A stretch of DNA of 64,000 bases from Prevotella sp. (lineage in GTDB: Bacteria > Bacteroidota > Bacteroidia > Bacteroidales > Bacteroidaceae): assembly GCA_017619375.1 (NCBI GenBank), contig JAFZSL010000039.1, positions 45,974 to 109,973 on the forward strand, given 5' to 3'. The position numbers and the translations under genes were made by a program. Position 1 is the first letter of the stretch. Each line of letters starts with the position of its first letter. Positions 1 through 64,000 of the stretch are shown in pieces. The notes beneath the pieces were generated by a model that ran no database searches, was not told the origin of the DNA, and worked only from the letters and a program-made list of their open reading frames with translations.

Positions 1-131
1 TTTTGTTTCTTTTGTTGTGGACGAATCATGAAGAACCACATGACGGCAAAGAGAAGCACCATCATGATGAGGAACTCCATCCCGGTCCCACCTCCAGCGG
101 CTTGTGCAGCCAATACGAAAGAAATGTTCAT
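1..131 (-). CDS. yajC: YajC, preprotein translocase accessory subunit (partial)
   Basis: This is the N-terminal 43 residues of a small inner-membrane protein; the gene runs off the left edge of the window. The start is the ATG at 129-131. The visible protein has a short Ala/Gly-rich N-terminus, one hydrophobic membrane segment, and then the motif MIRPQQKKQ, which is the hallmark of YajC just after its transmembrane helix. YajC associates with SecDF and the SecYEG translocon. It lies 70 bases downstream of nusB on the same strand, an order common in Bacteroidales, and is probably cotranscribed with it. It is too short to rest on length, but the motif is very specific. Confidence 0.85.
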   Translation of the reverse strand, partial: MNISFVLAAQAAGGGTGMEFLIMMVLLFAVMWFFMIRPQQKKQ

Positions 132-201
132 TTTTCCTTAATTACTAATATTAATAATATTCTTTTAATAAACTCTATATGCCCCATATAGCCCGAAAGG
201 C

Positions 202-1152
202 TTAGAATTTCCTGGGTTTTGGCGGATCGATGGCCTTGTGCAACTCCCCACAGTCGATGAGGAATCTGGCAATGGTGTCCAGCATGCCGTTGATGTAGCC
301 GCCACTCTTCGAGGTGCTGTATAGTTTGGCCAAGTCGACATATTCATTGATGGTGACGCTGATGGGAATGTTTGGGAAAGTCATCATCTCAGCGATGGCG
401 ATTTGCATGATGACGACATCCATGTAAGCCAGCCTTGAGAAGTCCCAGTTTCTGGAAGCGTCGCTCATGTATCGCTGATATTGGTTGCAATTGAGTATGG
501 TGGCCCTGAAGAGCTTGCATGCGAAAGCCTTGTCCTCTTCGTCGTCATATTCAGGTAGAAGTTCCTGCTTCTTCCCATTAACCATCTCGAAACGCTTGAT
601 GGTTTTCAGCACGAAGGTGTCCACCACCTCCTTGTCATCATTCCAATAGAGACTTTTTTCCTCAAGCAACGCATCGAGGTCGGGGTTGTCCTGGATGATG
701 GCTTTGTAGAGTTTCCTCCAAACCTCCCTGTCGGCTTCGTATGAGTCATCTTCGTCAGCCATGTAATCTTGGTAAATTTGGCTTTGCTCTATGATGCTGC
801 AAAGTTTTCTGACAAACTCGATATCATCAGCCCATGAGAGTTTTTGCTCATCAGCGAAGTCAAGAAGCATGAGGTTTTCTTCCAGTTGCCTAGCAAACTT
901 ATTGTCAACGAACTTGGTGTTGGGTAGTTTGGTCCCCTCTCTCTCAGCCCTGGTGGTGGCCACTTCCACACGATGTCCCATCTCCCTTGAAATAGCGACG
1001 ATGAGCATCAGCATGTAGTTGTAGAGAGAATAAGCCATGGACAGGCTGTATATCAATTCGTTCTCAGCTTTGGTAAGATTCTTGCTTCCATTCTGATAGT
1101 ATGCATAGGTTAACTGTACGATTTTAATCCTTATTAATTCCCTGTTTATCAT
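202..1152 (-). CDS. nusB: Transcription antitermination factor NusB, long form
   Basis: A 316-residue protein whose C-terminal half is the NusB fold. The signature NEYVDLAKLYSTSKSGGYING near residues 265-285 is the conserved NusB C-terminal helix region. NusB binds boxA RNA with NusE (S10) in rRNA antitermination. The protein is about twice the size of the E. coli one because of an N-terminal helical extension of about 160 residues, which is usual in Bacteroidetes. A promoter at 1207-1237 directs it. It reads toward yajC. Confidence 0.9.
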   Translation of the reverse strand: MINRELIRIKIVQLTYAYYQNGSKNLTKAENELIYSLSMAYSLYNYMLMLIVAISREMGHRVEVATTRAEREGTKLPNTKFVDNKFARQLEENLMLLDFADEQKLSWADDIEFVRKLCSIIEQSQIYQDYMADEDDSYEADREVWRKLYKAIIQDNPDLDALLEEKSLYWNDDKEVVDTFVLKTIKRFEMVNGKKQELLPEYDDEEDKAFACKLFRATILNCNQYQRYMSDASRNWDFSRLAYMDVVIMQIAIAEMMTFPNIPISVTINEYVDLAKLYSTSKSGGYINGMLDTIARFLIDCGELHKAIDPPKPRKF

Positions 1153-1206
1153 ATGAAAATGAGAAATTTGTAGTTGCGTGTTTTACTTTGTTACGAAACA
1201 ATGATG

Positions 1207-1237
1207 CAAAAATAACTCTTTTTCGCGTTATTTGCAA
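1207..1237 (-). promoter_or_regulatory. Bacteroidetes-type promoter for nusB
   Basis: On the minus strand a -7 box TATTTTTG (1214-1207) is preceded by TTG (1237-1235) with 20 bases between them. This matches the Bacteroidetes sigma-ABfr pattern (TTTG, 19-21 bases, TAnnTTTG). The implied leader to the nusB ATG is about 50 bases. Confidence 0.6.
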
Positions 1238-1310
1238 GAAAACTCTGCAAAATATGGTTGTTTTTTGTAATTTTTCATCATTTGGTTTCCTTTTTTCGGA
1301 AATATTTGAT

Positions 1311-1318
1311 TACCTTTG
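1311..1318 (+). promoter_or_regulatory. -7 box for rplY operon
   Basis: TACCTTTG followed by CA is a good Bacteroidetes -7 element about 97 bases upstream of the rplY ATG. No -33 element at the right spacing is obvious. Confidence 0.5.
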
Positions 1319-1414
1319 CACCGCTTTTTTGCACACCGACGCGCTGAAAGTATCGTGTGATGGCGAATTAAGCAATAAAATCACTTAATTTAGAGTAACA
1401 CAAAATTCAAGGAA

Positions 1415-2029
1415 ATGAAAGAAATCAGTTTGAAAGGCCAGAAGCGGGCAGACACCGGCAAGAAGGCCACGAAGCAATTGCGCAAAGACGGTTTCGTGCC
1501 TTGCAACCTTTATGGTGAGACCAAGGACGAGAATGGCAAGCCCAAGGCCATGGCATTCGCCATTGCCTCGACCGACCTCCGCAAAGTGATCTACACCCCT
1601 CATGTCTACGTGATCAACCTGGACATCGACGGCGAGGCACACACCGCGGTGATGAAGGAGTTGCAATTCCACCCGACCACCGATGCTTGCTTGCACATCG
1701 ACTTCTACGAGATTAGCGAGAACAAGCCTCTGACCATCGGCATCCCCGTCCATCTCGTTGGTCTGGCACAAGGTATCCGCGATGGTGGCCGTATGAACCT
1801 GTCCATCCGCAAGATCGAGGTTACCGCTCCTTATCGTCAGATTCCCGAGCAACTCGACATCGACGTCACCGAACTTCGCATAGGCAAGAGCATCAAGGTG
1901 GGCGACCTGAGCTTCGAGGGTCTTAAGTTCGCCACCAGCAAGGAAGTGGTTGTCTGCTCCGTGAAGATGACCCGTGCCGCTTCGAAGAACGCCGCCGCCG
2001 AGGCCCAAGAGGAAGCTACCGAAGAGTAA
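1415..2029 (+). CDS. rplY: 50S ribosomal protein L25/general stress protein Ctc
   Basis: A 204-residue protein of the L25/TL5/CTC family, which binds 5S rRNA in the large subunit. The N-terminal L25 domain (about residues 1-95, with the typical KGQKRADTGKKATKQLRKDG start) is followed by the CTC C-terminal beta domain (about 100-185) and an acidic tail ending in EEATEE. This two-domain length is the usual one in Bacteroidetes. It is first in a plus-strand run with pth and the S4-domain gene; the gap to pth is 39 bases. Confidence 0.95.
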   Translation: MKEISLKGQKRADTGKKATKQLRKDGFVPCNLYGETKDENGKPKAMAFAIASTDLRKVIYTPHVYVINLDIDGEAHTAVMKELQFHPTTDACLHIDFYEISENKPLTIGIPVHLVGLAQGIRDGGRMNLSIRKIEVTAPYRQIPEQLDIDVTELRIGKSIKVGDLSFEGLKFATSKEVVVCSVKMTRAASKNAAAEAQEEATEE

Positions 2030-2068
2030 TCCCCCCTCTCGCCCTGAGCAGCGAAAAACAGAAGAGCA

Positions 2069-2713
2069 ATGGACAAATACCTGATTGTGGGTCTTGGCAA
2101 CCCCGGTGGGGAATATGCAGAGACCCGTCACAACATAGGTTACATGGTATTGGACGCCTTCGCCAAGGCGTCCAATATTGTTTTCACCGACCGCCGTTAT
2201 GGCTATGTGGCAGAGACATCAGTTAAAGGGCGCAAGCTCTTCCTGCTGAAGCCCACCACATATATGAACCTCAGCGGCAATGCCGTGCGCTATTGGTTGA
2301 ACAAGGAGAACATCGACGAGTCACGCTTGCTGGTGGTTGTCGACGACATCTCCCTTCCCTTAGGCACTCTTCGCCTGAAAGCCAACGGCAGCGCCGGCAC
2401 CCACAACGGCCTGGGTCACATCCAGCAACTCATCGGTCAGCAGTATGCCCGCCTCCGGGTCGGCATCGGCAACGATTTCCCCCGTGGCAGCCAAGTGGAC
2501 TATGTCCTTGGATGCTTCACTGACGAGGAGCGCGAGACCCTCCAACCGAGCATCGACACCGCCGGGGAAATCATCAAGAGTTTCGTGCTGGCAGGTGTGA
2601 ACATCACGATGAACCAATTCAACAAGCGCAAGAAGGTTGAGGATGGGAAATCTAAGAAAGAGGACCCAACAACCCAAGACACCCCCAAGGAGGCATCCCA
2701 TGAACAACAATGA
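2069..2713 (+). CDS. pth: Peptidyl-tRNA hydrolase
   Basis: A 214-residue Pth, which hydrolyses the ester bond of peptidyl-tRNA released by stalled ribosomes. The N-terminal GLGNPGGEY and the catalytic His21 in TRHNIGYM are present, as are VVVDDISLP and the substrate-binding [13 protein letters not shown]. Residues after about 190 form a charged, low-complexity tail that the core enzyme does not need. The last 14 bases overlap the start of the S4-domain gene, which suggests translational coupling. Confidence 0.95.
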
Positions 2714-3122
2714 GGCAAGGATAGACAAGTGGTTGTGGGCAGCCCGCATCTTCAAGACCCGCTCCCTCGCAGCCGAAGCCTGCAAGAACGGCCGCGTGAC
2801 CATCGGCGGAATGAACGTCAAGCCGTCCCGTCCCGTCAAGGCAGGCGAGGTGGTGGACGTGAAGAAGCCCCCCGTGACCTATTCGTTCCGCATACTGAAA
2901 TGCATAGAGAACCGTGTTGGTGCGAAACTCATCCCTGAGGTATATGAGAACGTGACCGACCCGAAGCAGTATGAGATTTTGGAAATGAGTCGCATCAGCG
3001 GCTTTGTGGACCGTGCCCGTGGCACCGGCCGCCCCACGAAGAAAGACCGTCGCCAGATGGAAGCGTTTGTCGAGCCAACACTCTTCGGCTTCTTCGATGA
3101 CGACGAGGATGAGGAGGAGTAA
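2700..3122 (+). CDS. RNA-binding S4 domain protein (Hsp15/HslR-like)
   Basis: A 140-residue protein with an N-terminal S4 RNA-binding domain ([20 protein letters not shown], then GRVTIGG and [13 protein letters not shown]). This is the Hsp15 family, which in E. coli binds 50S subunits carrying peptidyl-tRNA, so it fits beside pth. I chose ATG 2700 rather than the longer upstream frame because it puts the S4 domain at the N-terminus and overlaps the pth stop by 14 bases; the upstream 21 residues are out-of-frame pth sequence. The C-terminus is acidic (DDDEDEEE). Confidence 0.85.
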
Positions 3123-3141
3123 TCCCATTCTTGGATATACT

Positions 3142-3186
3142 AAAAATCCGGCCATCGCCCTTTTGAGGACGATGGCCGGAATTTTT
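3142..3186. terminator. Bidirectional intrinsic terminator
   Basis: An 11 bp perfect stem (TCCGGCCATCG at 3147-3157, CGATGGCCGGA at 3170-3180) is flanked by AAAAA on the left and ATTTTT on the right, so it can end transcription from both the S4-domain gene and the convergent outer-membrane barrel gene. Confidence 0.85.
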
Positions 3187-3214
3187 ATAGGAGTGATTTG
3201 AATAATCGGAGTGA

Positions 3215-6200
3215 TTAGAAGCCTCCGGGACGTCCGCCGCCGAAACCGCCGCCGAAGCCGCCACCGAAGCCGCCACCGCCACCGAAGCCGCCGGGACGAC
3301 CACCGCCACCACCGGGCATACCACCGGGACGGCCACCGCCGTTACCACCAGGACGGCCACCACCAGGCATTCCACCCATACCCGGCATCATAGGCATACC
3401 TGGCAACGGGCTTGATTGTTGCCTTGCCTGCCTGCCACCGAATGCATTGAAACGGTAGATGACGTGCAGCATGGCGTAGCTGTTGATGGAGTTGTATTCC
3501 GTATCACTTCTCTGCATGTCGTTGATGACGCGGGAGAAACTGCTCTGCTGGTGGAGGATGTCATAGAGTTGGAGGCTGACAGTCAGAGCCTTGCCCTTGA
3601 GGAAGCCATGGCTCACCTGTGCGTTCCATAACAACTCGTCGTTGTTCATCGATTCATCGTTGTAACCTCTACGTGAGTTCATGCTGATGCCGGAGGAGAG
3701 ACTTGTACCCCAAGGCATGTAGAGGTTGACGTTGACGCCGTAGGAGAACATCCAAGTGTCGAGATCGCTGCTGCTCTGCAACTTGTTGCGGGCATGGGTG
3801 TAGGTGAGCGAACCATTCGGCTCCACCTCCAGCCAGGAGTTGCGGTATGACAGAGAGAGTCTTTCCATCACCGTCGTGGTGCGTGTGCTGTTCTTCCTTG
3901 TCACATTATCCAGGAAGAGGTAGCTCACATTGTTGGCATAATTCAAGTTGGTGAAGGTGTTGACATTCCAATAGCCGATGCTGTCGAGTGCGGTGTTGAA
4001 CATGAAGGCGGAGTTAACATTCCAGTTGCCATTGATGTTCTCGGGCCGTGTTGTGCGTCCGCCGGTCTGTTCGTTGTAAATCACCTTGTTGCTGATGTTG
4101 TTGCGTGTGGTGCTGAAGTTAACGAACGACATGATCGACTGCTGGTGAGATTGAATATAAGTATTGTAGAAGAGTTGGAAACTGTTGGTGAACGAGGGTT
4201 TCAATCCAGGATTACCCTCCGTGATGTTCAACGGGTTGCTATCATCCCTAATCGCAAGCAAGTCAGACATATTCGGCTGTGAGGTAGTCCCACGATATTG
4301 GACACGAAGGTTGCTCAACTGATTGAAACGATAGCGGAAGTCGAGTGTCGGCGACATATTGGTGACGTTCCTGACAGTGTCGGCATATACGCCCTGATAG
4401 TCCTGGATATAGTGTGAGCGCAGTGGCTGCACCATGAATCCGGCGTTGAGTTGGAACTTGGGCTGAATCCAACGATAGGTGAGTTGGATGTCGTGAGTGT
4501 AGTTGGTATATTCGGAGTAACGGCTCAAGTTATCATTCCTAACCCCTCCTGATTCCAATCCGTCCAATGAGGGATACTTGGGTGCAGAACCATAAAGGTA
4601 TTTATTCACAAAATCAAGAGAAGACAAATCATAGGTGGAGCGGTCGCTCTCGTTCAGGCTGTAGCTGTATTTGTAGCTCAACTGTAGGAACATGGTTCGA
4701 GCGATGGGCTCGGTATAGGTGGTCTGGAGCGAGTACCCTTTCCTTGTGCTCGGAGTGAGACTGAAACGGTTGGTGCTTGTCGCGGGCGTGGTCATATAGG
4801 TGCTATCAAGACCTTGAGCGAGTTGTTGATAGTAATTCACCCTGTTGATGGCGAGGCTGGTGTTGTCGTTGTCGCTATAGTTGCCATCTACGCGGAGCGT
4901 GACGTTGCGTCCATAGTTGTTGAGTTTGCGGTTGTACTGCAACATGCCATTGAGCGATTTCGACTCACCATGGGAAAGGTTGATGGTTCTCTGGTTGTTG
5001 ACAATGATGCCATTTTTCTCAAGAACAGCCAATTCCAAGGAGTCAAGTGGGTTGTCCACATAATTGTATGGATCTTCGTTGAATGTGGCCGACCGGTTGT
5101 TCTGGTTGCCATCATTCTGAGATATGGTGAAACTCGGCCTGAACATGATGTCGGTCATGGAGTCAGGCATCCACTCCAGGCGCATCTGTCCGTTCCATGA
5201 GTCACGGCGTGTGTAGTTTTGGTTGATGCTGTTGGAGAAGCTCTTCGAGCCCACGAAGTTCTCTGTCGATTGCTTCGACAACACGTCACCATCGCCATGA
5301 TTCCACCTGACACTGGCATCCATCTCCAACTTGTCTGTATCCTCGTAGTTGAAGTTGAGACCTATCATCTTGTTGGAATTGCGGCCACCACCGCCGCCCA
5401 TTCCGCCGCCCATTCCGCCGCCGCGGAATCCACCGCCACCACCGGGGAATCCCTGGTCGTTGACGTTGTTGGCACTTCCCATGAGCATGATCCTGTACTT
5501 GTCCTTGAAGAGTGCGGCCATCACACGTTCCGCATAGCGTCCTTTCGTGCCGATGCCGAGGTCGACATTTCCGAAGAATCCTTTGTTCATACCGGCCTTG
5601 AGTCCGAAATCAAGTACAGTTTGCTCCTCTCCATCGTCGATGCCGGTGATGCGTGCAAGGTCGCTCTTCTCGTCGTATGCCTTGATTTGGTTGACAATCG
5701 ACGAGGGGAGGTTCTTCAATGCAGTCTGCGTGTCACCCGTCATGAATTCCTTGCCGTCGACGAGGATTTTCTTCACCTGCTTTCCGTTGATGGTGATTTT
5801 CCCGTCATCATCTACTTGTGCGCCAGGGAGTTTTCTCACCAACTCCTCGACGACGGAGCCTTCCGGCACACGGTATGCGGCGGAATTATACACGAAAGTG
5901 TCTTCCTTCACCACCACTTTTGCCGCCACGCCCGTCGCCACCACTTCCTTAAGCATGATGGCATCGGCTTTGAGGCTGAGTGTACCGGCATCCAAATCCT
6001 TGCCACTTTGCACGGCTACATCCTTGGTAAAAGTGACGTAACCGATACTTGTGATCTTGAGGATATAGTTTCCCGGATCCTCAACGGGAAGGTTGAAATT
6101 ACCATCGTCATCAGACAAGACGCCTGTGACGTACGTGGAATCCTTTTTGAGGAGCTGTAAAGTGGCTTGTATCAGCCCTTCCTTGGTCTCCTTGTCCACG

Positions 6201-6283
6201 ACACGCCCCGTGATGGCCTGTTGTGCCGTGGCTGTGGCCGAAAAGCAGAGCCACATCAATAAACCTGTAAATACATTCTTCAT
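3215..6283 (-). CDS. Outer-membrane beta-barrel protein with CarboxypepD_reg-like domain and Gly-rich tail
   Basis: A 1022-residue TonB-receptor-like outer-membrane protein (OMP_b-brl_3 type). In order: a signal peptide (about 1-20, ending ATATAQ), a carboxypeptidase-regulatory-like domain (about 22-105, ITGRVVDKETKEGLI), a plug-like region (about 110-230), and a long barrel with many aromatic beta strands. No substrate can be assigned and it is not paired with a SusD gene. Two glycine-rich stretches stand out: one in an early barrel loop around residues 280-305 (GFPGGGGGFRGGGMGGG) and a C-terminal tail of about 65 residues made of G, R, P, M and F. The gene is monocistronic, with a terminator just beyond its stop. 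Confidence 0.85.
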   Translation of the reverse strand: MKNVFTGLLMWLCFSATATAQQAITGRVVDKETKEGLIQATLQLLKKDSTYVTGVLSDDDGNFNLPVEDPGNYILKITSIGYVTFTKDVAVQSGKDLDAGTLSLKADAIMLKEVVATGVAAKVVVKEDTFVYNSAAYRVPEGSVVEELVRKLPGAQVDDDGKITINGKQVKKILVDGKEFMTGDTQTALKNLPSSIVNQIKAYDEKSDLARITGIDDGEEQTVLDFGLKAGMNKGFFGNVDLGIGTKGRYAERVMAALFKDKYRIMLMGSANNVNDQGFPGGGGGFRGGGMGGGMGGGGGRNSNKMIGLNFNYEDTDKLEMDASVRWNHGDGDVLSKQSTENFVGSKSFSNSINQNYTRRDSWNGQMRLEWMPDSMTDIMFRPSFTISQNDGNQNNRSATFNEDPYNYVDNPLDSLELAVLEKNGIIVNNQRTINLSHGESKSLNGMLQYNRKLNNYGRNVTLRVDGNYSDNDNTSLAINRVNYYQQLAQGLDSTYMTTPATSTNRFSLTPSTRKGYSLQTTYTEPIARTMFLQLSYKYSYSLNESDRSTYDLSSLDFVNKYLYGSAPKYPSLDGLESGGVRNDNLSRYSEYTNYTHDIQLTYRWIQPKFQLNAGFMVQPLRSHYIQDYQGVYADTVRNVTNMSPTLDFRYRFNQLSNLRVQYRGTTSQPNMSDLLAIRDDSNPLNITEGNPGLKPSFTNSFQLFYNTYIQSHQQSIMSFVNFSTTRNNISNKVIYNEQTGGRTTRPENINGNWNVNSAFMFNTALDSIGYWNVNTFTNLNYANNVSYLFLDNVTRKNSTRTTTVMERLSLSYRNSWLEVEPNGSLTYTHARNKLQSSSDLDTWMFSYGVNVNLYMPWGTSLSSGISMNSRRGYNDESMNNDELLWNAQVSHGFLKGKALTVSLQLYDILHQQSSFSRVINDMQRSDTEYNSINSYAMLHVIYRFNAFGGRQARQQSSPLPGMPMMPGMGGMPGGGRPGGNGGGRPGGMPGGGGGRPGGFGGGGGFGGGFGGGFGGGRPGGF

Positions 6284-6669
6284 CTTTATACCTTAGGAAA
6301 ATGCTTAGGGCATCCATTTGCCCTCAAAATGATTATTGATAGATAATTGATAATTGTTAGTTGTCATTTTGACGTTTTTAAGCCTTCAAAGTTTAAAGAA
6401 GATTGCAAAAAAGACATTCCGCCCTTTGTCCATGCTTGGGCAAAGGGCCACATCACACCCATGTCATGCGGCCATGTCCACCTCTTTTTTCAAGAAAAAA
6501 TTCCATATTTCAATTTGAATGCTTATCTTTGCAGCCAAATTGTATTAGAGGCTCTCCGTACACGAGCAAGCGGCATCCGAGAGATTGTTGTATTGATTAT
6601 AATAATAAGGTGTATCATACTACAATGGAATGAAGACGTATATAAATTAATTAAGGTAAAGAGAGACAG
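6284..6669. other. Intergenic region upstream of aroB
   Basis: 386 bases between the divergent barrel gene and aroB. It holds an 8 bp hairpin (GCCCTTTG at 6421-6428 with CAAAGGGC at 6441-6448) and the aroB -7 box. The 108-codon open frame here has no protein-like character. No clear promoter was seen for the minus-strand barrel gene. Confidence 0.5.
6524..6531 (+). promoter_or_regulatory. -7 box for aroB
   Basis: TATCTTTG followed by CA, a strong Bacteroidetes -7 match, 138 bases upstream of the aroB ATG. The implied leader is long (about 130 bases) and A+T-rich. Confidence 0.5.
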
Positions 6670-7716
6670 ATGAACAAAGTGATATTATCGACATCCTTGC
6701 ACAAGGACCTTGCCGTCGCCATGGCAGAGTGCGGCCACGACCATTCCTTCGTGCTCACCGACAGCACGACCAAGGAATCCTGCTGGCCGCTGCTGAGCGA
6801 TTTCATCGGTCTTCGGTCTGCCACCCATGTCACCATTCCCGCCACCGACTCGCACAAGGACCTGGAAAGCCTCACCCATGTGTGGGAAGAGCTTGTCTCC
6901 CACGGTGCCACCCGCCATTCATGCCTGGTCTGCCTTGGCGGAGGCATGGTCACCGACCTTGGGGGATTCGCCGCCAGCACTTTCAAGCGAGGCATCAACT
7001 ACATCAACATCCCCACCACCCTCCTCTCCATGGTGGACGCTTCCGTGGGAGGGAAGACAGGCGTCAATTTCAAAGGCTTGAAAAACGAGATCGGCGTGTT
7101 TTCAGAGCCCCATGCCACCATCATCCACACCGAGTTCCTCCGTACGCTCGACAACGACAACCTCCGTTCCGGATACGCAGAGATGCTCAAGCACGGACTT
7201 ATCTCAGACGATGAGACATGGTCCTCCCTGCTCCAATTCGACATCGCCCGTCCCGACCTCCAGCAACTGCAAACCATGGTGGGACAATCTGTAGAAGTGA
7301 AGAAACGCATCGTGGAGCAAGACCCCCACGAACACGGCATCCGCAAGGCACTCAACCTTGGACACACCATCGGTCATGCGCTGGAGTCCTGGGCATTGCG
7401 CAAAGGGCATCCCATCCTCCACGGCCACGCCGTGGCGTTGGGCCTTATCGGCGAACTATACCTCAGCAGCATCCTCGCAGGCTTCCCTACGCATAAGATG
7501 CGCACCACGGTGTCCTACATCCATGAAACCTACGAGCGGCTGCCTTTCACCTGCGACGACTACCCCACCCTTCTCGAACTGATGTCACACGACAAGAAGA
7601 ATATCGGCACCAACATCAATTTCACCTTGTTGGCTGACATTGGCGAGCTACGACTGAACCAGACCCCTTCCACGCAACTCATAGAAGAAGCCTTGGACTT
7701 CATCAGGGAGGGATGA
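6670..7716 (+). CDS. aroB: 3-dehydroquinate synthase
   Basis: A 348-residue AroB, which converts DAHP to 3-dehydroquinate in the shikimate pathway using NAD and a divalent metal. The NAD-binding GGGMVTDLGGFAAS, the IPTTLLSMVDASVGGKTGVN block and the metal ligand region NLGHTIGHALE are all present. Length is normal for the family. It stands alone, with no other shikimate gene nearby. Confidence 0.95.
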   Translation: MNKVILSTSLHKDLAVAMAECGHDHSFVLTDSTTKESCWPLLSDFIGLRSATHVTIPATDSHKDLESLTHVWEELVSHGATRHSCLVCLGGGMVTDLGGFAASTFKRGINYINIPTTLLSMVDASVGGKTGVNFKGLKNEIGVFSEPHATIIHTEFLRTLDNDNLRSGYAEMLKHGLISDDETWSSLLQFDIARPDLQQLQTMVGQSVEVKKRIVEQDPHEHGIRKALNLGHTIGHALESWALRKGHPILHGHAVALGLIGELYLSSILAGFPTHKMRTTVSYIHETYERLPFTCDDYPTLLELMSHDKKNIGTNINFTLLADIGELRLNQTPSTQLIEEALDFIREG

Positions 7717-7875
7717 TGACTCATGCAAAAGGAAGATGGGAGATAATCTCATCATTTTTTCTTGAGCAGAAGTGACAAAATGACAAAAAAAAGATTAAAA
7801 AAAGGAAAAAAGTATCGATTTGGAACGTCAAAAACGATTTTTACGTTTTTTAAGAAATAAAAAAAAGGAAAATTC

Positions 7876-7906
7876 TTTGTCAATTCAGAAAGAGTTTATA
7901 AATTTG
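7876..7906 (+). promoter_or_regulatory. Promoter of first secreted-protein cassette
   Basis: TTTG (7876-7879), 19 bases, then TAAATTTG (7899-7906) followed by CA: a complete Bacteroidetes promoter. It leaves a leader of about 130 bases before the ATG at 8044. The region from 7717 to 7875 is A+T-rich and otherwise shows nothing. Confidence 0.7.
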
Positions 7907-8043
7907 CAGCAAAATATGCGCGACATATCCATATCAAGGGAGCACATATACTGAAACGATGACAAATACCTGCGAGTAAGATAAGCACTTAAACCCCTAC
8001 AAAATAGAGGAATTTCTATATATAAACTTAAATAATTTAGATT

Positions 8044-9819
8044 ATGAGAAAATTTACGAAAGGTTTATTGATGACACTTGTTGCTTCGGCAATGAGCGTT
8101 GGAGCTTCTGCCCAGGTCGCATTGGACGCTTGGGAACAAGTCGGTGACGCAGACGGCTTCGAGGGTTACTTCCGCGTAATCAACGTTGGCTACCTGAATG
8201 CAAGAGGAACTGGTGTGATGAATGTCACATCCCCCAACACCGCCCAACCGCAAGCCAAACAAATTGACGCCATCACCATGCCTGGTACAGTGATGTACAT
8301 CAATGCCAGCAGGGAAGAAGGCGACATCCCCACTCCCGAAAGTGGCTACAACGACTACAAGGAAGGCGACTATGTGGTGTTCAACCTCCGCTCACAAGCC
8401 GTTGACGCTTCTGCAGCTGTTTACAGCCCAATGGTTCAGACCATGAAGAAAGGCTTTGCGGGCTCACTCAAAACAATGAACAGGGTCTATGGTTGGAACT
8501 TGACACAGGACGAATTGGACGAGGCCCTCAACAAGATGTTCTTCTTCATGAAGATGTATCTTGAGAAGACCGAAGATTCCCAAGGCAACACCGCTTTCTA
8601 TCTGAAGAGTACTACTCCCGACCCCCGTCCACTGGCCAACCTTTTGAAAGAGAAGGGCATCGAAGTACCCAGCGGCACAAGGCCTGACACCGAGTGGCTT
8701 TGGGATGAGATGTTTGACAACGTGAAGGCCTACTGCGATGAAGCTGGCGAGGATCAGCTTTGGACTGAGTGGGAGTACTTCTTCGATTATGAGCTCTCCG
8801 ACTACACCAACCGCATCCATATGGGTCACACCTACTATCTGATTGGCGGTCACGTGAAGACCAACTTCAGAACCCACACCCAGAAATTCGACATGGGTCC
8901 TGTCGCTGGTGAGTTCATCAGCTTCGCCAACGAGAACAAGGTTGACTATCCTTACTCTGGCTACACTCCTGAAATCGAGGTTGCAGGTGACTTCTCGAAG
9001 TGGTATCTGGAGCCCATCGTTCCCGGTACAGAAACAGAGACCACCAACTATTTCGCTCTCAACAGCTATGTTGAAGGTCTTGACGGCCACTTCTACCAGA
9101 CCCTCTACACCGACTTCCCCATGGAAATCGTTGACAATGGTGACAACACCGTCCGCGTATGGGGCATCCAGAATGGTCCTGAACTTGGCACCTTCGGTTC
9201 AGTCCAACCCAACCCCGGTGACATCGTAGGTTATGTGGTTACCAAGGAATACACTGGCGTCGTTCCCGCCCGTACTCCTGTCGTGGTAGAGTGCAAGACC
9301 ACCGCTTTCGTCAACAACCTGCTCAATCCCGCCATTGACGAGCCCTATCTGGAAGAGGACCTGAACAAGGCCATCCAGGATGAGACCGACCGCTCGTTCC
9401 TCAGGGGCATCTTCTTCCCCTCTGACTTCGATGCCAACTCTCCCACTTCCGCTGATAACAACGACGAATTCATTTACTACATCCGTCCAGTCAACGAAAT
9501 TGGTGCCATCGCTGATGGTACAGCAATCAAGAGAGTGCAACTGCGCGTCTTCAACAAAGGCAAGAACACTCTGAACCCGCTCGGCTTCTTCAAGTACAAC
9601 GGCAAGACCGTGAAGGCCAACCAGGCATTCATGATTCTCGAAGAGGATCAGGCTTACGCCAACAGCATCCGCATCGTTGACGAGGACTTCCTCCTTGGCA
9701 TCAGCGAGGTCAACACCGAGAACACTCAAGACAACGTGATTTACGACATCCAAGGCCGCCGCGTGATGAATCCTACAAAGGGCCTGTATATCGTGAACGG
9801 AAAGAAAATGGTTAAATAA
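8044..9819 (+). CDS. Secreted protein of unknown function with sorting-tail-like C-terminus
   Basis: A 591-residue protein with a clear signal peptide (about 1-23, ending GASAQ). I do not recognise a catalytic family. The C-terminus (NVIYDIQGRRVMNPTKGLYI then VNGKKMVK) resembles the type IX secretion tails common in Prevotella surface proteins. Residues about 335-560 share a module with the next large protein at 10301: both have G.(F/Y)Y.T(L/M)YT.FP, then a VPA(R/Y)T.V(V/I).EC block, and a late NQAF/NTCY segment. It is followed after 49 bases by a 58-residue ORF, with which it probably forms a cassette. Likely surface-exposed; role unknown. Confidence 0.75.
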   Translation: MRKFTKGLLMTLVASAMSVGASAQVALDAWEQVGDADGFEGYFRVINVGYLNARGTGVMNVTSPNTAQPQAKQIDAITMPGTVMYINASREEGDIPTPESGYNDYKEGDYVVFNLRSQAVDASAAVYSPMVQTMKKGFAGSLKTMNRVYGWNLTQDELDEALNKMFFFMKMYLEKTEDSQGNTAFYLKSTTPDPRPLANLLKEKGIEVPSGTRPDTEWLWDEMFDNVKAYCDEAGEDQLWTEWEYFFDYELSDYTNRIHMGHTYYLIGGHVKTNFRTHTQKFDMGPVAGEFISFANENKVDYPYSGYTPEIEVAGDFSKWYLEPIVPGTETETTNYFALNSYVEGLDGHFYQTLYTDFPMEIVDNGDNTVRVWGIQNGPELGTFGSVQPNPGDIVGYVVTKEYTGVVPARTPVVVECKTTAFVNNLLNPAIDEPYLEEDLNKAIQDETDRSFLRGIFFPSDFDANSPTSADNNDEFIYYIRPVNEIGAIADGTAIKRVQLRVFNKGKNTLNPLGFFKYNGKTVKANQAFMILEEDQAYANSIRIVDEDFLLGISEVNTENTQDNVIYDIQGRRVMNPTKGLYIVNGKKMVK

Positions 9820-9868
9820 TTAAATTCCTTTTGAATCAGGAAGATAATAAAAAAACACTTTCGGAATT

Positions 9869-10045
9869 ATGAAGAAACAATATATCAATCCGGTTTGCAA
9901 GGTCATGACCTTGAACACGAGGCAGAATGTACTTGACGAATTGTTTGGCAACACTTCTTTCATCCCTGTTGGCAACGTACAAGGTGACAACGAATATGAG
10001 GATGCAGTAGATGACATGTTCACCAACAAATCCGCTTGGGAATAA
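9869..10045 (+). CDS. Small protein, 58 residues, MK(K/R).Y..P type
   Basis: A 58-codon gene starting at ATG 9869, with no signal peptide. It begins MKKQYINPVCKVMTLNTRQN, is acidic in its middle and ends NKSAWE. The same layout (MK, basic residue, Y two residues on, P three further on, and a K-S-x-W motif close to the end) recurs in the 63-residue ORF at 12290, which also follows a large secreted protein. A canonical terminator lies directly after it, so it ends a transcription unit. The function is unknown; the N-terminal pattern is common to short Bacteroidales proteins that could be unprocessed precursors. Confidence 0.7.
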   Translation: MKKQYINPVCKVMTLNTRQNVLDELFGNTSFIPVGNVQGDNEYEDAVDDMFTNKSAWE

Positions 10046-10059
10046 AATTCCAAAATCTA

Positions 10060-10103
10060 CCATAAAAAGAGTGGCAGGCCTACCTGCCACTCTTTTTTTA
10101 TGG
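10060..10103 (+). terminator. Intrinsic terminator after first cassette
   Basis: A perfect 10 bp G+C-rich stem (GAGTGGCAGG at 10069-10078, CCTGCCACTC at 10083-10092) with a 4-base loop, followed by seven T residues. The A/T flanks (CCATAAAAA and TTTTTTATGG) extend the pairing. Confidence 0.9.
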
Positions 10104-10257
10104 CAACAGCCAAGCAATAGCTTCAACGTGCTCCCTTGCCAGAATAGGATGTTCGCTTATCGACTCAAGCCAAACCACTCCATCATCTCTGGCAGACACA
10201 TTATTTAAAAAAATAAAAAAAAATTCCCATTCCAACTCTTCAACGATACATTTTTTG

Positions 10258-10265
10258 TAATTTTG
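10258..10265 (+). promoter_or_regulatory. -7 box for second secreted protein
   Basis: TAATTTTG followed by CA, 35 bases before the ATG at 10301. No good -33 element is visible. Confidence 0.5.
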
Positions 10266-10300
10266 CACGAAAATCGGCTTTAGAATACAATTATTGCAAA

Positions 10301-12127
10301 ATGAAGAGAATATTAGCAACCCTCCTTACGCTTGTGGGTACTTTCACCATGCTTCACGCCATTGGTCCTACATTTTTTTATAAATACTCAGTAGAGCCTG
10401 TTCCCGTAGGTGCTGGCTTGGTTTATGTGGCAGACGAGGACATGGATGTAGAGAACATTCCTTGGAAGTCATCCTGGTACAGGACAGTCACCTTTAGCAA
10501 AAAGATACAAGTCCAGCAAGAAGCCACCACCGTGACTTCATTCCTTTATGCCAAGCCGTTGGACGGTTATATTTTCAGCCATTGGACGAAGAAGAACAAC
10601 AACGGCAGTGAAACAGTGTTCAGTTACACGGCAAACACCACCGATTTGGTGACCGTAACAACCACGACTGATGCAACAGCCAAACTGACGGAATACAAGG
10701 CTTATTTTGTGGAAAAGGGTTTGGTATATCCAGAATCTTCTGACGAATCCATAGGTTCTGTGACGATAGACAATCCGAGCAACAAAATCGGAGACAGAGT
10801 GACGCTCACCGCCTTCCCCGACCATCTGAACGGAAAATTCCTTGGCTGGCGTCGCAACAACTCCAGCCAACTCATCAATGCCAACCCTTACAACTTCAAG
10901 GTCACCAACTCCAACAAAGGCACCTACACGGCAGTGTTTGAAGAGCGTGGCATAAAGACCAACGGCATCTACATCTATCTGGAAAACGTCAGATCAGGCA
11001 AATACCTTGGTGTGACGGGCACTTCAGAGGACAGCATCACCGAGGAGCAGCGAAATTTCTACAATTCTATGATGCTTGTAGACAAGAACCACAGGAAAAG
11101 CCATTCACTCCCTTCACTCGTGCTCAAGGTCAAGGGCACTCCCACCGGAACGGGTGGTTTGAGAAGCGTGGACATCCAAGGCCAGGGGGTCTCCACCTAT
11201 GACATCAGCAACTTGAAGTTCAGAGTGGAGAAATACGACACCCTCGATTATTACATCTATGGTTCGGCACAGGGAGCCACCGGCTACCTGAAAGACAACG
11301 CCGATAATACCACCTACGGAGAGATGGAATTGATAGGTACCATCCGCTATCCCAACCTCTACAACCGTCCAAACGAAAGCACATCTTACAGGTGGAGATT
11401 CCACCATATCGACGAGGAACATCTCAATGACAATTACTTTGGTGCCCTCCCCTCTCCGAACACCACCAAGAACGGGAAATATTACACCACCATGTATACT
11501 GCCTTCCCTTACCAATGCATGGACCAAGTGAAGGCCTACATCGTGGACCAAATACTTGACGACGGCAGCATTCACATGGTGGAAATCTCCGACGGCATCG
11601 TCCCTGCCTATACGGCAGTCATCTTGGAATGCACCTCGACCGAAGCCATCGGCAACCGCCTTCTTCCTCTTGTCACCGACCCCGAGCCACTCACATCCAC
11701 CAACCTTCTCAAAGGTGAGATATGGCTTCACAACGGCGAGGAGGACGAGTCAACCTACCGCACGCGCTTCGACCCATCCACCATGCGTGTCCTCAGCGAT
11801 GACAAATTCGCTTTCGTGGCCGTGAACAACAAGGACGACGCCCATGACAACGTGACATTGGAATACATCGCCAACAACACTTGCTACCTGGACATCACAG
11901 GCAAGGATGTGCCAGAAGAAATGGAAATATCCACCACTTCCGGCAATGGTTTGAAGGGCGATGTGAACAATGACGGCATTGTGGACATCGTGGATGTGTT
12001 GACCACAGTCAACGTGATCGTGAAGAAAAAAGTGTCCGTGTTCATATTTGAGAACGGCGACATCAACAAAGACGGCATCATCGATGTGGTGGATTTGATG
12101 GAAATCGTATACATCACATTGCACTAA
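10301..12127 (+). CDS. Secreted protein with dockerin-like C-terminal module
   Basis: A 608-residue protein with a signal peptide of about 20 residues. Residues about 25-215 look like InlB/Listeria-Bacteroides-type beta repeats (DGYIFSHWTKK, GKFLGWRRN, YTAVFEE). The central part (about 220-545) matches the module of the 591-residue protein at 8044. The last 60 residues hold two dockerin-type calcium-binding repeats, GDVNNDGIVDIVDV and GDINKDGIIDVVDL, with the DxNxDGxxDxxD pattern. It lacks the sorting tail seen on its paralogue, so the two proteins probably differ in how they are retained. The ligand is unknown. Confidence 0.75.
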   Translation: MKRILATLLTLVGTFTMLHAIGPTFFYKYSVEPVPVGAGLVYVADEDMDVENIPWKSSWYRTVTFSKKIQVQQEATTVTSFLYAKPLDGYIFSHWTKKNNNGSETVFSYTANTTDLVTVTTTTDATAKLTEYKAYFVEKGLVYPESSDESIGSVTIDNPSNKIGDRVTLTAFPDHLNGKFLGWRRNNSSQLINANPYNFKVTNSNKGTYTAVFEERGIKTNGIYIYLENVRSGKYLGVTGTSEDSITEEQRNFYNSMMLVDKNHRKSHSLPSLVLKVKGTPTGTGGLRSVDIQGQGVSTYDISNLKFRVEKYDTLDYYIYGSAQGATGYLKDNADNTTYGEMELIGTIRYPNLYNRPNESTSYRWRFHHIDEEHLNDNYFGALPSPNTTKNGKYYTTMYTAFPYQCMDQVKAYIVDQILDDGSIHMVEISDGIVPAYTAVILECTSTEAIGNRLLPLVTDPEPLTSTNLLKGEIWLHNGEEDESTYRTRFDPSTMRVLSDDKFAFVAVNNKDDAHDNVTLEYIANNTCYLDITGKDVPEEMEISTTSGNGLKGDVNNDGIVDIVDVLTTVNVIVKKKVSVFIFENGDINKDGIIDVVDLMEIVYITLH

Positions 12128-12170
12128 ATCCAGAGAAAATACAAATTAGCGAAAAAAAAGGAGCGTTTTT

Positions 12171-12202
12171 TTTGTAGCAAAGATATATTTTTTATAAATT
12201 TG
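12171..12202 (+). promoter_or_regulatory. Promoter of the 63-residue ORF
   Basis: TTTG (12171-12174), 20 bases, then TAAATTTG (12195-12202) and CA. It gives the small gene at 12290 its own promoter, so it need not be cotranscribed with the upstream secreted protein. The implied leader is about 80 bases. Confidence 0.7.
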
Positions 12203-12289
12203 CATCGATTTAGTAAGAATAACGTGACAACCGCTATTGGTAAACGAGTGATTTGACACATAAAAACAACTATAATAAACAATTGCATC

Positions 12290-12481
12290 ATGAAAAGAAT
12301 TTATTCCAAGCCTGAAGCAAGATTCGTAGACATCAATCTCATCGACACCATCATGGAGCCTCCTGGACCACTTCCACATTCAGGAGAAGAAAGCAATGTC
12401 AGAGTATGGGATGAAAACGCTGACGGCCAGCTCCCCACAGGCAAGAGCGTATGGGGCGATGCTGAAGAAGAAGAAAAATAA
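12290..12481 (+). CDS. Small acidic protein, 63 residues, paralogous in layout to the ORF at 9869
   Basis: Starts MKRIYSKPEARFVDINLIDT and ends GKSVWGDAEEEEK. It has no signal peptide and no cysteine, and the C-terminal third is acidic. The start pattern and the K-S-x-W motif near the end match the 58-residue ORF that follows the related secreted protein at 8044. It has its own promoter and a terminator directly after the stop. The function is unknown. Confidence 0.65.
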   Translation: MKRIYSKPEARFVDINLIDTIMEPPGPLPHSGEESNVRVWDENADGQLPTGKSVWGDAEEEEK

Positions 12482-12493
12482 AAGGGAACAGCA

Positions 12494-12535
12494 TTGAATG
12501 GTGGCAGGCATTCCTTGTCACCATTCAATCCTTTT
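12494..12535. terminator. Bidirectional terminator overlapping the menE stop
   Basis: A 10 bp perfect stem TTGAATGGTG (12494-12503) with CACCATTCAA (12519-12528) and a 15-base loop, followed on the plus strand by TCCTTTTTATT. The right arm overlaps the last codons and stop of menE, so one hairpin serves two convergent units. Confidence 0.75.
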
Positions 12536-13486
12536 TATTCTGATTGGCTTTCCCGTTTCTGTCATAGGCAATTGCTTGACAAAAACGGTCTTTTTAGGTT
12601 TCCAGTAAAGAGGGAGGATATTGTCTACAATACCTTCTATTTCTTTATATGGTTCCCCTTCTACAACAAGGACCAGGATTTCCCCGAATTTCTCATCTTT
12701 TTCCTTGGCGATGAGGAAAGGTTGCCGTAGATGCGGAAGCAGCAATTCCTCCACTTTCTCCAATTGTATTTTCAATCCTCCACAACAAGCCACGTTGTCC
12801 ACTCTCCCCACCACCTTGAACCGTTTTCTATCAGGGTGCATCTCAACTATGTCGCGGGTGGTCAGGATTTCTTCACAAACCTGAGGTGCATTCACCACCA
12901 AGCAGTTGTCATTGTTCACCGACAGTTCCACTCCCGGCATGGGTTCAAACCATGGGGAGGCGTCCTCCCCGTTGACCTTTCTCATGGCGACATGTGAGAG
13001 CGTCTCCGTCATGCCATACGTTGCCCAAACATGGTTGGGGAAAAGGCGCAGCTCCTTCTCCAATCTTTCATCCAAAGGTCCTCCTCCTATGAGCAGGTGC
13101 CTCACCTGCATCAACTTCACTTTCTCCTCGGCGACCTGCAAGGTGTTGTACACTTGCAAGGGCACCATTGCAGCCAAATCGAAGTGCAAGTGCCTAACGG
13201 CTTCATCCGCCATAGGATGTCCCGTGGGTTCCATCTCCACAAGCCTCAACCCTCTCACCAATGCCCTGACGGCCATCATCTTGCCAGCGATGTAGTCAAG
13301 AGACATGCAAAGCAGTGCCGTGTCTCCTTCCTTGAGGCAGAGAAAATCGCAGGTCATCTTTGCACTGGCCACCATCCTTCTCTTCTCCACGAGCAAAGAT
13401 TTCGGCGGTCCTGTGGATCCGCTGGTATGCACCACCAAGGTGTCGTATCCATCGTTCCACACCTTGTAGAAATCAGACAGTGTCAT
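12518..13486 (-). CDS. menE: O-succinylbenzoate-CoA ligase
   Basis: A 322-residue AMP-binding enzyme that activates o-succinylbenzoate with CoA in menaquinone synthesis. The P-loop-like HTSGSTGPPKSLLVEK, the ATYGMTE block (A5) and a late GR-V-DN region are present. I use the ATG at 13486, not the longer frame, because upstream residues are out-of-frame menC and the start overlaps the menC stop by 14 bases. It is shorter than many acyl-CoA ligases, as is usual for MenE of Bacteroidetes. It is last in the men operon. Confidence 0.88.
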   Translation of the reverse strand: MTLSDFYKVWNDGYDTLVVHTSGSTGPPKSLLVEKRRMVASAKMTCDFLCLKEGDTALLCMSLDYIAGKMMAVRALVRGLRLVEMEPTGHPMADEAVRHLHFDLAAMVPLQVYNTLQVAEEKVKLMQVRHLLIGGGPLDERLEKELRLFPNHVWATYGMTETLSHVAMRKVNGEDASPWFEPMPGVELSVNNDNCLVVNAPQVCEEILTTRDIVEMHPDRKRFKVVGRVDNVACCGGLKIQLEKVEELLLPHLRQPFLIAKEKDEKFGEILVLVVEGEPYKEIEGIVDNILPLYWKPKKTVFVKQLPMTETGKPIRIKRIEW

Positions 13487-14519
13487 GTGCTTTCCTTCTG
13501 TAGTATAGTTCGTCGCCCACCACTTCCAAAGGCGCATCCACGTTGTCGGTGAAGAGTTGACCTGTCCCCAATCCTTGCGGCATGGGTGCGGGACACCCAT
13601 AGATGTGAGCTGCCAGCTGAGCGATGGCAGAGAGTCCCACGTTGCTCTCCAATGCAGAAGTCATCCAAGAGCCAATGCCTCTTTTCTCAGCCAAGGCGAC
13701 CCATTCGCTCGTCCCGGCCATCCCCCCATGCAACGAGGGTTTCAAGATGATGTAAGCCGGTTTGATGACATCCAGCAAATCCTCCTTCATCTGCGTGATG
13801 TTCACCCCGATCAATTCTTCGTCGAGGGCGATGGGAATGGGCGACCTGGCACACACATCAGCCATTTCGTTCCATTGCCCTTGCCTGATGGGTTGCTCGA
13901 TGGAATGGATGTCGAATGCCGCCAACCTCTGCAGCTTACCAAGAGCCTCGGCAGTTTCAAACGCTCCGTTGGCATCAAGTCTCAACTGAATGTATTCCGA
14001 AGAGAAACGCTGCCTGATGCGCCTCATCAGGTCAATTTCGCTCTCAAAATCGATGGCACCGATTTTGAGTTTCACGCATCGGAAGCCCTTTTCCATCTTC
14101 TCCTCCATCCTCTCGAGCATCTCATGGTAGTCGCCCATCCACACCAGTCCATTGATGGGAATGCCCACCTCACCTCTTGTGAACGGCGTGTCGAAGATGA
14201 TGTCGGAGGACGCCTGCTGCCGCAAGAGCGCCGTCTCCAAACCAAACCTCATGGAAGGATAGGGCAACAAGAGCCCATGGTCGATATCGCCTCTACGCTC
14301 CACCATCCTGCACATCTCACGCAGGACATCTCCATAGTCAGGTAAGTCGTCGCAACTCAATTGCGGCAAAGGCGCACATTCTCCCACTCCGACGGCCCCG
14401 GGGTCGTCGGGGTCGGTGGCCGTCACCATCCAGGAATGCCTTGTGGTATACACTCCCCTTGATGTGCCGGCAGGCACCTTGAAATGGAAAGTGCGTTCCG
14501 ATACAGTCAGTTTCAACAT
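13473..14519 (-). CDS. menC: o-Succinylbenzoate synthase
   Basis: A 348-residue enolase-superfamily enzyme that dehydrates SHCHC to o-succinylbenzoate. The catalytic Lys is in VKLKIGAID, and the metal ligands are in LRLDANGAF, HSIEQP and ALDEELIG, with the second Lys in IILKPSLHGG. The start at ATG 14519 gives the normal N-terminus (MLKLTVSERTFHFK); a 55-residue longer frame is spurious. The spacing to menB is 16 bases and it overlaps menE by 14. Confidence 0.92.
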   Translation of the reverse strand: MLKLTVSERTFHFKVPAGTSRGVYTTRHSWMVTATDPDDPGAVGVGECAPLPQLSCDDLPDYGDVLREMCRMVERRGDIDHGLLLPYPSMRFGLETALLRQQASSDIIFDTPFTRGEVGIPINGLVWMGDYHEMLERMEEKMEKGFRCVKLKIGAIDFESEIDLMRRIRQRFSSEYIQLRLDANGAFETAEALGKLQRLAAFDIHSIEQPIRQGQWNEMADVCARSPIPIALDEELIGVNITQMKEDLLDVIKPAYIILKPSLHGGMAGTSEWVALAEKRGIGSWMTSALESNVGLSAIAQLAAHIYGCPAPMPQGLGTGQLFTDNVDAPLEVVGDELYYRRKAHDTV

Positions 14520-14535
14520 ATGTCGTTTGATTTTT

Positions 14536-15357
14536 TCAAGGCAGTTTGGGATATTTCTTGAAGTCAGGCTTGCGTTTCTCCAGGAACGCCTTTCCCCCTT
14601 CCTGCGCCTCGTCAAGGAAATAATAGAGCATGGTGCAGTCTCCTGCAAGTTCCTGTATTCCAGCCTGTCCGTCCAGTTCGGCATTGAGTCCCGCCTTGAT
14701 CATGCGCAGGGCCAGCGGACTTCTCTCCATCATCGTTTCCGCCCACTCCACGCATTCGTCCTCCAACCGTTCGAGGGGTACGACCTTGTTGACCATACCC
14801 ATTCTCTCCGCTTCCTGGGCAGAATATTGCCGGCATAGGAACCAAATCTCCCGTGCCTTTTTCTGTCCCACGATCCTGGCGAGATAGGACGAACCGAATC
14901 CGGCATCGAACGAGCCCACTTTGGGGCCAGTCTGCCCGAAAATGGCGTTTTCGCTGGCGATGGTGAGGTCACAGACAAGATGCAGCACATGCCCTCCCCC
15001 GATGGCATAACCGTTCACCATGGCGATGACAGGTTTGGGCAATCTTCTTATCTGCATCTGCACGTCAAGGACACTCAGCCTTGGCACACCTTCCTCATCC
15101 ACATATCCTCCCCTCCCCTTCACGTGCATGTCGCCACCGGCGCAGAAAGCCTTGTCGCCAGCCCCGGTAAGGATGACGACGCAGATGTCTTGCGCCTCGC
15201 GGCAGTATGCAAACGCCTGTGAGAGTTCCAATGTGGTCTTTGGGGTGAAAGCGTTACGATAACGCGGTCTGTTGATGGTGATTTTTGCAATCCCATTGTA
15301 TTCTTCGAAGAGGATTTCCTCGAAATCCCTTATCTTCGTCCATTGTCTTTTTGGCAT
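14536..15357 (-). CDS. menB: 1,4-dihydroxy-2-naphthoyl-CoA synthase
   Basis: A 273-residue crotonase-fold enzyme that cyclises o-succinylbenzoyl-CoA. It shows [12 protein letters not shown] for the oxyanion hole, [20 protein letters not shown], and the MenB-specific [18 protein letters not shown]. The C-terminus ends [13 protein letters not shown], typical of MenB. A 174-base gap separates it from menD upstream, which is the largest gap inside the operon. Confidence 0.95.
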
Positions 15358-15531
15358 ATGATAGAAGTATTAAAGTTTTCACATTCGCTCTACTTTCTGG
15401 AGTTGAAAAGGAGAAAAAAGGAGTTGAAAGGGAGATAAAGAGACAACTGTTCGCATTTACTGCCTTTTTTGCTTCACTTTTTTCACGCCTTATTCATTCT
15501 TATTTGCGAAAGTAGAGTAAGTATATTGATA

Positions 15532-17286
15532 TTATGTTCTTTTCCTTGCAAACAGATTGAAGTAGTCGGCCAGCGCCTTTGCATCGTCGTCAGCATCGGT
15601 GAACACCTCCAACAGCAAAGGCCTTTGCCTTTCCTCGACGAGCAAAGCCACTATGCCCATCTTCGCCTCCTCCATGTTGACAGCCTTGAGGTATCCTACG
15701 TCGTTTTGCTCGCATATGCCCCTTGCCGTGGCTTGATGCTGCCCCATGACCAGCTTGTCACGCGCTCCGCTTTGCTCCAATCCTGGCAATGAAAGGAAGA
15801 TGCCTCCCTTTCCGTTGTTGAGCAGCAGGATGCGCAAGTTTCCCCTTAGGTTCTGGTTCCACAATGCGTTCTGGTCGTAAAAGAAGCTCAGGTCACCGAT
15901 GACGCAGAACACCATGTTGTCACTTACGACAGAAAAGCCCGCAGCAGTTGACAACGAACCTTCTATGCCGTTCACTCCCCGGTTGCACCAGACAGGATGC
16001 CAGGCATGGATGTTGGCCAGCCTGACGGCCGCACTATTGGCATAATGCACATCAAAACCATATTCCATATCCTCCAGCTGCTGTTCAAAATATTCCACCA
16101 CCGCCATTTGCGAATACACCGGAAGGTATTCATCTGCCATGTCACGCACCTTCTGGAAAGTCTCACGCCATAAAAAACTGAAAGCCAATGACTTTGGAGG
16201 AGACGGAAGGGCGTAATCGGAGGAATCGGAAAGGCCAGAATAGTCGGAGGAATCGGAATGGTCGTTTTTTTCAAGATAATGCAAGAAGCTTTCCAGGTTG
16301 CCGGTGAACAGATGGTCAAGGTGCATGGTCACATCCCTAACCATGCCGTCCGGACAGACCATGCAAACGAGGGCGTTTTCCGACACCTTCCTCAAGAAAC
16401 GTTTCAACCTCTTGCTCACGAGCGTTCCTCCGAAATAGACGATGGTGTCGGGCCGATATCGCTTGTCGTCGCCAATGAGCGACAAGGCCTCTTCCACGGG
16501 AACAGGACCTGTGGGCAGGCAGGCAAGGCTCTCTGCCACGATGACGGCACGTCCCAAGAGGCTTTCTGGTTTTCTCACAAACGACTCCCATTGTCCGACG
16601 GCTTCATTTTGCCCCACGACCACCATCAGGCGTTCCGCCTTCCCCATCATTTCGGCGAGTAGTCGGTAATCACCCTCTTGAGTGCCGGCGTGCTTTCTTA
16701 TCACCCGTTCCTCCGGCAGTTGTGGCGAGGTGAAGGAGAAAAGAGGTTCATCTATGGGAACGTTGATATGGACAGGTCCTTTGACTGCATTGGAATCCCA
16801 TTTGTTCCTCCCCCCGGTCTCCATCAAGGCCTCGTTGACCAGGCGGTTGCAATACCAGCGTTCCTCCTCCTTGTCCACATAGAGGGGAAGCGCCACCGCT
16901 TTCCTCACCCATGCCTGCAAAGCATCATCCTGAGGCAATGTCTGTCCGTCAAGTTGCCCTATCCATCTTTTCGGTCTGTCGGCGGAAACCACCACCAGCG
17001 GCACTTGTTGGTAAAACGCCTCTGCCACGGCAGGAACCAGGTTGAGCAAAGCCGTCCCCGATGTGACACACACGACGACAGGCTCCCCTGTCGCCAGTGC
17101 CATGCCAAGAGCATAGAATCCGGCACTTCTCTCATCGGTAACGGGATGGCAGCTGATGGCGGGTGTCTCGTTGAGGTTGTGCACTATCGGGGCGTTTCTA
17201 CTTCCCGGACACACCACGGCGTGATGTATGCCGTGCTCCACGAGCAATGCGGTCAGGATGTTGACATTTTCCTTGTCGGCGTACAT
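15532..17286 (-). CDS. menD: SEPHCHC synthase (2-succinyl-5-enolpyruvyl-6-hydroxy-3-cyclohexene-1-carboxylate synthase)
   Basis: A 584-residue ThDP-dependent enzyme joining isochorismate and 2-oxoglutarate. N-terminal VCPGSRNAPI and VTSGTALLNLVPAVAEA, and the C-terminal ThDP/Mg motif VIGDLSFFYDQNALWNQ, identify MenD. The start at ATG 17286 (MYADKENVNIL) is chosen because the longer frame reads out-of-frame menF sequence. A Ser/Asp/Tyr-rich insert (HSDSSDYSGLSDSSDY, coded near 16215-16262) sits between domains and looks like an in-frame repeat insertion. menF ends 14 bases upstream. Confidence 0.93.
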   Translation of the reverse strand: MYADKENVNILTALLVEHGIHHAVVCPGSRNAPIVHNLNETPAISCHPVTDERSAGFYALGMALATGEPVVVCVTSGTALLNLVPAVAEAFYQQVPLVVVSADRPKRWIGQLDGQTLPQDDALQAWVRKAVALPLYVDKEEERWYCNRLVNEALMETGGRNKWDSNAVKGPVHINVPIDEPLFSFTSPQLPEERVIRKHAGTQEGDYRLLAEMMGKAERLMVVVGQNEAVGQWESFVRKPESLLGRAVIVAESLACLPTGPVPVEEALSLIGDDKRYRPDTIVYFGGTLVSKRLKRFLRKVSENALVCMVCPDGMVRDVTMHLDHLFTGNLESFLHYLEKNDHSDSSDYSGLSDSSDYALPSPPKSLAFSFLWRETFQKVRDMADEYLPVYSQMAVVEYFEQQLEDMEYGFDVHYANSAAVRLANIHAWHPVWCNRGVNGIEGSLSTAAGFSVVSDNMVFCVIGDLSFFYDQNALWNQNLRGNLRILLLNNGKGGIFLSLPGLEQSGARDKLVMGQHQATARGICEQNDVGYLKAVNMEEAKMGIVALLVEERQRPLLLEVFTDADDDAKALADYFNLFARKRT

Positions 17287-17300
17287 ATTGATGTCGGATA

Positions 17301-18416
17301 CTACTTGTTGGTATGCATGATGTCCTTCATGGTGCACATCTTGTCTTCGGTCTCCTTCCACTCGACCTGCAATTCGCTGCCAGCCATGATGCCGCCGCCA
17401 GCAAACAAGCAACTCCCCTCCTCATCGATTCTCATGCATCGAAGTGAGACATAGAGATGCGTGGGAGTGCTTCCACCCAAGGGGCCGGCAAAGCCACTAT
17501 AATATTGTCGGGAGGTGGATTCGTTACGCAGGATGAAATCGCGTGCATTGTCCTTTGGCAGTCCGCATACGGCCGGTGTGGGATACAAGATGCCCAGCAA
17601 TCGGCCGAGGTCTTCAGGATACGGCATGGTGAATTTGAAGTCACTCCTGAGATGGACGAGTTTCCCCGCCCTGACCGTATAAGGTCCTTTCTCCTCTATG
17701 AAATCCGCCACTTGCTCAAGGCTTTCCGTGATATAAGTGGATACGAACCTTTGCTCTTGGATGTTCTTGATATCCCATCGGAAATCATATTTCCCCACCG
17801 GTTCACGCGAGGGAGGGTCGTCGAAGTCGAGCTGGTCCTCCTCAAGGGCCATCGTTCCTGCAAGCGACATGGTAGACCAATGCGTGCCCATTCCCTCAAG
17901 CAGCACCTCCGGCGTAGCCATCAGCCATGTCCCGCATCGCCATGCAGAGACCAGGGCCACGAACATCCGTGGATAACGACGGCAGGCATCAGCAAACATC
18001 ATGAGCGGGGTGCGCCCCTCGTCATATTTTTCCCTGACACACCTGGCCAGAACGATTTTGGAGAACTCACCTTCCAGTACCTGGGAATGGAAATTGGCAA
18101 AGTCGATGGCATAATTCGCGTAGGAACTGTTTCTCACCTTCTCCGATTGCTTGGGTTCGGCAAGTATGGCCTCCAACGTCTCCTTCCAAGGTTGTTGTTG
18201 GTTATTCACGAGGTCTTCAGGTGTGATGTCCAGCGTCTCATCCGGATGGATGACGATGACAGGATAGCGTTTGTCGACAGCGAACGGCGCCATGACAAAC
18301 CCTTCCACCCCACTTAGGGAAGAGACAGAAGGCAACTCCTCCGGTTTCCCCTCCTGTTGTATCAGGAGCTGGCATTGTTCTTCGTAAGGAAGTCTGTAAA
18401 TGGCAAAAGCACCCAT
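17301..18416 (-). CDS. menF: Isochorismate synthase
   Basis: A 371-residue chorismate-utilising enzyme. The C-terminal half has FSKIVLARC, the HLRSDFKFTMPY and LLGILYPTPAVCGLPKDNAR blocks and YYSGFAGPLG, all characteristic of isochorismate synthases. The start (MGAFAIYRLPYEEQ, ATG 18416) lies 1 base after the stop of the thioesterase gene, pointing to coupling. It commits chorismate to menaquinone here, since menD follows directly. Confidence 0.92.
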   Translation of the reverse strand: MGAFAIYRLPYEEQCQLLIQQEGKPEELPSVSSLSGVEGFVMAPFAVDKRYPVIVIHPDETLDITPEDLVNNQQQPWKETLEAILAEPKQSEKVRNSSYANYAIDFANFHSQVLEGEFSKIVLARCVREKYDEGRTPLMMFADACRRYPRMFVALVSAWRCGTWLMATPEVLLEGMGTHWSTMSLAGTMALEEDQLDFDDPPSREPVGKYDFRWDIKNIQEQRFVSTYITESLEQVADFIEEKGPYTVRAGKLVHLRSDFKFTMPYPEDLGRLLGILYPTPAVCGLPKDNARDFILRNESTSRQYYSGFAGPLGGSTPTHLYVSLRCMRIDEEGSCLFAGGGIMAGSELQVEWKETEDKMCTMKDIMHTNK

Positions 18417-18417
18417 G

Positions 18418-18834
18418 TCACTTGTTTTTTGCTGTGATGATATAGTTGGTGACCGTGACGGTCGAAATGAGTTCACCGACGGAATTGTTGATTTCCACAT
18501 TCCACACGTGCAATCGTTTACCTTTTTGTACAAGGTGAGCCAATGCTGTGACGGTGTCTCCCTCCAACACGGCTTTGACATGGCTTCCACTGACACTGAT
18601 GCCCACGCATATTTTCCCTGGGCAAAGGGCGGAAGACCCCACTCCTGCGAGGTTCTCCGCCAAAGCGAGCGATGCGCCGCCGCTAAGGAAGCCGAAAGGT
18701 TGGCGGTTGCGTTCATCGACAACCATGGTGGCCATCACCATGTCGTCATCGGGGGTTGAAATGAAATTCATCCCCAGGGCAGTGGAGAGGTTGGGACTCC
18801 TCTCTATGATTTCCTTGATAAAGTCTATATTCAT
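18418..18834 (-). CDS. Hotdog-fold thioesterase, probable DHNA-CoA hydrolase
   Basis: A 138-residue PaaI/YdiI-type thioesterase (the GFLSGGASLALAEN segment is the hotdog helix with its catalytic-site acidic residue). As first gene of a men operon it probably releases 1,4-dihydroxy-2-naphthoate from its CoA ester, the MenI step. The assignment to that substrate is by context. I use ATG 18834 (MNIDFIKEIIERS) over a longer frame. menH, menA and menG are not in the window. Confidence 0.8.
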   Translation of the reverse strand: MNIDFIKEIIERSPNLSTALGMNFISTPDDDMVMATMVVDERNRQPFGFLSGGASLALAENLAGVGSSALCPGKICVGISVSGSHVKAVLEGDTVTALAHLVQKGKRLHVWNVEINNSVGELISTVTVTNYIITAKNK

Positions 18835-18854
18835 GATAGAGTTGTAACAAAAGG

Positions 18855-18862
18855 CAAAATTA
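18855..18862 (-). promoter_or_regulatory. -7 box for the men operon
   Basis: On the minus strand TAATTTTG (18862-18855) followed by CC, about 20 bases upstream of the first men gene. No -33 element at the right distance was found. Confidence 0.45.
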
Positions 18863-19016
18863 CACATTTATTTCAAAAAAGGATGTTTTGCAGGTGATTT
18901 TTTCATTCACAAGTGGCATTAGGGGCTTTAAGGCCTTTAAGCACCATGAAAAGACATTTTGCCTTGCAATGATGCAAAAATGCGGGAAAGAGATGCCTGC
19001 TTAGCAAAAATTTTTG

Positions 19017-19024
19017 TAATTTTG
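19017..19024 (+). promoter_or_regulatory. -7 box for lysS
   Basis: TAATTTTG followed by CACC, 31 bases upstream of the lysS ATG. This is the clearest promoter element in the 220-base men-lysS intergenic region. Confidence 0.5.
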
Positions 19025-19055
19025 CACCGTTAAAGAGATAAAACAACCAAGAGAA

Positions 19056-20789
19056 ATGAACATATTAGAATTGAACGAGCAAGAGATAGGCAGACGGCAG
19101 AGTCTGGAGGAGTTGCGCAAACTTGGCATCAACCCATATCCAGCCGCCGAATTCCCCACCAACGCATTTTCCACAGACATCCGCAAGGAGTTCTGCGACG
19201 AAGCCGAGCCACGCCCCGTGGTGGTGGCAGGCCGCATGATGAGCCGCCGCGTGATGGGCAAGGCCAGTTTCATGGAGTTGCAAGACTCCAAGGGCCGCAT
19301 CCAAGTGTATGTCACCCGTGACGACATCTGCCCCGGCGAGGACAAGACCCTTTACAACACCGTGTTCAAGAAACTGCTCGACATCGGCGATTTCGTGGGT
19401 GTCCACGGTTTTGTCTTCCGCACCCAGACTGGCGAGATCAGCGTTCACGCCCAGCAACTCACCTTGCTCTCCAAGAGCCTGAAACCGCTTCCCATCGTGA
19501 AATACAAGGACGGCGTGGCTTATGACAAGTTCGACGACCCGGAACTGCGTTATCGCCAGCGCTATGTGGACCTGGTGGTGAACGAAGGAGTGAAGGAAAC
19601 CTTCCTTCAGCGTGCCACGGTCATCCGCACCATGCGCCGCGTGCTCGACGAGGCCGGATACACGGAAGTGGAAACCCCCACCCTTCAGATGATTGCCGGC
19701 GGTGCCAGCGCCCGTCCCTTCATGACGCATTTCAACGCCTTGGACCAAGACATGTACATGCGCATCGCCACCGAACTCTACCTCAAGCGCCTTATCGTGG
19801 GTGGATTCGAGGGCGTGTATGAGATAGGCAAGAACTTCCGCAACGAGGGCATGGACCGCAACCACAACCCGGAATTCACCTGCATGGAACTTTACGTTCA
19901 ATACAAGGACTACGAGTGGATGATGTCCTTCACGGAGCGACTTCTTGAAACCATCTGCATCGCCGTCAACGGCAGCACCGAGCGCGAAATCGACGGCAAA
20001 ATCGTGAGTTTCAAGGCCCCTTACCGCCGCCTCCCCATCCTCGACGCCATCAAGGAAAAGACCGGCTATGACCTGGATGGCAAGAGCGAGTCGGAAATCA
20101 GGGACATCGCAAAGGCATTGGGCATCGAGGTGGATGAGACAATGGGCAAAGGCAAACTCATCGACGAGATATTCGGCGAGACCTGCGAGGGTAGCTTCAT
20201 CCAGCCCACCTTCATCACCGACTACCCGGTGGAAATGTCCCCCTTGACGAAGATGCACCGTTCGAAGCCAGGTTTGACAGAACGTTTCGAACTGATGGTC
20301 AACGGCAAGGAATTGGCCAACGCCTATTCCGAGCTCAACGACCCCATCGACCAAGAGGAGCGTTTCAAGGAGCAGATGCGCCTGGCAGACAAAGGCGACG
20401 ACGAAGCCATGATCATCGACCAGGACTTCCTCCGCGCGCTCCAATACGGCATGCCACCCACCAGCGGCATCGGCATCGGCATCGACCGACTGACCATGCT
20501 GATGACGGGCAAGACCTACATACAGGAAGTGCTGCTCTTCCCGCAGATGCGCCCCGAAAAGAAAGCCCCTCGCAGCAGCGTGGCCGAATGGGCCGAGGTG
20601 GGCGTACCCGAGCCATGGGTGCCCGTGCTCAACAAATGCGGCTACTACCTTGTGCAAGACATCAAGGATGTCAACCCGCAGAAACTACAGATGGACGCCT
20701 GCGGCGTCAACAAGAAATACAAGCTTGGCTATGACAATCCGAAAGTGGACGAGTTTGCCAAGTGGATAGAGGCCGCACAATCCAAATAA
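19056..20789 (+). CDS. lysS: Lysyl-tRNA synthetase, class II
   Basis: A 577-residue LysRS. An N-terminal OB-fold anticodon-binding domain (about 50-170) leads into the class II core with motif 2 ([17 protein letters not shown]) and motif 3 ([14 protein letters not shown]). A C-terminal extension of about 70 residues after the core (from [10 protein letters not shown]) is absent from E. coli LysRS but usual in this order. It starts a long plus-strand run with gpsA, pgi and others. Confidence 0.96.
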
Positions 20790-20849
20790 CCAAGCACCAA
20801 CCCCGCCGCCGCCCGCCTTCATGGCAGCGGCGGCACAACCATCCCTTCC

Positions 20850-21848
20850 ATGCACAATTGCGGCAAGACAGCCATCATCGGCGGAGGCAGCTGGGCCACA
20901 GCCATAGCCAAGATCGTAGTGGGTCACACCCACCACATCGGATGGTACATGCGACGCGACGACCGCATCGCGGACTTCCGACGCATGGGGCACAACCCGG
21001 CATACCTCACCAGCGTGCACTTCGACACCGACGAGATCAATTTTTCCAGCGACATCAACAAGATTGTCGAACAATACGACACGCTCGTTTTCGTCACCCC
21101 TTCACCATACCTGAAAAACCACCTGAAGAAGCTCAAGACACGCATCAAGGATAAATTCATCATCACCGCCATCAAAGGCATCGTGCCCGACGAGAACCTC
21201 GTCTGCTCCGAATATTTCCACCAAGTGTACGACGTTCCCTATGAGAACCTCGCCTGCATCGGTGGTCCCTCCCATGCTGAAGAGGTGGCACTCGAAAGGC
21301 TGTCTTACCTCACCGTGGGTTGTGCCGACCTGGAAAAGGCCCAAGCCTTCACCGACCTGCTCTCCAGCAACTACATCAAGACCAAGACGAGCAACGATGT
21401 CATCGGCATAGAATACTCTTCGGTGCTCAAGAATGTCTACGCCATAGCCGCCGGCATCTGCAGCGGTCTGAAATATGGCGACAACTTCCAAGCCGTGCTG
21501 ATGTCCAACGCCGTGCAGGAGATGTCGCGATTCCTATCCGTCATCAGCCCCTCCGCCGACCGCAACGTCTATGACTCCGTCTATCTTGGCGACCTTCTGG
21601 TGACCGGCTATTCCAACTTCTCCCGCAACCGTGTCTTCGGCACCATGATAGGAAAGGGCTATAGCGTGAAAAGCGCCCAAATCGAGATGGAAATGATAGC
21701 AGAAGGATTCTTCGGCACCAAGTGCATGAAGGAAATCAACCGACATCTACACGTCAACATGCCCATCCTCGATGCGGTCTATAACATCCTTTACGAGCGC
21801 ATCTCACCCCAGATAGAAATCAAACTGCTCACCGACAGTTTCAGATAA
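20850..21848 (+). CDS. gpsA: NAD(P)-dependent glycerol-3-phosphate dehydrogenase
   Basis: A 332-residue GpsA, which makes sn-glycerol 3-phosphate for phospholipids. The Rossmann GGGSWATAIAKIV is at the N-terminus, followed by KGIVPDEN, the GPSHAEEVAL block and the catalytic-Lys segment EYSSVLKNVYAIAAG. It lies 60 bases after lysS and 48 bases before pgi. Confidence 0.94.
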   Translation: MHNCGKTAIIGGGSWATAIAKIVVGHTHHIGWYMRRDDRIADFRRMGHNPAYLTSVHFDTDEINFSSDINKIVEQYDTLVFVTPSPYLKNHLKKLKTRIKDKFIITAIKGIVPDENLVCSEYFHQVYDVPYENLACIGGPSHAEEVALERLSYLTVGCADLEKAQAFTDLLSSNYIKTKTSNDVIGIEYSSVLKNVYAIAAGICSGLKYGDNFQAVLMSNAVQEMSRFLSVISPSADRNVYDSVYLGDLLVTGYSNFSRNRVFGTMIGKGYSVKSAQIEMEMIAEGFFGTKCMKEINRHLHVNMPILDAVYNILYERISPQIEIKLLTDSFR

Positions 21849-21896
21849 ACAGCAATTTTAGAAAATCAATTCCTATACCACAAAAAATCAGAACAA

Positions 21897-23243
21897 ATGA
21901 AAAACCTAAGTTTAGACATCTCAAAAGCCGCCCAATTCCTCAACGAGGGCGCAGTGAAGGCCTTGGAGCCCCAAGTGAAAGCAGCCCAGGAAGCCTTGGA
22001 AGCAGGCACCTGCCCCGGCAACGACTTCCTTGGATGGTTGCACCTCCCTTCCTCCATCACCCCTTCGTTCCTCGATGAGATACAAGCCTGTGCCGACGTG
22101 CTTAGAGCCAACTGCGAAGCCATCGTTGTGGCCGGCATCGGTGGCAGCTACCTTGGCGCCCGCGCCGTGATAGAAGCCCTTGGCAACTCCTTCGCCTGGC
22201 TTGTCAAGGACAGCAGCAATCCCACCATCCTCTTCGCCGGCAACAACATCGGGGAGGACTACCTGTCGGAACTCACTGAATACCTGAAAGACAAGAAGTT
22301 CGGCGTCATCAACATCTCCAAGTCAGGCACGACCACCGAGACCGCCCTCACCTTCCGCCTGTTGAAGAAGCAATGCGAGGCCCAGCGCGGCAAGGAAGAA
22401 GCCAAGAAAGTCATCGTGGCCATCACCGACGCCAAACGCGGTGCTGCACGCACCTGCGCCGACAAGGAAGGCTACACCAGTTTCATCATTCCCGACAACG
22501 TTGGTGGTCGCTTCTCCGTCCTCACCCCGGTGGGACTGCTACCCATCGCCTGCGCCGGTTTCGACATCCGCCAATTGGTGAAGGGAGCCGCCGACATGGA
22601 AGTCGCCTGCAGCGTCGACACCGCCTTCGAAGAGAACCCCGCCGCTCTCTATGCCGCCGTGCGCAACTGCCTGTATGCCGACGGCAAGAAGATAGAGATC
22701 ATGGTGAACTACCAGCCGAAACTGCATTTCATCAGCGAATGGTGGAAGCAACTTTACGGAGAGAGCGAAGGAAAGGAAAACAAAGGCATCTTCCCCGCCT
22801 CCTGCGACTTCACCACCGACCTGCACTCCATGGGCCAATGGATCCAAGAGGGCGAGCGCACCATCTTTGAAACCGTCATCAGCGTGGAGCAACCCAACCG
22901 CTGCCTCCTCTTCCCCGAAGACGAGGAGAACCTCGACGGTCTCAACTTCCTTGCCGGCAAACGCGTGGACGAAGTAAACAAGATGGCCGAACTGGGCACA
23001 CGCCTCGCACACGTCGACGGCGGCGTACCCAACATCCGCATCGCCATCCCCGAACTCAACGCCTACTACATCGGACAACTCATCTACTTCTTCGAAATCG
23101 CCTGCGGCATCAGTGGCAACGTACTCGGTGTCAACCCGTTCAACCAACCTGGCGTGGAGGCATATAAGAAGAACATGTTCGCCCTGCTCGACAAGCCCGG
23201 CTATGAGGCAGAGAGCAAAGCCATCAAAGAACGACTTGCCTGA
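21897..23243 (+). CDS. pgi: Glucose-6-phosphate isomerase
   Basis: A 448-residue Pgi of the shorter Gram-positive/Bacteroidetes type. [32 protein letters not shown] and [15 protein letters not shown] form the sugar-phosphate site, and [14 protein letters not shown] is the C-terminal signature. It interconverts glucose 6-phosphate and fructose 6-phosphate. The next gene starts 2 bases after its stop. Confidence 0.96.
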
Positions 23244-23245
23244 CC

Positions 23246-24016
23246 ATGGACATCATAAGCGCCATAGGCCAATACAACGCCATAGAGCGACATAGAGAAG
23301 GGGGAAACGGCTTTGGGAGATTTTCTCCCAAAGCCGTACTCTTCGACATGGACGGTGTGTTATACGATTCCATGCGTTTCCATGCCAAAGCCTGGCACGA
23401 GTCGATGAAGCAATACGGCATCGACATGAGCGAGGAGGAAGCCTATGAGCACGAAGGCATGCGTGGCGTGGAAACCATCCGGGAAATCGCCCTCCAACAA
23501 CCCGGCAAAGAACATCTGGCGGAAAAGGCGGAGGAGATATACAAATTGAAATCGGCCCTCTTCGCCTCCTACGGCGAACCTGCCAAGATGAAAGGCGTGG
23601 AAGACCTCATGCTGCAGATGAAAGCCGACGGCATGACCATCTGCGTGGTCACCGGCAGCGGCCAACACTCACTGCTCGACCGCCTTGAAGCAGACTTCTC
23701 CGGTCTCTTGCACCGTGAACTGATGGTGACCTGTTTCGACGTGAACGAAGGAAAGCCCAAACCCTATCCCTACCTTCAAGGATTGAGGAAATGCGGCGTG
23801 GAGCCTTGGGAGGCCATCGTGGTGGAGAACGCCCCCCTCGGCGTGCAGGCCGGCGTGGCAGCGGAAATCTTCACCGTGGCGGTCAACACCGGCCCTCTTC
23901 ACGACGACAAGTTGCTTGAAAAAGGCGCCAGCCTCCTCTACCACACCATGGACGAGTTCCACCAAGACTGGGAAACACTGCTCACCCTGGCACGAAAAAC
24001 CTCACAAACACCATAA
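23246..24016 (+). CDS. HAD-superfamily sugar-phosphate phosphatase/mutase-like protein
   Basis: A 256-residue HAD subfamily IA protein. Motif I is LFDMDGVLYDS, with VVTGSG as motif II and VVENAPLGVQAG as motif IV; the helical cap lies between I and II. This resembles beta-phosphoglucomutase or 2-deoxyglucose-6-phosphatase relatives. Tight coupling to pgi (2 bases) suggests a hexose-phosphate substrate, but that is context only. About 28 residues precede motif I, longer than usual, so an internal start is possible. Confidence 0.85.
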   Translation: MDIISAIGQYNAIERHREGGNGFGRFSPKAVLFDMDGVLYDSMRFHAKAWHESMKQYGIDMSEEEAYEHEGMRGVETIREIALQQPGKEHLAEKAEEIYKLKSALFASYGEPAKMKGVEDLMLQMKADGMTICVVTGSGQHSLLDRLEADFSGLLHRELMVTCFDVNEGKPKPYPYLQGLRKCGVEPWEAIVVENAPLGVQAGVAAEIFTVAVNTGPLHDDKLLEKGASLLYHTMDEFHQDWETLLTLARKTSQTP

Positions 24017-24034
24017 AACCAGCATCAACACCCT

Positions 24035-24541
24035 ATGATGAGAAGAAATGCCTTCATCACCCTGCTATTCGCCTTGGCCGTCACCATGACACTCTTCGGC
24101 TGCCATGGCGACAGCGGCGACGGCGTGATGGAACGCCCCGACTACACCAGCATCGATTTCAAACTCGCCTTGAGTCCCGAATTGCTGAAATTCTATAACG
24201 TCCAAGCCACTTACACCTCTATTTCCGAAGAAGACAAGACTGTGGAAATCACCAACGAGACTTGGCGCGTCACCGAAAAAGTTGAGGGTTACCGCAACAT
24301 CGATTTCAAACTCAAAGTCCTCGCCACTGTAAAGTCCCAGGAGCCACGTCTTGACGAGAAAGTGGATGAATATGCCCTCACTTGCGAATATAGTGCGGAA
24401 TACTACACCAAGCCTACCAGCGCCAAGCGAATGGCGCAAGTGACATTGGACAAGAAGTTGAAAAAGACCGGCGTCACCACCTTCTTGGCCGAGAACCCCG
24501 TCATCACCCTGGTGAACTACCAAAAGAACAATAATCCATGA
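24035..24541 (+). CDS. Putative lipoprotein of unknown function
   Basis: A 168-residue protein with a basic N-terminus (MMRRN), a hydrophobic stretch and a lipobox TLFGC at about residues 19-23, so the mature lipoprotein would start at Cys23. The rest looks like a beta-rich domain with no family I recognise. Its stop overlaps the mnmA start by 4 bases (ATGA), so it is coupled to that gene, although no functional link is apparent. Confidence 0.75.
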
Positions 24542-25620
24542 TTATGAAAGAGGACCTGACAGGCAAGCGAATCGCCTTGCTGCTCTCCGGCGGTGTCGAT
24601 AGTTCGGTAGTGCTCCACGAGTTATGCTCACAGGGGGTTCGTCCAGACTGTTTCTACATCAAGATTGGCCCGGACGAGGATGAGGAATGGGACTGCTCTT
24701 CCGAGGAGGACATGGAGATGTGCACCGCCCTCGCCCGACGTTACGACGTGCGGCTTGAGGTGGTGGACTGTCATCGCGAATACTGGGACCGAGTGACCCG
24801 TTACACGATGGAGAAGGTGCGTGCCGGATTGACCCCCAATCCAGATGTGATGTGCAACCGTCTCATCAAGTTTGGTGCCTTCGACGAGAAAGCAGGTCAC
24901 GAATACGACCTCATCGCCACCGGCCATTACGCGCAAACAGAAATCATCGACGGAAAGAAATGGCTGGTCACCAGTCCAGACCCGGTGAAAGACCAGACTG
25001 ACTTCCTCGCCCAGATAGAGGACTGGCAATTAAGGAAAGCCCTCTTCCCTATAGGCCATTATATGAAAGAGGAGGTAAGGAGCATCGCCGAGCGCGAACA
25101 CCTGGTCAACGCCCGCCGCAAGGACTCCCAAGGCATCTGCTTCCTTGGCAAAATCAACTACAACGACTACATCCGCCGCTACCTTGGAGAAAATCCCGGC
25201 GACGTGCTGGAATTAGAGACAGGGAAACTGATAGGCCGCCATCGCGGATTGTGGTTCCACACCATCGGCCAGCGCCATGGCCTTGGTTTCGGCGGCGGTC
25301 CTTGGTTTGTGGTGAAAAAGGATATGGAACGCAACATCCTTTATGTAAGCAAAGGATACGACCCCCAAACGGCTTACAAGGACGTCTTCCACATCCATGC
25401 TTTCCATTTCCTCACTGAAGAGGTGCCCTTGAAAGAAGTCACCTTCAAGATACGCCACACTCCGGAGTTCCACCACGCCGTGCTCGACAACATCGGTCCC
25501 GGAGAGTATGTCGTCCATTCGGAGAAGGCCATCCATGGCGTGGCTCCAGGGCAGTTCTGCGTGGTCTATGACAGCGACCACCACCGCTGCTTCGGTTCGG
25601 CGGAAATCTTTAATTATTGA
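24538..25620 (+). CDS. mnmA: tRNA-specific 2-thiouridylase MnmA
   Basis: A 360-residue enzyme that installs 2-thiouridine at U34 of Lys, Glu and Gln tRNAs. The PP-loop [12 protein letters not shown] is at the N-terminus, the first catalytic Cys is in [12 protein letters not shown] and the second in [12 protein letters not shown], followed by the [16 protein letters not shown] region. The start is ATG 24538 or the in-frame ATG 24544. Tandem repeats overlap its stop codon. Confidence 0.94.
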
Positions 25621-25668
25621 AGATTGAAAATTGAAAATTGAAGATTGAAAATTGAAAATTGAAGATTA
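25616..25668. repeat. 21 bp tandem repeat at the mnmA 3' end
   Basis: Two identical 21 bp units (25616-25636 and 25637-25657) and an 11-base partial third copy, built from the 7-base subunit ATTGAAA or ATTGAAG. The first unit contains the mnmA stop codon, so the repeat arose at the gene end. Confidence 0.85.
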
Positions 25669-25712
25669 AAGTCTGCCGAGTCGCGACAAAAATCAGCGAA
25701 ACGAAAATTGAA

Positions 25713-25761
25713 AATTGGGGATAGAAGGCTGTATTATTGTACGTGCCATCTATCCCCAATT
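25713..25761. terminator. Hairpin downstream of mnmA
   Basis: A 13 bp perfect inverted repeat (AATTGGGGATAGA at 25713-25725, TCTATCCCCAATT at 25749-25761) with a 23-base loop. There is no strong T tract, so it may be a weak terminator or mRNA 3'-end structure. Confidence 0.45.
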
Positions 25762-25765
25762 CAAA

Positions 25766-25793
25766 TAGGGAAAATCCCCCCGAGAAATAGGGA
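25766..25793 (+). promoter_or_regulatory. Direct-repeat operator upstream of the barrel gene at 25874
   Basis: Two TAGGGA repeats (25766-25771 and 25788-25793) stand 22 bases apart start to start, and the first is part of TAGGGAAAATCCC. The second ends exactly 30 bases before the -7 box. The same arrangement occurs upstream of the lipoprotein gene at 27888, which argues for a shared activator. Confidence 0.55.
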
Positions 25794-25801
25794 TAGCACC
25801 A

Positions 25802-25831
25802 TTGGAGATGTAAATAAAAGTCCTACCTTTG
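25802..25831 (+). promoter_or_regulatory. Promoter of the barrel gene at 25874
   Basis: TTG (25802-25804), 19 bases, then TACCTTTG (25824-25831). The leader to ATG 25874 is about 36 bases. Confidence 0.65.
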
Positions 25832-25873
25832 CCCCTGTAAACAAGAAAAGAAACCCTCTAAAAACAGAAAAAG

Positions 25874-26584
25874 ATGAAAAGGACAATGACACACCTCATG
25901 GCAGCCCTTTGCGTGCTCGCCTTGACAGCCACCTTGCCTGTGCAAGCCCAGACACGTCCCCGTGGCAGATACACCCCTCCCGCTCCTCGCGGCGGCTACT
26001 CCACCCGTTCCGCCCGCAGCTACAGCTACGCCCCCAACACGTATTTCGGTTTTCGTTTCGGCCTCTCTGCATCGCACATCAACTCCGATGCACCTGACCT
26101 GAACGGCAGTTCCAGCAAGACAGGGCTCAACGTGGGTGCTGTCGTAGGCGTCCAATTGGCTCCTCAAGCCCCGCTGTTCTTCGAGACAGGTCTGGAATAC
26201 TCCGAGAAAGGCGGCAAGGGCAAACTGTCGGGAGACAAGTTCTCCATCGGCCTCAACTACCTCGAAGTGCCTCTCACTTTGAAATACTCGGCCTATGTGG
26301 CTCCTGCCACTGCCATAGAACCCTTCGTCGGCGGCTATCTTTCCTGCGGCGTAGGTGGCAAGGTGAAGGATTATGGAAATCGTGAGGCTTACAGTTCCTT
26401 CGACGACCACTATGGGGCTAATTTCAAACGCTTTGATGGCGGCATCCGCGTGGGATGCGGCGTGGCCTATGAGATGCTCTATGCGGAACTCGGCTATGAT
26501 TTCGGTCTCACGAACATCGGTGACAACGCCTTCGATGACACGCACAACGGTGCGCTCTTCCTCAACATCGGTGTGAATTTCTAA
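25874..26584 (+). CDS. Small outer-membrane beta-barrel (porin-family) protein
   Basis: A 236-residue protein with a signal peptide (about 1-26, ending PVQAQ), a short Arg/Pro/Ser-rich linker, and an eight-strand-like OMP_b-brl domain. The pattern is typical of this family: FGFRFGLSASH, GLNVGAVVGVQL, PLFFETGLEYSEKGGKG, YLEVPLTLKY, GGYLSCGVGG, and a last strand FLNIGVNF ending in Phe. The function is likely structural or transport across the outer membrane. It has its own promoter with a direct-repeat operator and a strong terminator. Confidence 0.85.
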   Translation: MKRTMTHLMAALCVLALTATLPVQAQTRPRGRYTPPAPRGGYSTRSARSYSYAPNTYFGFRFGLSASHINSDAPDLNGSSSKTGLNVGAVVGVQLAPQAPLFFETGLEYSEKGGKGKLSGDKFSIGLNYLEVPLTLKYSAYVAPATAIEPFVGGYLSCGVGGKVKDYGNREAYSSFDDHYGANFKRFDGGIRVGCGVAYEMLYAELGYDFGLTNIGDNAFDDTHNGALFLNIGVNF

Positions 26585-26601
26585 AAGAACCAGCCTCTTA
26601 T

Positions 26602-26637
26602 ATGAAAAATGCAGCCTTTTCAGGCTGCATTTTTCAT
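26602..26637. terminator. Strong intrinsic terminator
   Basis: A 15 bp perfect stem (26602-26616 with 26623-26637) and a 6-base loop TTTTCA. The core GCAGCC/GGCTGC is flanked by A and T runs on either side, so it works in both directions. Confidence 0.85.
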
Positions 26638-27159
26638 GGCCACCAGAAGGACAACCTCGGCCATTGGTTTCTTATTGGTGTCCGCAAATAAAACTGATTT
26701 ATATACAAATTAAGGCAAGTAGAAACGGGATTCTTCCCGTCTCGTTTCATATCTATATCTTTTTAAAATACTATTAACCTGAGTTCGGGATAAAAAAGGT
26801 CGAGAAATTGACTCTTAGGGTTCATCGTGGACATTTATAGTTTCGCATAACATTCTTTCCCCGGCATTTTGTGCCGGGTTGCCAGGAAGCCCACGAAGAC
26901 CATTCTTCTCAGTTGAAGAGGGTGAGCTGCCCGTCGAAAGCCTCTATCTCGTAGTCAATGTTGATTGACGGTTCTTGTCGAAGAACGTGTATGCGGCGAT
27001 GACGGCGAGCGCTACCTAAATATATGTTATATTTTGAAGAAACAGAACCTTCACCAAGCAAATAAAAGGTGTTTTGAGAGAGTATATATCAAAAGCAAAT
27101 ATGCTTAAGAAATATTAACCGTAATAATAATCGGGGACAACAGGTATATAGTTCCCTAA
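26638..27159. other. Gene-free region with hairpin and coding remnant
   Basis: 520 bases with no intact gene. It contains a 7 bp hairpin CCCGGCA/TGCCGGG (26860-26878), the phrase GAGTTCGGGATAAAAAA near 26772-26788 that also occurs in part near 33759-33775, and a short minus-strand reading frame ending at the TGA 26911-26909 whose last residues read EIEAFDGQLTLFN. The last may be the decayed 3' end of a lost gene. Confidence 0.4.
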
Positions 27160-27888
27160 CTAAAAATACACCCTCACACCAGCAAGCAAACTACAGCGCT
27201 CTATGCCATACATATCCTCGTCTTTGATGTAATAGCCTTTAGGCTCGAACATGAAAAGGGAATTCCAATTGAGTTGTAAACCGAAAGCGACATTTTTAGC
27301 CACTCCACATTCCACACCGACACCAACCATGGTTGCAAAATCCGTCTCTGTATTTGTCTCCTGGAATCCTTTCTCCTTCAAGATGCCACATCCAAGTCCA
27401 AATTCAATGTCAGCGCGAATCCGTCTTTTGCTGTCCAAATAATCGCTATAAGCCACCAACGGTCCCATATACTTTATTTTCATATTCAAATCCTTGTCGA
27501 AGGAAGCATTGAACAGATACATGCAGGCTCCCACTCCAAATCCAGATGGCCAAAAATGCTGGTACTCGACGCCATACTCCAAGCCCATATTGTATTCATA
27601 GAATTGTCTCGCGGTTTCCACCTCCGAACATACGAGGGAGGGGCCGGTATTCAACTTGATGACATTACGTGGGACACGCACTTCATTGTCAAAAACCTGA
27701 TTGTAGTTGTCCATCTTTATTGTTGGCTGTCTTTGCATGTCCAAATGTATGTCATCAAGAGCCAAATCTTCATTGGAGCGGATTGTTCTCTCAGGTTCGA
27801 CCGAGGAAACCATTCTCGTGGAAGAGCATCCTGTAACGAAAAGCATCACGGCGCTCAGAAAAACAAAGGTGAAATATCGGGAACACAT
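27160..27888 (-). CDS. Outer-membrane-type lipoprotein
   Basis: A 242-residue lipoprotein with lipobox FVTGC (Cys at about residue 21). The mature part from about residue 80 has alternating strands (GPSLVCSEVE, YGVEYQHFWPSGFGVGACMY, DIEFGLGCGI, VGVGVECGVAKNVAFGLQLNW, LLAGVRVYF) that resemble a small beta-barrel. It would therefore be a lipid-anchored barrel, which is less common than a plain porin-like protein. The upstream direct-repeat operator links it to the barrel gene at 25874. Confidence 0.75.
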   Translation of the reverse strand: MCSRYFTFVFLSAVMLFVTGCSSTRMVSSVEPERTIRSNEDLALDDIHLDMQRQPTIKMDNYNQVFDNEVRVPRNVIKLNTGPSLVCSEVETARQFYEYNMGLEYGVEYQHFWPSGFGVGACMYLFNASFDKDLNMKIKYMGPLVAYSDYLDSKRRIRADIEFGLGCGILKEKGFQETNTETDFATMVGVGVECGVAKNVAFGLQLNWNSLFMFEPKGYYIKDEDMYGIERCSLLAGVRVYF

Positions 27889-27987
27889 ATTATTATATAT
27901 TAATGGGTATTTATGAATATTTATAAAAAAGCGGAATATCAGTTAAGCCAAGTGTGTCAACACAAAAGCACCAATCTGTCTTTTCTG

Positions 27988-28052
27988 CAAAATTGCAAAT
28001 AAACATGAAATACTACAAAAGTATTTCCCTAATCATATAGGGTTTTTCCCTA
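27988..28052 (-). promoter_or_regulatory. Operator and -7 element for the lipoprotein gene
   Basis: On the minus strand, two TAGGGA repeats (28052-28047 and 28031-28026) are 21 bases apart start to start, the distal one within TAGGGAAAAACCC. Thirty bases after the proximal repeat comes a -7-like CAATTTTG (27995-27988). Spacing and sequence match the set upstream of 25874. The rest of the 27889-28187 gap shows nothing. Confidence 0.5.
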
Positions 28053-28187
28053 TTTTTCAGTCCACCTCATTGCTCAAGAAAAAACGACATGATTATCAGC
28101 ATAATTTCCGATGAAGGAAATAGGAGCGTTTGTAACTTATTAATTTCCAACAACGCTCTCTACATTTACAAGGAAGTTTGCTGATAA

Positions 28188-28239
28188 TCATAAAAAAAGA
28201 TGCCATGCCCCGGCTCAATGTGTAGCCTAAGGCATGGCA
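28188..28239 (-). terminator. Intrinsic terminator for the beta-propeller gene
   Basis: Reading the minus strand, a 9 bp stem (TGCCATGCC at 28239-28231 pairing with GGCATGGCA at 28209-28201) with a 21-base loop is followed by TCTTTTTTTAT. It ends the frr-rsgA-propeller unit. Confidence 0.7.
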
Positions 28240-28275
28240 GTTATGCGACGAGCAGGCCAGGCGTGACACCTAACC

Positions 28276-29862
28276 TTACACTTTCTTCTGGCGTCTTCTT
28301 AACAAGAGCACGGCGACGGCAAGGGCGAACACAACACCCGCTCCCACGAAGACAGGCGTCATACCGCCACCATCCTCTCCTTCAAGCATGGCGACGATGT
28401 TGCCACCGGCCTTATCTTCCTTTTCAGGACCTGCAGTCTCTTCCTTCTCCAACATATCCAGGACTGCAGCCCCATCGGTATTCTTAAGCACGGGTTCCGG
28501 CTCAGCATATTCCACTTCGTAGATGTTGACAGCATTTCCGCTGGTCCCGGCCGTCCCTCGACCTTGGGAGGTGACAATGACAAACTTTCCGTCGTTGGAG
28601 ATGTCGAGTCCTACGGGATAGGAGTCCACATCGATATTAGCCACGGCTTTCATCGTCCTGGTGTCCACCACATAGAGTTTGCTGGCGAGGTTGCATGCAG
28701 CGAAGATGAAATGTCCGCTGGGCGAAATCTCGATGGTGCGCGCCCCGGCACCTACCTTGCATTCCTCCCAGCCTCCTATGGTGGTGGTCTTCCCTGTCAT
28801 GGCCTTTGCTGCAGCCATGAACTTATCCAATTTGATGCGCTGCACATATCCAGCCTTGTTGACGCTGAGATAGAGGTAGCCGTCGCGTATGACGAGATGC
28901 CTCACGTTGGCCATCATGCCCAGCACCCTTCCAAGATATTCCTGTGTCTCCATGTTGATGACGGCGATGCCGCCATTACCACCCATGCAGCCCACAAGGA
29001 GATATTTGTCATCAGGTGTGAAGACAGTTCCCCTAAGGCAATAGCCACTCTTGTTGTCACGGTCGACAGGCACTTTTAGGCTGAAGTTGAGCGGCAGCAC
29101 ATAGTCCACCACAAGGAGTTTCTCATGGAACCACTCGTCCGGGTTGAGACTGGCCACGTTGACCAGTCCAACGGTGTTGTTGCCCCAATGTGTGATGGCG
29201 ACGTGCTTGCCGTCGTGAGAAGTGGCGACCATCTTGGGCAGCGGTCCCGTCTCCATGAGTTTCACGATTTCGTCGGTCTTCGTGTCGATGACGGCAACCG
29301 CCGATGGGTCTTGTGCATTAAGGTCGTAGGTTCGCCTGTAAAATGGAATCCACAAGTATCGTCCTCCATGGGAGAAGGTGGCCTCAACAGGTTTTCCCTG
29401 GAACGTATTGAGGTTCTGGGTGTAGTGGGTGAAGGGATAGAACTCACTCGGCTTGCTCCATAGCGCGTCATCCTTCCCGTCCCGGAATTGATAATTGATC
29501 ACCTTTTTCCGCTCATGGGTTTTCATGTCATACACCACGGTGCAGCATCCCTCGAGGGAGTTGACATAATACTTGGTCCCGTCGGGGTGGATGTTGGCCG
29601 ACTTGGGGGAGTTGACATACGGGTCCCTGTACTCCTTGGGGCTACCGCCATAGTTCACATGTTTCTTGACGATGGTGAGGGTGACCTCTCCCCCTTCAGC
29701 CTTGCTGGTGGTGCCCATGGCCGGATGCACCAATCTTTCAGTGGTTGTGCTGGTGGCCTGGGGTTTGCTCTTTTCAGGGTCTTGGGCATGAGCCGTTGCG
29801 CATGCCAAAACCATCACGGCACACGTGGGAAAAAAGAAATGTTTGAAAGTTGTCATAATCAA
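28276..29862 (-). CDS. Exported YVTN-type beta-propeller protein with C-terminal membrane anchor
   Basis: A 528-residue protein with a signal peptide (about 1-26, ending ATAHAQ) and a seven-bladed-like propeller of YVTN/lactonase style: NIHPDGTKYYVNSLEGC, VAVIDTKTDEIVKLMETG, IAVINMETQEYLGRVLG, LYVVDTRTMKAVANIDVDSY, ISNDGKFVIVTSQGRG. After an acidic, low-complexity stretch it ends in GGGM, a hydrophobic helix and RRRQKKV. That Gly-hydrophobic-Arg layout is like protein-sorting signals and would fix the C-terminus in a membrane. It lies 26 bases after rsgA, so it may share that transcript. The ligand is unknown. The ATG at 29856 is an alternative start. Confidence 0.78.
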   Translation of the reverse strand: MIMTTFKHFFFPTCAVMVLACATAHAQDPEKSKPQATSTTTERLVHPAMGTTSKAEGGEVTLTIVKKHVNYGGSPKEYRDPYVNSPKSANIHPDGTKYYVNSLEGCCTVVYDMKTHERKKVINYQFRDGKDDALWSKPSEFYPFTHYTQNLNTFQGKPVEATFSHGGRYLWIPFYRRTYDLNAQDPSAVAVIDTKTDEIVKLMETGPLPKMVATSHDGKHVAITHWGNNTVGLVNVASLNPDEWFHEKLLVVDYVLPLNFSLKVPVDRDNKSGYCLRGTVFTPDDKYLLVGCMGGNGGIAVINMETQEYLGRVLGMMANVRHLVIRDGYLYLSVNKAGYVQRIKLDKFMAAAKAMTGKTTTIGGWEECKVGAGARTIEISPSGHFIFAACNLASKLYVVDTRTMKAVANIDVDSYPVGLDISNDGKFVIVTSQGRGTAGTSGNAVNIYEVEYAEPEPVLKNTDGAAVLDMLEKEETAGPEKEDKAGGNIVAMLEGEDGGGMTPVFVGAGVVFALAVAVLLLRRRQKKV

Positions 29863-29888
29863 TGATAATGCTGATCTACATGAAAATG

Positions 29889-30821
29889 TCAGAAAGCCTC
29901 TCTGTACTTGGCTTCATCCTTGTCATCGAGCATGCTCACGTAGGAGTTGTACCTGCTGAGTGCGATGTAATGCTGCTCCACAGCCTGCAACACGGCGCAT
30001 CCGGGTTCGTGCGTGTGTGTGCAGTTGCCAAAGCGGCAATTTTTTGAGAATTGGAAGATTTCACGGAAATATCCACAAATCTCCTGCGGTTCCATGTCAA
30101 AGGAACCGAACCCTTTGATACCCGGTGTGTCGATGGCCCATCCTCCCCCCGGCAGTTTCAGCATCTCGCTGAACGTGGTGGTGTGGGTGCCTGTCCCATG
30201 AGCGGCAGAAAGTTCCGCCGTTCTCAGTTTCAGACCAGGGATGAGCCTGTTGAGCAATGTAGATTTCCCTACACCGCTGTTTCCGCTGAATACCGATACC
30301 TTCCCTTCAAGCATGGCCGTCAATTTGTCGATGCCCATGCCCGTTTCTGCCGACACCTGGAGAACATCGTAGCCGATGTTCTCATACAACTCAGCCACCA
30401 TCTGCTGCATCCTGAGGTCGTCGCCATCGAGGAGGTCGGTCTTGTTCAACACGAGAACGACAGGCACCCTGTAGGCCTCAGCCGATGCAAGGAACCTGTC
30501 GACGAAAGTAAGCGAGGTGACGGGATAGTTGACAGTTGCGATGAGAAACGCCTGGTCCACATTGGCGGCAATGATGTGGCATTGCTTTGAAAGGTTGGGC
30601 GACTTTCTGACGATATAGTTCTTCCTGTCTTCTATCTCGTTGATGAAAGCCGTCCCTTCGGCGTTGCGTATGATGCCGACCCTGTCACCCACAGCCACCG
30701 GATTGGTGCTGCGGATGTCCTTGAGTCGGAAATTGCCTTTTATTTTGCTTTCCACCGTCTCACCTTCATCGGTGAGGACGGTGTACCAGCTTCCCGTGTT
30801 CCTGATGACGAGTCCCTTCAC
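29889..30821 (-). CDS. rsgA: Ribosome small subunit-dependent GTPase A
   Basis: A 310-residue circularly permuted GTPase that matures the 30S subunit. An N-terminal OB fold precedes G4 ([10 protein letters not shown]), then G1 ([12 protein letters not shown]), G2 (THTTT) and G3 (DTPGIKGF), and the C-terminal zinc site is [14 protein letters not shown]. It follows frr with a 4-base gap, so the two form an operon for ribosome recycling and assembly. Confidence 0.95.
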
Positions 30822-30825
30822 CTGC

Positions 30826-31386
30826 CTATACGGTCATGATTTCCTTGTTCTTTGCAGCAAGGATGTCCTCGATCTTCTTGATGTACTTGTCGTGTAGTTT
30901 CTGGAGTTCGAGTTCTGCATCTTTCTCGTTATCCTCGGAAAGCCCGTCCTTGATGGCCTTTTTCAGTTTGTCCTTGATGTCGCCTCTGACATTGCGCACC
31001 TCCACCTTTGCTTTCTCGGCAATCTTGTTGCACTGCTTGGTGAGTTCCCTTCTCCTTTCTTCTGTGGGCTGTGGAATGTTGAGACGTATGATTTCTCCGT
31101 TGTTTTCCGGTGTGATGCCAACATCCGAGTCCATGATGGCTTTCTCGATGGTGCGTATCATTTTCTTGTCCCATGGCCTGATGGCGATGGTTCTGGCGTC
31201 TGGCGTTGACACGTTGGCCACCTGGTTGAGCGGCACCATGCTTCCATAGGATTCCACCTTGACGCCACTGACGATGGCGGTATTGGCTCTTCCTGCTCTG
31301 ATTTTGGCCAGTGCGTCCTCTAAGAACATGGCGGCCATCTCCATTCTCTCTTCACTTTCGCTAAGTGTTGCTTTAACGTCTATCAT
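30826..31386 (-). CDS. frr: Ribosome recycling factor
   Basis: A 186-residue [22 protein letters not shown], the [16 protein letters not shown] block, [18 protein letters not shown] and the C-terminal coiled-coil half are all as expected; length is standard. It dissociates post-termination ribosomes with EF-G. A complete promoter lies just upstream. Confidence 0.96.
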
Positions 31387-31412
31387 AGTTTGTTATCAAT
31401 GGTTCTATCGGG

Positions 31413-31444
31413 CAAATTTATGAATATTTTTGATTCTATGCAAA
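31413..31444 (-). promoter_or_regulatory. Promoter for frr-rsgA
   Basis: Minus-strand TTTG (31444-31441), 20 bases, TAAATTTG (31420-31413) then CC. The leader to the frr ATG is about 20 bases. Confidence 0.75.
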
Positions 31445-31529
31445 AAAAACGTGGGAAAATTGAATATCACAGGCAGAAAACGACTTTCCACAGCCTATTT
31501 CGATAAGCAACAGAAAAGGTCTTTACCAT

Positions 31530-31576
31530 CAACAGCGAGGAACGGGAGTTTTCGTTGTTCCCATCCCTCGCTGTTG
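31530..31576. terminator. Hairpin between frr and ksgA
   Basis: An 11-base inverted repeat CAACAGCGAGG (31530-31540) and CCTCGCTGTTG (31566-31576), with partial further pairing inside (GGAAC/GTTCC). No T tract follows on either strand, so its role as terminator of ksgA is only probable. Confidence 0.4.
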
Positions 31577-31623
31577 TCTTGACTCAATAGTCAGTATTTT
31601 TTCAGAATGTCTTCTCCAGCGGT

Positions 31624-31744
31624 TTAGAACCTGATTCCTATGCCGCCCATGACCACATGGCCATCGCCGAATATGCCGGGCTGATACTTGTAATCAGCAG
31701 AAGCGCCCTATTTCCCCAGAAACTCGGGCGTCCACAAGCCATGA
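31624..31744 (-). pseudogene. Remnant of an outer-membrane beta-barrel gene C-terminus
   Basis: Reading the minus strand to the TAA at 31626-31624, the last 26 residues include SADYKYQPGIFGDGHVVMGG then IGIRF, a typical last barrel strand ending in Phe. Going upstream, an in-frame TAG interrupts it, preceded by GLWTPEFLGK. No start or body remains. It directly follows the ksgA stop. I read it as the decayed tail of a lost barrel gene. Confidence 0.45.
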
Positions 31745-31760
31745 TTAGTCGTTGGGACTG

Positions 31761-32621
31761 TCAACTTTCAGAATCTCCTTCATATTGAGATTCTTCTTTG
31801 GGATTCGTGTTACAAAGATTGGTTTGTATTTGTTTCTGTTCTGCCTCCACCCTGTTGGTGAGTTCCACAAATTCCTGAATGGAGAGTTGCTCAGGCCTCC
31901 TTGTCATAATGTCGCTTTGGAAGAATGTGTCGGAGATCTGTCCTTGCGGGAAGAGTTGGCGCAGACTCACCCTCAGCATTTTCCTGCGTTGGTTGAAGAC
32001 GGTCTTCACCACTCGTTGGAAGAGCACCTCGTTGCAATCAAGATGTTCGACATTGTTGCGTGTCATCCTGATGACGGCGCTTTTCACCTTTGGCGGTGGG
32101 TTGAAGACGTGTTCATCCACGGTGAAGAGGTATTCCACGTCATACCAGGCTTGGATGAGCACGCTGAGGATGCCATATGCCTTGTTTCCCGCGGGAGAGG
32201 CGATACGCTGCGCCACCTCGCGTTGTATCATTCCCGTGCAACAAGGGATGAGGTGCTTGTATTCGAGCATCTTGAAGAAAATCTGCGTGGAGATGTCGTA
32301 TGGATAGTTGCCGGTGAGCACAAACTGCCTTCCATCGAATAGTTTCTCCAAGTCCATCCGGAGGAAGTCTCCCTCCACCACCCTTCCATCAAGCATGGGG
32401 AAATGCTGATGGAGATAAGCAACCGACTCACGGTCTATCTCCACGACGTTCAACTCACGAGGTTTCTCCATCAAGTATTGGGTGAGGACACCCATTCCCG
32501 GCCCCACCTCCAAGACGGGGATTCCCGGACAAGCATCCACGGTGTCGGCAATGGCCTTTGCCACGTTCAAGTCGATGAGGAAATGCTGTCCTAAGTTCTT
32601 CTTTGGCCTAACTTTTTTCAT
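31761..32621 (-). CDS. ksgA: 16S rRNA dimethyladenosine transferase
   Basis: A 286-residue KsgA/RsmA that dimethylates A1518 and A1519 of 16S rRNA. KKNLGQHFLID is the N-terminal signature, VLEVGPGMGVLTQYL is the SAM motif, and LTGNYPYDIS carries the catalytic N-L/Y-P-Y motif. The start at ATG 32621 is chosen because the 12 extra codons of the longer frame would lie upstream of the predicted transcription start. The last about 30 residues are an unusual Gln/Glu/Ser-rich tail. Confidence 0.94.
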   Translation of the reverse strand: MKKVRPKKNLGQHFLIDLNVAKAIADTVDACPGIPVLEVGPGMGVLTQYLMEKPRELNVVEIDRESVAYLHQHFPMLDGRVVEGDFLRMDLEKLFDGRQFVLTGNYPYDISTQIFFKMLEYKHLIPCCTGMIQREVAQRIASPAGNKAYGILSVLIQAWYDVEYLFTVDEHVFNPPPKVKSAVIRMTRNNVEHLDCNEVLFQRVVKTVFNQRRKMLRVSLRQLFPQGQISDTFFQSDIMTRRPEQLSIQEFVELTNRVEAEQKQIQTNLCNTNPKEESQYEGDSES

Positions 32622-32627
32622 TGACTG

Positions 32628-32715
32628 CAAAGTTAGTGCAAACCGAGCGTAAAGCAAAACAAATCACGAAGTTTTTGATTTCCTTCCCGAGGTCCTTCCC
32701 GAGGTGAAGCCCTTT
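32628..32715 (-). repeat. Diverged copy of the 88 bp promoter-bearing repeat, serving ksgA
   Basis: This stretch is recognisably the same element as the tandem repeats at 63811-64000 (CAAAGTTA, CCGAG, AAGCAAAA, AGTTTTTG and CCGAGGT in the same order). It keeps a complete minus-strand promoter: TTTG (32658-32655), 19 bases, TAACTTTG (32635-32628). It has an extra small duplication (CCTTCCCGAGGT twice). The -7 box ends only 6 bases before the ksgA ATG, so the transcript would be leaderless or nearly so. Confidence 0.7.
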
Positions 32716-32873
32716 TTTGAGCGTAGAGCAAAATCTGTCCTTTGCCATGAAATGTGCAAAAAAGCTAAGATGATAACACACGTTCATCAACCAATAAAAA
32801 ATATTATTAGCCAATAATATAATAAATGACGGATGGTCATCGTTAGAAAGATATAGAACCAAAAAGATTGCCT

Positions 32874-32999
32874 ATGAAAATTTTTACCCTCGAAGAGACT
32901 GACCCCTCCCCCCGCACACTCAACTTTCTCAGAGAATTCGCCCGCACTTGCCGTGTCATCGAAATGAACGGTGAAAGTTGCATCTATTGTCTGAACTAA
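32874..32999 (+). CDS. 41-residue conserved-looking small ORF before rpe
   Basis: Begins MKIFTLEETDPSPRTLNFLR and ends ESCIYCLN. It has no signal peptide or membrane segment, an amphipathic helix in the middle and two cysteines near the C-terminus. It ends 9 bases before the rpe ATG, so it may be translated from the rpe transcript. Short proteins of this shape occur widely in Bacteroidales, but I cannot give a function. It could also be a leader-like ORF for rpe. Confidence 0.6.
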   Translation: MKIFTLEETDPSPRTLNFLREFARTCRVIEMNGESCIYCLN

Positions 33000-33008
33000 C
33001 CTGCGGCC

Positions 33009-33662
33009 ATGTCAACACTTGTCTCCCCATCGTTACTTGCAGCCGACTTCACCAACCTTCGCGGCGACATCGACATGATCAACCGCAGTGAGGCCGACTG
33101 GCTGCATATGGACATCATGGATGGTGTCTTCGTACCCAACATCTCTTTCGGATTCCCTGTGCTTGAAGCGGTGGCCGGCATCTGCCAGAAACCGCTCGAC
33201 GTGCATTTCATGACCGTCCACCCCGAGGACTACATCGCGCGGACAGCCAAACTTGGCGCCATGATGATGAACATCCACTATGAGGCATGCACCCATCTCC
33301 ACCGCACCGTCCAGGAAATCCATGCCGCCGGGATGAAGGCCGGCGTGACCCTCAACCCCAGCACTCCGGTGTCGATGCTCGAAGACATCATCTGCGAGGT
33401 GGACATGGTACTGCTGATGAGTGTCAACCCCGGTTTCGGAGGCCAAAAATTCATTGAGAACACGATAGGGAAAGTAACTCGCCTTCGTGAGATGATTGCT
33501 TCGAAAGGAAGCCATGCACTCATCGAAGTGGATGGCGGCGTGCAGGATGAGACTGCCCCACGCCTGGTACGTGCCGGTGTGGACGTTCTGGTCAGTGGCA
33601 GCTATGTGTTCAAGGCCAAAGACCCCATAGCCACCATCCACGACCTAAAAGCATTGGGATGA
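33009..33662 (+). CDS. rpe: Ribulose-phosphate 3-epimerase
   Basis: A 217-residue TIM-barrel enzyme that interconverts ribulose 5-phosphate and xylulose 5-phosphate in the pentose phosphate pathway. SPSLLAADFTNL, HMDIMDGVFVPNISFG (catalytic Asp and metal His), VHFMTVHPED, MSVNPGFGGQKFI and EVDGGVQDE are all present. Standard length. Confidence 0.96.
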   Translation: MSTLVSPSLLAADFTNLRGDIDMINRSEADWLHMDIMDGVFVPNISFGFPVLEAVAGICQKPLDVHFMTVHPEDYIARTAKLGAMMMNIHYEACTHLHRTVQEIHAAGMKAGVTLNPSTPVSMLEDIICEVDMVLLMSVNPGFGGQKFIENTIGKVTRLREMIASKGSHALIEVDGGVQDETAPRLVRAGVDVLVSGSYVFKAKDPIATIHDLKALG

Positions 33663-33683
33663 CATCCCGATTCTCAAACTAGA

Positions 33684-33769
33684 TTATCCCGAATTAGAGA
33701 ATTAAAGAATTAACTTTTGACCAAAACCTTATTGGTACTTCAATTCTCCAACTCTCCAATTCGGGATAA
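33684..33769. terminator. Bidirectional terminator between rpe and the ECF sigma gene
   Basis: A 12-base inverted repeat TTATCCCGAATT (33684-33695) and AATTCGGGATAA (33758-33769), with inner GAGAATT/AATTCTC arms that extend the structure. The right arm is followed by AAAAA; the left is A+T-rich. It serves convergent genes. Confidence 0.6.
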
Positions 33770-33807
33770 AAAACATCCTCTGTTCGGGATGATAATAATT
33801 TTAGATT

Positions 33808-34404
33808 TTAGTCCAACTGCAGGACCATGTTATGCTCTTTAGCCATCCTTCTCAGATTGAGGATGGCATATCTCATGCGTCCCAATGACGTGTTGATGCT
33901 CACCCCGGTGGCCTCGGCGATTTCCTTGAAAGACATCTCCTGATAGAATCTCATGAACACCACCTCACGCTGCGTTGGCGGGAGCATGTTCATCATCTTG
34001 CGTACGTCGCGTAGCACTTGTTCGTTGACAAATTGATTCTCCACGTTCAAATCAAGGACCTCGTTGCCGCCAAGGTTGGAGAGGTCGTTCTCCTCATTGG
34101 CTTCGACGATTTTCTCCGACTTCTGCTCACGATACCAGTCCATGATGACATTATGGGCAATCCTCACCAACCAAGCCCCGAATTTTCCGGAATTGGTGTA
34201 TTTATGCTGCTGCAACTTGGTGATGACCTTGACGAAAGTCTCCTGAAAAATGTCATTGGCCACTTCATGGTCGCGCACGACAAACATGATATAAGTAAAG
34301 AGTTTGGTTTGCGTCCTTGACAACAACAAATCAAACGCCTTATTGTCACCGTCGATGTAGGCCAAGGCCAATTCCTCGTCGGTCAACTTTTTCAGATATT
34401 CCAT
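33808..34404 (-). CDS. ECF-type RNA polymerase sigma factor
   Basis: A 198-residue sigma-70 family protein with region 2 (LFTYIMFVVRDHEVANDIFQ, ETFVKV) and region 4 (LPPTQREVVFMRFYQEMSFK, EIAEATGVSINTSLGRMRYA). No anti-sigma gene is adjacent. A strong promoter precedes it with a leader of about 80 bases. The regulon cannot be told from the sequence; this type is a near-universal single-copy sigma in Bacteroidales. Confidence 0.9.
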   Translation of the reverse strand: MEYLKKLTDEELALAYIDGDNKAFDLLLSRTQTKLFTYIMFVVRDHEVANDIFQETFVKVITKLQQHKYTNSGKFGAWLVRIAHNVIMDWYREQKSEKIVEANEENDLSNLGGNEVLDLNVENQFVNEQVLRDVRKMMNMLPPTQREVVFMRFYQEMSFKEIAEATGVSINTSLGRMRYAILNLRRMAKEHNMVLQLD

Positions 34405-34491
34405 TGCTTCAATGATTGTTATTCAAGTAATGATGTTCCGATAGGCGTGATTTTTTTTAAGTTTAAAAAATAAAAGTCAAGAAATTCGTTG

Positions 34492-34523
34492 CAAATATAG
34501 GCACTTTTGCAGATTCCCACAAA
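34492..34523 (-). promoter_or_regulatory. Promoter for the ECF sigma gene
   Basis: Minus-strand TTTG (34523-34520), 20 bases, TATATTTG (34499-34492) then CA. This is a housekeeping-type promoter, so the gene need not be self-activated. Confidence 0.75.
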
Positions 34524-34614
34524 TTTTTTCACAAAAAAAAGCATTTTTCTAACAAAAAGAAACTATTCTGCGAATATTGTTTTTAATACCAACTTCCACA
34601 ATTAACAAAAAAAA

Positions 34615-34929
34615 TTAACAAAACGAGTATAAAGTATAAGAATCCCCCAAGTTTTGCATGTCCATGAGTAACCATTTTTGAATAATCATATGGGATTCGC
34701 TACAGAACGCGGACACGATTTCTTCGGGATTATTTTGGAGCATTGAGATAAATTTTCTATCTTTGTCTTCGGCATCAGGCGGAAAAGATTCGTTCCCCGC
34801 TGTCGTAAAGCCCGAAGCTGGTTGATTTATAAGGTCAATCAGCTTTGTTTTTTCATTTTTCGTTAAGCGGTAATCGTAGTATTTCTTTCCTTGCTTCACC
34901 AACTCATCGCGCAGGCCGGTGGGTACCAC
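34615..34929 (-). CDS. Hypothetical ORF, possibly a decayed membrane or exported protein
   Basis: A 104-residue frame from GTG 34929 with protein-like composition (LRDELVKQGKKYYDYRLTKN). In the same frame the open sequence continues upstream as VGGGFLFVVLFNVVPTGL, a hydrophobic segment without a start codon, while an ATG (34986) and a few codons MFALLLK lie one frame off. This looks like a frameshifted N-terminus. I do not recognise the family. Confidence 0.4.
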   Translation of the reverse strand: MVPTGLRDELVKQGKKYYDYRLTKNEKTKLIDLINQPASGFTTAGNESFPPDAEDKDRKFISMLQNNPEEIVSAFCSESHMIIQKWLLMDMQNLGDSYTLYSFC

Positions 34930-35106
34930 GTTGAATAAAACAACAAAAAGGAAGCCACCGCCAACTCTTCAAAAGGAGAGCAAACATGGAGAAAAATGTT
35001 TCTTATCAGCAAAAAACATACTTTTTTTCAGATTTTATGCTTTCGTTGGGCTTATTCTTGTTTTTTTTCCTTATTTTCGCATGTCAAAAGAAAAACAATC
35101 AAAAAT

Positions 35107-36273
35107 ATGGCCGTAAAGATACTCAGTGTTGACGATGAGCTTGACCTTGAACTTTTGTTGACACAATATTTCAGAAGAAAAATCAGGAAAGGGGAATACG
35201 AGTTCCATTTTGCACACAATGGTTTGGAAGCCCTTACGATGCTACTCAAGGAAAAGGACTTCGACATCATCCTCAGCGACATCAACATGCCCGAAATGGA
35301 CGGTCTGTCACTGTTGGCGAAAGTCAATGAGATGCAGAACCCCGCCTTGAAATGCATCATGGTGTCCGCCTATGGCGACATGGGAAACATCCGCCAGGCG
35401 ATGAACAACGGCGCTTTCGACTTTGCGACGAAACCCATCGACCTTGACGACCTCAGCCTGACCATAGAGAAAGCCATCGAGCAAATCAACTACATCAAGG
35501 AGATGCAGCAGGAGCATCACCAGTTGGAATCCATCAAGGGCGACCTTGCCGTGGCGAGGGAAATCCAACAAGCCATACTCCCGCGCATTTTCCCACCCTT
35601 CCCCGAGAACGCCCACCAGATAGACATCGCCGCCTCGATGAATGCGGCCAAGGACGTGGGTGGCGATTTCTATGATTTCTTCCGCATCGACAACGACCAC
35701 ATCGGCTTCGTCATCGCCGATGTCAGCGGGAAGGGGGTTCCCGCCGCCATCTTCATGGCCGTCAGCCGCACGCTCATCCGCGCCACCGGCCTCAGGAGCA
35801 TTAAACCCTCGGAGTGCATCACCTACTCCAACAACTTGTTGTCAGAGGAATCAGCCAACTGCATGTTCGTCACCATCTTCTACGGCATCTACAACATCAA
35901 GACCGGCGAAGTGACCTATACCAATGCCGGCCACAACCCACCCATTTTGGTCAAAGCCGACGGCAGCATCAAACGACTGCCAACCTGCGAAGACATCGCC
36001 GCCGGCATCGTCAAGGATTTCTGCTTCTCAGAAGAGACTTTCCATTTGGACCACGGTGACACGCTTCTGCTCTATACCGATGGTGTGACAGAGGCGGTCG
36101 ACATAGACAACAAGGATTATGGCGAGGAACGATTGGAAACCTTGTTGGGAAACATCTCGTCACAAATAGACTGCCAGCAGATGATAGCCCGTGTGAAAGC
36201 CGACGTGAAAGCCTTTGCCGGAGAAGCAGAACAGAGTGACGACATCACGTTGCTCGCCATAAAACGACTCTAA
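35107..36273 (+). CDS. Response regulator fused to SpoIIE/RsbU-type serine phosphatase
   Basis: A 388-residue two-domain protein. Residues 1-125 are a CheY-like receiver: VDDE acidic pocket, phospho-acceptor Asp58 in ILSDINMPEMDG, the conserved Ser/Thr in MVSAYGD and Lys in ATKPID. A coiled-coil linker (about 125-170) leads to a PP2C-like SpoIIE domain beginning AREIQQAILPRIFPP, with metal-site motifs DVGGDFYDFF, VIADVSGKGVPAAIFMA, YTDGVTEA and a final SDDITLLAI. Such proteins dephosphorylate a target, often an anti-sigma antagonist, when the receiver is phosphorylated. No STAS or anti-sigma gene is nearby. ATG 35107 is preferred to a longer frame. It is first in the five-gene run. Confidence 0.9.
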   Translation: MAVKILSVDDELDLELLLTQYFRRKIRKGEYEFHFAHNGLEALTMLLKEKDFDIILSDINMPEMDGLSLLAKVNEMQNPALKCIMVSAYGDMGNIRQAMNNGAFDFATKPIDLDDLSLTIEKAIEQINYIKEMQQEHHQLESIKGDLAVAREIQQAILPRIFPPFPENAHQIDIAASMNAAKDVGGDFYDFFRIDNDHIGFVIADVSGKGVPAAIFMAVSRTLIRATGLRSIKPSECITYSNNLLSEESANCMFVTIFYGIYNIKTGEVTYTNAGHNPPILVKADGSIKRLPTCEDIAAGIVKDFCFSEETFHLDHGDTLLLYTDGVTEAVDIDNKDYGEERLETLLGNISSQIDCQQMIARVKADVKAFAGEAEQSDDITLLAIKRL

Positions 36274-36285
36274 CCACCAAACAGC

Positions 36286-37941
36286 GTGGACAGGAAGCAG
36301 ACCATAATGGCATGCGCAGGCTTGTTGCTGGCAGGAATGGCCGCCACAGGCTTCATCGGCTGGATGTCGGAGCACAAGAAGGTGGAAGACCTTCAAGCTC
36401 AGGTGGAAGAGGCGAAGAAGAAGGAGATGCGGTCGGCTGTCGACAGGAGCATCAGTGCCCAAATGGAGCAGATAGCCAACGAACAAAGGGAAATCTCTGA
36501 TGAGAAACGCGAGGAAGCCCTTTGGCAGACGAGGGTCGCCAACGAGATGCGCGAGCGTTCCGAACATGAGCGCCAGAACGCCATAGAGGCTGAACGGAAT
36601 GCCGTCGCTTCGGAGCAAAAGGCTTTGGAAGCCACTTCTGTTGCAGAAAAGCAACGAGGCGTGGCAGAACAACAGAAAGCCTTGGCCGAACAACAGAGAG
36701 CACTGGCGGAACAGCAGCGACAAATGGCAGATCACCAGCGCATTCAGGCAGAGTTGTCCAAGCGCAAGGCCGACACGCTGAGTTACATCGCCCTGGGACG
36801 CTCCCTTGGGTCCATCTCCACCATCCAAACCCAGGCAGGCAACAACGAAATCGCCAACTTGTTGGGTTATGCTTCCTATCTCTACACCTCGCGCTATGGA
36901 GGAGACATCTATTATCCCTCCATTTTCAAGTCGCTCATGTATTTGAGCCAGAGCAAGGTCTCATGGTCGGAGCACCTCGGCGCCGTGATGAACCTGGAAT
37001 ACATGCCAGGCAAGGACAACACGCTTGTCTCCATCAGCAACTACGGCGAGGTCATCCTGAGCGAGAGACAAGGCGACCGGTTGGCGACGAAAGTGCTCTT
37101 CAAAAACAACAAATACGATTTTCGCGACGTCATCGTCGACCGTAACTCAGGAAGCATCCTTGCCGTCAGTCGCACAGGGCACCTGGTCGTCATCGAGAAA
37201 GACCTCAAGACCGTCAAGACCATCACCCTCGACAAGGTGGAGCACCCCATGCGACTACACGACCTCAACGAGAAGAGCATGATCGTGATAGGCGAAAAGG
37301 CGCTTGCCTTGATAGACTTGAAGCATATGGTTGTCGGCGGAGTGAAACAACTCCCCTTCCGTGTCTCCCTTGGTTCCCGCAAGGAAGGCCTTCCCCTGCT
37401 CTTCGACGACCAGGGAATGATGCATTTGGTGAAAGGTCTCGACAGCTTTGACACAAAAAAAATGCCCTTCGAAGGAAAGGTGACCGCTTATTGTGAGTCG
37501 AAGAACACCGGCGTAGAAGCCTTTGGCATGAGCGACGGTACCATCTGGCTGATGAACAAGACTGGCAAAAGGCAGAAACTCATAGGCCATCGGTCGCGAA
37601 TCTCAAAAATGAAATTGAACGGCCGTCGTCTCTACTCCGCCAGCTACGACGGGAGCGTGAACCTTTGGATAACCGACAGGGAGAAGGTGGAGCCGATGAC
37701 GCTGATTGAAAGCAACAGTTGGATCATGCATTTCAATTTCGACTCGACGAAGAACACCTTCTGGATGGGAGACATCAAAGGCAACCTGACCGCCGTCAAT
37801 ATCTCCGTGCCGCTCATGGTGGAAACCATCAGGAAAAAAATGAAACGTGACCTGACCGCCGAGGAATGGAACTACTACATCGGTCAGGACATACCTTTTG
37901 AATCGTTCATCGGCACCCAAGGAAAGGAGGGCAAACGATGA
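36286..37941 (+). CDS. Membrane-anchored coiled-coil protein with WD40-like beta-propeller
   Basis: A 551-residue protein starting at GTG 36286 (ATG 36307 is possible). It has one N-terminal transmembrane helix (about 8-26), a long coiled coil (about 30-165) with Gln/Ala/Glu heptads and the repeated unit LAEQQRA, a short helical region, and a C-terminal propeller (about 225-520) with WD-like phrases SRTGHLVVIEKD, IGHRSRISKMKLNGRRLYSA and SYDGSVNLWI. It ends with an EEWNYYIGQDIPFESF motif found at the end of other bacterial WD40 proteins. It starts 12 bases after the phosphatase gene and overlaps the sensor kinase by 4. It could be a scaffold or signal adaptor; the side of the membrane is uncertain. 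Confidence 0.8.
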   Translation: MDRKQTIMACAGLLLAGMAATGFIGWMSEHKKVEDLQAQVEEAKKKEMRSAVDRSISAQMEQIANEQREISDEKREEALWQTRVANEMRERSEHERQNAIEAERNAVASEQKALEATSVAEKQRGVAEQQKALAEQQRALAEQQRQMADHQRIQAELSKRKADTLSYIALGRSLGSISTIQTQAGNNEIANLLGYASYLYTSRYGGDIYYPSIFKSLMYLSQSKVSWSEHLGAVMNLEYMPGKDNTLVSISNYGEVILSERQGDRLATKVLFKNNKYDFRDVIVDRNSGSILAVSRTGHLVVIEKDLKTVKTITLDKVEHPMRLHDLNEKSMIVIGEKALALIDLKHMVVGGVKQLPFRVSLGSRKEGLPLLFDDQGMMHLVKGLDSFDTKKMPFEGKVTAYCESKNTGVEAFGMSDGTIWLMNKTGKRQKLIGHRSRISKMKLNGRRLYSASYDGSVNLWITDREKVEPMTLIESNSWIMHFNFDSTKNTFWMGDIKGNLTAVNISVPLMVETIRKKMKRDLTAEEWNYYIGQDIPFESFIGTQGKEGKR

Positions 37942-40775
37942 GAAGACTACTTGCCGTCTTAGCCGTTCTGTGCCTCACCACGATGACCCATGGACAGGGC
38001 ATCCCCTTCATCCGCAATTTCACGGCGGAAGAATACCATGCCAACAACACCAACTTCGACATCGAGACCGACGAGAACGGCAATGTATTCGTGGCCAATT
38101 TCGAAGGCTTGCTATATTATGACTTCGCAGAATGGCGCATCATCCATACACCTGGGACCACACGCACCACGGTCGTATACAGGGCAAAAGACAATTCCAT
38201 CTGGGTGGGTGGCTACAACTATTTTGGCAAGGTGGTGAGAAAAGCCAACGGCGACATCACACTGCACAAGATAGGAAAATCAGACTTGTTCCGTGGCGAG
38301 GTGAAGGAAATCTACGAACAAGACGGCGAACTCCTATTCGTCGCCGAGAACGGCTTCATTTACCAAGTGCGCGACGACAAGGTGAGTGTCAAGAAGGAAG
38401 TGGGCAAGGAATCGCTCAAGATGGGCATGCTCGACGTGGTGGACATTGCTGCGTTGGAGCGAGGCGAGAAAGAGGCGGTCAAGCAAGACACCGTCCAGGT
38501 GGAGCCTTTGGGCAATGGTCTGAAGGCAATCGTGATGAAAAACGCCGGCATCGTCATTGCCGACGACAAGGGCCACACCCTCTACACCCTCACTGAAGCC
38601 AACGGCCTATGTTCCAACAATGTGGCCTATACAGACTACGACGGGCGCGGACATCTCTGGGGTGCCACAAACAAGGGAATCTTTGTCGTCCAGATACCTG
38701 CAGCCATCTCACATTTCACCGCCCCGGAAGGACTTCCGGGCACCATACTCTCCATCGAGTCCATCAACGGCATCATTTATGCAGGAACCGACGACGGTCT
38801 TTACCGTCAGGAGGGATACCGGTTTGTCAGCGTGCCTGACGTGCCACACGCGTGCTGGCAACTGAAAAAAAGTGGCAGCGGACTGCTTGCCGCCACAGCC
38901 GACGGCATCATCCGAATATATCCCGACGGGAAAGTCCGCCATTTGACAACCGCCAACTCCATGACATTGCTGGAAGAAGACACCCACATCTACAGCGGGG
39001 AGACCGACGGCGTCTACCTGGTGCAGGCCGACGGGCGCGACAAGAAGAAAATCTTCCATTTGGACAATGTCAGGAAAATAGAGAAAGACAAGGAAGGCAC
39101 CATCTGGGCGCAAAACCTTTATGGGGTGGTGTGGTGCAAGAAGACGGAAGACAGCATGTTCCATCTTTACAAGAGTGGCGGAAAGGCCGACAACATGCAT
39201 ACCATCGTGATGACAGGCGGGAAGGCCACCATTGTCAGTGCCGAGGCGACAACACCTTTCCCGTATCCGCTGATGTCATACGCCGACGGCAACGGTTTCA
39301 CCTGGCTGACCAACAACGAGGGGAAAAAACTCTATCGCTGGAAGGACGGCAAGAGGGTGGACGACATGGACCGCCTACTGTTCCTCGTCAATGAGACACC
39401 CATCAATAGTTTGTTCACCCGACAGAACGAGATATGGCTGGGCGATGACAAAGGACTGATGGTCATCAACACCCAGGTGAAAGACCCCGCCATGGACGTA
39501 ACCCCGAAACTTTGCATCCGCTCCGTCAAGTTGGGCTCCGACAGCATCCTGTGGGGAGGATTCGGCAAAATGCCCGAGACGTTGCCGAAACTTGACTACA
39601 ACGAGAACAACATCCACATCACCTTCTCCCTGGACTATCCCTCGGTTGTCGGGCAGACGCAATACCGCTACAGGCTTAACGACGAGAATTGGAGCAATTG
39701 GAATTCCAATACGTCGGTGAGCCTGACGAACCTCACCTACGGCAAATACACCTTCAGCGTGCAGGGACGCGACATCTTCAACCGTGTCACGGAAGTATCC
39801 AGCATCACCTTCCAGATAAGACCGCCATTCTACCTCAAGTGGTACATGATCCTGCTTTATCTGCTGCTGCTCATCGCCTTGGCATGCATCTTCTCCCAAC
39901 TGCGCCTGCACAGACTAAGGAAAGAGAAGGACAGGCTGGAGAAAATCGTGCAGGAACGCACGGCGGAGGTCGTGAGATTGGAGAAGATGGCGACGGCCGG
40001 CAAACTGACGCAGGGACTCATAGACCGTATCCTCAACCCGCTGAACTACATCATCAACTTCGCCAAACTGTCGGAAGGCCTTGTAGGTGACGTCCGGGCC
40101 AATGTGGAGGACGAGAAAGAGCATATGGATGAAGAGAACTATGATGACACGATGGACGTGCTGGACATGCTGAAAGGCAATCTGCAGAAAGTGGGCCAAC
40201 ACGGACAGAACACCTCGCGAACCCTGAAGGCGATGGAGGAGTTGCTGAAAGACCGGTCGAGCGGCATCGTGCCCATGGACCTCATGACCGTCATCCAGCA
40301 AAACAAGAGGATGCTGCATGAGTATTTCAAGCAGGAGATAGGACAACATGGCATCAACATCGTCTTCGACTACACAGAAGACCAGATACCTGTCAACGGC
40401 AATGCCGAACTGTTGAGCAAGACCTTTATGAGCATCCTGAGCAACGCCGTCAACGCCGTTGCCAAGAAAGCCCAAAAGTTGCAGGCTTCCGAGGGCACAA
40501 AGGGAGCATATTCTCCTGAAGTGGCGTTGAATGTCACACAACGGGAAAACATCATCATGGTCACCATCCGCGACAACGGCATAGGCATCGAGGATGCCAT
40601 CATCGGGAAAATCTTCGACCCATTCTTCACCACCAAGTCCACAAGCGAGGCAGCCGGTGTCGGACTCTACCTGAGCCGCGAGATTGTGCAAAACCATGGC
40701 GGAGACATCCAAGTGAAGTCTGTCAAAGACGAATATAGTGAGTTCATCATCACGTTACCAGCAAAAAAACCATAG
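37938..40775 (+). CDS. Two-component sensor with periplasmic propeller and degenerate H-box
   Basis: A 945-residue hybrid-sensor-like protein without receiver. Signal peptide (about 1-20), periplasmic Reg_prop beta-propeller (about 25-520), Y_Y_Y domain (about 545-625: YRYRLNDENWSNW, YTFSVQGRD), one transmembrane helix (about 633-655), a coiled coil, a dimerisation region and HATPase_c (about 790-945; N box SILSNAVNAV, G1 RDNGIGI, FDPFFTTKS, GVGLYLSREI). The H-box reads LTQGLIDRILNPLN: Asp696 stands where the phospho-accepting His should be, and Arg replaces the next Glu. The downstream kinase at 40780 has the normal HEIQNPLN at the aligned place. This one may therefore sense and regulate rather than autophosphorylate. 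Confidence 0.85.
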   Translation: MRRLLAVLAVLCLTTMTHGQGIPFIRNFTAEEYHANNTNFDIETDENGNVFVANFEGLLYYDFAEWRIIHTPGTTRTTVVYRAKDNSIWVGGYNYFGKVVRKANGDITLHKIGKSDLFRGEVKEIYEQDGELLFVAENGFIYQVRDDKVSVKKEVGKESLKMGMLDVVDIAALERGEKEAVKQDTVQVEPLGNGLKAIVMKNAGIVIADDKGHTLYTLTEANGLCSNNVAYTDYDGRGHLWGATNKGIFVVQIPAAISHFTAPEGLPGTILSIESINGIIYAGTDDGLYRQEGYRFVSVPDVPHACWQLKKSGSGLLAATADGIIRIYPDGKVRHLTTANSMTLLEEDTHIYSGETDGVYLVQADGRDKKKIFHLDNVRKIEKDKEGTIWAQNLYGVVWCKKTEDSMFHLYKSGGKADNMHTIVMTGGKATIVSAEATTPFPYPLMSYADGNGFTWLTNNEGKKLYRWKDGKRVDDMDRLLFLVNETPINSLFTRQNEIWLGDDKGLMVINTQVKDPAMDVTPKLCIRSVKLGSDSILWGGFGKMPETLPKLDYNENNIHITFSLDYPSVVGQTQYRYRLNDENWSNWNSNTSVSLTNLTYGKYTFSVQGRDIFNRVTEVSSITFQIRPPFYLKWYMILLYLLLLIALACIFSQLRLHRLRKEKDRLEKIVQERTAEVVRLEKMATAGKLTQGLIDRILNPLNYIINFAKLSEGLVGDVRANVEDEKEHMDEENYDDTMDVLDMLKGNLQKVGQHGQNTSRTLKAMEELLKDRSSGIVPMDLMTVIQQNKRMLHEYFKQEIGQHGINIVFDYTEDQIPVNGNAELLSKTFMSILSNAVNAVAKKAQKLQASEGTKGAYSPEVALNVTQRENIIMVTIRDNGIGIEDAIIGKIFDPFFTTKSTSEAAGVGLYLSREIVQNHGGDIQVKSVKDEYSEFIITLPAKKP

Positions 40776-40779
40776 CATC

Positions 40780-41598
40780 ATGGAACAGATAGAACAGCTC
40801 AAGCAACAACTCCGGCAGCAGGAGAAATTGGCCTCGCTTGGCATGCTAAGTGCAGGCATCGCCCACGAGATACAAAATCCGCTGAATTTCGTCATCAACT
40901 TCAGCAAGATGTCCGACAAGTTGTTGGGCGACCTTGCCGATGTTGTGGAGGACAACGCGGACAAGTTCCAGGAAGAAGACCGGGAGGAAACCGAGGACAT
41001 CATTGCCAACCTGAGGGCGAACATGGCCAAGATCATTGAGCATGGCGAGCGCGCCATCAGCATCATACAGAGCATCCTGATGGTGTCAAGAGGCAAGGAA
41101 AACGAACCGCTTCCCACAGATGTCTGCAAGTTGGTCAAAGAGTATGTGTGGCTGTCGTACCACGCCATGCGTGCCAACGACAAAGGTTTCAACATCAACA
41201 TCCATGAGCAATATGAAGAAGGGTTGCCGATGATGATGGTCATCCCACAAGATTTGAGCCGTGCCGTGCTCAATGTGATGAACAATGCCTGCTACACCAT
41301 ATGGAGAAAGAAACTGTCGGCAGACGAAGACTACCATCCCCAGGTGTCTGTCACCGTCAAGATGGAGGATGCCAACCTCGTGATACGCATCGCTGACAAC
41401 GGCGAAGGCATGACAGAGGAGACAAGACGACATGCCTACGAAAACTTCTTCACGACCAAGCCGATAGGGCAAGGGACGGGACTTGGATTGGGCATCGTCC
41501 GCGACATCATCGAAAACAAGCATGGAGGGACAGTGTCCTTTGACACAGCCGAAGGCGAAGGCACCACCTTCACACTCATCATACCTGTCAGGAAATGA
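40780..41598 (+). CDS. Soluble histidine kinase without sensor domain
   Basis: A 272-residue cytoplasmic kinase consisting only of a short coiled coil, HisKA and HATPase_c. H29 in SAGIAHEIQNPLNFVINF is the phospho-acceptor; the N box is LNVMNNACYT, G1 IADNGEGM, F box NFFTTKP and G2 GTGLGLGI. The dimerisation region aligns well with the sensor at 37938 (both have a NPLN..INF.K.S..L.GD stretch and an HG about 100 residues on), so the two are homologous and could form a heterodimer. ATG 40780 is chosen because it comes 4 bases after the upstream stop and begins the coiled coil. Confidence 0.88.
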   Translation: MEQIEQLKQQLRQQEKLASLGMLSAGIAHEIQNPLNFVINFSKMSDKLLGDLADVVEDNADKFQEEDREETEDIIANLRANMAKIIEHGERAISIIQSILMVSRGKENEPLPTDVCKLVKEYVWLSYHAMRANDKGFNINIHEQYEEGLPMMMVIPQDLSRAVLNVMNNACYTIWRKKLSADEDYHPQVSVTVKMEDANLVIRIADNGEGMTEETRRHAYENFFTTKPIGQGTGLGLGIVRDIIENKHGGTVSFDTAEGEGTTFTLIIPVRK

Positions 41599-44036
41599 AG
41601 AAGAAGCTATATTTGCTCCTGTTGGCAGGCATCTGCTTGTCGTCCCTTTGCGCCCATGCGCAGGAGAACACCTTGCGGCAACTTTACAACCAAGCTGAGA
41701 GTGAATACGAAATAGGTCACGTGGAGCAGGCCATCCAATTGTTACAGAACAACCTTGATGGCTTCGAGGGAAACCTCAAGCAGAGTGCCTATCGACTCTT
41801 GGCTCTATGCTATCTGAGTGAGGACCGCGACGAGGAAGCCAGATATTATGCAGAACGGTTGGTCAGGCTGAACAACTATTACAACTCGGCAGACGACCCG
41901 GCACGATTCCAGGACCTCGTCAGCCAACTCAAGGAAGGCGTCACCACCACCATCACCACGGCATCCAGCCAGAGTGAATCCATCAACGAGGCCCCGGTTC
42001 CCATCACCATCATCACTGCTGAGATGATAGAAGAACTGGGATATAACAAGAACTTGCAACAAATACTCGCTGCATACGTCCCAGGCATGGCAGAGTTGAC
42101 CTCCATGGATGAAGGCGTGAACATGTCCATGCACGGCGCCTACGCCAACGGGCAGGAACTCATCCTGATCATGGAGAACGGCCACCGCCTCAACACCCGT
42201 TTTGACAACAGCGGCCCCACAAGCTATTCTGTCAGTACGGAGAAGATAGACCATATCGAGGTGTTGCGCGGCCCTGCCTCCTCACTCTATGGCAACGTGG
42301 CCTTGTCGGCGGTGGTCAACATCATCACCAAAAGCGGCAGGTCGGCCGATGGAGTGAAAGCGAAATACGGCCATGCCACCTTCAACACTAACAAGGTTGA
42401 CTTCACGGCGGGTACGCAGTTCATGGATGCAGACATCTTCGCTTGGGCATCCATATACAACTCCGATGGACAGATACGCCATTTTGCTGATGGCAAAGGC
42501 TATATGTTGAATCATTATCTTCCAGTGGAAGAATTCGGTTACTTTAAAAGAATGTATATTGGCCCGGAATACGCTTATATAGATGGATACAAGGATACCC
42601 CAGCCTATGATGTCGGCCTGACGTTCAGACTCAAGGGCTTCGACTTGCTCTTCAGCAAAAAGAATGTCAAGAAGGTCATGCAGCAAACCGTATCCTATGG
42701 TGGATATGACTACGACAAATATTGTTCCATCCATGGCATCAAACCCGGCAGGGGAATGGAGTCCACCCACGCCGAAATAGGCTATACACGGCAGTTGCGC
42801 AACATCTTGCTGAACACATCGTTTTACAGCGACTGGTACAACATCTCCGACTTCGAGGTGGAATATGATTCGCTTGTGACTGTTTCCCCGGTTTATGATG
42901 ATGAGATTGACGATTATGTCAGGGACGAAGATGGCAACATCGTGATAAAAACGGAAGAACTGCAAGGATGTTTCCACTACATCCATTATAGGGAACATAC
43001 GGTAGGGGGAATCGTAAAAGCCTCTGCCGACTATATGCTCGGCAAGATGAAGGGAAGCATGCTGGTGGGAAGTCAGTATGAGTATTTTTCACTACTTTCC
43101 AGTCTTTCTTTATGGGGGGAGGGCAGTTTTGATATAAAAAGCGGTATGGCCGCAGACGACGCTCTCGTCAATTATGGCAAGGAAAAAAGCTTGTCCTTCT
43201 TCATGCAGGGCAAACACTATTTCATGCCTCAACTCATCCTGAATGCCGGTTTCCGATACGACCTGAAATACAGGAAGGAAGAAGATGTTGTCAACACCTT
43301 CTCTCCCCGTCTGGCCTTGATGTATGTGCCTAATGAGCGTTTCAGCCTCAAACTGTCTTATTCAGAGGCCTTTGCAGACCTTTCCTTTAACAATCGCTAT
43401 GTTACAAAGACAGACTATTACACCATGGACCCACAGCATTTGTCGGCCATACAACTCACGGCGATGGGAACCATACCATCGATGCACCTCAATTACGAGG
43501 CAAATGTCTTTTATAACAAATATTCCAATCTGTTGTGCTGGCAGATAAGAAACATGTTTAATGGCAAAAACAGCGGACAGCTCACCAATGTCGGCTTCGA
43601 AGCAACTGCCAGTTATGCCTACAAACGCCTTTCCGCCAACTTGTCTTTATATTACTGTCACGATATCAGTTTTGAGAATTATTATTATAACTCATCCGAA
43701 AAGATGGTCTGTGGCGTGCCTCATTTCACGCTTAATCTCCATGGGGCGTGGAAAGTCGTTCAGGGAAAAAAACACGAAGTCAAGGTCTATGGGCATTCGA
43801 CATATATCGGCAGGAAACTGAACTACGAAATGAGTGAAGACAAAGACTTCTTCGTAGATGGGAATTTGCTCTTCGACTTAGGTGTCAAGTATCAATACAA
43901 ACAACGTCTGCAACTCTCCCTCGACTGCGAAAACATCCTCGATACCGATTCTTACGTCTGTGGACCCAACCTCCAATTGGCACCCAAGTTTCAGCGAGGT
44001 AGGACATTGATGGCATCGCTTTCCTACCGATTCTGA
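41595..44036 (+). CDS. TonB-dependent receptor with N-terminal TPR-like domain
   Basis: An 813-residue outer-membrane receptor. Signal peptide (about 1-23, ending CAHAQ), then a helical TPR-like domain (about 25-110: LRQLYNQAESEYEIGHVEQA, IQLLQNN, SAYRLLALCYLSEDRDEEAR), a plug (about 130-240: PVPITIITAEMIEELG, VLRGPASSLYGNVALSAVVN), and a barrel that ends LMASLSYRF with terminal Phe. No TonB box is obvious. Most Bacteroidetes receptors carry a carboxypeptidase-regulatory-like domain at this place, so the TPR-like domain is unusual and may be the contact for the signalling proteins. It overlaps the kinase gene by 4 bases. Substrate unknown. Confidence 0.88.
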   Translation: MKKKLYLLLLAGICLSSLCAHAQENTLRQLYNQAESEYEIGHVEQAIQLLQNNLDGFEGNLKQSAYRLLALCYLSEDRDEEARYYAERLVRLNNYYNSADDPARFQDLVSQLKEGVTTTITTASSQSESINEAPVPITIITAEMIEELGYNKNLQQILAAYVPGMAELTSMDEGVNMSMHGAYANGQELILIMENGHRLNTRFDNSGPTSYSVSTEKIDHIEVLRGPASSLYGNVALSAVVNIITKSGRSADGVKAKYGHATFNTNKVDFTAGTQFMDADIFAWASIYNSDGQIRHFADGKGYMLNHYLPVEEFGYFKRMYIGPEYAYIDGYKDTPAYDVGLTFRLKGFDLLFSKKNVKKVMQQTVSYGGYDYDKYCSIHGIKPGRGMESTHAEIGYTRQLRNILLNTSFYSDWYNISDFEVEYDSLVTVSPVYDDEIDDYVRDEDGNIVIKTEELQGCFHYIHYREHTVGGIVKASADYMLGKMKGSMLVGSQYEYFSLLSSLSLWGEGSFDIKSGMAADDALVNYGKEKSLSFFMQGKHYFMPQLILNAGFRYDLKYRKEEDVVNTFSPRLALMYVPNERFSLKLSYSEAFADLSFNNRYVTKTDYYTMDPQHLSAIQLTAMGTIPSMHLNYEANVFYNKYSNLLCWQIRNMFNGKNSGQLTNVGFEATASYAYKRLSANLSLYYCHDISFENYYYNSSEKMVCGVPHFTLNLHGAWKVVQGKKHEVKVYGHSTYIGRKLNYEMSEDKDFFVDGNLLFDLGVKYQYKQRLQLSLDCENILDTDSYVCGPNLQLAPKFQRGRTLMASLSYRF

Positions 44037-44078
44037 TCGGTTTCAGGAGGGGATGGGAGATGCGCACTGCCCTTTACT

Positions 44079-44108
44079 CACTGTCCACTTCAAGAAGTGG
44101 ACGCAGTG
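44079..44108. terminator. Hairpin after the signalling cluster
   Basis: A perfect 8 bp stem GTCCACTT (44083-44090)/AAGTGGAC (44095-44102) with a CAAG loop, and weaker outer pairing CACTG/CAGTG. There is no strong T tract. It lies between two convergent genes. Confidence 0.55.
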
Positions 44109-44145
44109 ATCAACTTTGTCAAAATGGTGGTTCAAACAAATGAGT

Positions 44146-45375
44146 TTATCGCACCCCACCCATCCGTTTCTTTAGTTTTTTGGCAGCCTTTCCCGTCAAT
44201 TTCATATAATACGCACTGCCTTTGTCCCGGGGCAGGAACTCGCTTCCCGGCTTGGGCGTAGGCACTTTTTTCGCGATTTTGAAGATGGCGGTACCCTCGT
44301 CGATTTCGTCAAACATGGCGATGTAGATCATCTGTGCATTGGCAGAGCAGAAATCCAATTGCTTTTTGAAAAACGACCCTTTGTTGCGTGGTATGCCCGT
44401 CACATTCTTGTTGTTGTGATAGTTCATATTGCGCCATGAAAATCCGGGGAAGCAAACAGGCGCATAGTCGACATGGTTGGCTTTGGCCCATTTCATGTCT
44501 TCGAGTATCAGTTGTTGGAATCTTGGGTAGCTTTCTTCGTTGTATCTCCCCACGAACCATGGCAGCAAGATGTCGCACATCTTGATTTGCTGGTGCAGGC
44601 GCGGGTCTTTCAACGCATCCTTCTCCATCTGCCTCCAATAGGTGGGAACGCCGAGCATCACACTGAATCCCAATTCCTTGAGTCCCTTGATGATGGTCTC
44701 CGACTCCTTGAATCCATATTTGCGTCCCTCATCGAATCCCACTCCAAAGACAGCCACGAGAGGTTTTCCATTATGATAAAGGTATTGCGGACAACGTGCA
44801 TGGTTGAAGAGACTGTACTTGACAGCCAGCAACCGGATGTCGTTGAGCACCACATTTTCGTCTCCCGGCACCATGTCGCTCAGGTCATACATCACACAGA
44901 CAGCCCTTTCATATTTCCTGCCGGCATTCATTGCATTGTCAAGCACGGCATCGTGATGAACTTTTGCCGAGGGAATTTTCTGCAGGACGACGAACCTTTG
45001 AACGAAGGCACCATCGATGCCATATTGTTTCATCCATTTGAAATGCAGGTCCACCGTGGAGGCATCACGAGAAGAGAACACCCTGGCCTTCTGCCCGTTG
45101 TCAAAAGTGAACTGAGTCTCATAGGTCTTCTCATACTCACTCACATCAGGCCACATGTCCACGTTGGCGAACCCAGGACGGAAGGTGCCATCCTTCCCCT
45201 GGTAACGATACCACCCCCGGTCGCCCCCGTCGCCAGGGGCGCTGAACCATCCTTGGTAACCAGCCATCACCAATCCCTTGTAAGAGTCGTAACTCTTCAT
45301 CGTCTGTGCGCAAACGGATTGCACTCCTAATATGAAAGCCACCAGGCAAATAGTCCAAAACAAGTTCTTTCTCAT
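44146..45375 (-). CDS. Secreted glycoside hydrolase, family 71/99-like
   Basis: A 409-residue protein with a signal peptide (about 1-23, ending CAQ). The body resembles GH71/GH99-like TIM-barrel enzymes: GLVMAGYQGWFSAPGDGG at the start, YGIDGAFVQRF, VMYDLSDM, GKPLVAVFGVGFDEGRK, ILLPWFVGRYNEESYP, FPGFSWRNM and IAMFDEIDEGTAIFK. In this clan the two acidic residues near the C-terminal end (DEIDE) are typical. Such enzymes act on alpha-glucan or alpha-mannose linkages, but the substrate here is not decided by sequence. A basic C-terminus (KKLKKRMGGVR) is notable. Confidence 0.8.
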   Translation of the reverse strand: MRKNLFWTICLVAFILGVQSVCAQTMKSYDSYKGLVMAGYQGWFSAPGDGGDRGWYRYQGKDGTFRPGFANVDMWPDVSEYEKTYETQFTFDNGQKARVFSSRDASTVDLHFKWMKQYGIDGAFVQRFVVLQKIPSAKVHHDAVLDNAMNAGRKYERAVCVMYDLSDMVPGDENVVLNDIRLLAVKYSLFNHARCPQYLYHNGKPLVAVFGVGFDEGRKYGFKESETIIKGLKELGFSVMLGVPTYWRQMEKDALKDPRLHQQIKMCDILLPWFVGRYNEESYPRFQQLILEDMKWAKANHVDYAPVCFPGFSWRNMNYHNNKNVTGIPRNKGSFFKKQLDFCSANAQMIYIAMFDEIDEGTAIFKIAKKVPTPKPGSEFLPRDKGSAYYMKLTGKAAKKLKKRMGGVR

Positions 45376-45423
45376 ATCACAATGTTTTTCCTTTCAAAAG
45401 TATGTTTGCTGTCCTTCTGTTTG

Positions 45424-45453
45424 CAAAAATAAGAAAAATGAATGAATCTCCAA
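45424..45453 (-). promoter_or_regulatory. Promoter for the GH71/99-like gene
   Basis: Minus-strand TTG (45453-45451), 19 bases, TATTTTTG (45431-45424) then CA, about 48 bases upstream of the ATG. Confidence 0.6.
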
Positions 45454-45534
45454 CGTTTGTTGTATGAAAAAACCCTTCCTAAGAGTAGTTCTCCTGACGA
45501 GCCGTTAGAAAAAGCTAAAAAAAAGTGATGATTT

Positions 45535-45566
45535 TTTGGGGAAACGACCTATTTGCATTATCTTTG
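45535..45566 (+). promoter_or_regulatory. Promoter of the cobalamin riboswitch transcript
   Basis: TTTG (45535-45538), 20 bases, TATCTTTG (45559-45566) then CA. Its start point falls directly before the riboswitch aptamer. Confidence 0.7.
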
Positions 45567-45575
45567 CAATCGAAA

Positions 45576-45725
45576 GGTTCGCTCCACGCGATTAGCAAAG
45601 GGAACGGGGTGAGAATCCCCGACTGTCTCGCAGCTGTGAGTTCCATTATCGCCCCTGGCAAGAAGCCACTGTCCCATAAGGGATGGGAAGGCGCCAGAAG
45701 GCGGAACGAAGTCAGAAGACCTGCC
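45576..45725 (+). ncRNA. Cobalamin riboswitch aptamer
   Basis: The conserved B12-riboswitch elements occur in order: GGTTC, then AAAGGGAACGGGGTGAGAAT with CCCCGACTG (the B12-box region), GCCACTG, GGGAAGGCGCC, and GAAGTCAGAAGACCTGCC. Adenosylcobalamin binding would normally lower expression of a downstream B12 uptake gene. After the aptamer come two short hairpins (GCAAGC/GCTTGC and CCCCT/AGGGG) just before an ATG at 45780, which could be the expression platform. No intact B12-related gene follows. Confidence 0.92.
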
Positions 45726-45779
45726 TTTTCAAGCAAGCCCAAGCTTGCCGAAGCCCCTCGATGCAAGGGGTGAGGCGCA

Positions 45780-45983
45780 ATGAGTATCTTATTTGTTTCA
45801 ATTTGTCAGAGCGGTAGCACTCTGTCATCATTCATGCCGTTGCATCCATGGCCACTCATGGTGTCGTTTCGGCAGATATGGAAGGAAATCAACCGAAGTG
45901 TATTATATAAGTTTTACCGGGATGGCGTCGCCGTGAGGCGGCGCCAATTCGTTTTCCGTTGGAATCTCGGAAGAGGAAGGTAG
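45780..45983 (+). pseudogene. 67-residue ORF after the riboswitch, probably a gene remnant
   Basis: Begins MSILFVSICQSGSTLSS and ends RRRQFVFRWNLGRGR. It is the only reading frame in the position where a riboswitch-controlled gene should be. It has no recognisable domain; its two halves differ in composition, as if the 5' and 3' ends of a longer gene had been joined by deletion. The segment 45984-46040 is empty. Confidence 0.35.
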
Positions 45984-46040
45984 CGAAGTTAAAGAAGATT
46001 CCCCAAATGCCGATTTCTTTTGTTAATGTTTCAATAAAGA

Positions 46041-46072
46041 TTTGTTTTTGTCGTTTATAATAGGTAACTTTG
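46041..46072 (+). promoter_or_regulatory. Promoter for the flippase-like gene and pepD
   Basis: TTTG (46041-46044), 20 bases, TAACTTTG (46065-46072). It makes the gene at 46108 independent of the riboswitch transcript. Confidence 0.7.
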
Positions 46073-46107
46073 TTTGTTCAAACCAGAGTATTCACTTTTC
46101 AAAGGAC

Positions 46108-47100
46108 ATGCACAAGTCGGTCATTCAAGTCGCCAAAATCATACTGCCCCTCTTCTTGGGAGGTGCGATACTCTATTGGATGTATCGCGACTTCGACTTC
46201 ACGTTGGTGAAAGACGTGATGCTCAACGACATGAATTGGACCTGGATGCTGCTGTCCTTCCCATTCGGCGTGACCGCCCAACTGTTTCGCGGCCTTCGCT
46301 GGCGACAGACGCTTGAGCCCATCGGGGAGCACGCCCGCACAAACACATCCGTCAATGCCGTATTCCTTAGTTACGCCACAAGCCTTGTCATCCCACGTGT
46401 GGGTGAGTTCTTGCGTTGCGGTGTGCTGAAACGCTACGACAACGTGACTTTTTCCAAGTCACTCGGCACCGTGGTGACAGAGCGTGCCGTGGACAGCATG
46501 ATGGTGCTGTTGGTGACAGTTGTCACGCTGTTGTTGCAATTGCCGGTTTTCCATCATTTCTTCGCCACCACCGGCACCCGTCTGGACACCTTCTTTGGGC
46601 AATTCACCAGCACCGGCTACATTGTCACCTTCATCTGCCTCATCGCCGCCCTTCTCCTCCTTTGGTGGTTGGCTGTCGCCTTGCATCTGGGCCACAAGAT
46701 GCATGACATCATCAGCGACCTTTGGCAAGGCGTGGCATCCTTGCGCAACGTGGAGAACGTGCCTCTCTACCTTTTCTACACCATTGGCATCTGGGCAAGT
46801 TATTTCCTGCATTTCTACCTGACATTCTATTGTTTCGAGTCCACTGCAGGATTGGGAATGAACTGCGCCTTGGTGTCGTTCGTGGTAGGCAGCATCGCTG
46901 TCATCGTCCCCACCCCCAACGGCGCGGGTCCCTGGCACTTCTCCGTGAAAACCATGCTCATCCTCTACGGTGTGGAAAGCAACGCCGCCCTATCCTTCGT
47001 GCTCATCGTCCATACGGTGCAAACCTTGCTGGTCGTACTTTTGGGCATATGGGGATGGATTTCCCTTTCGCTGACGAAGCCTGTCGGGAAAAGCCAATAA
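46108..47100 (+). CDS. Lysylphosphatidylglycerol synthase/flippase-type membrane protein (UPF0104)
   Basis: A 330-residue polytopic inner-membrane protein with about eight hydrophobic helices. It matches the LPG_synthase_TM/YbhN family: LFRGLRWRQTLEP, PRVGEFLRCGVLKRYD with LGTVVTERAVDSM, and the late SIAVIVPTPNGAGPWHF. Only the membrane domain is present, with no lysyltransferase domain, so lipid transport or an associated role is likelier than aminoacylation. ATG 46108 follows the promoter at a 35-base distance; the longer frame starts upstream of it. Confidence 0.85.
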   Translation: MHKSVIQVAKIILPLFLGGAILYWMYRDFDFTLVKDVMLNDMNWTWMLLSFPFGVTAQLFRGLRWRQTLEPIGEHARTNTSVNAVFLSYATSLVIPRVGEFLRCGVLKRYDNVTFSKSLGTVVTERAVDSMMVLLVTVVTLLLQLPVFHHFFATTGTRLDTFFGQFTSTGYIVTFICLIAALLLLWWLAVALHLGHKMHDIISDLWQGVASLRNVENVPLYLFYTIGIWASYFLHFYLTFYCFESTAGLGMNCALVSFVVGSIAVIVPTPNGAGPWHFSVKTMLILYGVESNAALSFVLIVHTVQTLLVVLLGIWGWISLSLTKPVGKSQ

Positions 47101-47143
47101 TGAGAAACCAACAACATATCATCCAACTTAAACCTTATTGATC

Positions 47144-48592
47144 ATGAATGAAATCAAGAACCTGCAACCTCATTGCATCTGGAAGAATTTCCATGCGTTG
47201 ACCCAAGTGCCCCGTCCTTCGGGTCATCTGGAGAAAATCCAACAGTTCCTGCTCGACTTCGCCGCCAAGGCCGGCGTGAAAGCGTTCAAGGACCCTGCGG
47301 GCAACATCGTGATGCGCAAGCCTGCCACCCCAGGCATGGAAGACCGCAAAGGCGTCATCCTGCAAGCCCATATGGACATGGTGCCTCAAAAGAGCCCGGA
47401 GAGCACCCACGATTTCGTCACCGACCCCATCGAGCCATGGATTGACGGCGACTGGGTGAAAGCCCGCGGCACCACCCTTGGCGCCGACAACGGCATGGGC
47501 GTGGCAGCCATCATGGCTGTGATGGAATCAAAGGACATGCGCCACGGCCCCATCGACGCCCTCATCACCGCCGACGAGGAGACCGGCATGTTTGGCGCCA
47601 ACGACCTTCCCGAGGGAGAGCTTCAAGGCGACATCCTCCTCAACCTCGACTCCGAGACATGGGGCAAGTTTGTCATCGGCAGCGCCGGTGGCATCGACGT
47701 CACCGCCACCCTCGATTACAAGGAAGTAGCCACCGACCCGGAGGATGTTGCCTTGAAGGTGACGCTGAAGGGCCTTCGCGGCGGACACTCCGGCTTGGAA
47801 ATCCATGAAGGCCGTGCGAACGCCAACAAGCAGATGGTACGCTTCGTCCGTGAAGCCATTGTGGAATGCGAGGCCCGTCTGGCCACCTGGCATGGTGGAA
47901 ACATGCGCAACGCCATACCTTTCAAGGCCGAGGTGGTGCTCACCCTTCCCAAGGAGAACGTGGAAGCGCTGAAGGAACTCGTTGCCGAGTGGCAAGCCAA
48001 CATTGCCGACCAATTCAAGAACATTGAGAGCGGTGTCGAGATGTTTGCCGAAGAAGTGGAAGTGCCCGCCACTGAGGTGCCGGTGGAAATCCAAGACAAC
48101 CTTGTCAATGCCATCTACGCTTGCCACGACGGCATGGTGCGCATGATCCCCTCCTACCCTGACGTGGTGGAGACATCTTCCAACCTCGCCATCATCGACA
48201 TCGAGGGAGGCAAGGCTGCATTGAAGATTCTGGCGCGCTCGTCTCGTGAGGACATGAAAGACTACGTGGTGAACATGCTGGAGAGCTGCTTCAACATGGC
48301 GGGAATGAAAGTGGAGACCGCCGGCAGCTATGGAGGTTGGGACCCGAATCCCGAGAGCGGCATCTTGCACCATCTCCTCCGCATCTACAAGGAATTGAAT
48401 GGCGAGGAAGGCATCATCCAGGTTGACCACGCCGGTCTGGAGTGCTCTGTCATCCTTGGCAAATACCCCCACCTCGACGTAGTATCGCTTGGTCCGACGA
48501 TGAAAAGCCCTCACACCACCAGCGAGCGCTGCTTCATCCCCACCATCGAACCCTTCTGGAACTTGCTCAAAAAAGCATTGGAAGAGATATAA
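47144..48592 (+). CDS. pepD: Cytosol non-specific dipeptidase (aminoacyl-histidine dipeptidase)
   Basis: A 482-residue M20 metallopeptidase. Metal ligands and catalytic residues lie in ILQAHMDMVPQ, TTLGADNGMGVAAIMAVME, ADEETGMFGANDL and the late GPTMKSPHTTSERC. GLRGGHSGLEIHEGRANANK is in the lid domain. Length is normal for PepD. I use ATG 47144; the frame two codons longer starts with TTG. It lies 43 bases after the flippase-like gene and ends at a strong terminator. Confidence 0.93.
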   Translation: MNEIKNLQPHCIWKNFHALTQVPRPSGHLEKIQQFLLDFAAKAGVKAFKDPAGNIVMRKPATPGMEDRKGVILQAHMDMVPQKSPESTHDFVTDPIEPWIDGDWVKARGTTLGADNGMGVAAIMAVMESKDMRHGPIDALITADEETGMFGANDLPEGELQGDILLNLDSETWGKFVIGSAGGIDVTATLDYKEVATDPEDVALKVTLKGLRGGHSGLEIHEGRANANKQMVRFVREAIVECEARLATWHGGNMRNAIPFKAEVVLTLPKENVEALKELVAEWQANIADQFKNIESGVEMFAEEVEVPATEVPVEIQDNLVNAIYACHDGMVRMIPSYPDVVETSSNLAIIDIEGGKAALKILARSSREDMKDYVVNMLESCFNMAGMKVETAGSYGGWDPNPESGILHHLLRIYKELNGEEGIIQVDHAGLECSVILGKYPHLDVVSLGPTMKSPHTTSERCFIPTIEPFWNLLKKALEEI

Positions 48593-48646
48593 GAGGTTTT
48601 CGGTCCAGGTTTTCCAAGAACACCTGGACTCATAGAACATCCAGGA

Positions 48647-48690
48647 ATATGAAACAGCGGGGAGGCTGACGCCCCCCCGCTGTTTCATAT
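48647..48690. terminator. Bidirectional terminator between pepD and the DUF349 gene
   Basis: A perfect 16 bp stem: ATATGAAACAGCGGGG (48647-48662) and its complement (48675-48690), with a 12-base loop. This is the longest uninterrupted hairpin stem in the window. Confidence 0.85.
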
Positions 48691-48703
48691 ATTCGCCGTG
48701 ACT

Positions 48704-50746
48704 TTATTCCTCTTCCTCTTCTTCGGCTCTGTTTTCGGCATCGATAGCCTTGATTTTCTCTTTGACCAGTGCCAACTCATCCTTGAGTTTCTGCACCTTG
48801 CGGTTCATCTCGTCGATGAGGCTGTTGCCCTTCTTGCTGGAGACACTGAGGAAACCGAGGTTGTTCTCATAAGTCTGAATCTCCTGCTTGAGCGCTTCGT
48901 ATCTACGCATGAGGCGTGTGCGCTCGTTGTCAAGTGCTCCCGCACCTTTCTCTGCGACGCTGCGCAGGCTGCTGCGGTAGTTGTCAAGGCGACGACGAGT
49001 AACAGAGATATTGAGTTCCTTGTAAATCTTGTCAAGCACTTCGTGGAATTCCTTGAACAATTTGTCCTTCTCACGATAGGGAACGTGGCCGATCTGGTTG
49101 TAGTCGTCCACCAAGCCCTGCACCTGCGACTGGGTCTCCGTGTCGGGTTCCTTTTCAGCGATAGCCTTCAGCCTTGCGATGATGTCACGTTTCTTGGCCA
49201 AGTTCTCACGCTCCTCGCCTCTTGTGCCGGCTGTTGCAGCATTGCGTGCCTCAAAGAACTTGTTGCAAGCACCAAGGAACTCGCTCCAGAGTTGGTCGCC
49301 CAGTTTCTTTGGCACCGTGCCAATGGTTCTCCATTCCTTCTGCAAGGCGGTGAGTTTCTCTGCCGTTGCCTTCCATTCGGTGCTGTCCTGCAAAGCCTTG
49401 GCTTGCTCGACAAGCGCCCGTTTCTTCTCTGCATTCTCGGCGAAGTGACTCTTCATCTCCCTGAAGAACTGGGTCTTGCGTCCGAAGAAGTCATCGCAAG
49501 CGGCACGGAAGCGCTCGAAAATCTTGACGTTCATCTTCTGCGGTGCGAAACCGATGGTCTTCCACTCTGCCTGCACTTCCTTGATTTCACGGGTATGGCG
49601 CTCCCAGTCGGCAGCTCCCTTGTTCTCCTCCTTGGCGATGGCTTCCACCTTCTCGCACAATGCAGTCTTGCGCGCAAGGTTCTCCTCCTCCTTGGACCTG
49701 AGTTCCTCGAAATGCTGTTGGTGTCTCTTGTTCACCACCGTTGATGCGGCTTTGAAACGAGCCCATACCTGCTCCCTGAGGTCCTTGGCCACTGGCCCGG
49801 CCTCACGATATTGCTGATGAAGTTCCTGAAGTTGGTGGAAGGCGCTGATGACATCTGGTTCTTCAGCCAATTTCTCAGCAGCTTCGCACAACTTGGTCTT
49901 GATTTCCAAATTCTTGCGGAAATCATATTCCCTTGCCTCAATGTTCAGGCGGAGTTGGTCGTAGAATTGCTCCACATAGTGCTGGTATGTCTTCCACAAC
50001 TCATTGGCACGTTCCTGAGGGACAGCCTTGATCTCACGCCATTCCTGCTGGAGGCGCTTGAACTCTTGATACGACTTATTGGCATTCTCTGGCGAGGTGA
50101 CCATGGTCTTGATCTTCTCGATGATGGCCAACTTTTTCTTGAGATTCTCAGCCTTCTCGTTCTCCATATCTTGGAAGACACGCTGACGCCTCTCCTTGAT
50201 GAGCGTCATCTCAGCCTTGAATTTCTCTTCCTCCTCATCGGGAACAATCTGGAACTGTTCCGGATCACCGCCACCGTCAACGAATGCTTTCTTTGCGGCG
50301 TCCTTCTCAATGACAAGCAACTTGTAGAAAATGGTCTTCAAGAGGTCCACCTCGTCCTTGCTGGGGTTTTCCTCACCGTGGGCAAGTTCTATCACACGTT
50401 CCAAAACTTCGCCCTTGGTCTTGAATACTTTCTTCTCAGCCTCTTCGGTGGGAGCAGCCTCTTCGGCGGGAGCAGCTTCCTCAGCGGGAGCAGCCTCTTC
50501 GGCGGGAGCAGCTTCCTCAACAGGAGCAGCCTCCTCAACAGGAGCAGCCTCCTCGACGGGTGCAGCTTCCTCAGCGGGAGCAGCCTCCACGACGGGTGCA
50601 GCCTCCTCGGCGGGAGCAGCCTCCACGTTTTCAACAATTTCTCCTTCCGTCACTTGCTGTTCCTGAACGTCGGCATTGGAAGATTCTGCCACATTCTCTT
50701 CTACTGGTTTGCCCTCTACTTGGGGCTTGTCTTGAGAGTCCATCAT
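48704..50746 (-). CDS. DUF349 repeat protein with acidic Ala/Pro/Glu N-terminus
   Basis: A 680-residue, mostly helical protein. The N-terminal about 110 residues are a low-complexity tract of repeated EEAAPA/EEAAPV units (coded in 18-base periods, roughly 50430-50640). The rest consists of several DUF349 repeats, each about 70 residues with a central W (LQQEWREIKAVP, WKTIGFAPQKM, LQKEWRTIGTVPKKL, YNQIGHVPYREKDKLFKEF). It ends in coiled coil and an acidic tail EEEEE. DUF349 proteins are cytoplasmic and have no well-fixed role. A -7 box TAAGTTTG (50798-50791, minus) precedes it. Confidence 0.85.
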   Translation of the reverse strand: MMDSQDKPQVEGKPVEENVAESSNADVQEQQVTEGEIVENVEAAPAEEAAPVVEAAPAEEAAPVEEAAPVEEAAPVEEAAPAEEAAPAEEAAPAEEAAPTEEAEKKVFKTKGEVLERVIELAHGEENPSKDEVDLLKTIFYKLLVIEKDAAKKAFVDGGGDPEQFQIVPDEEEEKFKAEMTLIKERRQRVFQDMENEKAENLKKKLAIIEKIKTMVTSPENANKSYQEFKRLQQEWREIKAVPQERANELWKTYQHYVEQFYDQLRLNIEAREYDFRKNLEIKTKLCEAAEKLAEEPDVISAFHQLQELHQQYREAGPVAKDLREQVWARFKAASTVVNKRHQQHFEELRSKEEENLARKTALCEKVEAIAKEENKGAADWERHTREIKEVQAEWKTIGFAPQKMNVKIFERFRAACDDFFGRKTQFFREMKSHFAENAEKKRALVEQAKALQDSTEWKATAEKLTALQKEWRTIGTVPKKLGDQLWSEFLGACNKFFEARNAATAGTRGEERENLAKKRDIIARLKAIAEKEPDTETQSQVQGLVDDYNQIGHVPYREKDKLFKEFHEVLDKIYKELNISVTRRRLDNYRSSLRSVAEKGAGALDNERTRLMRRYEALKQEIQTYENNLGFLSVSSKKGNSLIDEMNRKVQKLKDELALVKEKIKAIDAENRAEEEEEE

Positions 50747-50790
50747 TTAACAATTAGGTTTATGATTCGATTGTTCACATTATCAAAATG

Positions 50791-50798
50791 CAAACTTA
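50791..50798 (-). promoter_or_regulatory. -7 box for the DUF349 gene
   Basis: Minus-strand TAAGTTTG then CA, about 44 bases upstream of the ATG. No clear -33 element. Confidence 0.45.
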
Positions 50799-50851
50799 AG
50801 TAAAAAAAGCGAAATCGCCTAAAATTTTTTAGTTTTTTTTCAAATATTTTA

Positions 50852-51778
50852 TCAGACGAGCCTTTTACGCCTTAAAATCCACCATATTAATCCCGTAACA
50901 GCCACAGAAATCACCAATGCGATAGGAAAGCCCAAAGGATATGATTCCATCCCATTGGGAAGGTTCATACCAAACAGACTGGCGATAAGCGTCGGGAACA
51001 TCATGAGAATGGATACGGAGGTGAGCGTTCGCATCACATTGTTCACATTATTATTAATAATGCTTGAATACGTGTCCATCGTCGATTCCAAGATATCGGA
51101 ATAGATGTTGGTGGTTTCCCTTGCCTGGCTCATCTCGATGTTGACGTCTTCTATCATATCAGCGTCCAACTCGTCGATTTGGAGTTTGAACTTGAGTTTG
51201 GCCAACAAGTTTTCATTGCCTCTGATGGAGGTGGCAAAATAGGTGAGAGAATCTTGCAAACGGCTCAATCCGATAAGCGACTCGTTGTTCACCTCCTTGT
51301 CAAGGTTGCGCTTGGCCTTCTCTATAAGGGTGTTGATTTGTTTGAGTCGCTTGAGGTACCATACGGCAGAGGAAAGGAAGATTCGGAAAATCATGTCCAC
51401 ATAGTCGGTGAACCCAGTCCCTCTTTTCTGCTGGTAACTGACGAAGTCGATCATCATATTGGTCTCGTAATAACACACGGTGATGGTGACATCGCGCTTG
51501 TGTATGATGCCGAGGGGCACAGTGGTGTATGGTGTCCTTGACCTGATTTCCTTGACATAGGGTATGCGAAGGATGATGAGCATCCATCCGTCGTCATACT
51601 CATAACGCGCCCTCTCATCAGTATCGCTGATGTCGGTAAGGAAATAGTCGGGAATCTTGTATTCGTTCTCCAGATACTGGCGGTCCTCATCTGTAGGACA
51701 TGTCACCTGTATCCAACAATTTGGCTGCCACTCATTCAGCTGTGTCAAGCCTTCGTTATAGTTCCAGAATGTCTTCAT
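50852..51778 (-). CDS. CorA-family magnesium/divalent cation transporter
   Basis: A 308-residue CorA-type channel. A long cytoplasmic alpha/beta and helical funnel precedes two C-terminal transmembrane helices; the selectivity motif GMN is in SLFGMNLPNGMES between them, and the C-terminus is basic (ILRRKRLV). Length is typical. The leader is long (about 135 bases from the -7 box at 51919-51926) and contains a short TTCAC/GTGAA hairpin, but no known magnesium riboswitch was recognised. Confidence 0.9.
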   Translation of the reverse strand: MKTFWNYNEGLTQLNEWQPNCWIQVTCPTDEDRQYLENEYKIPDYFLTDISDTDERARYEYDDGWMLIILRIPYVKEIRSRTPYTTVPLGIIHKRDVTITVCYYETNMMIDFVSYQQKRGTGFTDYVDMIFRIFLSSAVWYLKRLKQINTLIEKAKRNLDKEVNNESLIGLSRLQDSLTYFATSIRGNENLLAKLKFKLQIDELDADMIEDVNIEMSQARETTNIYSDILESTMDTYSSIINNNVNNVMRTLTSVSILMMFPTLIASLFGMNLPNGMESYPLGFPIALVISVAVTGLIWWILRRKRLV

Positions 51779-51918
51779 TTGTTAATCCTCCACGTGATTA
51801 GCGTAGTGAAAAAAAATTCACGGCGAAAGACTAACAAATCCTTGTCGTCTCACGCCAACGAAATCAAATTTTCCGCCGGATAGTCGTCCATAAGTTGATA
51901 AATATTGGTTTTACGGGG

Positions 51919-51926
51919 CAAAGGTA
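51919..51926 (-). promoter_or_regulatory. -7 box for the CorA gene
   Basis: Minus-strand TACCTTTG then CC, about 140 bases upstream of the CorA ATG. Confidence 0.45.
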
Positions 51927-52072
51927 ACAAAAAAAAACATATCCGCGAAAAAAACACCAAGAATAATTTTAAAAAGGACTTTCCACAAAAAACAAATCGT
52001 GAAAAGGCAGAGCCAAAACATGCCGATGCACGGCCTTTTATGCTGCACTAAACATCCTTGGCAGCCAATAAT

Positions 52073-52237
52073 GTTCTGACGGATTTTAATCCGTCAGAAC
52101 TGAATATCAGGATTTGCAATCCGCTAAAATCGTTGGTTACAAGAGTTTATTTCGCTTTAATCGGATTAAAAATCCTTATATTACTCTCAGGCGGATTGCA
52201 AATCCGCCTGAACATACTTGGCGTTTTTGCAATCCGC
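52073..52237. repeat. Cluster of GGATT/AATCC palindromic repeats
   Basis: Several short inverted repeats share the core GGATT...AATCC: GTTCTGACGGATT (52073-52085) with AATCCGTCAGAAC (52088-52100); GGATTTGCAATCC (from 52110); CAGGCGGATT (52188-52197) with AATCCGCCTG (52201-52210); and unpaired GCAATCCGC at about 52229-52237. It lies just past the PL1-like gene stop and may end its transcript. The rest of 51779-52245 apart from the CorA leader is empty. Confidence 0.75.
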
Positions 52238-52245
52238 TGCAAGAG

Positions 52246-55200
52246 CTATCTCACCACCTTGCGCGTGCGTGTTGTCCCATCGGACATGACTGTCTTCTCC
52301 AGACAGACACCGGCCGGGGCGACCAAGCGTTTTCCCGAAAGAGAGAAATATTCCACACGCAAGGGTGTGCCATCGGTTGTTGCTGCTCTTATTCCGTTGG
52401 TGTCGTCCACCACCTTGATGATGCCAGTGGTGTATAGTTCGCTGGTATCCCATGCCAATCCCGCTCCGGGCGTTGCGGGCATGATTTCAGCGAACTGCCC
52501 AGAGAGGTTGCCTTTGACCGTCATCACACGGAAGGTGGTGCCAACGGCTGGCGACTCATCAAACTTCCCCCCGGCGAGTTGGAGCATCACACCCTCCAGC
52601 AGCGTCATGTTGCCATTCACCACAAGGGTGTTGCACGTCTGTTGGTTGGCGGGAATGCTGACGATGCCTCCACTCTGCACGACCAATGTGGACGCCAGGG
52701 TGAGGCTCTTTCCATCCACCACCTCGTCGCCCGGTTGGATGGCTCCGTCCTCCCTCACCGTCACGGTTCCAGCGATGGTGCCACGTCCCGCCAAGGTGCC
52801 AGAGGCATTGACGACAACGGCGCCCTTGCCGTTGTTCTTCCCGTTGACGACGAGTTTTCCACCGTTGATGTTGGTGTATCCACTGTAGATGTTGGTGCCT
52901 GTGAGCCTCCAAATGCCATCGCCCTCCTTGACGATGTTGGTCGTCCCGTCATATTTTGAAGCCGTGTTGCTGGCGCAGTTGTCGATGACGCCATTGAATG
53001 TCTCATCAGTGTTTGCCCCACCCACGTGCCATGTCATGGTGTGCCCGGCGGTGTTTTTGCTCGACCCGCTGAGGAACGTCCCGGCATCACCACTGAGACC
53101 TCCAAGGTAGAGTTCGCCGTTGGTGGACCAATAGATGACACGTGTTTTTCCCTTCAAATAGATGGAGGCGTTGGGCATTCCCCGGTAACTGTTGTTGTTG
53201 AACATGAGTTGCGACCCATTGTTCGAATCTCCTATGCCGTTGGCTACCAGCGTGCCATAGAAACCTCTCCAGTCACCGTTGATGTATTCACGCACCCAGT
53301 TGATTTCCCATTCCACGGTGCCGGAACCTGTCACGTTGCTCTTGATGGAGCAGTTGCGACAGAAATAGACCTTCGAGTAAGTATCCGGCATCACCTCGAT
53401 GGGGAAGTCGTAGGTGGCATAGGTGTCGTTGGGGTCTTGCGTACGGAACTCCCCTCCCGCCAACACGAGTTTGGAGGCACCGAGTTTGCAGATTTTGTCA
53501 GGCCACATCGTGGAGACGCCATTGAGTTTGAGCACGCCATTTTTGACGATGGTGGCCCCGCCGTAGTTGAAGAAGTCCTTTGTCTTGGGGGCCAAGGTTC
53601 CGGCACCCGTTAGCACGATGCCACCCTCTCCTTCCATCTTCCCGCTCATGGTGACAGTGGTCCCGGCGTTCTGGATGTTGAATTCCGTGTCCTTGTAGAC
53701 GACCGCACTGCGGTTGGTCGACGTGGTGCCGCCGATGTATCGCCATGAGCCGCCATACCACACCCAATTCTGGGCATATTCGAGGCTTGCCCCCATAGAA
53801 CTGGCAACGCCTCCGTTCTTCAATGTGGGAAGCACCACCTCACCACCTCTGACCACCGTTGCCCCGGTGTAGTCGTTGTTGGTGGCCAGGGTGAGTTTGC
53901 CATTACCCGCCATGTTCACCGATGCCGTGCCGGAAATCTTCCCTGTCCCTGTGAAGGAGATGTTGCCGTCACCCTTGACGACTACTGCCTTCGGGGCTAC
54001 AGCGACGGGTAGCGCCACCTTGGCGTCACCTTGCAAGGGGAAGAGCACGTTGCCGCCATCAGCATACACACCTTCCTCCCAAGCCTCCGTCGTGGTGTCC
54101 CAGGTGTTGTCGCCACCTTTCCAAGTATAGTCGGCCTGGTAGTTGTCCACATCCACCATCTCCACCTGTTCCTGCATGGTTTTCACGTTGGCGGAGGCGT
54201 ATTCCGACTTCATGTCACCCTTGACGGCGCATACGCGCACCTTGTAGGCCGTGGCAGAAGCCAACCCCTCGTTGAGGGTGTAAGAGGTGGCATCGGCCTG
54301 TGTGCGTCCAACTTCCACGAAGTTGCCATCTTTCTCCAATTCCACGACAAAACCCTCCTCGCCTACCGTCCAGTCTCGCCATTCAAGAGTGACGGAGGTA
54401 GGTGTGGCGTCGGCTTGTTGGAGAATCTGGGGTGCCCTAAGGAAAGCGTCCACCGTCTCGCCGGAGATGCTGTTGATGTAGTTCTCTATGTTGGCATAGC
54501 CGTTGGCGGCCTTCGTCATGGCATCGTTTTTCGTGGGGTCGGTGCCGTTGGCACTTTCCCACCAGTCGGGCATTCCGTCCTTGTCGGTATCCACACGGCC
54601 GTTGCCACCCCAAACTTTCCATGTGGATGGCTTCCCATAAGGCAACACGTCCTCAGTGGAGATGATGACACCGTCGGTACCGAGCGAGAGGCATTCGTCC
54701 ACCATGTAGCAGTCGGTGTAGTCGCGGTAGGGCAACGATGCTCCCACGGTGGGCAGCACGTCTTCGAGCAGCGTCTGGGCGCTGACGATGTCAAGCGCGG
54801 GATAGGGATAGGGGGCGGGCCGGAAGGTGGGGCCTCCCTCATACTCGTTCTGGGGGATGAGATAGGGATTGAACACTCCGTCCTTGTTCTTGTCCTGCCA
54901 GTTGTCGTCGGCATAGATGTTGAAGTCGCTGTTGGCCGAAGTGCAGGCATTGCCTCCTCCTGCCGGTCCGTTGATGAAAAGATTGCCCTGCGTGTTGGCG
55001 AAACTCTTCCCCTGAGAGTCGCCTCCCATAAGGTAGCATCCGTTTTTCCAGTTGTACACGATGTTGTTCACATACTGGTGGATGCCTTTCACCTTGTTGT
55101 TGCGCGTGGCGTTGTCGCAGTAGAAATTCCTATACAGGGTGATGCTGTCGGCTTGCATGAGTCCTCCGGCGGAGTGCGTGAGGAGTCCCTGGCCGAAGAC

Positions 55201-55737
55201 ACAGTTCATCAGTGTGATACTATGGAGGTCTCCCTTCCCATCGGGATTGATGGAGAACACCTCGTCGAGTCCCCATGCGAAGGAGCAATGGTCGAAAATC
55301 ATGTTGGTGCCGTTGGAGATGCCGGCGCAGTCTTTCCCCGACGAACCTCCCTTGCCCATCCTGAAACGCATGTGGCGCACGATGATGTTGGATGAGCCGG
55401 AGAACGACACACCATCGCCATAGACGGTGATGCCCTCTCCCGGAGCGGTCTGACCAGCGACATAGAGGTTTTTGGCAAAGACGATGCGGCTGTTGATATT
55501 GATGACGCCAGCCACATCGAATACGACGATGCGGTTGGACTGGCTCACGGCGTCGCGTAGCGAACCCGCCCCGTCGTCGTTGAGATTGGTCACATGATAG
55601 ACGCTGCCGTTACGTCCGCCGATGGCGAAACGCCCCCATCCTTGTGCACCAGGGAAGGCGAGTTGCTGCGCCGTTGCGGTGAGCGAGAGCAGTGCTGCAA
55701 GCATGCTGACAATGATTTTTGCTTTAGTAGGTTTCAT
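52246..55737 (-). CDS. Secreted PL1-like polysaccharide lyase with beta-strand repeats and sorting tail
   Basis: A 1163-residue secreted protein. Signal peptide (about 1-23), then a right-handed beta-helix of pectate-lyase type (about 25-430): FPGAQGWGRFAIGGRNGSVY, VTNLNDDGAGSLRDAV, RHMRFRMGKG and MIFDHCSFAWGLDE. A calcium-binding linker DTDKDGMPDWWE follows, then a fibronectin-III-like domain (about 445-525), then autotransporter-associated beta-strand repeats (about 545-1060: NNDYTGATVVRGGEVVLP, GTNIYSGYTNINGGKLVVNG). The C-terminus (SLSGKRLVAPAGVCLEK, RKVVR) looks like a type IX sorting tail. It probably degrades pectin-like glycans at the cell surface; the exact substrate is not shown. 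Confidence 0.82.
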   Translation of the reverse strand: MKPTKAKIIVSMLAALLSLTATAQQLAFPGAQGWGRFAIGGRNGSVYHVTNLNDDGAGSLRDAVSQSNRIVVFDVAGVININSRIVFAKNLYVAGQTAPGEGITVYGDGVSFSGSSNIIVRHMRFRMGKGGSSGKDCAGISNGTNMIFDHCSFAWGLDEVFSINPDGKGDLHSITLMNCVFGQGLLTHSAGGLMQADSITLYRNFYCDNATRNNKVKGIHQYVNNIVYNWKNGCYLMGGDSQGKSFANTQGNLFINGPAGGGNACTSANSDFNIYADDNWQDKNKDGVFNPYLIPQNEYEGGPTFRPAPYPYPALDIVSAQTLLEDVLPTVGASLPYRDYTDCYMVDECLSLGTDGVIISTEDVLPYGKPSTWKVWGGNGRVDTDKDGMPDWWESANGTDPTKNDAMTKAANGYANIENYINSISGETVDAFLRAPQILQQADATPTSVTLEWRDWTVGEEGFVVELEKDGNFVEVGRTQADATSYTLNEGLASATAYKVRVCAVKGDMKSEYASANVKTMQEQVEMVDVDNYQADYTWKGGDNTWDTTTEAWEEGVYADGGNVLFPLQGDAKVALPVAVAPKAVVVKGDGNISFTGTGKISGTASVNMAGNGKLTLATNNDYTGATVVRGGEVVLPTLKNGGVASSMGASLEYAQNWVWYGGSWRYIGGTTSTNRSAVVYKDTEFNIQNAGTTVTMSGKMEGEGGIVLTGAGTLAPKTKDFFNYGGATIVKNGVLKLNGVSTMWPDKICKLGASKLVLAGGEFRTQDPNDTYATYDFPIEVMPDTYSKVYFCRNCSIKSNVTGSGTVEWEINWVREYINGDWRGFYGTLVANGIGDSNNGSQLMFNNNSYRGMPNASIYLKGKTRVIYWSTNGELYLGGLSGDAGTFLSGSSKNTAGHTMTWHVGGANTDETFNGVIDNCASNTASKYDGTTNIVKEGDGIWRLTGTNIYSGYTNINGGKLVVNGKNNGKGAVVVNASGTLAGRGTIAGTVTVREDGAIQPGDEVVDGKSLTLASTLVVQSGGIVSIPANQQTCNTLVVNGNMTLLEGVMLQLAGGKFDESPAVGTTFRVMTVKGNLSGQFAEIMPATPGAGLAWDTSELYTTGIIKVVDDTNGIRAATTDGTPLRVEYFSLSGKRLVAPAGVCLEKTVMSDGTTRTRKVVR

Positions 55738-55767
55738 TTTTTATGATTAGTTGGTTTTCTTTTGCGA

Positions 55768-55775
55768 CAAAGATA
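55768..55775 (-). promoter_or_regulatory. -7 box for the PL1-like gene
   Basis: Minus-strand TATCTTTG then TC, about 30 bases upstream of the ATG. Confidence 0.5.
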
Positions 55776-56008
55776 CGAAGCCTTCGGAACAGCATGTTTT
55801 CCATGCCGGGAAGGAGATGCTTCACAACAAGTAGCAAAGATACTGGTTTTTATCGAGAGAAAAAAAGAAAATGCACTTTTTTTCAAAACAAAAGCAACGA
55901 CCCAACTTTCGCAAGTAGGGCAATGTTCAATTTGTTATACCAATCGTTTTGTGCGTCAAAGACGGCAAGAATGGCGGTGAGCACTCTCCCCTTTCCCTGC
56001 AATGCCTG

Positions 56009-56043
56009 TTTTTAATTGCGTCAATTAATCGAGGGTATGAATC
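56009..56043 (+). repeat. Border repeat, copy 1
   Basis: A 35-base element: TTTTAATTGCGTCAATTAAT then CGAGGGTATGAATC. It differs from copy 2 by one base in the TGCGTC/TGCTTC segment. It lies in the 55738-56499 gap, whose left part (55776-56008) shows nothing else. Confidence 0.8.
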
Positions 56044-56076
56044 TGTGTTGATTGTGTCCGGACCTCTTGGCTTTTG

Positions 56077-56177
56077 TACGGACATACATGAAGTAAGTCC
56101 CTACAGGAAATGGCGCTTTTTGCACCGGGGGCTTATGGTCTGTGTGCACGTAGGGACTTGCTTTATGCATGTCCGTA
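56077..56177. repeat. Long imperfect inverted repeat between border repeats 1 and 2
   Basis: 28-base arms (56077-56104 and 56150-56177) match at 25 positions when the right arm is reverse-complemented (TACGGACAT.CAT.AAG.AAG then TCCCTAC), around a 45-base centre. It could fold as a large hairpin. No transposase is encoded. Confidence 0.7.
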
Positions 56178-56204
56178 ACGGTCGTAAACCGTCGTGGCCG
56201 TGAT

Positions 56205-56239
56205 GTTTTAATTGCTTCAATTAATCGAGGGTATGAATC
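56205..56239 (+). repeat. Border repeat, copy 2
   Basis: TTTTAATTGCTTCAATTAAT followed by CGAGGGTATGAATC; 196 bases after copy 1, and 260 bases before the stop codon (plus-strand left end) of the 407-residue gene. Confidence 0.8.
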
Positions 56240-56414
56240 TATAGGCATCAACCAATATCGCCATTATGAGCGAGGTGAAGTGCCCAATGTCTCAAACGGC
56301 AGAATGATACGCTCCATCATGAATCCCAAGGTGAGGCTGGAGATGGTGGAGAGTTCCAAGAATGAACTAAGCCAGCAGGAATACGATAAGAAAATCAATA
56401 ATATTATAAATTGA
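56240..56414 (+). pseudogene. 3' remnant of a plus-strand gene
   Basis: The frame that crosses border repeat 2 continues with protein-like sequence (GRMIRSIMNPKVRLEMVESS then KNELSQQEYDKKINNIIN) to a TGA at 56412-56414, and a canonical plus-strand terminator starts at the next base. There is no convincing start codon after the repeat. I read this as the end of a gene whose 5' part was replaced by the repeat insertion. Confidence 0.4.
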
Positions 56415-56449
56415 CGAGAGTGGATGCCTAAAAATCCACTCTCGCTTTT
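56415..56449 (+). terminator. Intrinsic terminator
   Basis: An 11 bp perfect stem CGAGAGTGGAT (56415-56425) and ATCCACTCTCG (56434-56444) with an 8-base loop, followed by CTTTTTG. It directly abuts the stop of the plus-strand remnant. Confidence 0.85.
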
Positions 56450-56499
56450 TGCTATTGTATACAACAGATTCCCGAAATAGTTTTAAGGGTCTTGGACAA

Positions 56500-57723
56500 T
56501 TATCGTGGAACATTTGTTCGCATAGCCAGAGCTGTTGCCTCACCCACCATAAACAATTCTCCGAGTTTATAATGTCGCTTACGCTTTTTCCCCACTGTAT
56601 TACCGGCGATTTCAGCAGTACGGAGCAACTCGTAACGCATTTCCCAATCGCCCAGATAAGTGGCGGTGCCGAGAGCAAAAGCACATCCACCAACACTGAT
56701 ACCATAGATTACGATGCCTGCATCACCCGATTTCAGGCTGAATTTCGGGTCTTTGTTCGAGTATTCTTTGATGCCTGCTATCCGTGTTCCCATGACTGTT
56801 TTCTCTTTCCAGAACGTTTTTTTCATCAATTCATGCTGTTCATGGGCAAAGACAGGATCAATGAGTGAAAGATATGAGCAGTTCAAGGCGGAATAAGTAC
56901 CCAGTACCTGCATGCGCTTCAATCTACGGCTGGCACCAGGCAGTTTGCCTGCCAGTAGGCCGGTACGTTTGTCAATCCATTTTGTCTTGGCGTTTTGTAG
57001 CCAGCGGTTCACGGTCTCGTCGTATTCTCCATGATAGAGTTTGCCATAATTATGCAAAGCGACAATGGGAACCAGCATGTCGGGCAAGAATATCGGTGTT
57101 CTTGGGAATGACAAAAGGTTCAAATCATATTGGCTCTTTAGCATACGTCTATTGAGCGCCTCACAGCAACCATGCAATTGAGTATCGAAGCGAACATCTC
57201 TACAGATAAGTTTGTAATTACTAATCATCCATGCCAAAATGCTAAGATAAGTCATATGGCTCTTATTGCCATCAAGTGACGCCATGGCATCCTCTCCCCA
57301 TTTCATTGTGTCATATTCTCTCATGGTAGGTGTATCCACCATTCTAATGAGTTTTTCAATCTGTTCGATGCTATACGCCTTTTTCTCAGGATAGAGTATG
57401 CTGATGTTTGTTAGTGCATGTGTCAGCATCGAACAGCAGTATATGGCCCATTGTCCTTGAAATTCTCTCCCGATAAATGTAGGCATATACGAGATGAGTT
57501 CTTCCGGGTCTCTGATGATTTGTTCGCAAAGCCAGTTGGCACGTTCTAAGATATCGTCTTTCTCTTCATCCCATGTACTTCGGTCTGCTTTAAAAGGATA
57601 ATTCTCTGGCTTTGAACCTGTTGCTGCTATATGCATCGGCAGCGTAGACATCCACATGGCTCCCTTACCCATCATCCATATAAGGCCTTTGCGTCCTAGA
57701 ATGCTTTTCAAGTTTGATCTCAT
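56500..57723 (-). CDS. Unrecognised helical protein, 407 residues
   Basis: No signal peptide is evident (MRSNLKSILGRKGLIWMMGK). The sequence is rich in aromatic residues, His and Cys, with long predicted helices (DDILERANWLCEQIIRD, MTYLSILAWMISNYKLICRD) and a Gly-rich late part (DAGIVIYGISVGGCAFALG). The helical-repeat feel with conserved acidic and aromatic positions would fit an (alpha/alpha)-barrel, but I cannot name a family. Border repeats lie on both sides (copies 2 and 3), so it may have come in as a unit. Base composition is lower in G+C than the neighbours. Confidence 0.65.
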   Translation of the reverse strand: MRSNLKSILGRKGLIWMMGKGAMWMSTLPMHIAATGSKPENYPFKADRSTWDEEKDDILERANWLCEQIIRDPEELISYMPTFIGREFQGQWAIYCCSMLTHALTNISILYPEKKAYSIEQIEKLIRMVDTPTMREYDTMKWGEDAMASLDGNKSHMTYLSILAWMISNYKLICRDVRFDTQLHGCCEALNRRMLKSQYDLNLLSFPRTPIFLPDMLVPIVALHNYGKLYHGEYDETVNRWLQNAKTKWIDKRTGLLAGKLPGASRRLKRMQVLGTYSALNCSYLSLIDPVFAHEQHELMKKTFWKEKTVMGTRIAGIKEYSNKDPKFSLKSGDAGIVIYGISVGGCAFALGTATYLGDWEMRYELLRTAEIAGNTVGKKRKRHYKLGELFMVGEATALAMRTNVPR

Positions 57724-57748
57724 AAAAACTTGTTTTGCTATATTTATG

Positions 57749-57782
57749 TTTTAATTGCTTCAATTAATCGAGGGTATAAATC
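57749..57782 (+). repeat. Border repeat, copy 3
   Basis: The same element as copy 2 with one change (GTATAAATC for GTATGAATC). It sits in the 66-base gap between the two minus-strand genes at 56500 and 57790, 25 bases upstream of the start of the former. Confidence 0.8.
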
Positions 57783-57789
57783 CAAGAAC

Positions 57790-58260
57790 TTACCATTTCA
57801 AGAATTTTCTTAACAGAATGATTTCCCCATTATCTATACTGAAATACCATTCTTTCAATCCGTCTTTTCCTAAGACAGGAAATATGTCATTTTTGTTAGG
57901 TGGTGGAATACAACTTACTGTTTTTGTGTGGCTGTCAGCCATTTTTGTTATCATATCTTTGGAACTTGAACGGAAAAGAATTGTTACGTTGCCTTTGGTG
58001 GTATAGCCTAAAATATTAGAGTTATAACGCAATTTATTAGATAAAATGGCAGATACGTATATTGTGACAATGTTGTTGCTGTTATTATTTGCAGAAACAA
58101 TTATATAATCTTCATTATCCACATCACTTAATACCATATTTATGATAGAATCTAACTGAGCGGAGCAGATGGTGTACTCATCCAGTTTCATGGTATTCTG
58201 CCCATTTCCTACAGTGGATATGAAAACAATTAGAACAATTGTGATTATTGTTTGTTTCAT
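57790..58260 (-). CDS. Small exported protein of unknown function
   Basis: A 156-residue protein with a signal peptide (about 1-20, ending VGNGQ). The mature part is beta/alpha with an Asn-rich loop (SANNNSNNIVTIYV) and a C-terminal pattern GLKEWYFSIDNGEIILLRKF. It is A+T-rich (well above neighbouring housekeeping genes) and lies between border repeats 3 and 4. No family was recognised. Confidence 0.6.
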   Translation of the reverse strand: MKQTIITIVLIVFISTVGNGQNTMKLDEYTICSAQLDSIINMVLSDVDNEDYIIVSANNNSNNIVTIYVSAILSNKLRYNSNILGYTTKGNVTILFRSSSKDMITKMADSHTKTVSCIPPPNKNDIFPVLGKDGLKEWYFSIDNGEIILLRKFLKW

Positions 58261-58265
58261 TCTAA

Positions 58266-58295
58266 AAATGCTTCAATTGATCAAGTGTATAAATC
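58266..58295 (+). repeat. Border repeat, copy 4 (degenerate)
   Basis: AATGCTTCAATTGATCAAGT then GTATAAATC: clearly related to copies 1-3 but with several changes. It lies 5 bases upstream of the start of the gene at 57790. Confidence 0.6.
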
Positions 58296-58385
58296 TCAAC
58301 AAATCCATCTATGTCTGCGTTCCCGATGGTGGCATTACACTCAATGTCTGGCGGGTGAAGTAGGCTGAGGTCTACATCCGTTACC

Positions 58386-59144
58386 TTAGTCCAAAAGGTC
58401 GCGCCATTGTCCGGGTAGTTCAGATGCCTGCTCCGTTGACTTGATGTCTTTGCCGTCGGCTGTGCGCAAGGTGTATTGGTTTTTTACGCCATTGGCGGCA
58501 TATTCCTTCGGGTCGGTGATGACTGTCAGTTCCTCCAGACATTTCAATTGCCCGTTCTCCCAAGTGCTTTTGGAGTAGGAGACATTGCACCAAGAGTTGC
58601 TGCCGCCTTCATACACCATTTTGGTCTCGGGGTGAATCGTGAAGTTTTGCAGCGAAGGTTCACCTAACTTACCGACACGTTTGAACTCCTTGGCAGAAGT
58701 ATCCCATAGAAGCAGTGTACTGTAAGTGCGTGACTCGCCCGGACCGACGAACATATCGGTATAGCCGTCGAAGTTGGCGTCAAGGAAATACACGGGGCAT
58801 TCATCACCGCGAGGAGCCACCAGTCCATCCTCGTCGGTTACAGTTTGCATTTCTTTGTCGTCATAGAAAATCTGGATAGAAGAGCCTTCTTCATTCACCT
58901 CGACTCGCAGATGGTCGTCACTGAAAGGACAATTAGCCAGTGTGACGAAACCATTGTGGTCGACACCGATTTCTGGTGCTTTCATGAAGGTGTCGACAGG
59001 TGCCTCTGCAGCATCTGCTTTAGTTGCTAAGGCGGCAGCTATGCTGTTTTCTTTCTTACACCCAGCCATAAAGGCCATACAGATAATCAATGTGAGCCCG
59101 ATGGTATAGGTTACGGCTTTTCTGATCAGGTTGGAAGTCTTCAT
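58386..59144 (-). CDS. Lipoprotein with FG-GAP/XAC2610-like domain
   Basis: A 252-residue lipoprotein with lipobox FMAGC (Cys at about residue 29). The middle contains the phrase VYFLDANFDGYTDMFVGPGE then SRTYSTLLLWD, like XAC2610-type and FG-GAP calcium-binding repeats that compare stored and measured values. The C-terminus ends in a Trp/Asp-rich patch (LPGQWRDLLD). Its role is unknown. Its upstream region has only a weak TACCTTAG -7-like element. Confidence 0.7.
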   Translation of the reverse strand: MKTSNLIRKAVTYTIGLTLIICMAFMAGCKKENSIAAALATKADAAEAPVDTFMKAPEIGVDHNGFVTLANCPFSDDHLRVEVNEEGSSIQIFYDDKEMQTVTDEDGLVAPRGDECPVYFLDANFDGYTDMFVGPGESRTYSTLLLWDTSAKEFKRVGKLGEPSLQNFTIHPETKMVYEGGSNSWCNVSYSKSTWENGQLKCLEELTVITDPKEYAANGVKNQYTLRTADGKDIKSTEQASELPGQWRDLLD

Positions 59145-59313
59145 TTGATGATAACTATAAGTAATGGTTCTGATTTTTCGCAGCTAAGGTAGTGATATTT
59201 TCTCAACCTACAAAGTATCTGATGTTTTTTTGTCATGTTATTCTTGAGTCTTACCCAGAACCTCTTCAGCGGGAGGCATAGGAGAAATAGGAAAAAAAGG
59301 AATAATAGGAATC

Positions 59314-59347
59314 AAAAAAATCCTCCCCAGGGCGGGGAGGATTTTTT
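59314..59347. terminator. Bidirectional intrinsic terminator
   Basis: A 14 bp stem AAAAAATCCTCCCC (59315-59328) and GGGGAGGATTTTTT (59334-59347) with a 5-base loop. On the minus strand it ends the 876-residue gene. Confidence 0.9.
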
Positions 59348-59370
59348 GATAGTGATATCTGACAAAAGCC

Positions 59371-62001
59371 TTATCTGACAATCACCTTGTGGGTCTTCAC
59401 CACGCCGTTGGCGTAGGTGCGGCGGATGATGTTCACACCCTTGACCATCGTGGTGACACGTGCGCCGTTGAGCGTGTAGATTTCAGTGCGGACGATGTCG
59501 CCGGCGGGGAGAAGGGTCTCGATGCCGTCGAGGGCGCCCTCGGAGTACTGGCTCGACTTCTCGCCGTTGTTCATCACGTAGATGTCGTAAATCTGACCGC
59601 TCGACTTCGCGGCGGTGTGGAGCACGCGGACATACACCTCGTCGGTGCCCTCGTAACTCACCTTCGTGCGCTTCCAGTTACGCTTGATGAGCGAGTAGTT
59701 GATGTCGCCCAGTTTCGTCCATGTCTCGCCGTCGGCGGACACCTCGATTTGCATCGTGGGAATCTCACCCTCGTTGCCGTTGCCGGCATAGACGATGACA
59801 TCGAACGGCGCCTGCTGCTTCGAGACGGTCTCCAGGCTAGCGTTGAACGGACCGTCGCTCGGCTGCTTGCCGAAGGTCATGGCATTGGCGGTGATGCCCT
59901 GCTCATCGTTCACACCCACCATGTCCTCCACAGCGTCGGGATTGCGCATGGAGGTGTCGCCGATGTTGTAACCCAGGTTGAGGCTCTCCCAAACCATCAC
60001 CTGACCGATGGACTTGGCCACCCATTCACCACCCACGAGGGTCTCGGGCTGACGTGGGTTGTAGATGATGGAGTCGTTGCCATCGGAACCTGTCACGACC
60101 TCCTTGATGGATTCGTAGTCGTAGTATTCACCCGCATTCTTTCCCCATGTGAAGAGGTAGTTGGCGTTGATGATTTCGCCTGCCTCGTTGGTCTGCTGAC
60201 CCTTGCCCTTCCAGTCGTCGGCGTTGGCGTCGAAGTGAGCCAGCACGTCCCAGCGGATGGTGGAGGCATCAACGCCATCGACACCCACGAATTTGCTCGT
60301 CACCTCGGAGGTGAGGAAGTCGCCACCCTGTGCGAAAGCATAGATGGTGGTGGGTTCGGTGATTTCCACAGGCTCTTCATAAGCCTTGGCCTCGGTGGAA
60401 GTGGTGGTGTTGATGAAACTATAATACACCGTTACACCCTCATTGGGACAAGTTAACGTGACAGTGGACTTGCCTGCCTCGCGGGTCACGTTGACAACAG
60501 GAGTGGCAGCCTGTGTCTTGACCACGACATCGCTACTTGCCACCTCTGAGGGGTCGTAACCGTCACCCACGCCGAAAGCCTTCACCGTGGTGTTCTGATA
60601 GAGGGTGAAAGGTTCACCGTAAACCATGCTGGCGGTGGTGGGTTCCGTGCCGTCGAGGGTGTAGTAGATGACCTTGGAGTTGGATGCCGTGATGCTGACA
60701 ACCGATTGTCCATTCTCATACGTCACGCTGATGTTGGGCTTGCCCACGGCCTTCACGTCCTGCTTGGTGTCGGTGACAGCCTGCAACGCCTGCGGAATCA
60801 GTTGCGCGATGTTGTCGATGTTGGCCATCGGCATGTCATCCAAGGTCAGCGGCAGGAGCATGTAGGCGTTCCTGTTGGCGTTGTGCATATGGATGGCCGT
60901 GACGTCTCCAGCCTTGGCCAGCACCTTGTCTGCAGCGAAATAGTCACCCAGTTCCACACCGGTGATGCTCCCCTCGGTGAGCAGTTCGAGCCCTTCGGCG
61001 ATGTCAAGTCCCTCGAAAGTGGCGTTCTCCGCATCGAGCACAGTGAGGACGTTGGTTCCGGAAGGCACGGCCTTGCCCAATCCCAGCGGTTCATAGAGTG
61101 CGGGGTTGAGGTTGAGCGTCGGCACATAGGCGATGGACGCAGCGATGACAGGCAGGAAGGTGTTGTCGGCCCCGATGGTGGGACTGATGACGATGGATTC
61201 GTATTCACGGAGCGAGGCAGCAGTCTCCTCGGTGGCGTCCACATTGATTTCGGTGAGTGCGAAGCGGCTGTCTCCTGAGAGGAAAGCGTAGGCGTAGTCG
61301 CTGTCATAACTGCCGCTGTAGAGGTATCCCACCTTCTGTGCTTCCTTCACCTCGGGAGCGTCGCCCTCGTCGATTTGGAAGAGGGTGAAGTCGATGCCGG
61401 CGTCAGGAGTGAGTTGGAACTGCACATCCACGGAGTCAGTCTCCTCGGTCACCACCTTCCACACGAAAGTGTAGGTGCCTTCCGACCCCTCCACCTGATT
61501 GCCAAGGAAGATGCAGGCGCCGCCAGTCTGTGGCGAACTCTCCTCCGCCTGGAAGACGAGATGATTTTGCACGGGTGCGATGCCGCGGTTGGTCGCCGTG
61601 CTGTTGGCCGAGCGTCCCACGACCTTCACCTTCTGTCCGTTGGCCAGTTTGGGGAAGGTGATTTTAGTGTTTTTTCGGGTGAGTCGCATCTTGGTGGTTG
61701 CCAAATGGATGGAATTGTCCTTGTTGCTACCGATGTCGATGAGCAGTCCGAAGGTCTCCGGAATGACGACACCATTGGCCATCAAATAAGAGTTGGCATC
61801 GGGTTTTCCGATGTTCTTCCAGTTGTTGACTTCGCCGGTATTGGCATCGGTGCCGTTTTCCGCCCAATGAGTGGCGTCGGCATTGAGGTTCTCGATGGTC
61901 TCATCGCTCAACCCCTTGGTGAAGTCCCATGACTTCTTCACTTGCGCGTTCATACCCAAAGCGAGCATGAGCAGCATGGTCAAAGTAAACAGTTTTTTCA
62001 T
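59371..62001 (-). CDS. Large secreted protein with CHB_HEX-type domain and sorting tail
   Basis: An 876-residue protein with a signal peptide (about 1-19, ending GMNAQ). The first about 230 residues resemble a carbohydrate-binding beta-sandwich. Around 425-490 is a chitobiase/hexosaminidase C-terminal-type domain (KVIYYTLDGTEPTTASMVYG), followed by a second similar repeat (VTLTCPNEGVTVYYSF). A discoidin-like segment lies at about 690-810, and the C-terminus (EIYTLNGARVTTMVKGVNII, KTHKVIVR) is a type IX-like sorting tail. No catalytic domain is recognised, so adhesion or glycan binding is likely. It follows the GH43 gene after 107 bases. Confidence 0.75.
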   Translation of the reverse strand: MKKLFTLTMLLMLALGMNAQVKKSWDFTKGLSDETIENLNADATHWAENGTDANTGEVNNWKNIGKPDANSYLMANGVVIPETFGLLIDIGSNKDNSIHLATTKMRLTRKNTKITFPKLANGQKVKVVGRSANSTATNRGIAPVQNHLVFQAEESSPQTGGACIFLGNQVEGSEGTYTFVWKVVTEETDSVDVQFQLTPDAGIDFTLFQIDEGDAPEVKEAQKVGYLYSGSYDSDYAYAFLSGDSRFALTEINVDATEETAASLREYESIVISPTIGADNTFLPVIAASIAYVPTLNLNPALYEPLGLGKAVPSGTNVLTVLDAENATFEGLDIAEGLELLTEGSITGVELGDYFAADKVLAKAGDVTAIHMHNANRNAYMLLPLTLDDMPMANIDNIAQLIPQALQAVTDTKQDVKAVGKPNISVTYENGQSVVSITASNSKVIYYTLDGTEPTTASMVYGEPFTLYQNTTVKAFGVGDGYDPSEVASSDVVVKTQAATPVVNVTREAGKSTVTLTCPNEGVTVYYSFINTTTSTEAKAYEEPVEITEPTTIYAFAQGGDFLTSEVTSKFVGVDGVDASTIRWDVLAHFDANADDWKGKGQQTNEAGEIINANYLFTWGKNAGEYYDYESIKEVVTGSDGNDSIIYNPRQPETLVGGEWVAKSIGQVMVWESLNLGYNIGDTSMRNPDAVEDMVGVNDEQGITANAMTFGKQPSDGPFNASLETVSKQQAPFDVIVYAGNGNEGEIPTMQIEVSADGETWTKLGDINYSLIKRNWKRTKVSYEGTDEVYVRVLHTAAKSSGQIYDIYVMNNGEKSSQYSEGALDGIETLLPAGDIVRTEIYTLNGARVTTMVKGVNIIRRTYANGVVKTHKVIVR

Positions 62002-62077
62002 AAATGGTAGTTTGGTGAATGTAAAAAATCGGGTAGGTTAGGTTGATCATATGTGCCTCTGCACGGCACACCTATGA

Positions 62078-62106
62078 ATGAAAACATGGGTGGTTGCCCA
62101 CCCATG
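62078..62106 (-). terminator. Terminator after the GH43 gene
   Basis: A 9 bp stem CATGGGTGG (62085-62093)/CCACCCATG (62098-62106) with a TTGC loop, 2 bases after the GH43 stop; on the minus strand it is followed by TTTTCATT. It may only reduce read-through into the 876-residue gene. Confidence 0.65.
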
Positions 62107-62108
62107 CA

Positions 62109-63788
62109 TTATTTTGCGATATGTTTCTTGCCGTTCTCGATATATATGCCGCCACGAGGTTTCTCCTGGAGGCGTGTTCCAGAAAGGTCGTAGATGGTGG
62201 AAGGCTGGCTGTCGGACGAGGTGACATTGGTGATGCCGTCTTCCCCGTTTGGTGCGAACTGCCACGCATCGAACTGCACATTGGTAGCCTCGGTGAAGAC
62301 AAGGAACAGTTTTTTGACACCTTTGAACAAACTCGGGTCCACATCGATGGTGTGCTCCTCGAGGTCTGTGGAGGAGAACTCAATGGTGGCCAAAGCCTTG
62401 CTGCCAACAGTAGTCATCCTGAGTTCCAACTTCCCCGTGCCGCTGGCAGTGATGGTGAACGACTTGGCGCCTTCTTCGCCAAAATCTACATTGCGGAGCA
62501 TTGTCCACGCCCCGGCCGCCATCTTCACCTGCATGTTGCGTGAGGCGTCGTTGCCCAAGGTGCTGATGGTCGTTGCCTTGGTGATGTTGGTGAAATCCTC
62601 ATAATTGACCCCTCCGGATGTTGACATGGTCTCTGCCTGCTGCAAGGTGTATGGGTCGAGGTTCTTGATAGCCGGCGTGCCGCCAGTGGTCATCTTCACC
62701 TTTTCTATATGCTGCGTGCTCTCGTTGACAACAGCCTTTTCCACACCGATGGAGCGGAAACCGGAGGCTCCAGAGTTCATCTTCTGTTCCAACATCATGG
62801 AATGGTAGAAGAGATAATAATTGTCGCCGAATTTCTGCAAGTGGGTGTGGTTGTTGCCCCAGCCGTAACCATAATTTCCCGGATTGGGCACATATTCACC
62901 CCTGTACTCCCATGCGTCGGGATCGAGCGGATTGTCGGTCACCATGTAGCACATGCTGCACGTGGATGGCGCCGGCTGATTGCCCCTCTTCTCATAACTC
63001 GACCATGCGTTGCGGTCGCTCCAAGAGGTGTTGTAGGTATAGACATACCTGCCTTCCATCATATTCAACTCGCTGGCCTCGAAGAGATAGGGCGCAGGAA
63101 GTTTGACAGCACTGCCGTCCAACTGCGTCATGGAGGGTTTCAACTTGGCGATGCGGGAGTTGCCGGGGAACAGCGCCGAACCAGTGGACTGTGGGTCTCC
63201 ACCTCCGAAAGCAATCCATCCGACACCATTGTCATCGATAACCACTCCCGGGTCGAAAATCCAGTTGCAAGGACTGACGCCCGGCGTGCTGCTGTCAATC
63301 ATTGGTTTCGACAACGGCGAGCGCCAAGGCCCTATGGGGGAGTCGGCTTTCAACATGCCGATGCTGCCGCCGCTGTTGGCGAAATAGAGGAAGAACTCAG
63401 GTTTGTCGTTCGTGCCCATGCGCCAGGTCACCGAAGGAGCCCAGGAGGCGGCGAAACGCCAACCCCAGGAATTGCATAGTTTCCCTACGTCGATGGTTCC
63501 GTGGAAGGTCCAGTTGACCATATCGTCGGAGGAGAATACCACAAGCGACTTGATGGCGCCATAGTCGTTGCTGCCTGTCTTGCCATTGGCGAGGAATTGC
63601 TGATGGTCGTTGGAACCATAGACATACACTCTGCCGTCATATACCAACGCCGTGGGGTCGGCACAGAAAACACAAGGACTGATGGGGTTGCCATCATAAG
63701 GGGATTTGTAACTCTTAGCCGTAGTTTGTGCTCCGGCTTGCAACGTGAAGCCCAAGAGCATGATTCCCAACAAATGTCTCATTTTCAT
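62109..63788 (-). CDS. Secreted GH43-family glycosidase with CBM6-like domain and sorting tail
   Basis: A 559-residue enzyme. Signal peptide (about 1-21), five-bladed GH43 propeller (about 30-355) with the catalytic base Asp44 in FCADPTALVYDGRVYVYGS, the pKa-modulating Asp in WIFDPGVVIDD, and the acid Glu in LFEASELN. A carbohydrate-binding domain of CBM6 type follows (about 375-510: YTLQQAETMSTSGGVNYEDF, DAWQFAP). The tail (IYDLSGTRLQEKPRGGIYIE, NGKKHIAK) is type IX-like. GH43 enzymes usually remove arabinose or xylose from plant glycans, which fits the PL1-like lyase nearby. The start is ATG 63788 or 63782. Confidence 0.88.
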   Translation of the reverse strand: MKMRHLLGIMLLGFTLQAGAQTTAKSYKSPYDGNPISPCVFCADPTALVYDGRVYVYGSNDHQQFLANGKTGSNDYGAIKSLVVFSSDDMVNWTFHGTIDVGKLCNSWGWRFAASWAPSVTWRMGTNDKPEFFLYFANSGGSIGMLKADSPIGPWRSPLSKPMIDSSTPGVSPCNWIFDPGVVIDDNGVGWIAFGGGDPQSTGSALFPGNSRIAKLKPSMTQLDGSAVKLPAPYLFEASELNMMEGRYVYTYNTSWSDRNAWSSYEKRGNQPAPSTCSMCYMVTDNPLDPDAWEYRGEYVPNPGNYGYGWGNNHTHLQKFGDNYYLFYHSMMLEQKMNSGASGFRSIGVEKAVVNESTQHIEKVKMTTGGTPAIKNLDPYTLQQAETMSTSGGVNYEDFTNITKATTISTLGNDASRNMQVKMAAGAWTMLRNVDFGEEGAKSFTITASGTGKLELRMTTVGSKALATIEFSSTDLEEHTIDVDPSLFKGVKKLFLVFTEATNVQFDAWQFAPNGEDGITNVTSSDSQPSTIYDLSGTRLQEKPRGGIYIENGKKHIAK

Positions 63789-63810
63789 AAGTAGAATGCT
63801 TTTTCGCGTG

Positions 63811-63841
63811 CAAAGTTAATGAAAACCGAGTGCAATGCAAA
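63811..63841 (-). promoter_or_regulatory. Promoter of the GH43 gene inside the tandem repeat
   Basis: Minus-strand TTTG (63841-63838), 19 bases, TAACTTTG (63818-63811) then CACG. The leader to the ATG is about 20 bases. Copy 2 of the repeat supplies the same pair 88 bases further upstream. Confidence 0.75.
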
Positions 63842-64000
63842 GCAAAAGACAAAGTTTTTGCTTTCATTGCCGAGGTGCATCTTAACTTCGCCGTCAGGCA
63901 AAGTTAATGAAAACCGAGTGCAATGCAAAGCAAAAGACAAAGTTTTTGCTTTCATTACCGAGGTGCATCTTAACTTCGCCGTCAGGCAAAGTTAATGAAA
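63811..64000. repeat. Tandem 88 bp promoter-bearing repeats (cut by window edge)
   Basis: Unit 1 is 63811-63898, unit 2 is 63899-63986 and a third begins at 63987. Units 1 and 2 differ at one base (CATTGCCGAGG against CATTACCGAGG). Each contains a full minus-strand promoter. At each junction TTAACTT and AAGTTAA flank GCC-GTCA-GGC, which forms a hairpin. A diverged copy is at 32628-32715. Confidence 0.9.

Follow-up and report, generated by a model that had tools for sequence, protein, structure and literature searches.

The window, a 64,000-nucleotide stretch of Prevotella sp. DNA, carries five plus-strand ORFs that follow one another with spacings of 12, -4, 4, and -4 bases (Table 1). The ORF list and the Pfam matches bear out the five genes, their coordinates, and their spacings as given in the first-pass annotation. 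A GH99-like gene downstream of the unit lies on the opposite strand. Gene 1 has both domains of a receiver-PP2C protein of the RsbU/RsbY type with conserved active-site motifs: the receiver and phosphatase motif residues are invariant among 11 homologues (window included). Hydropathy analysis detected no membrane segment in gene 1 and no transmembrane segment in gene 4; it also underlies the gene 2 anchor and the gene 3 transmembrane segment listed in Table 1.

Table 1. Features in and near the five-gene unit (window coordinates).
Feature	Position	Strand	Content and basis
Divergent ECF sigma gene	33808-34404		
Gene 1	35107-36273	+	Receiver (residues 5-120) and SpoIIE/PP2C phosphatase (196-387); Pfam Response_reg and SpoIIE
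Gene 2	36286-37941	+	N-terminal membrane anchor (about 7-25), long helix, WD40-like seven-bladed propeller
Gene 3	37938-40775	+	Periplasmic propeller, Y_Y_Y, transmembrane segment (637-655), DHp/ATPase half without phosphoacceptor His
Asp696 codon of gene 3, at the place of the phosphoacceptor His	40023-40025	+	Alignment with gene 4 and outgroup kinases
Gene 4, soluble histidine kinase	40780-41598	+	HisKA and HATPase_c (Pfam)
Phosphoacceptor His29 codon of gene 4	40864-40866	+	Alignment
Gene 5	41595-44036	+	TonB-dependent receptor; siderophore-receptor-like plug and barrel (Pfam)
TPR-like helical domain of gene 5, N-terminal to plug	41670-41942	+	Residues 26-116; TPR matches and model

All five genes occur in the same order in 50 of 66 relative loci (locus L088 is classed as "other" in this count, its gene-4 ORF being masked by an overlapping ORF, with the gene present). 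The unit was found in 19 of 301 family genomes and the order is kept in 16 of the 19, one of which has an NRPS-like gene inserted within the unit; in genome G070 gene 5 is located on a separate contig. Since the order recurs in both sets, the unit is more than a chance assembly, and loss of gene order in relatives, which the first-pass annotation had named as evidence against its proposal, was not observed. Nor does the receptor usually occur without the other four genes: none of the 282 family genomes lacking the unit has a gene-5 match at E ≤ 1e-100 (profile built from the unit loci, three first-look candidates scored per genome), and the 19 genomes (of 301) with gene 5 are exactly those with gene 4. 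Together the five genes make up a single conserved unit, which belongs to gut and rumen bacteria of several genera. No earlier description of the unit was found in the literature by title and abstract opening.

Gene 3 is a propeller/Y_Y_Y sensor as first annotated, but it is not a sensor only. Pfam matches HATPase_c in addition to Reg_prop/Y_Y_Y, and the protein ends in a kinase-like half that lacks the DHp phosphoacceptor His of an orthodox sensor kinase. All 66 readable gene-3 rows carry Asp at the phosphoacceptor position; His occupies it in all 67 gene-4 rows and in each of the 27 outgroup rows. Matches had to exceed 120 bits, and gene-3 ORFs had to match past residue 900. The ATP-site residues are retained in gene 3 in the same alignment. 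In a tree of 57 rows, gene 3 and gene 4 each form one fully supported group. Judged from its sequence, gene 3 is a pseudokinase because the phosphoacceptor His is replaced by Asp, and genes 3 and 4 may form a split kinase. The Corynebacterium pseudokinase ChrS heterodimerizes with HrrS (PMC9491836). As with ChrS and with Caulobacter DivL-CckA, a kinase homologue incapable of normal phosphotransfer would steer another kinase or pathway (PMC9491836 and PMC5361649); unlike in these systems, the pair in the unit is encoded side by side, shows the His-to-Asp change in all readable rows, and would have a phosphatase as the next protein in the pathway.

The assignment of gene 5 as a TonB-dependent receptor is confirmed by its plug and barrel, to which we add the N-terminal TPR-like domain. 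By score, its closest solved relatives are the colicin I receptor and enterobactin receptors, and its structure model has a pLDDT of 85.1. The TPR matches fall below the Pfam cut-offs (TPR_6, 25.0 bits with a cut-off of 26.3; TPR_16, E = 7e-5), the region is modeled with five helices, and a TPR-like domain ahead of the receptor plug is conserved. Two of the row sets compared took in 50 of 55 references (A6) and 52 of 53 (A7). No STN domain was matched in gene 5, nor in residues 21-122 at E-values up to 10. An NRPS-like gene adjoins the receptor in 17 of 50 loci (three of the 17 were scanned with Pfam and the others assigned by clustering with those three); the remaining 33 loci and the window have no such neighbor. 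These NRPS-like neighbors suggest that the receptor ligand is a peptide or siderophore.

Gene 2 gives weak WD40-type propeller matches in Pfam, no nSTAND1 NTPase domain match in Pfam, and no match in a PHROGs search. Its AlphaFold model (pLDDT 85.7) has a helix at residues 3-183, with low confidence at 53-111, and strands at 224-505; a fold search with this model returned WD40 proteins. The C-terminal part is probably periplasmic. Its relatives include transmembrane nSTAND1-WD40 proteins, and an nSTAND1 domain is present in all eight long gene-2 homologues scanned out of 12 fetched. The long homologues adjoin an outer-membrane barrel protein in 12 of 12 fetched loci (10 of the 12 barrels above the Pfam cut-off), and most of these barrels carry a matching N-terminus.

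The first-pass annotation had noted the lack of STAS and anti-sigma genes and proposed a pathway without them. Both are indeed absent at the window's own locus, yet 14 of 97 related loci have STAS and/or RsbW-like genes adjoining unit genes. Eleven of these 14, from several families, place the STAS/RsbW gene ≤70 bases from a unit gene on the same strand, among them four Parabacteroides/Tannerellaceae loci with the order STAS-RsbW-gene3'-gene4-gene1. The other 83 loci show no STAS/RsbW gene, including three of seven core loci (L107, L112, and L113). When presence across genomes was compared, a strong RsbW homologue was found in 19 of 19 unit-bearing genomes vs. 85 of 282 without the unit (Fisher p = 5e-10; genus-stratified exact p = 1.3e-4; genome G459 passes the RsbW cut-off by a narrow margin, at 9.5e-19 vs. 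1e-18). A pathway lacking such partners is not supported; the presence of RsbW in 85 unit-less genomes indicates that it is not dedicated to the unit. No SpoIIE ORF was found in 15 of 19 RsbW stretches from 17 unit-bearing genomes, and five of these 15 also lack a STAS gene. Among the neighbors of the switch genes, neither a sigma factor nor any other constant target of RsbW was seen. An SSGLR-like motif surrounds the usual phospho-Ser site in 35 of 38 STAS sequences compared. In the genome of the window, three STAS genes and three RsbW-like domains lie on other contigs, and all three of these RsbW-like domains are fused to other SpoIIE proteins. One SpoIIE-RsbW-STAS set (C53) is 63% (RsbW) and 56% (STAS) identical to the pair that immediately follows gene 5 in locus L089; these identities are only suggestive of C53 being the cognate switch of the window's unit. 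From gene content and linkage, the pathway of the unit is probably one of partner switching.

We propose, with a probability of roughly 60%, that the operon provides the input side of a partner-switching pathway, leading from receptor to phosphatase, with the switch encoded elsewhere. The outer-membrane receptor (gene 5) would bind a small ligand from outside the cell, possibly a nonribosomal peptide or a ferric siderophore, and binding would alter the state of its periplasmic TPR-like domain. Gene 2, anchored in the inner membrane, would contact this domain via its propeller and long helix and relay the altered state to gene 3, by way of the latter's periplasmic propeller. The gene 3 membrane pseudokinase would heterodimerize with gene 4, which would be phosphorylated or released only if the gene 3 sensor permits. 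Kinases of such families generally pass phosphate to receivers, and gene 4 would likewise phosphorylate the gene 1 receiver. Gene 1 would then, through its SpoIIE/PP2C domain, dephosphorylate a STAS protein, a step supported here by gene linkage, and the dephosphorylated STAS protein would capture an RsbW-like kinase and free the other target of that kinase. SpoIIE and RsbU act on STAS proteins in this manner (PMC11418112). We infer that receptor status or a ligand would in this way change a phosphoprotein.

Alternatively, the receptor could be an output, with the gene 3 propeller sensing a periplasmic ligand and the pathway controlling how that compound is taken up. Y_Y_Y/propeller kinases of Bacteroidota are regarded as sensors in their own right, and seven loci consist of gene3'-gene4-gene1 with gene 2 and the receptor absent from the stretch examined. 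We nevertheless consider it unlikely, given the conserved TPR-like domain preceding the plug, the co-occurrence of receptor and kinase in the same genomes, and the long gene-2 homologues that adjoin barrels even where no gene-3 or gene-4 match is labeled (L165-L168 and L171). It is quite improbable that gene 1 acts on a protein other than a STAS antagonist, the STAS/RsbW link being incidental. Such a target would match the suggestion of the first-pass annotation, the 83 loci without STAS/RsbW, and the fact that each RsbW domain in the window's genome has its own SpoIIE domain, but it leaves aside the tight same-strand arrangement seen in 11 loci from several families and the presence of RsbW in every unit-bearing genome. 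Within the preferred receptor-to-phosphatase chain, gene 3 could instead be an inhibitor that sequesters gene 4, or turns gene 4 into a gene 1 phosphatase, until the signal arrives. This variant of the heterodimer step is compatible with the remaining chain and is credible, if not the version we favor. Pseudokinases can work by non-catalytic means, and DivL is reported to work as a sensor and not to take part in phosphotransduction itself (PMC5361649); the retained ATP-site residues fit a catalytic heterodimer role better than mere sequestration.

From the kinase-to-receiver step onward, the proposed chain resembles the RsbK-RsbY-RsbV-RsbW system of Bacillus cereus, in which the histidine kinase RsbK phosphorylates the receiver-phosphatase RsbY, and RsbY removes the phosphate from the antagonist RsbV, which then binds RsbW (PMC9912610). 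The receiver is described as C-terminal in RsbY vs. N-terminal in gene 1, the passages on that system mention neither an outer-membrane receptor nor a split kinase or a protein of the gene-2 type, and the target there is SigB. In Pseudomonas aeruginosa PA3346-PA3347 (HptB pathway), a response regulator with phosphatase activity works with a STAS-only protein (PMC8256260), the kind of partner proposed here; several kinases feed in via HptB there, while in the unit a single operon-encoded kinase pair is joined by an outer-membrane receptor. In FecA/PupB-type signaling, a TonB-dependent receptor whose N-terminal domain is periplasmic, as in gene 5, signals to the inner membrane (PMC11429574 and PMC2729926). 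Where that type uses STN and an ECF sigma factor, the unit has a TPR-like domain, propeller proteins, kinases, and a phosphatase. The difference from the classical FecA route claimed in the first-pass annotation stands: the unit has no STN match or conserved linked ECF sigma factor, and no FecR-type regulator was matched by Pfam among ten window proteins scanned. The divergent ECF sigma gene was considered as a partner and rejected, as it is not conserved (one weak match, in L111, among 98 loci searched).

A broader reading, which we hold as tentative and somewhat doubtful, is that Bacteroidota have a trans-envelope signaling class combining a periplasmic-TPR barrel, an nSTAND-derived propeller, a self-made nonribosomal peptide, a half-dead split kinase, and a partner switch. 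Gene 2 would be an inner-membrane propeller descended from a transmembrane nSTAND NTPase and would read the outer-membrane barrel; the unit would employ this barrel to detect the self-made peptide and turn receptor occupancy, via the split kinase, into a partner-switching response. By title and abstract opening, no paper was found that describes a signaling route leading from such a receptor to a partner switch. If the proposed pathway is true, the unit would supply such a route from a named receptor, together with a natural example of a split histidine kinase in which a His-to-Asp change is conserved, and it would explain the spread of the operon across rumen and gut genera. Nonribosomal peptides would be candidate signals, and gut and rumen bacteria would have a new way to read a surface molecule.

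The first-pass annotation had described five plus-strand genes as one unit, and their positions, their spacings (12, -4, 4 and -4 bases) and, by Pfam, their domain content were confirmed.

The five-gene unit and other features of the window and of a related locus (domains by Pfam, membrane features by hydropathy)
Feature	Position	Strand	Domains or motif	Remarks
Gene 1	35107-36273	+	Receiver-SpoIIE	No membrane segment
Gene 2	36286-37941	+	Propeller protein	One membrane segment
Gene 3	37938-40775	+	Propeller/Y_Y_Y and HATPase_c half	One membrane segment
Gene 4	40780-41598	+	HisKA-HATPase_c kinase	No membrane segment
Gene 5	41595-44036	+	TonB-dependent receptor	Start resembles a signal peptide
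ECF sigma gene	33808-34404	-		Divergent from the operon
GH99-like gene	44146-45375	-	Pfam score below cut-off	Convergent with the receptor gene
ORF	48704-50746	-	EEAAP-type repeat run near N-terminus
Two tandem pseudokinase genes	L113:7706-9979			Ahead of kinase and receiver-SpoIIE genes

A search with gene 2 gave matches in 12 of 151 Bacteroidaceae genomes, counting the window's own and a very weak one. Ten matching loci were fetched: genes 1-4 were found in all ten and the five genes stood in order in eight (gene 5 is not local in L023 and the order is rearranged in L032). The best 80 of 583 loci named by a gene-4 profile scan come mainly from uncultured Prevotellaceae and other Bacteroidales. 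Gene order was counted in 66 of these 80 (L049-L114): all five genes are co-directional and in order in 50, three of which have an NRPS-like gene between genes 4 and 5; seven hold a partial unit (five of them starting at a contig end), seven hold only a short gene-3 relative (gene3') followed by genes 4 and 1, and two show another arrangement. When 301 family genomes were surveyed (E<=1e-60 for gene 4, E<=1e-100 for gene 5), both genes were present in the same 19, and 16 of these, including the window's, have the complete order, one with an NRPS-like insertion; the exceptions are G070, G073 and G459. The unit is real. Its distribution is patchy, since within the window's genus only 1 of 21 further genomes carries it, and its flanks differ among distant loci, with some genes common to closely related ones. 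Beyond the neighboring ECF sigma gene lies rpe, convergent with it, and thus no anti-sigma gene directly follows; the ECF sigma gene is not conserved beside the unit among related loci.

The kinase half of gene 3 has Asp at the phosphoacceptor His and Arg at the next acidic residue in 11/11 first homologues, window included, and gene 4 homologues of that set retain both residues. In a larger alignment the phosphoacceptor site is Asp in 66 of 67 gene-3 rows (the remaining row is a gap) and His in 67/67 gene-4 and 27/27 outgroup rows. Gene 3 retains the N-box Asn, the G1-box DNG/G (66-67 of 67 rows) and the G2-box glycines. A tree built from 57 kinase halves, with midpoint rooting only, resolves genes 3 and 4 each as one fully supported group and places gene3' of Tannerellaceae and one Rikenellaceae row with gene 3. 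The outgroup loci L115, L117, L118 and L119 encode, ahead of the receiver-SpoIIE gene, just one kinase, which is 1267-1301 residues long and bears the His. We read these sequences as indicating that sensing and phosphate-accepting roles would have split long ago between genes 3 and 4, whose products may form a heterodimer. Partial precedents for such a pair are DivL of Caulobacter (PMC5361649) and ChrS-HrrS of Corynebacterium (PMC9491836).

The plug and barrel of gene 5 best match siderophore receptors (colicin I receptor/Cir and FepA-type). FecA-type receptors carry an STN signalling domain ahead of the plug, whereas the predicted structure of gene 5 has there a helical domain of ~90 residues, TPR-like by matches below the Pfam threshold; the conserved TITTAS stretch after it resembles a TonB box. 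Gene 2 is modeled as a long helix (low-confidence at 53-111) and a seven-bladed WD40-like propeller. In other families of Bacteroidales its homologues reach ~1040 residues, with nSTAND1 NTPase (8/8 scanned), membrane segment, coil and WD40. In 12 loci selected from best matches in 89 of 295 order genomes, all 12 long homologues have one membrane segment behind a basic stretch and all 12 adjoin a gene for an outer-membrane barrel (above the Pfam cut-off six TonB-dependent receptors and four small barrels, below it two small barrels), whose N-terminus matches that of gene 5 in 10. Mainly because this pairing recurs, we propose that the gene 5 TPR domain contacts the gene 2 propeller. What is most unusual about the unit is its receptor, with the TPR-like domain and propeller partner, and its conserved pairing of pseudokinase and kinase.

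A second locus type (L165-L169, L171) places an nSTAND1-type gene-2 homologue next to a small barrel protein of the outer membrane whose N-terminus is mostly gene-5-like; several of these loci also hold a very large ORF and a ~680-residue ORF (SpoIIE-like by weak match in L167) beside a ~1050-residue membrane-type ORF. TonB-dependent receptors with gene-5-like N-termini also occur in L115, L119, L160-L164 and L170 beside a large MFS/HEAT-like ORF and other enzyme genes, including GNAT/FeeM-like (L115), formyl-transferase-like (L119, L164) and HMGL-like (L161) genes.

In 17 of the 50 complete loci, an AMP-binding/NRPS-like gene separates genes 4 and 5 or adjoins gene 5. Each of the three that were scanned encodes adenylation and carrier domains, with a thioesterase match below threshold; two also encode condensation domains. 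In the window's genome a single condensation-domain gene exists, on a different contig, and the unit has no such neighbor; that gene 5 binds a nonribosomal peptide or siderophore is therefore a lead, not a finding.

In partner switching, a SpoIIE/PP2C phosphatase acts on a STAS protein, which binds an RsbW-like kinase. The first-pass annotation saw no STAS or anti-sigma protein in the unit. Such genes are indeed absent from this locus, but a pathway lacking these partners is not supported: STAS and/or RsbW genes adjoin the unit in 14 of 97 related loci. They lie on the same strand within 70 bases of a unit gene in 11: 5' of gene3'-gene4-gene1 in L103, L108, L111 and L114, 3' of gene 1 in L160 and L164, 3' of gene 5 in L028, L029, L073 and L089, and between a SpoIIE-RsbW fusion and gene 1 in L093. 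They are upstream with another gene intervening in L159 and L174, and on the opposite strand in L162. HATPase_c_2, the RsbW-type match (E<=1e-18), was found in 104 of the 301 family genomes, comprising 19/19 with the unit (G459 only just passes) versus 85/282 without it (Fisher p 5e-10; genus-stratified p 1.3e-4, seven unit-bearing genera). STAS matches occur in 256/301 genomes, all 19 unit-bearing ones included, many inside long open frames of ~560-600 residues.

Three STAS genes are present in the window's genome, as are three RsbW-like domains, each of which shares its ORF with another SpoIIE domain. Among 19 stretches around RsbW genes, fetched from 17 unit-bearing genomes, four contain a SpoIIE ORF and 15 do not; 10 of these 15 have a STAS gene. 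Genes near RsbW encode, among others, CitMHS-type transporters and once a Crp-type regulator, and no neighbor is constant among those looked at. On the simplest interpretation, a partner switch encoded elsewhere can draw its phosphatase from gene 1. The idea that the unit senses receptor status or a periplasmic ligand and changes a cytoplasmic phosphoprotein is probably largely right, with the amendment that the most likely end point of the pathway is a partner switch.
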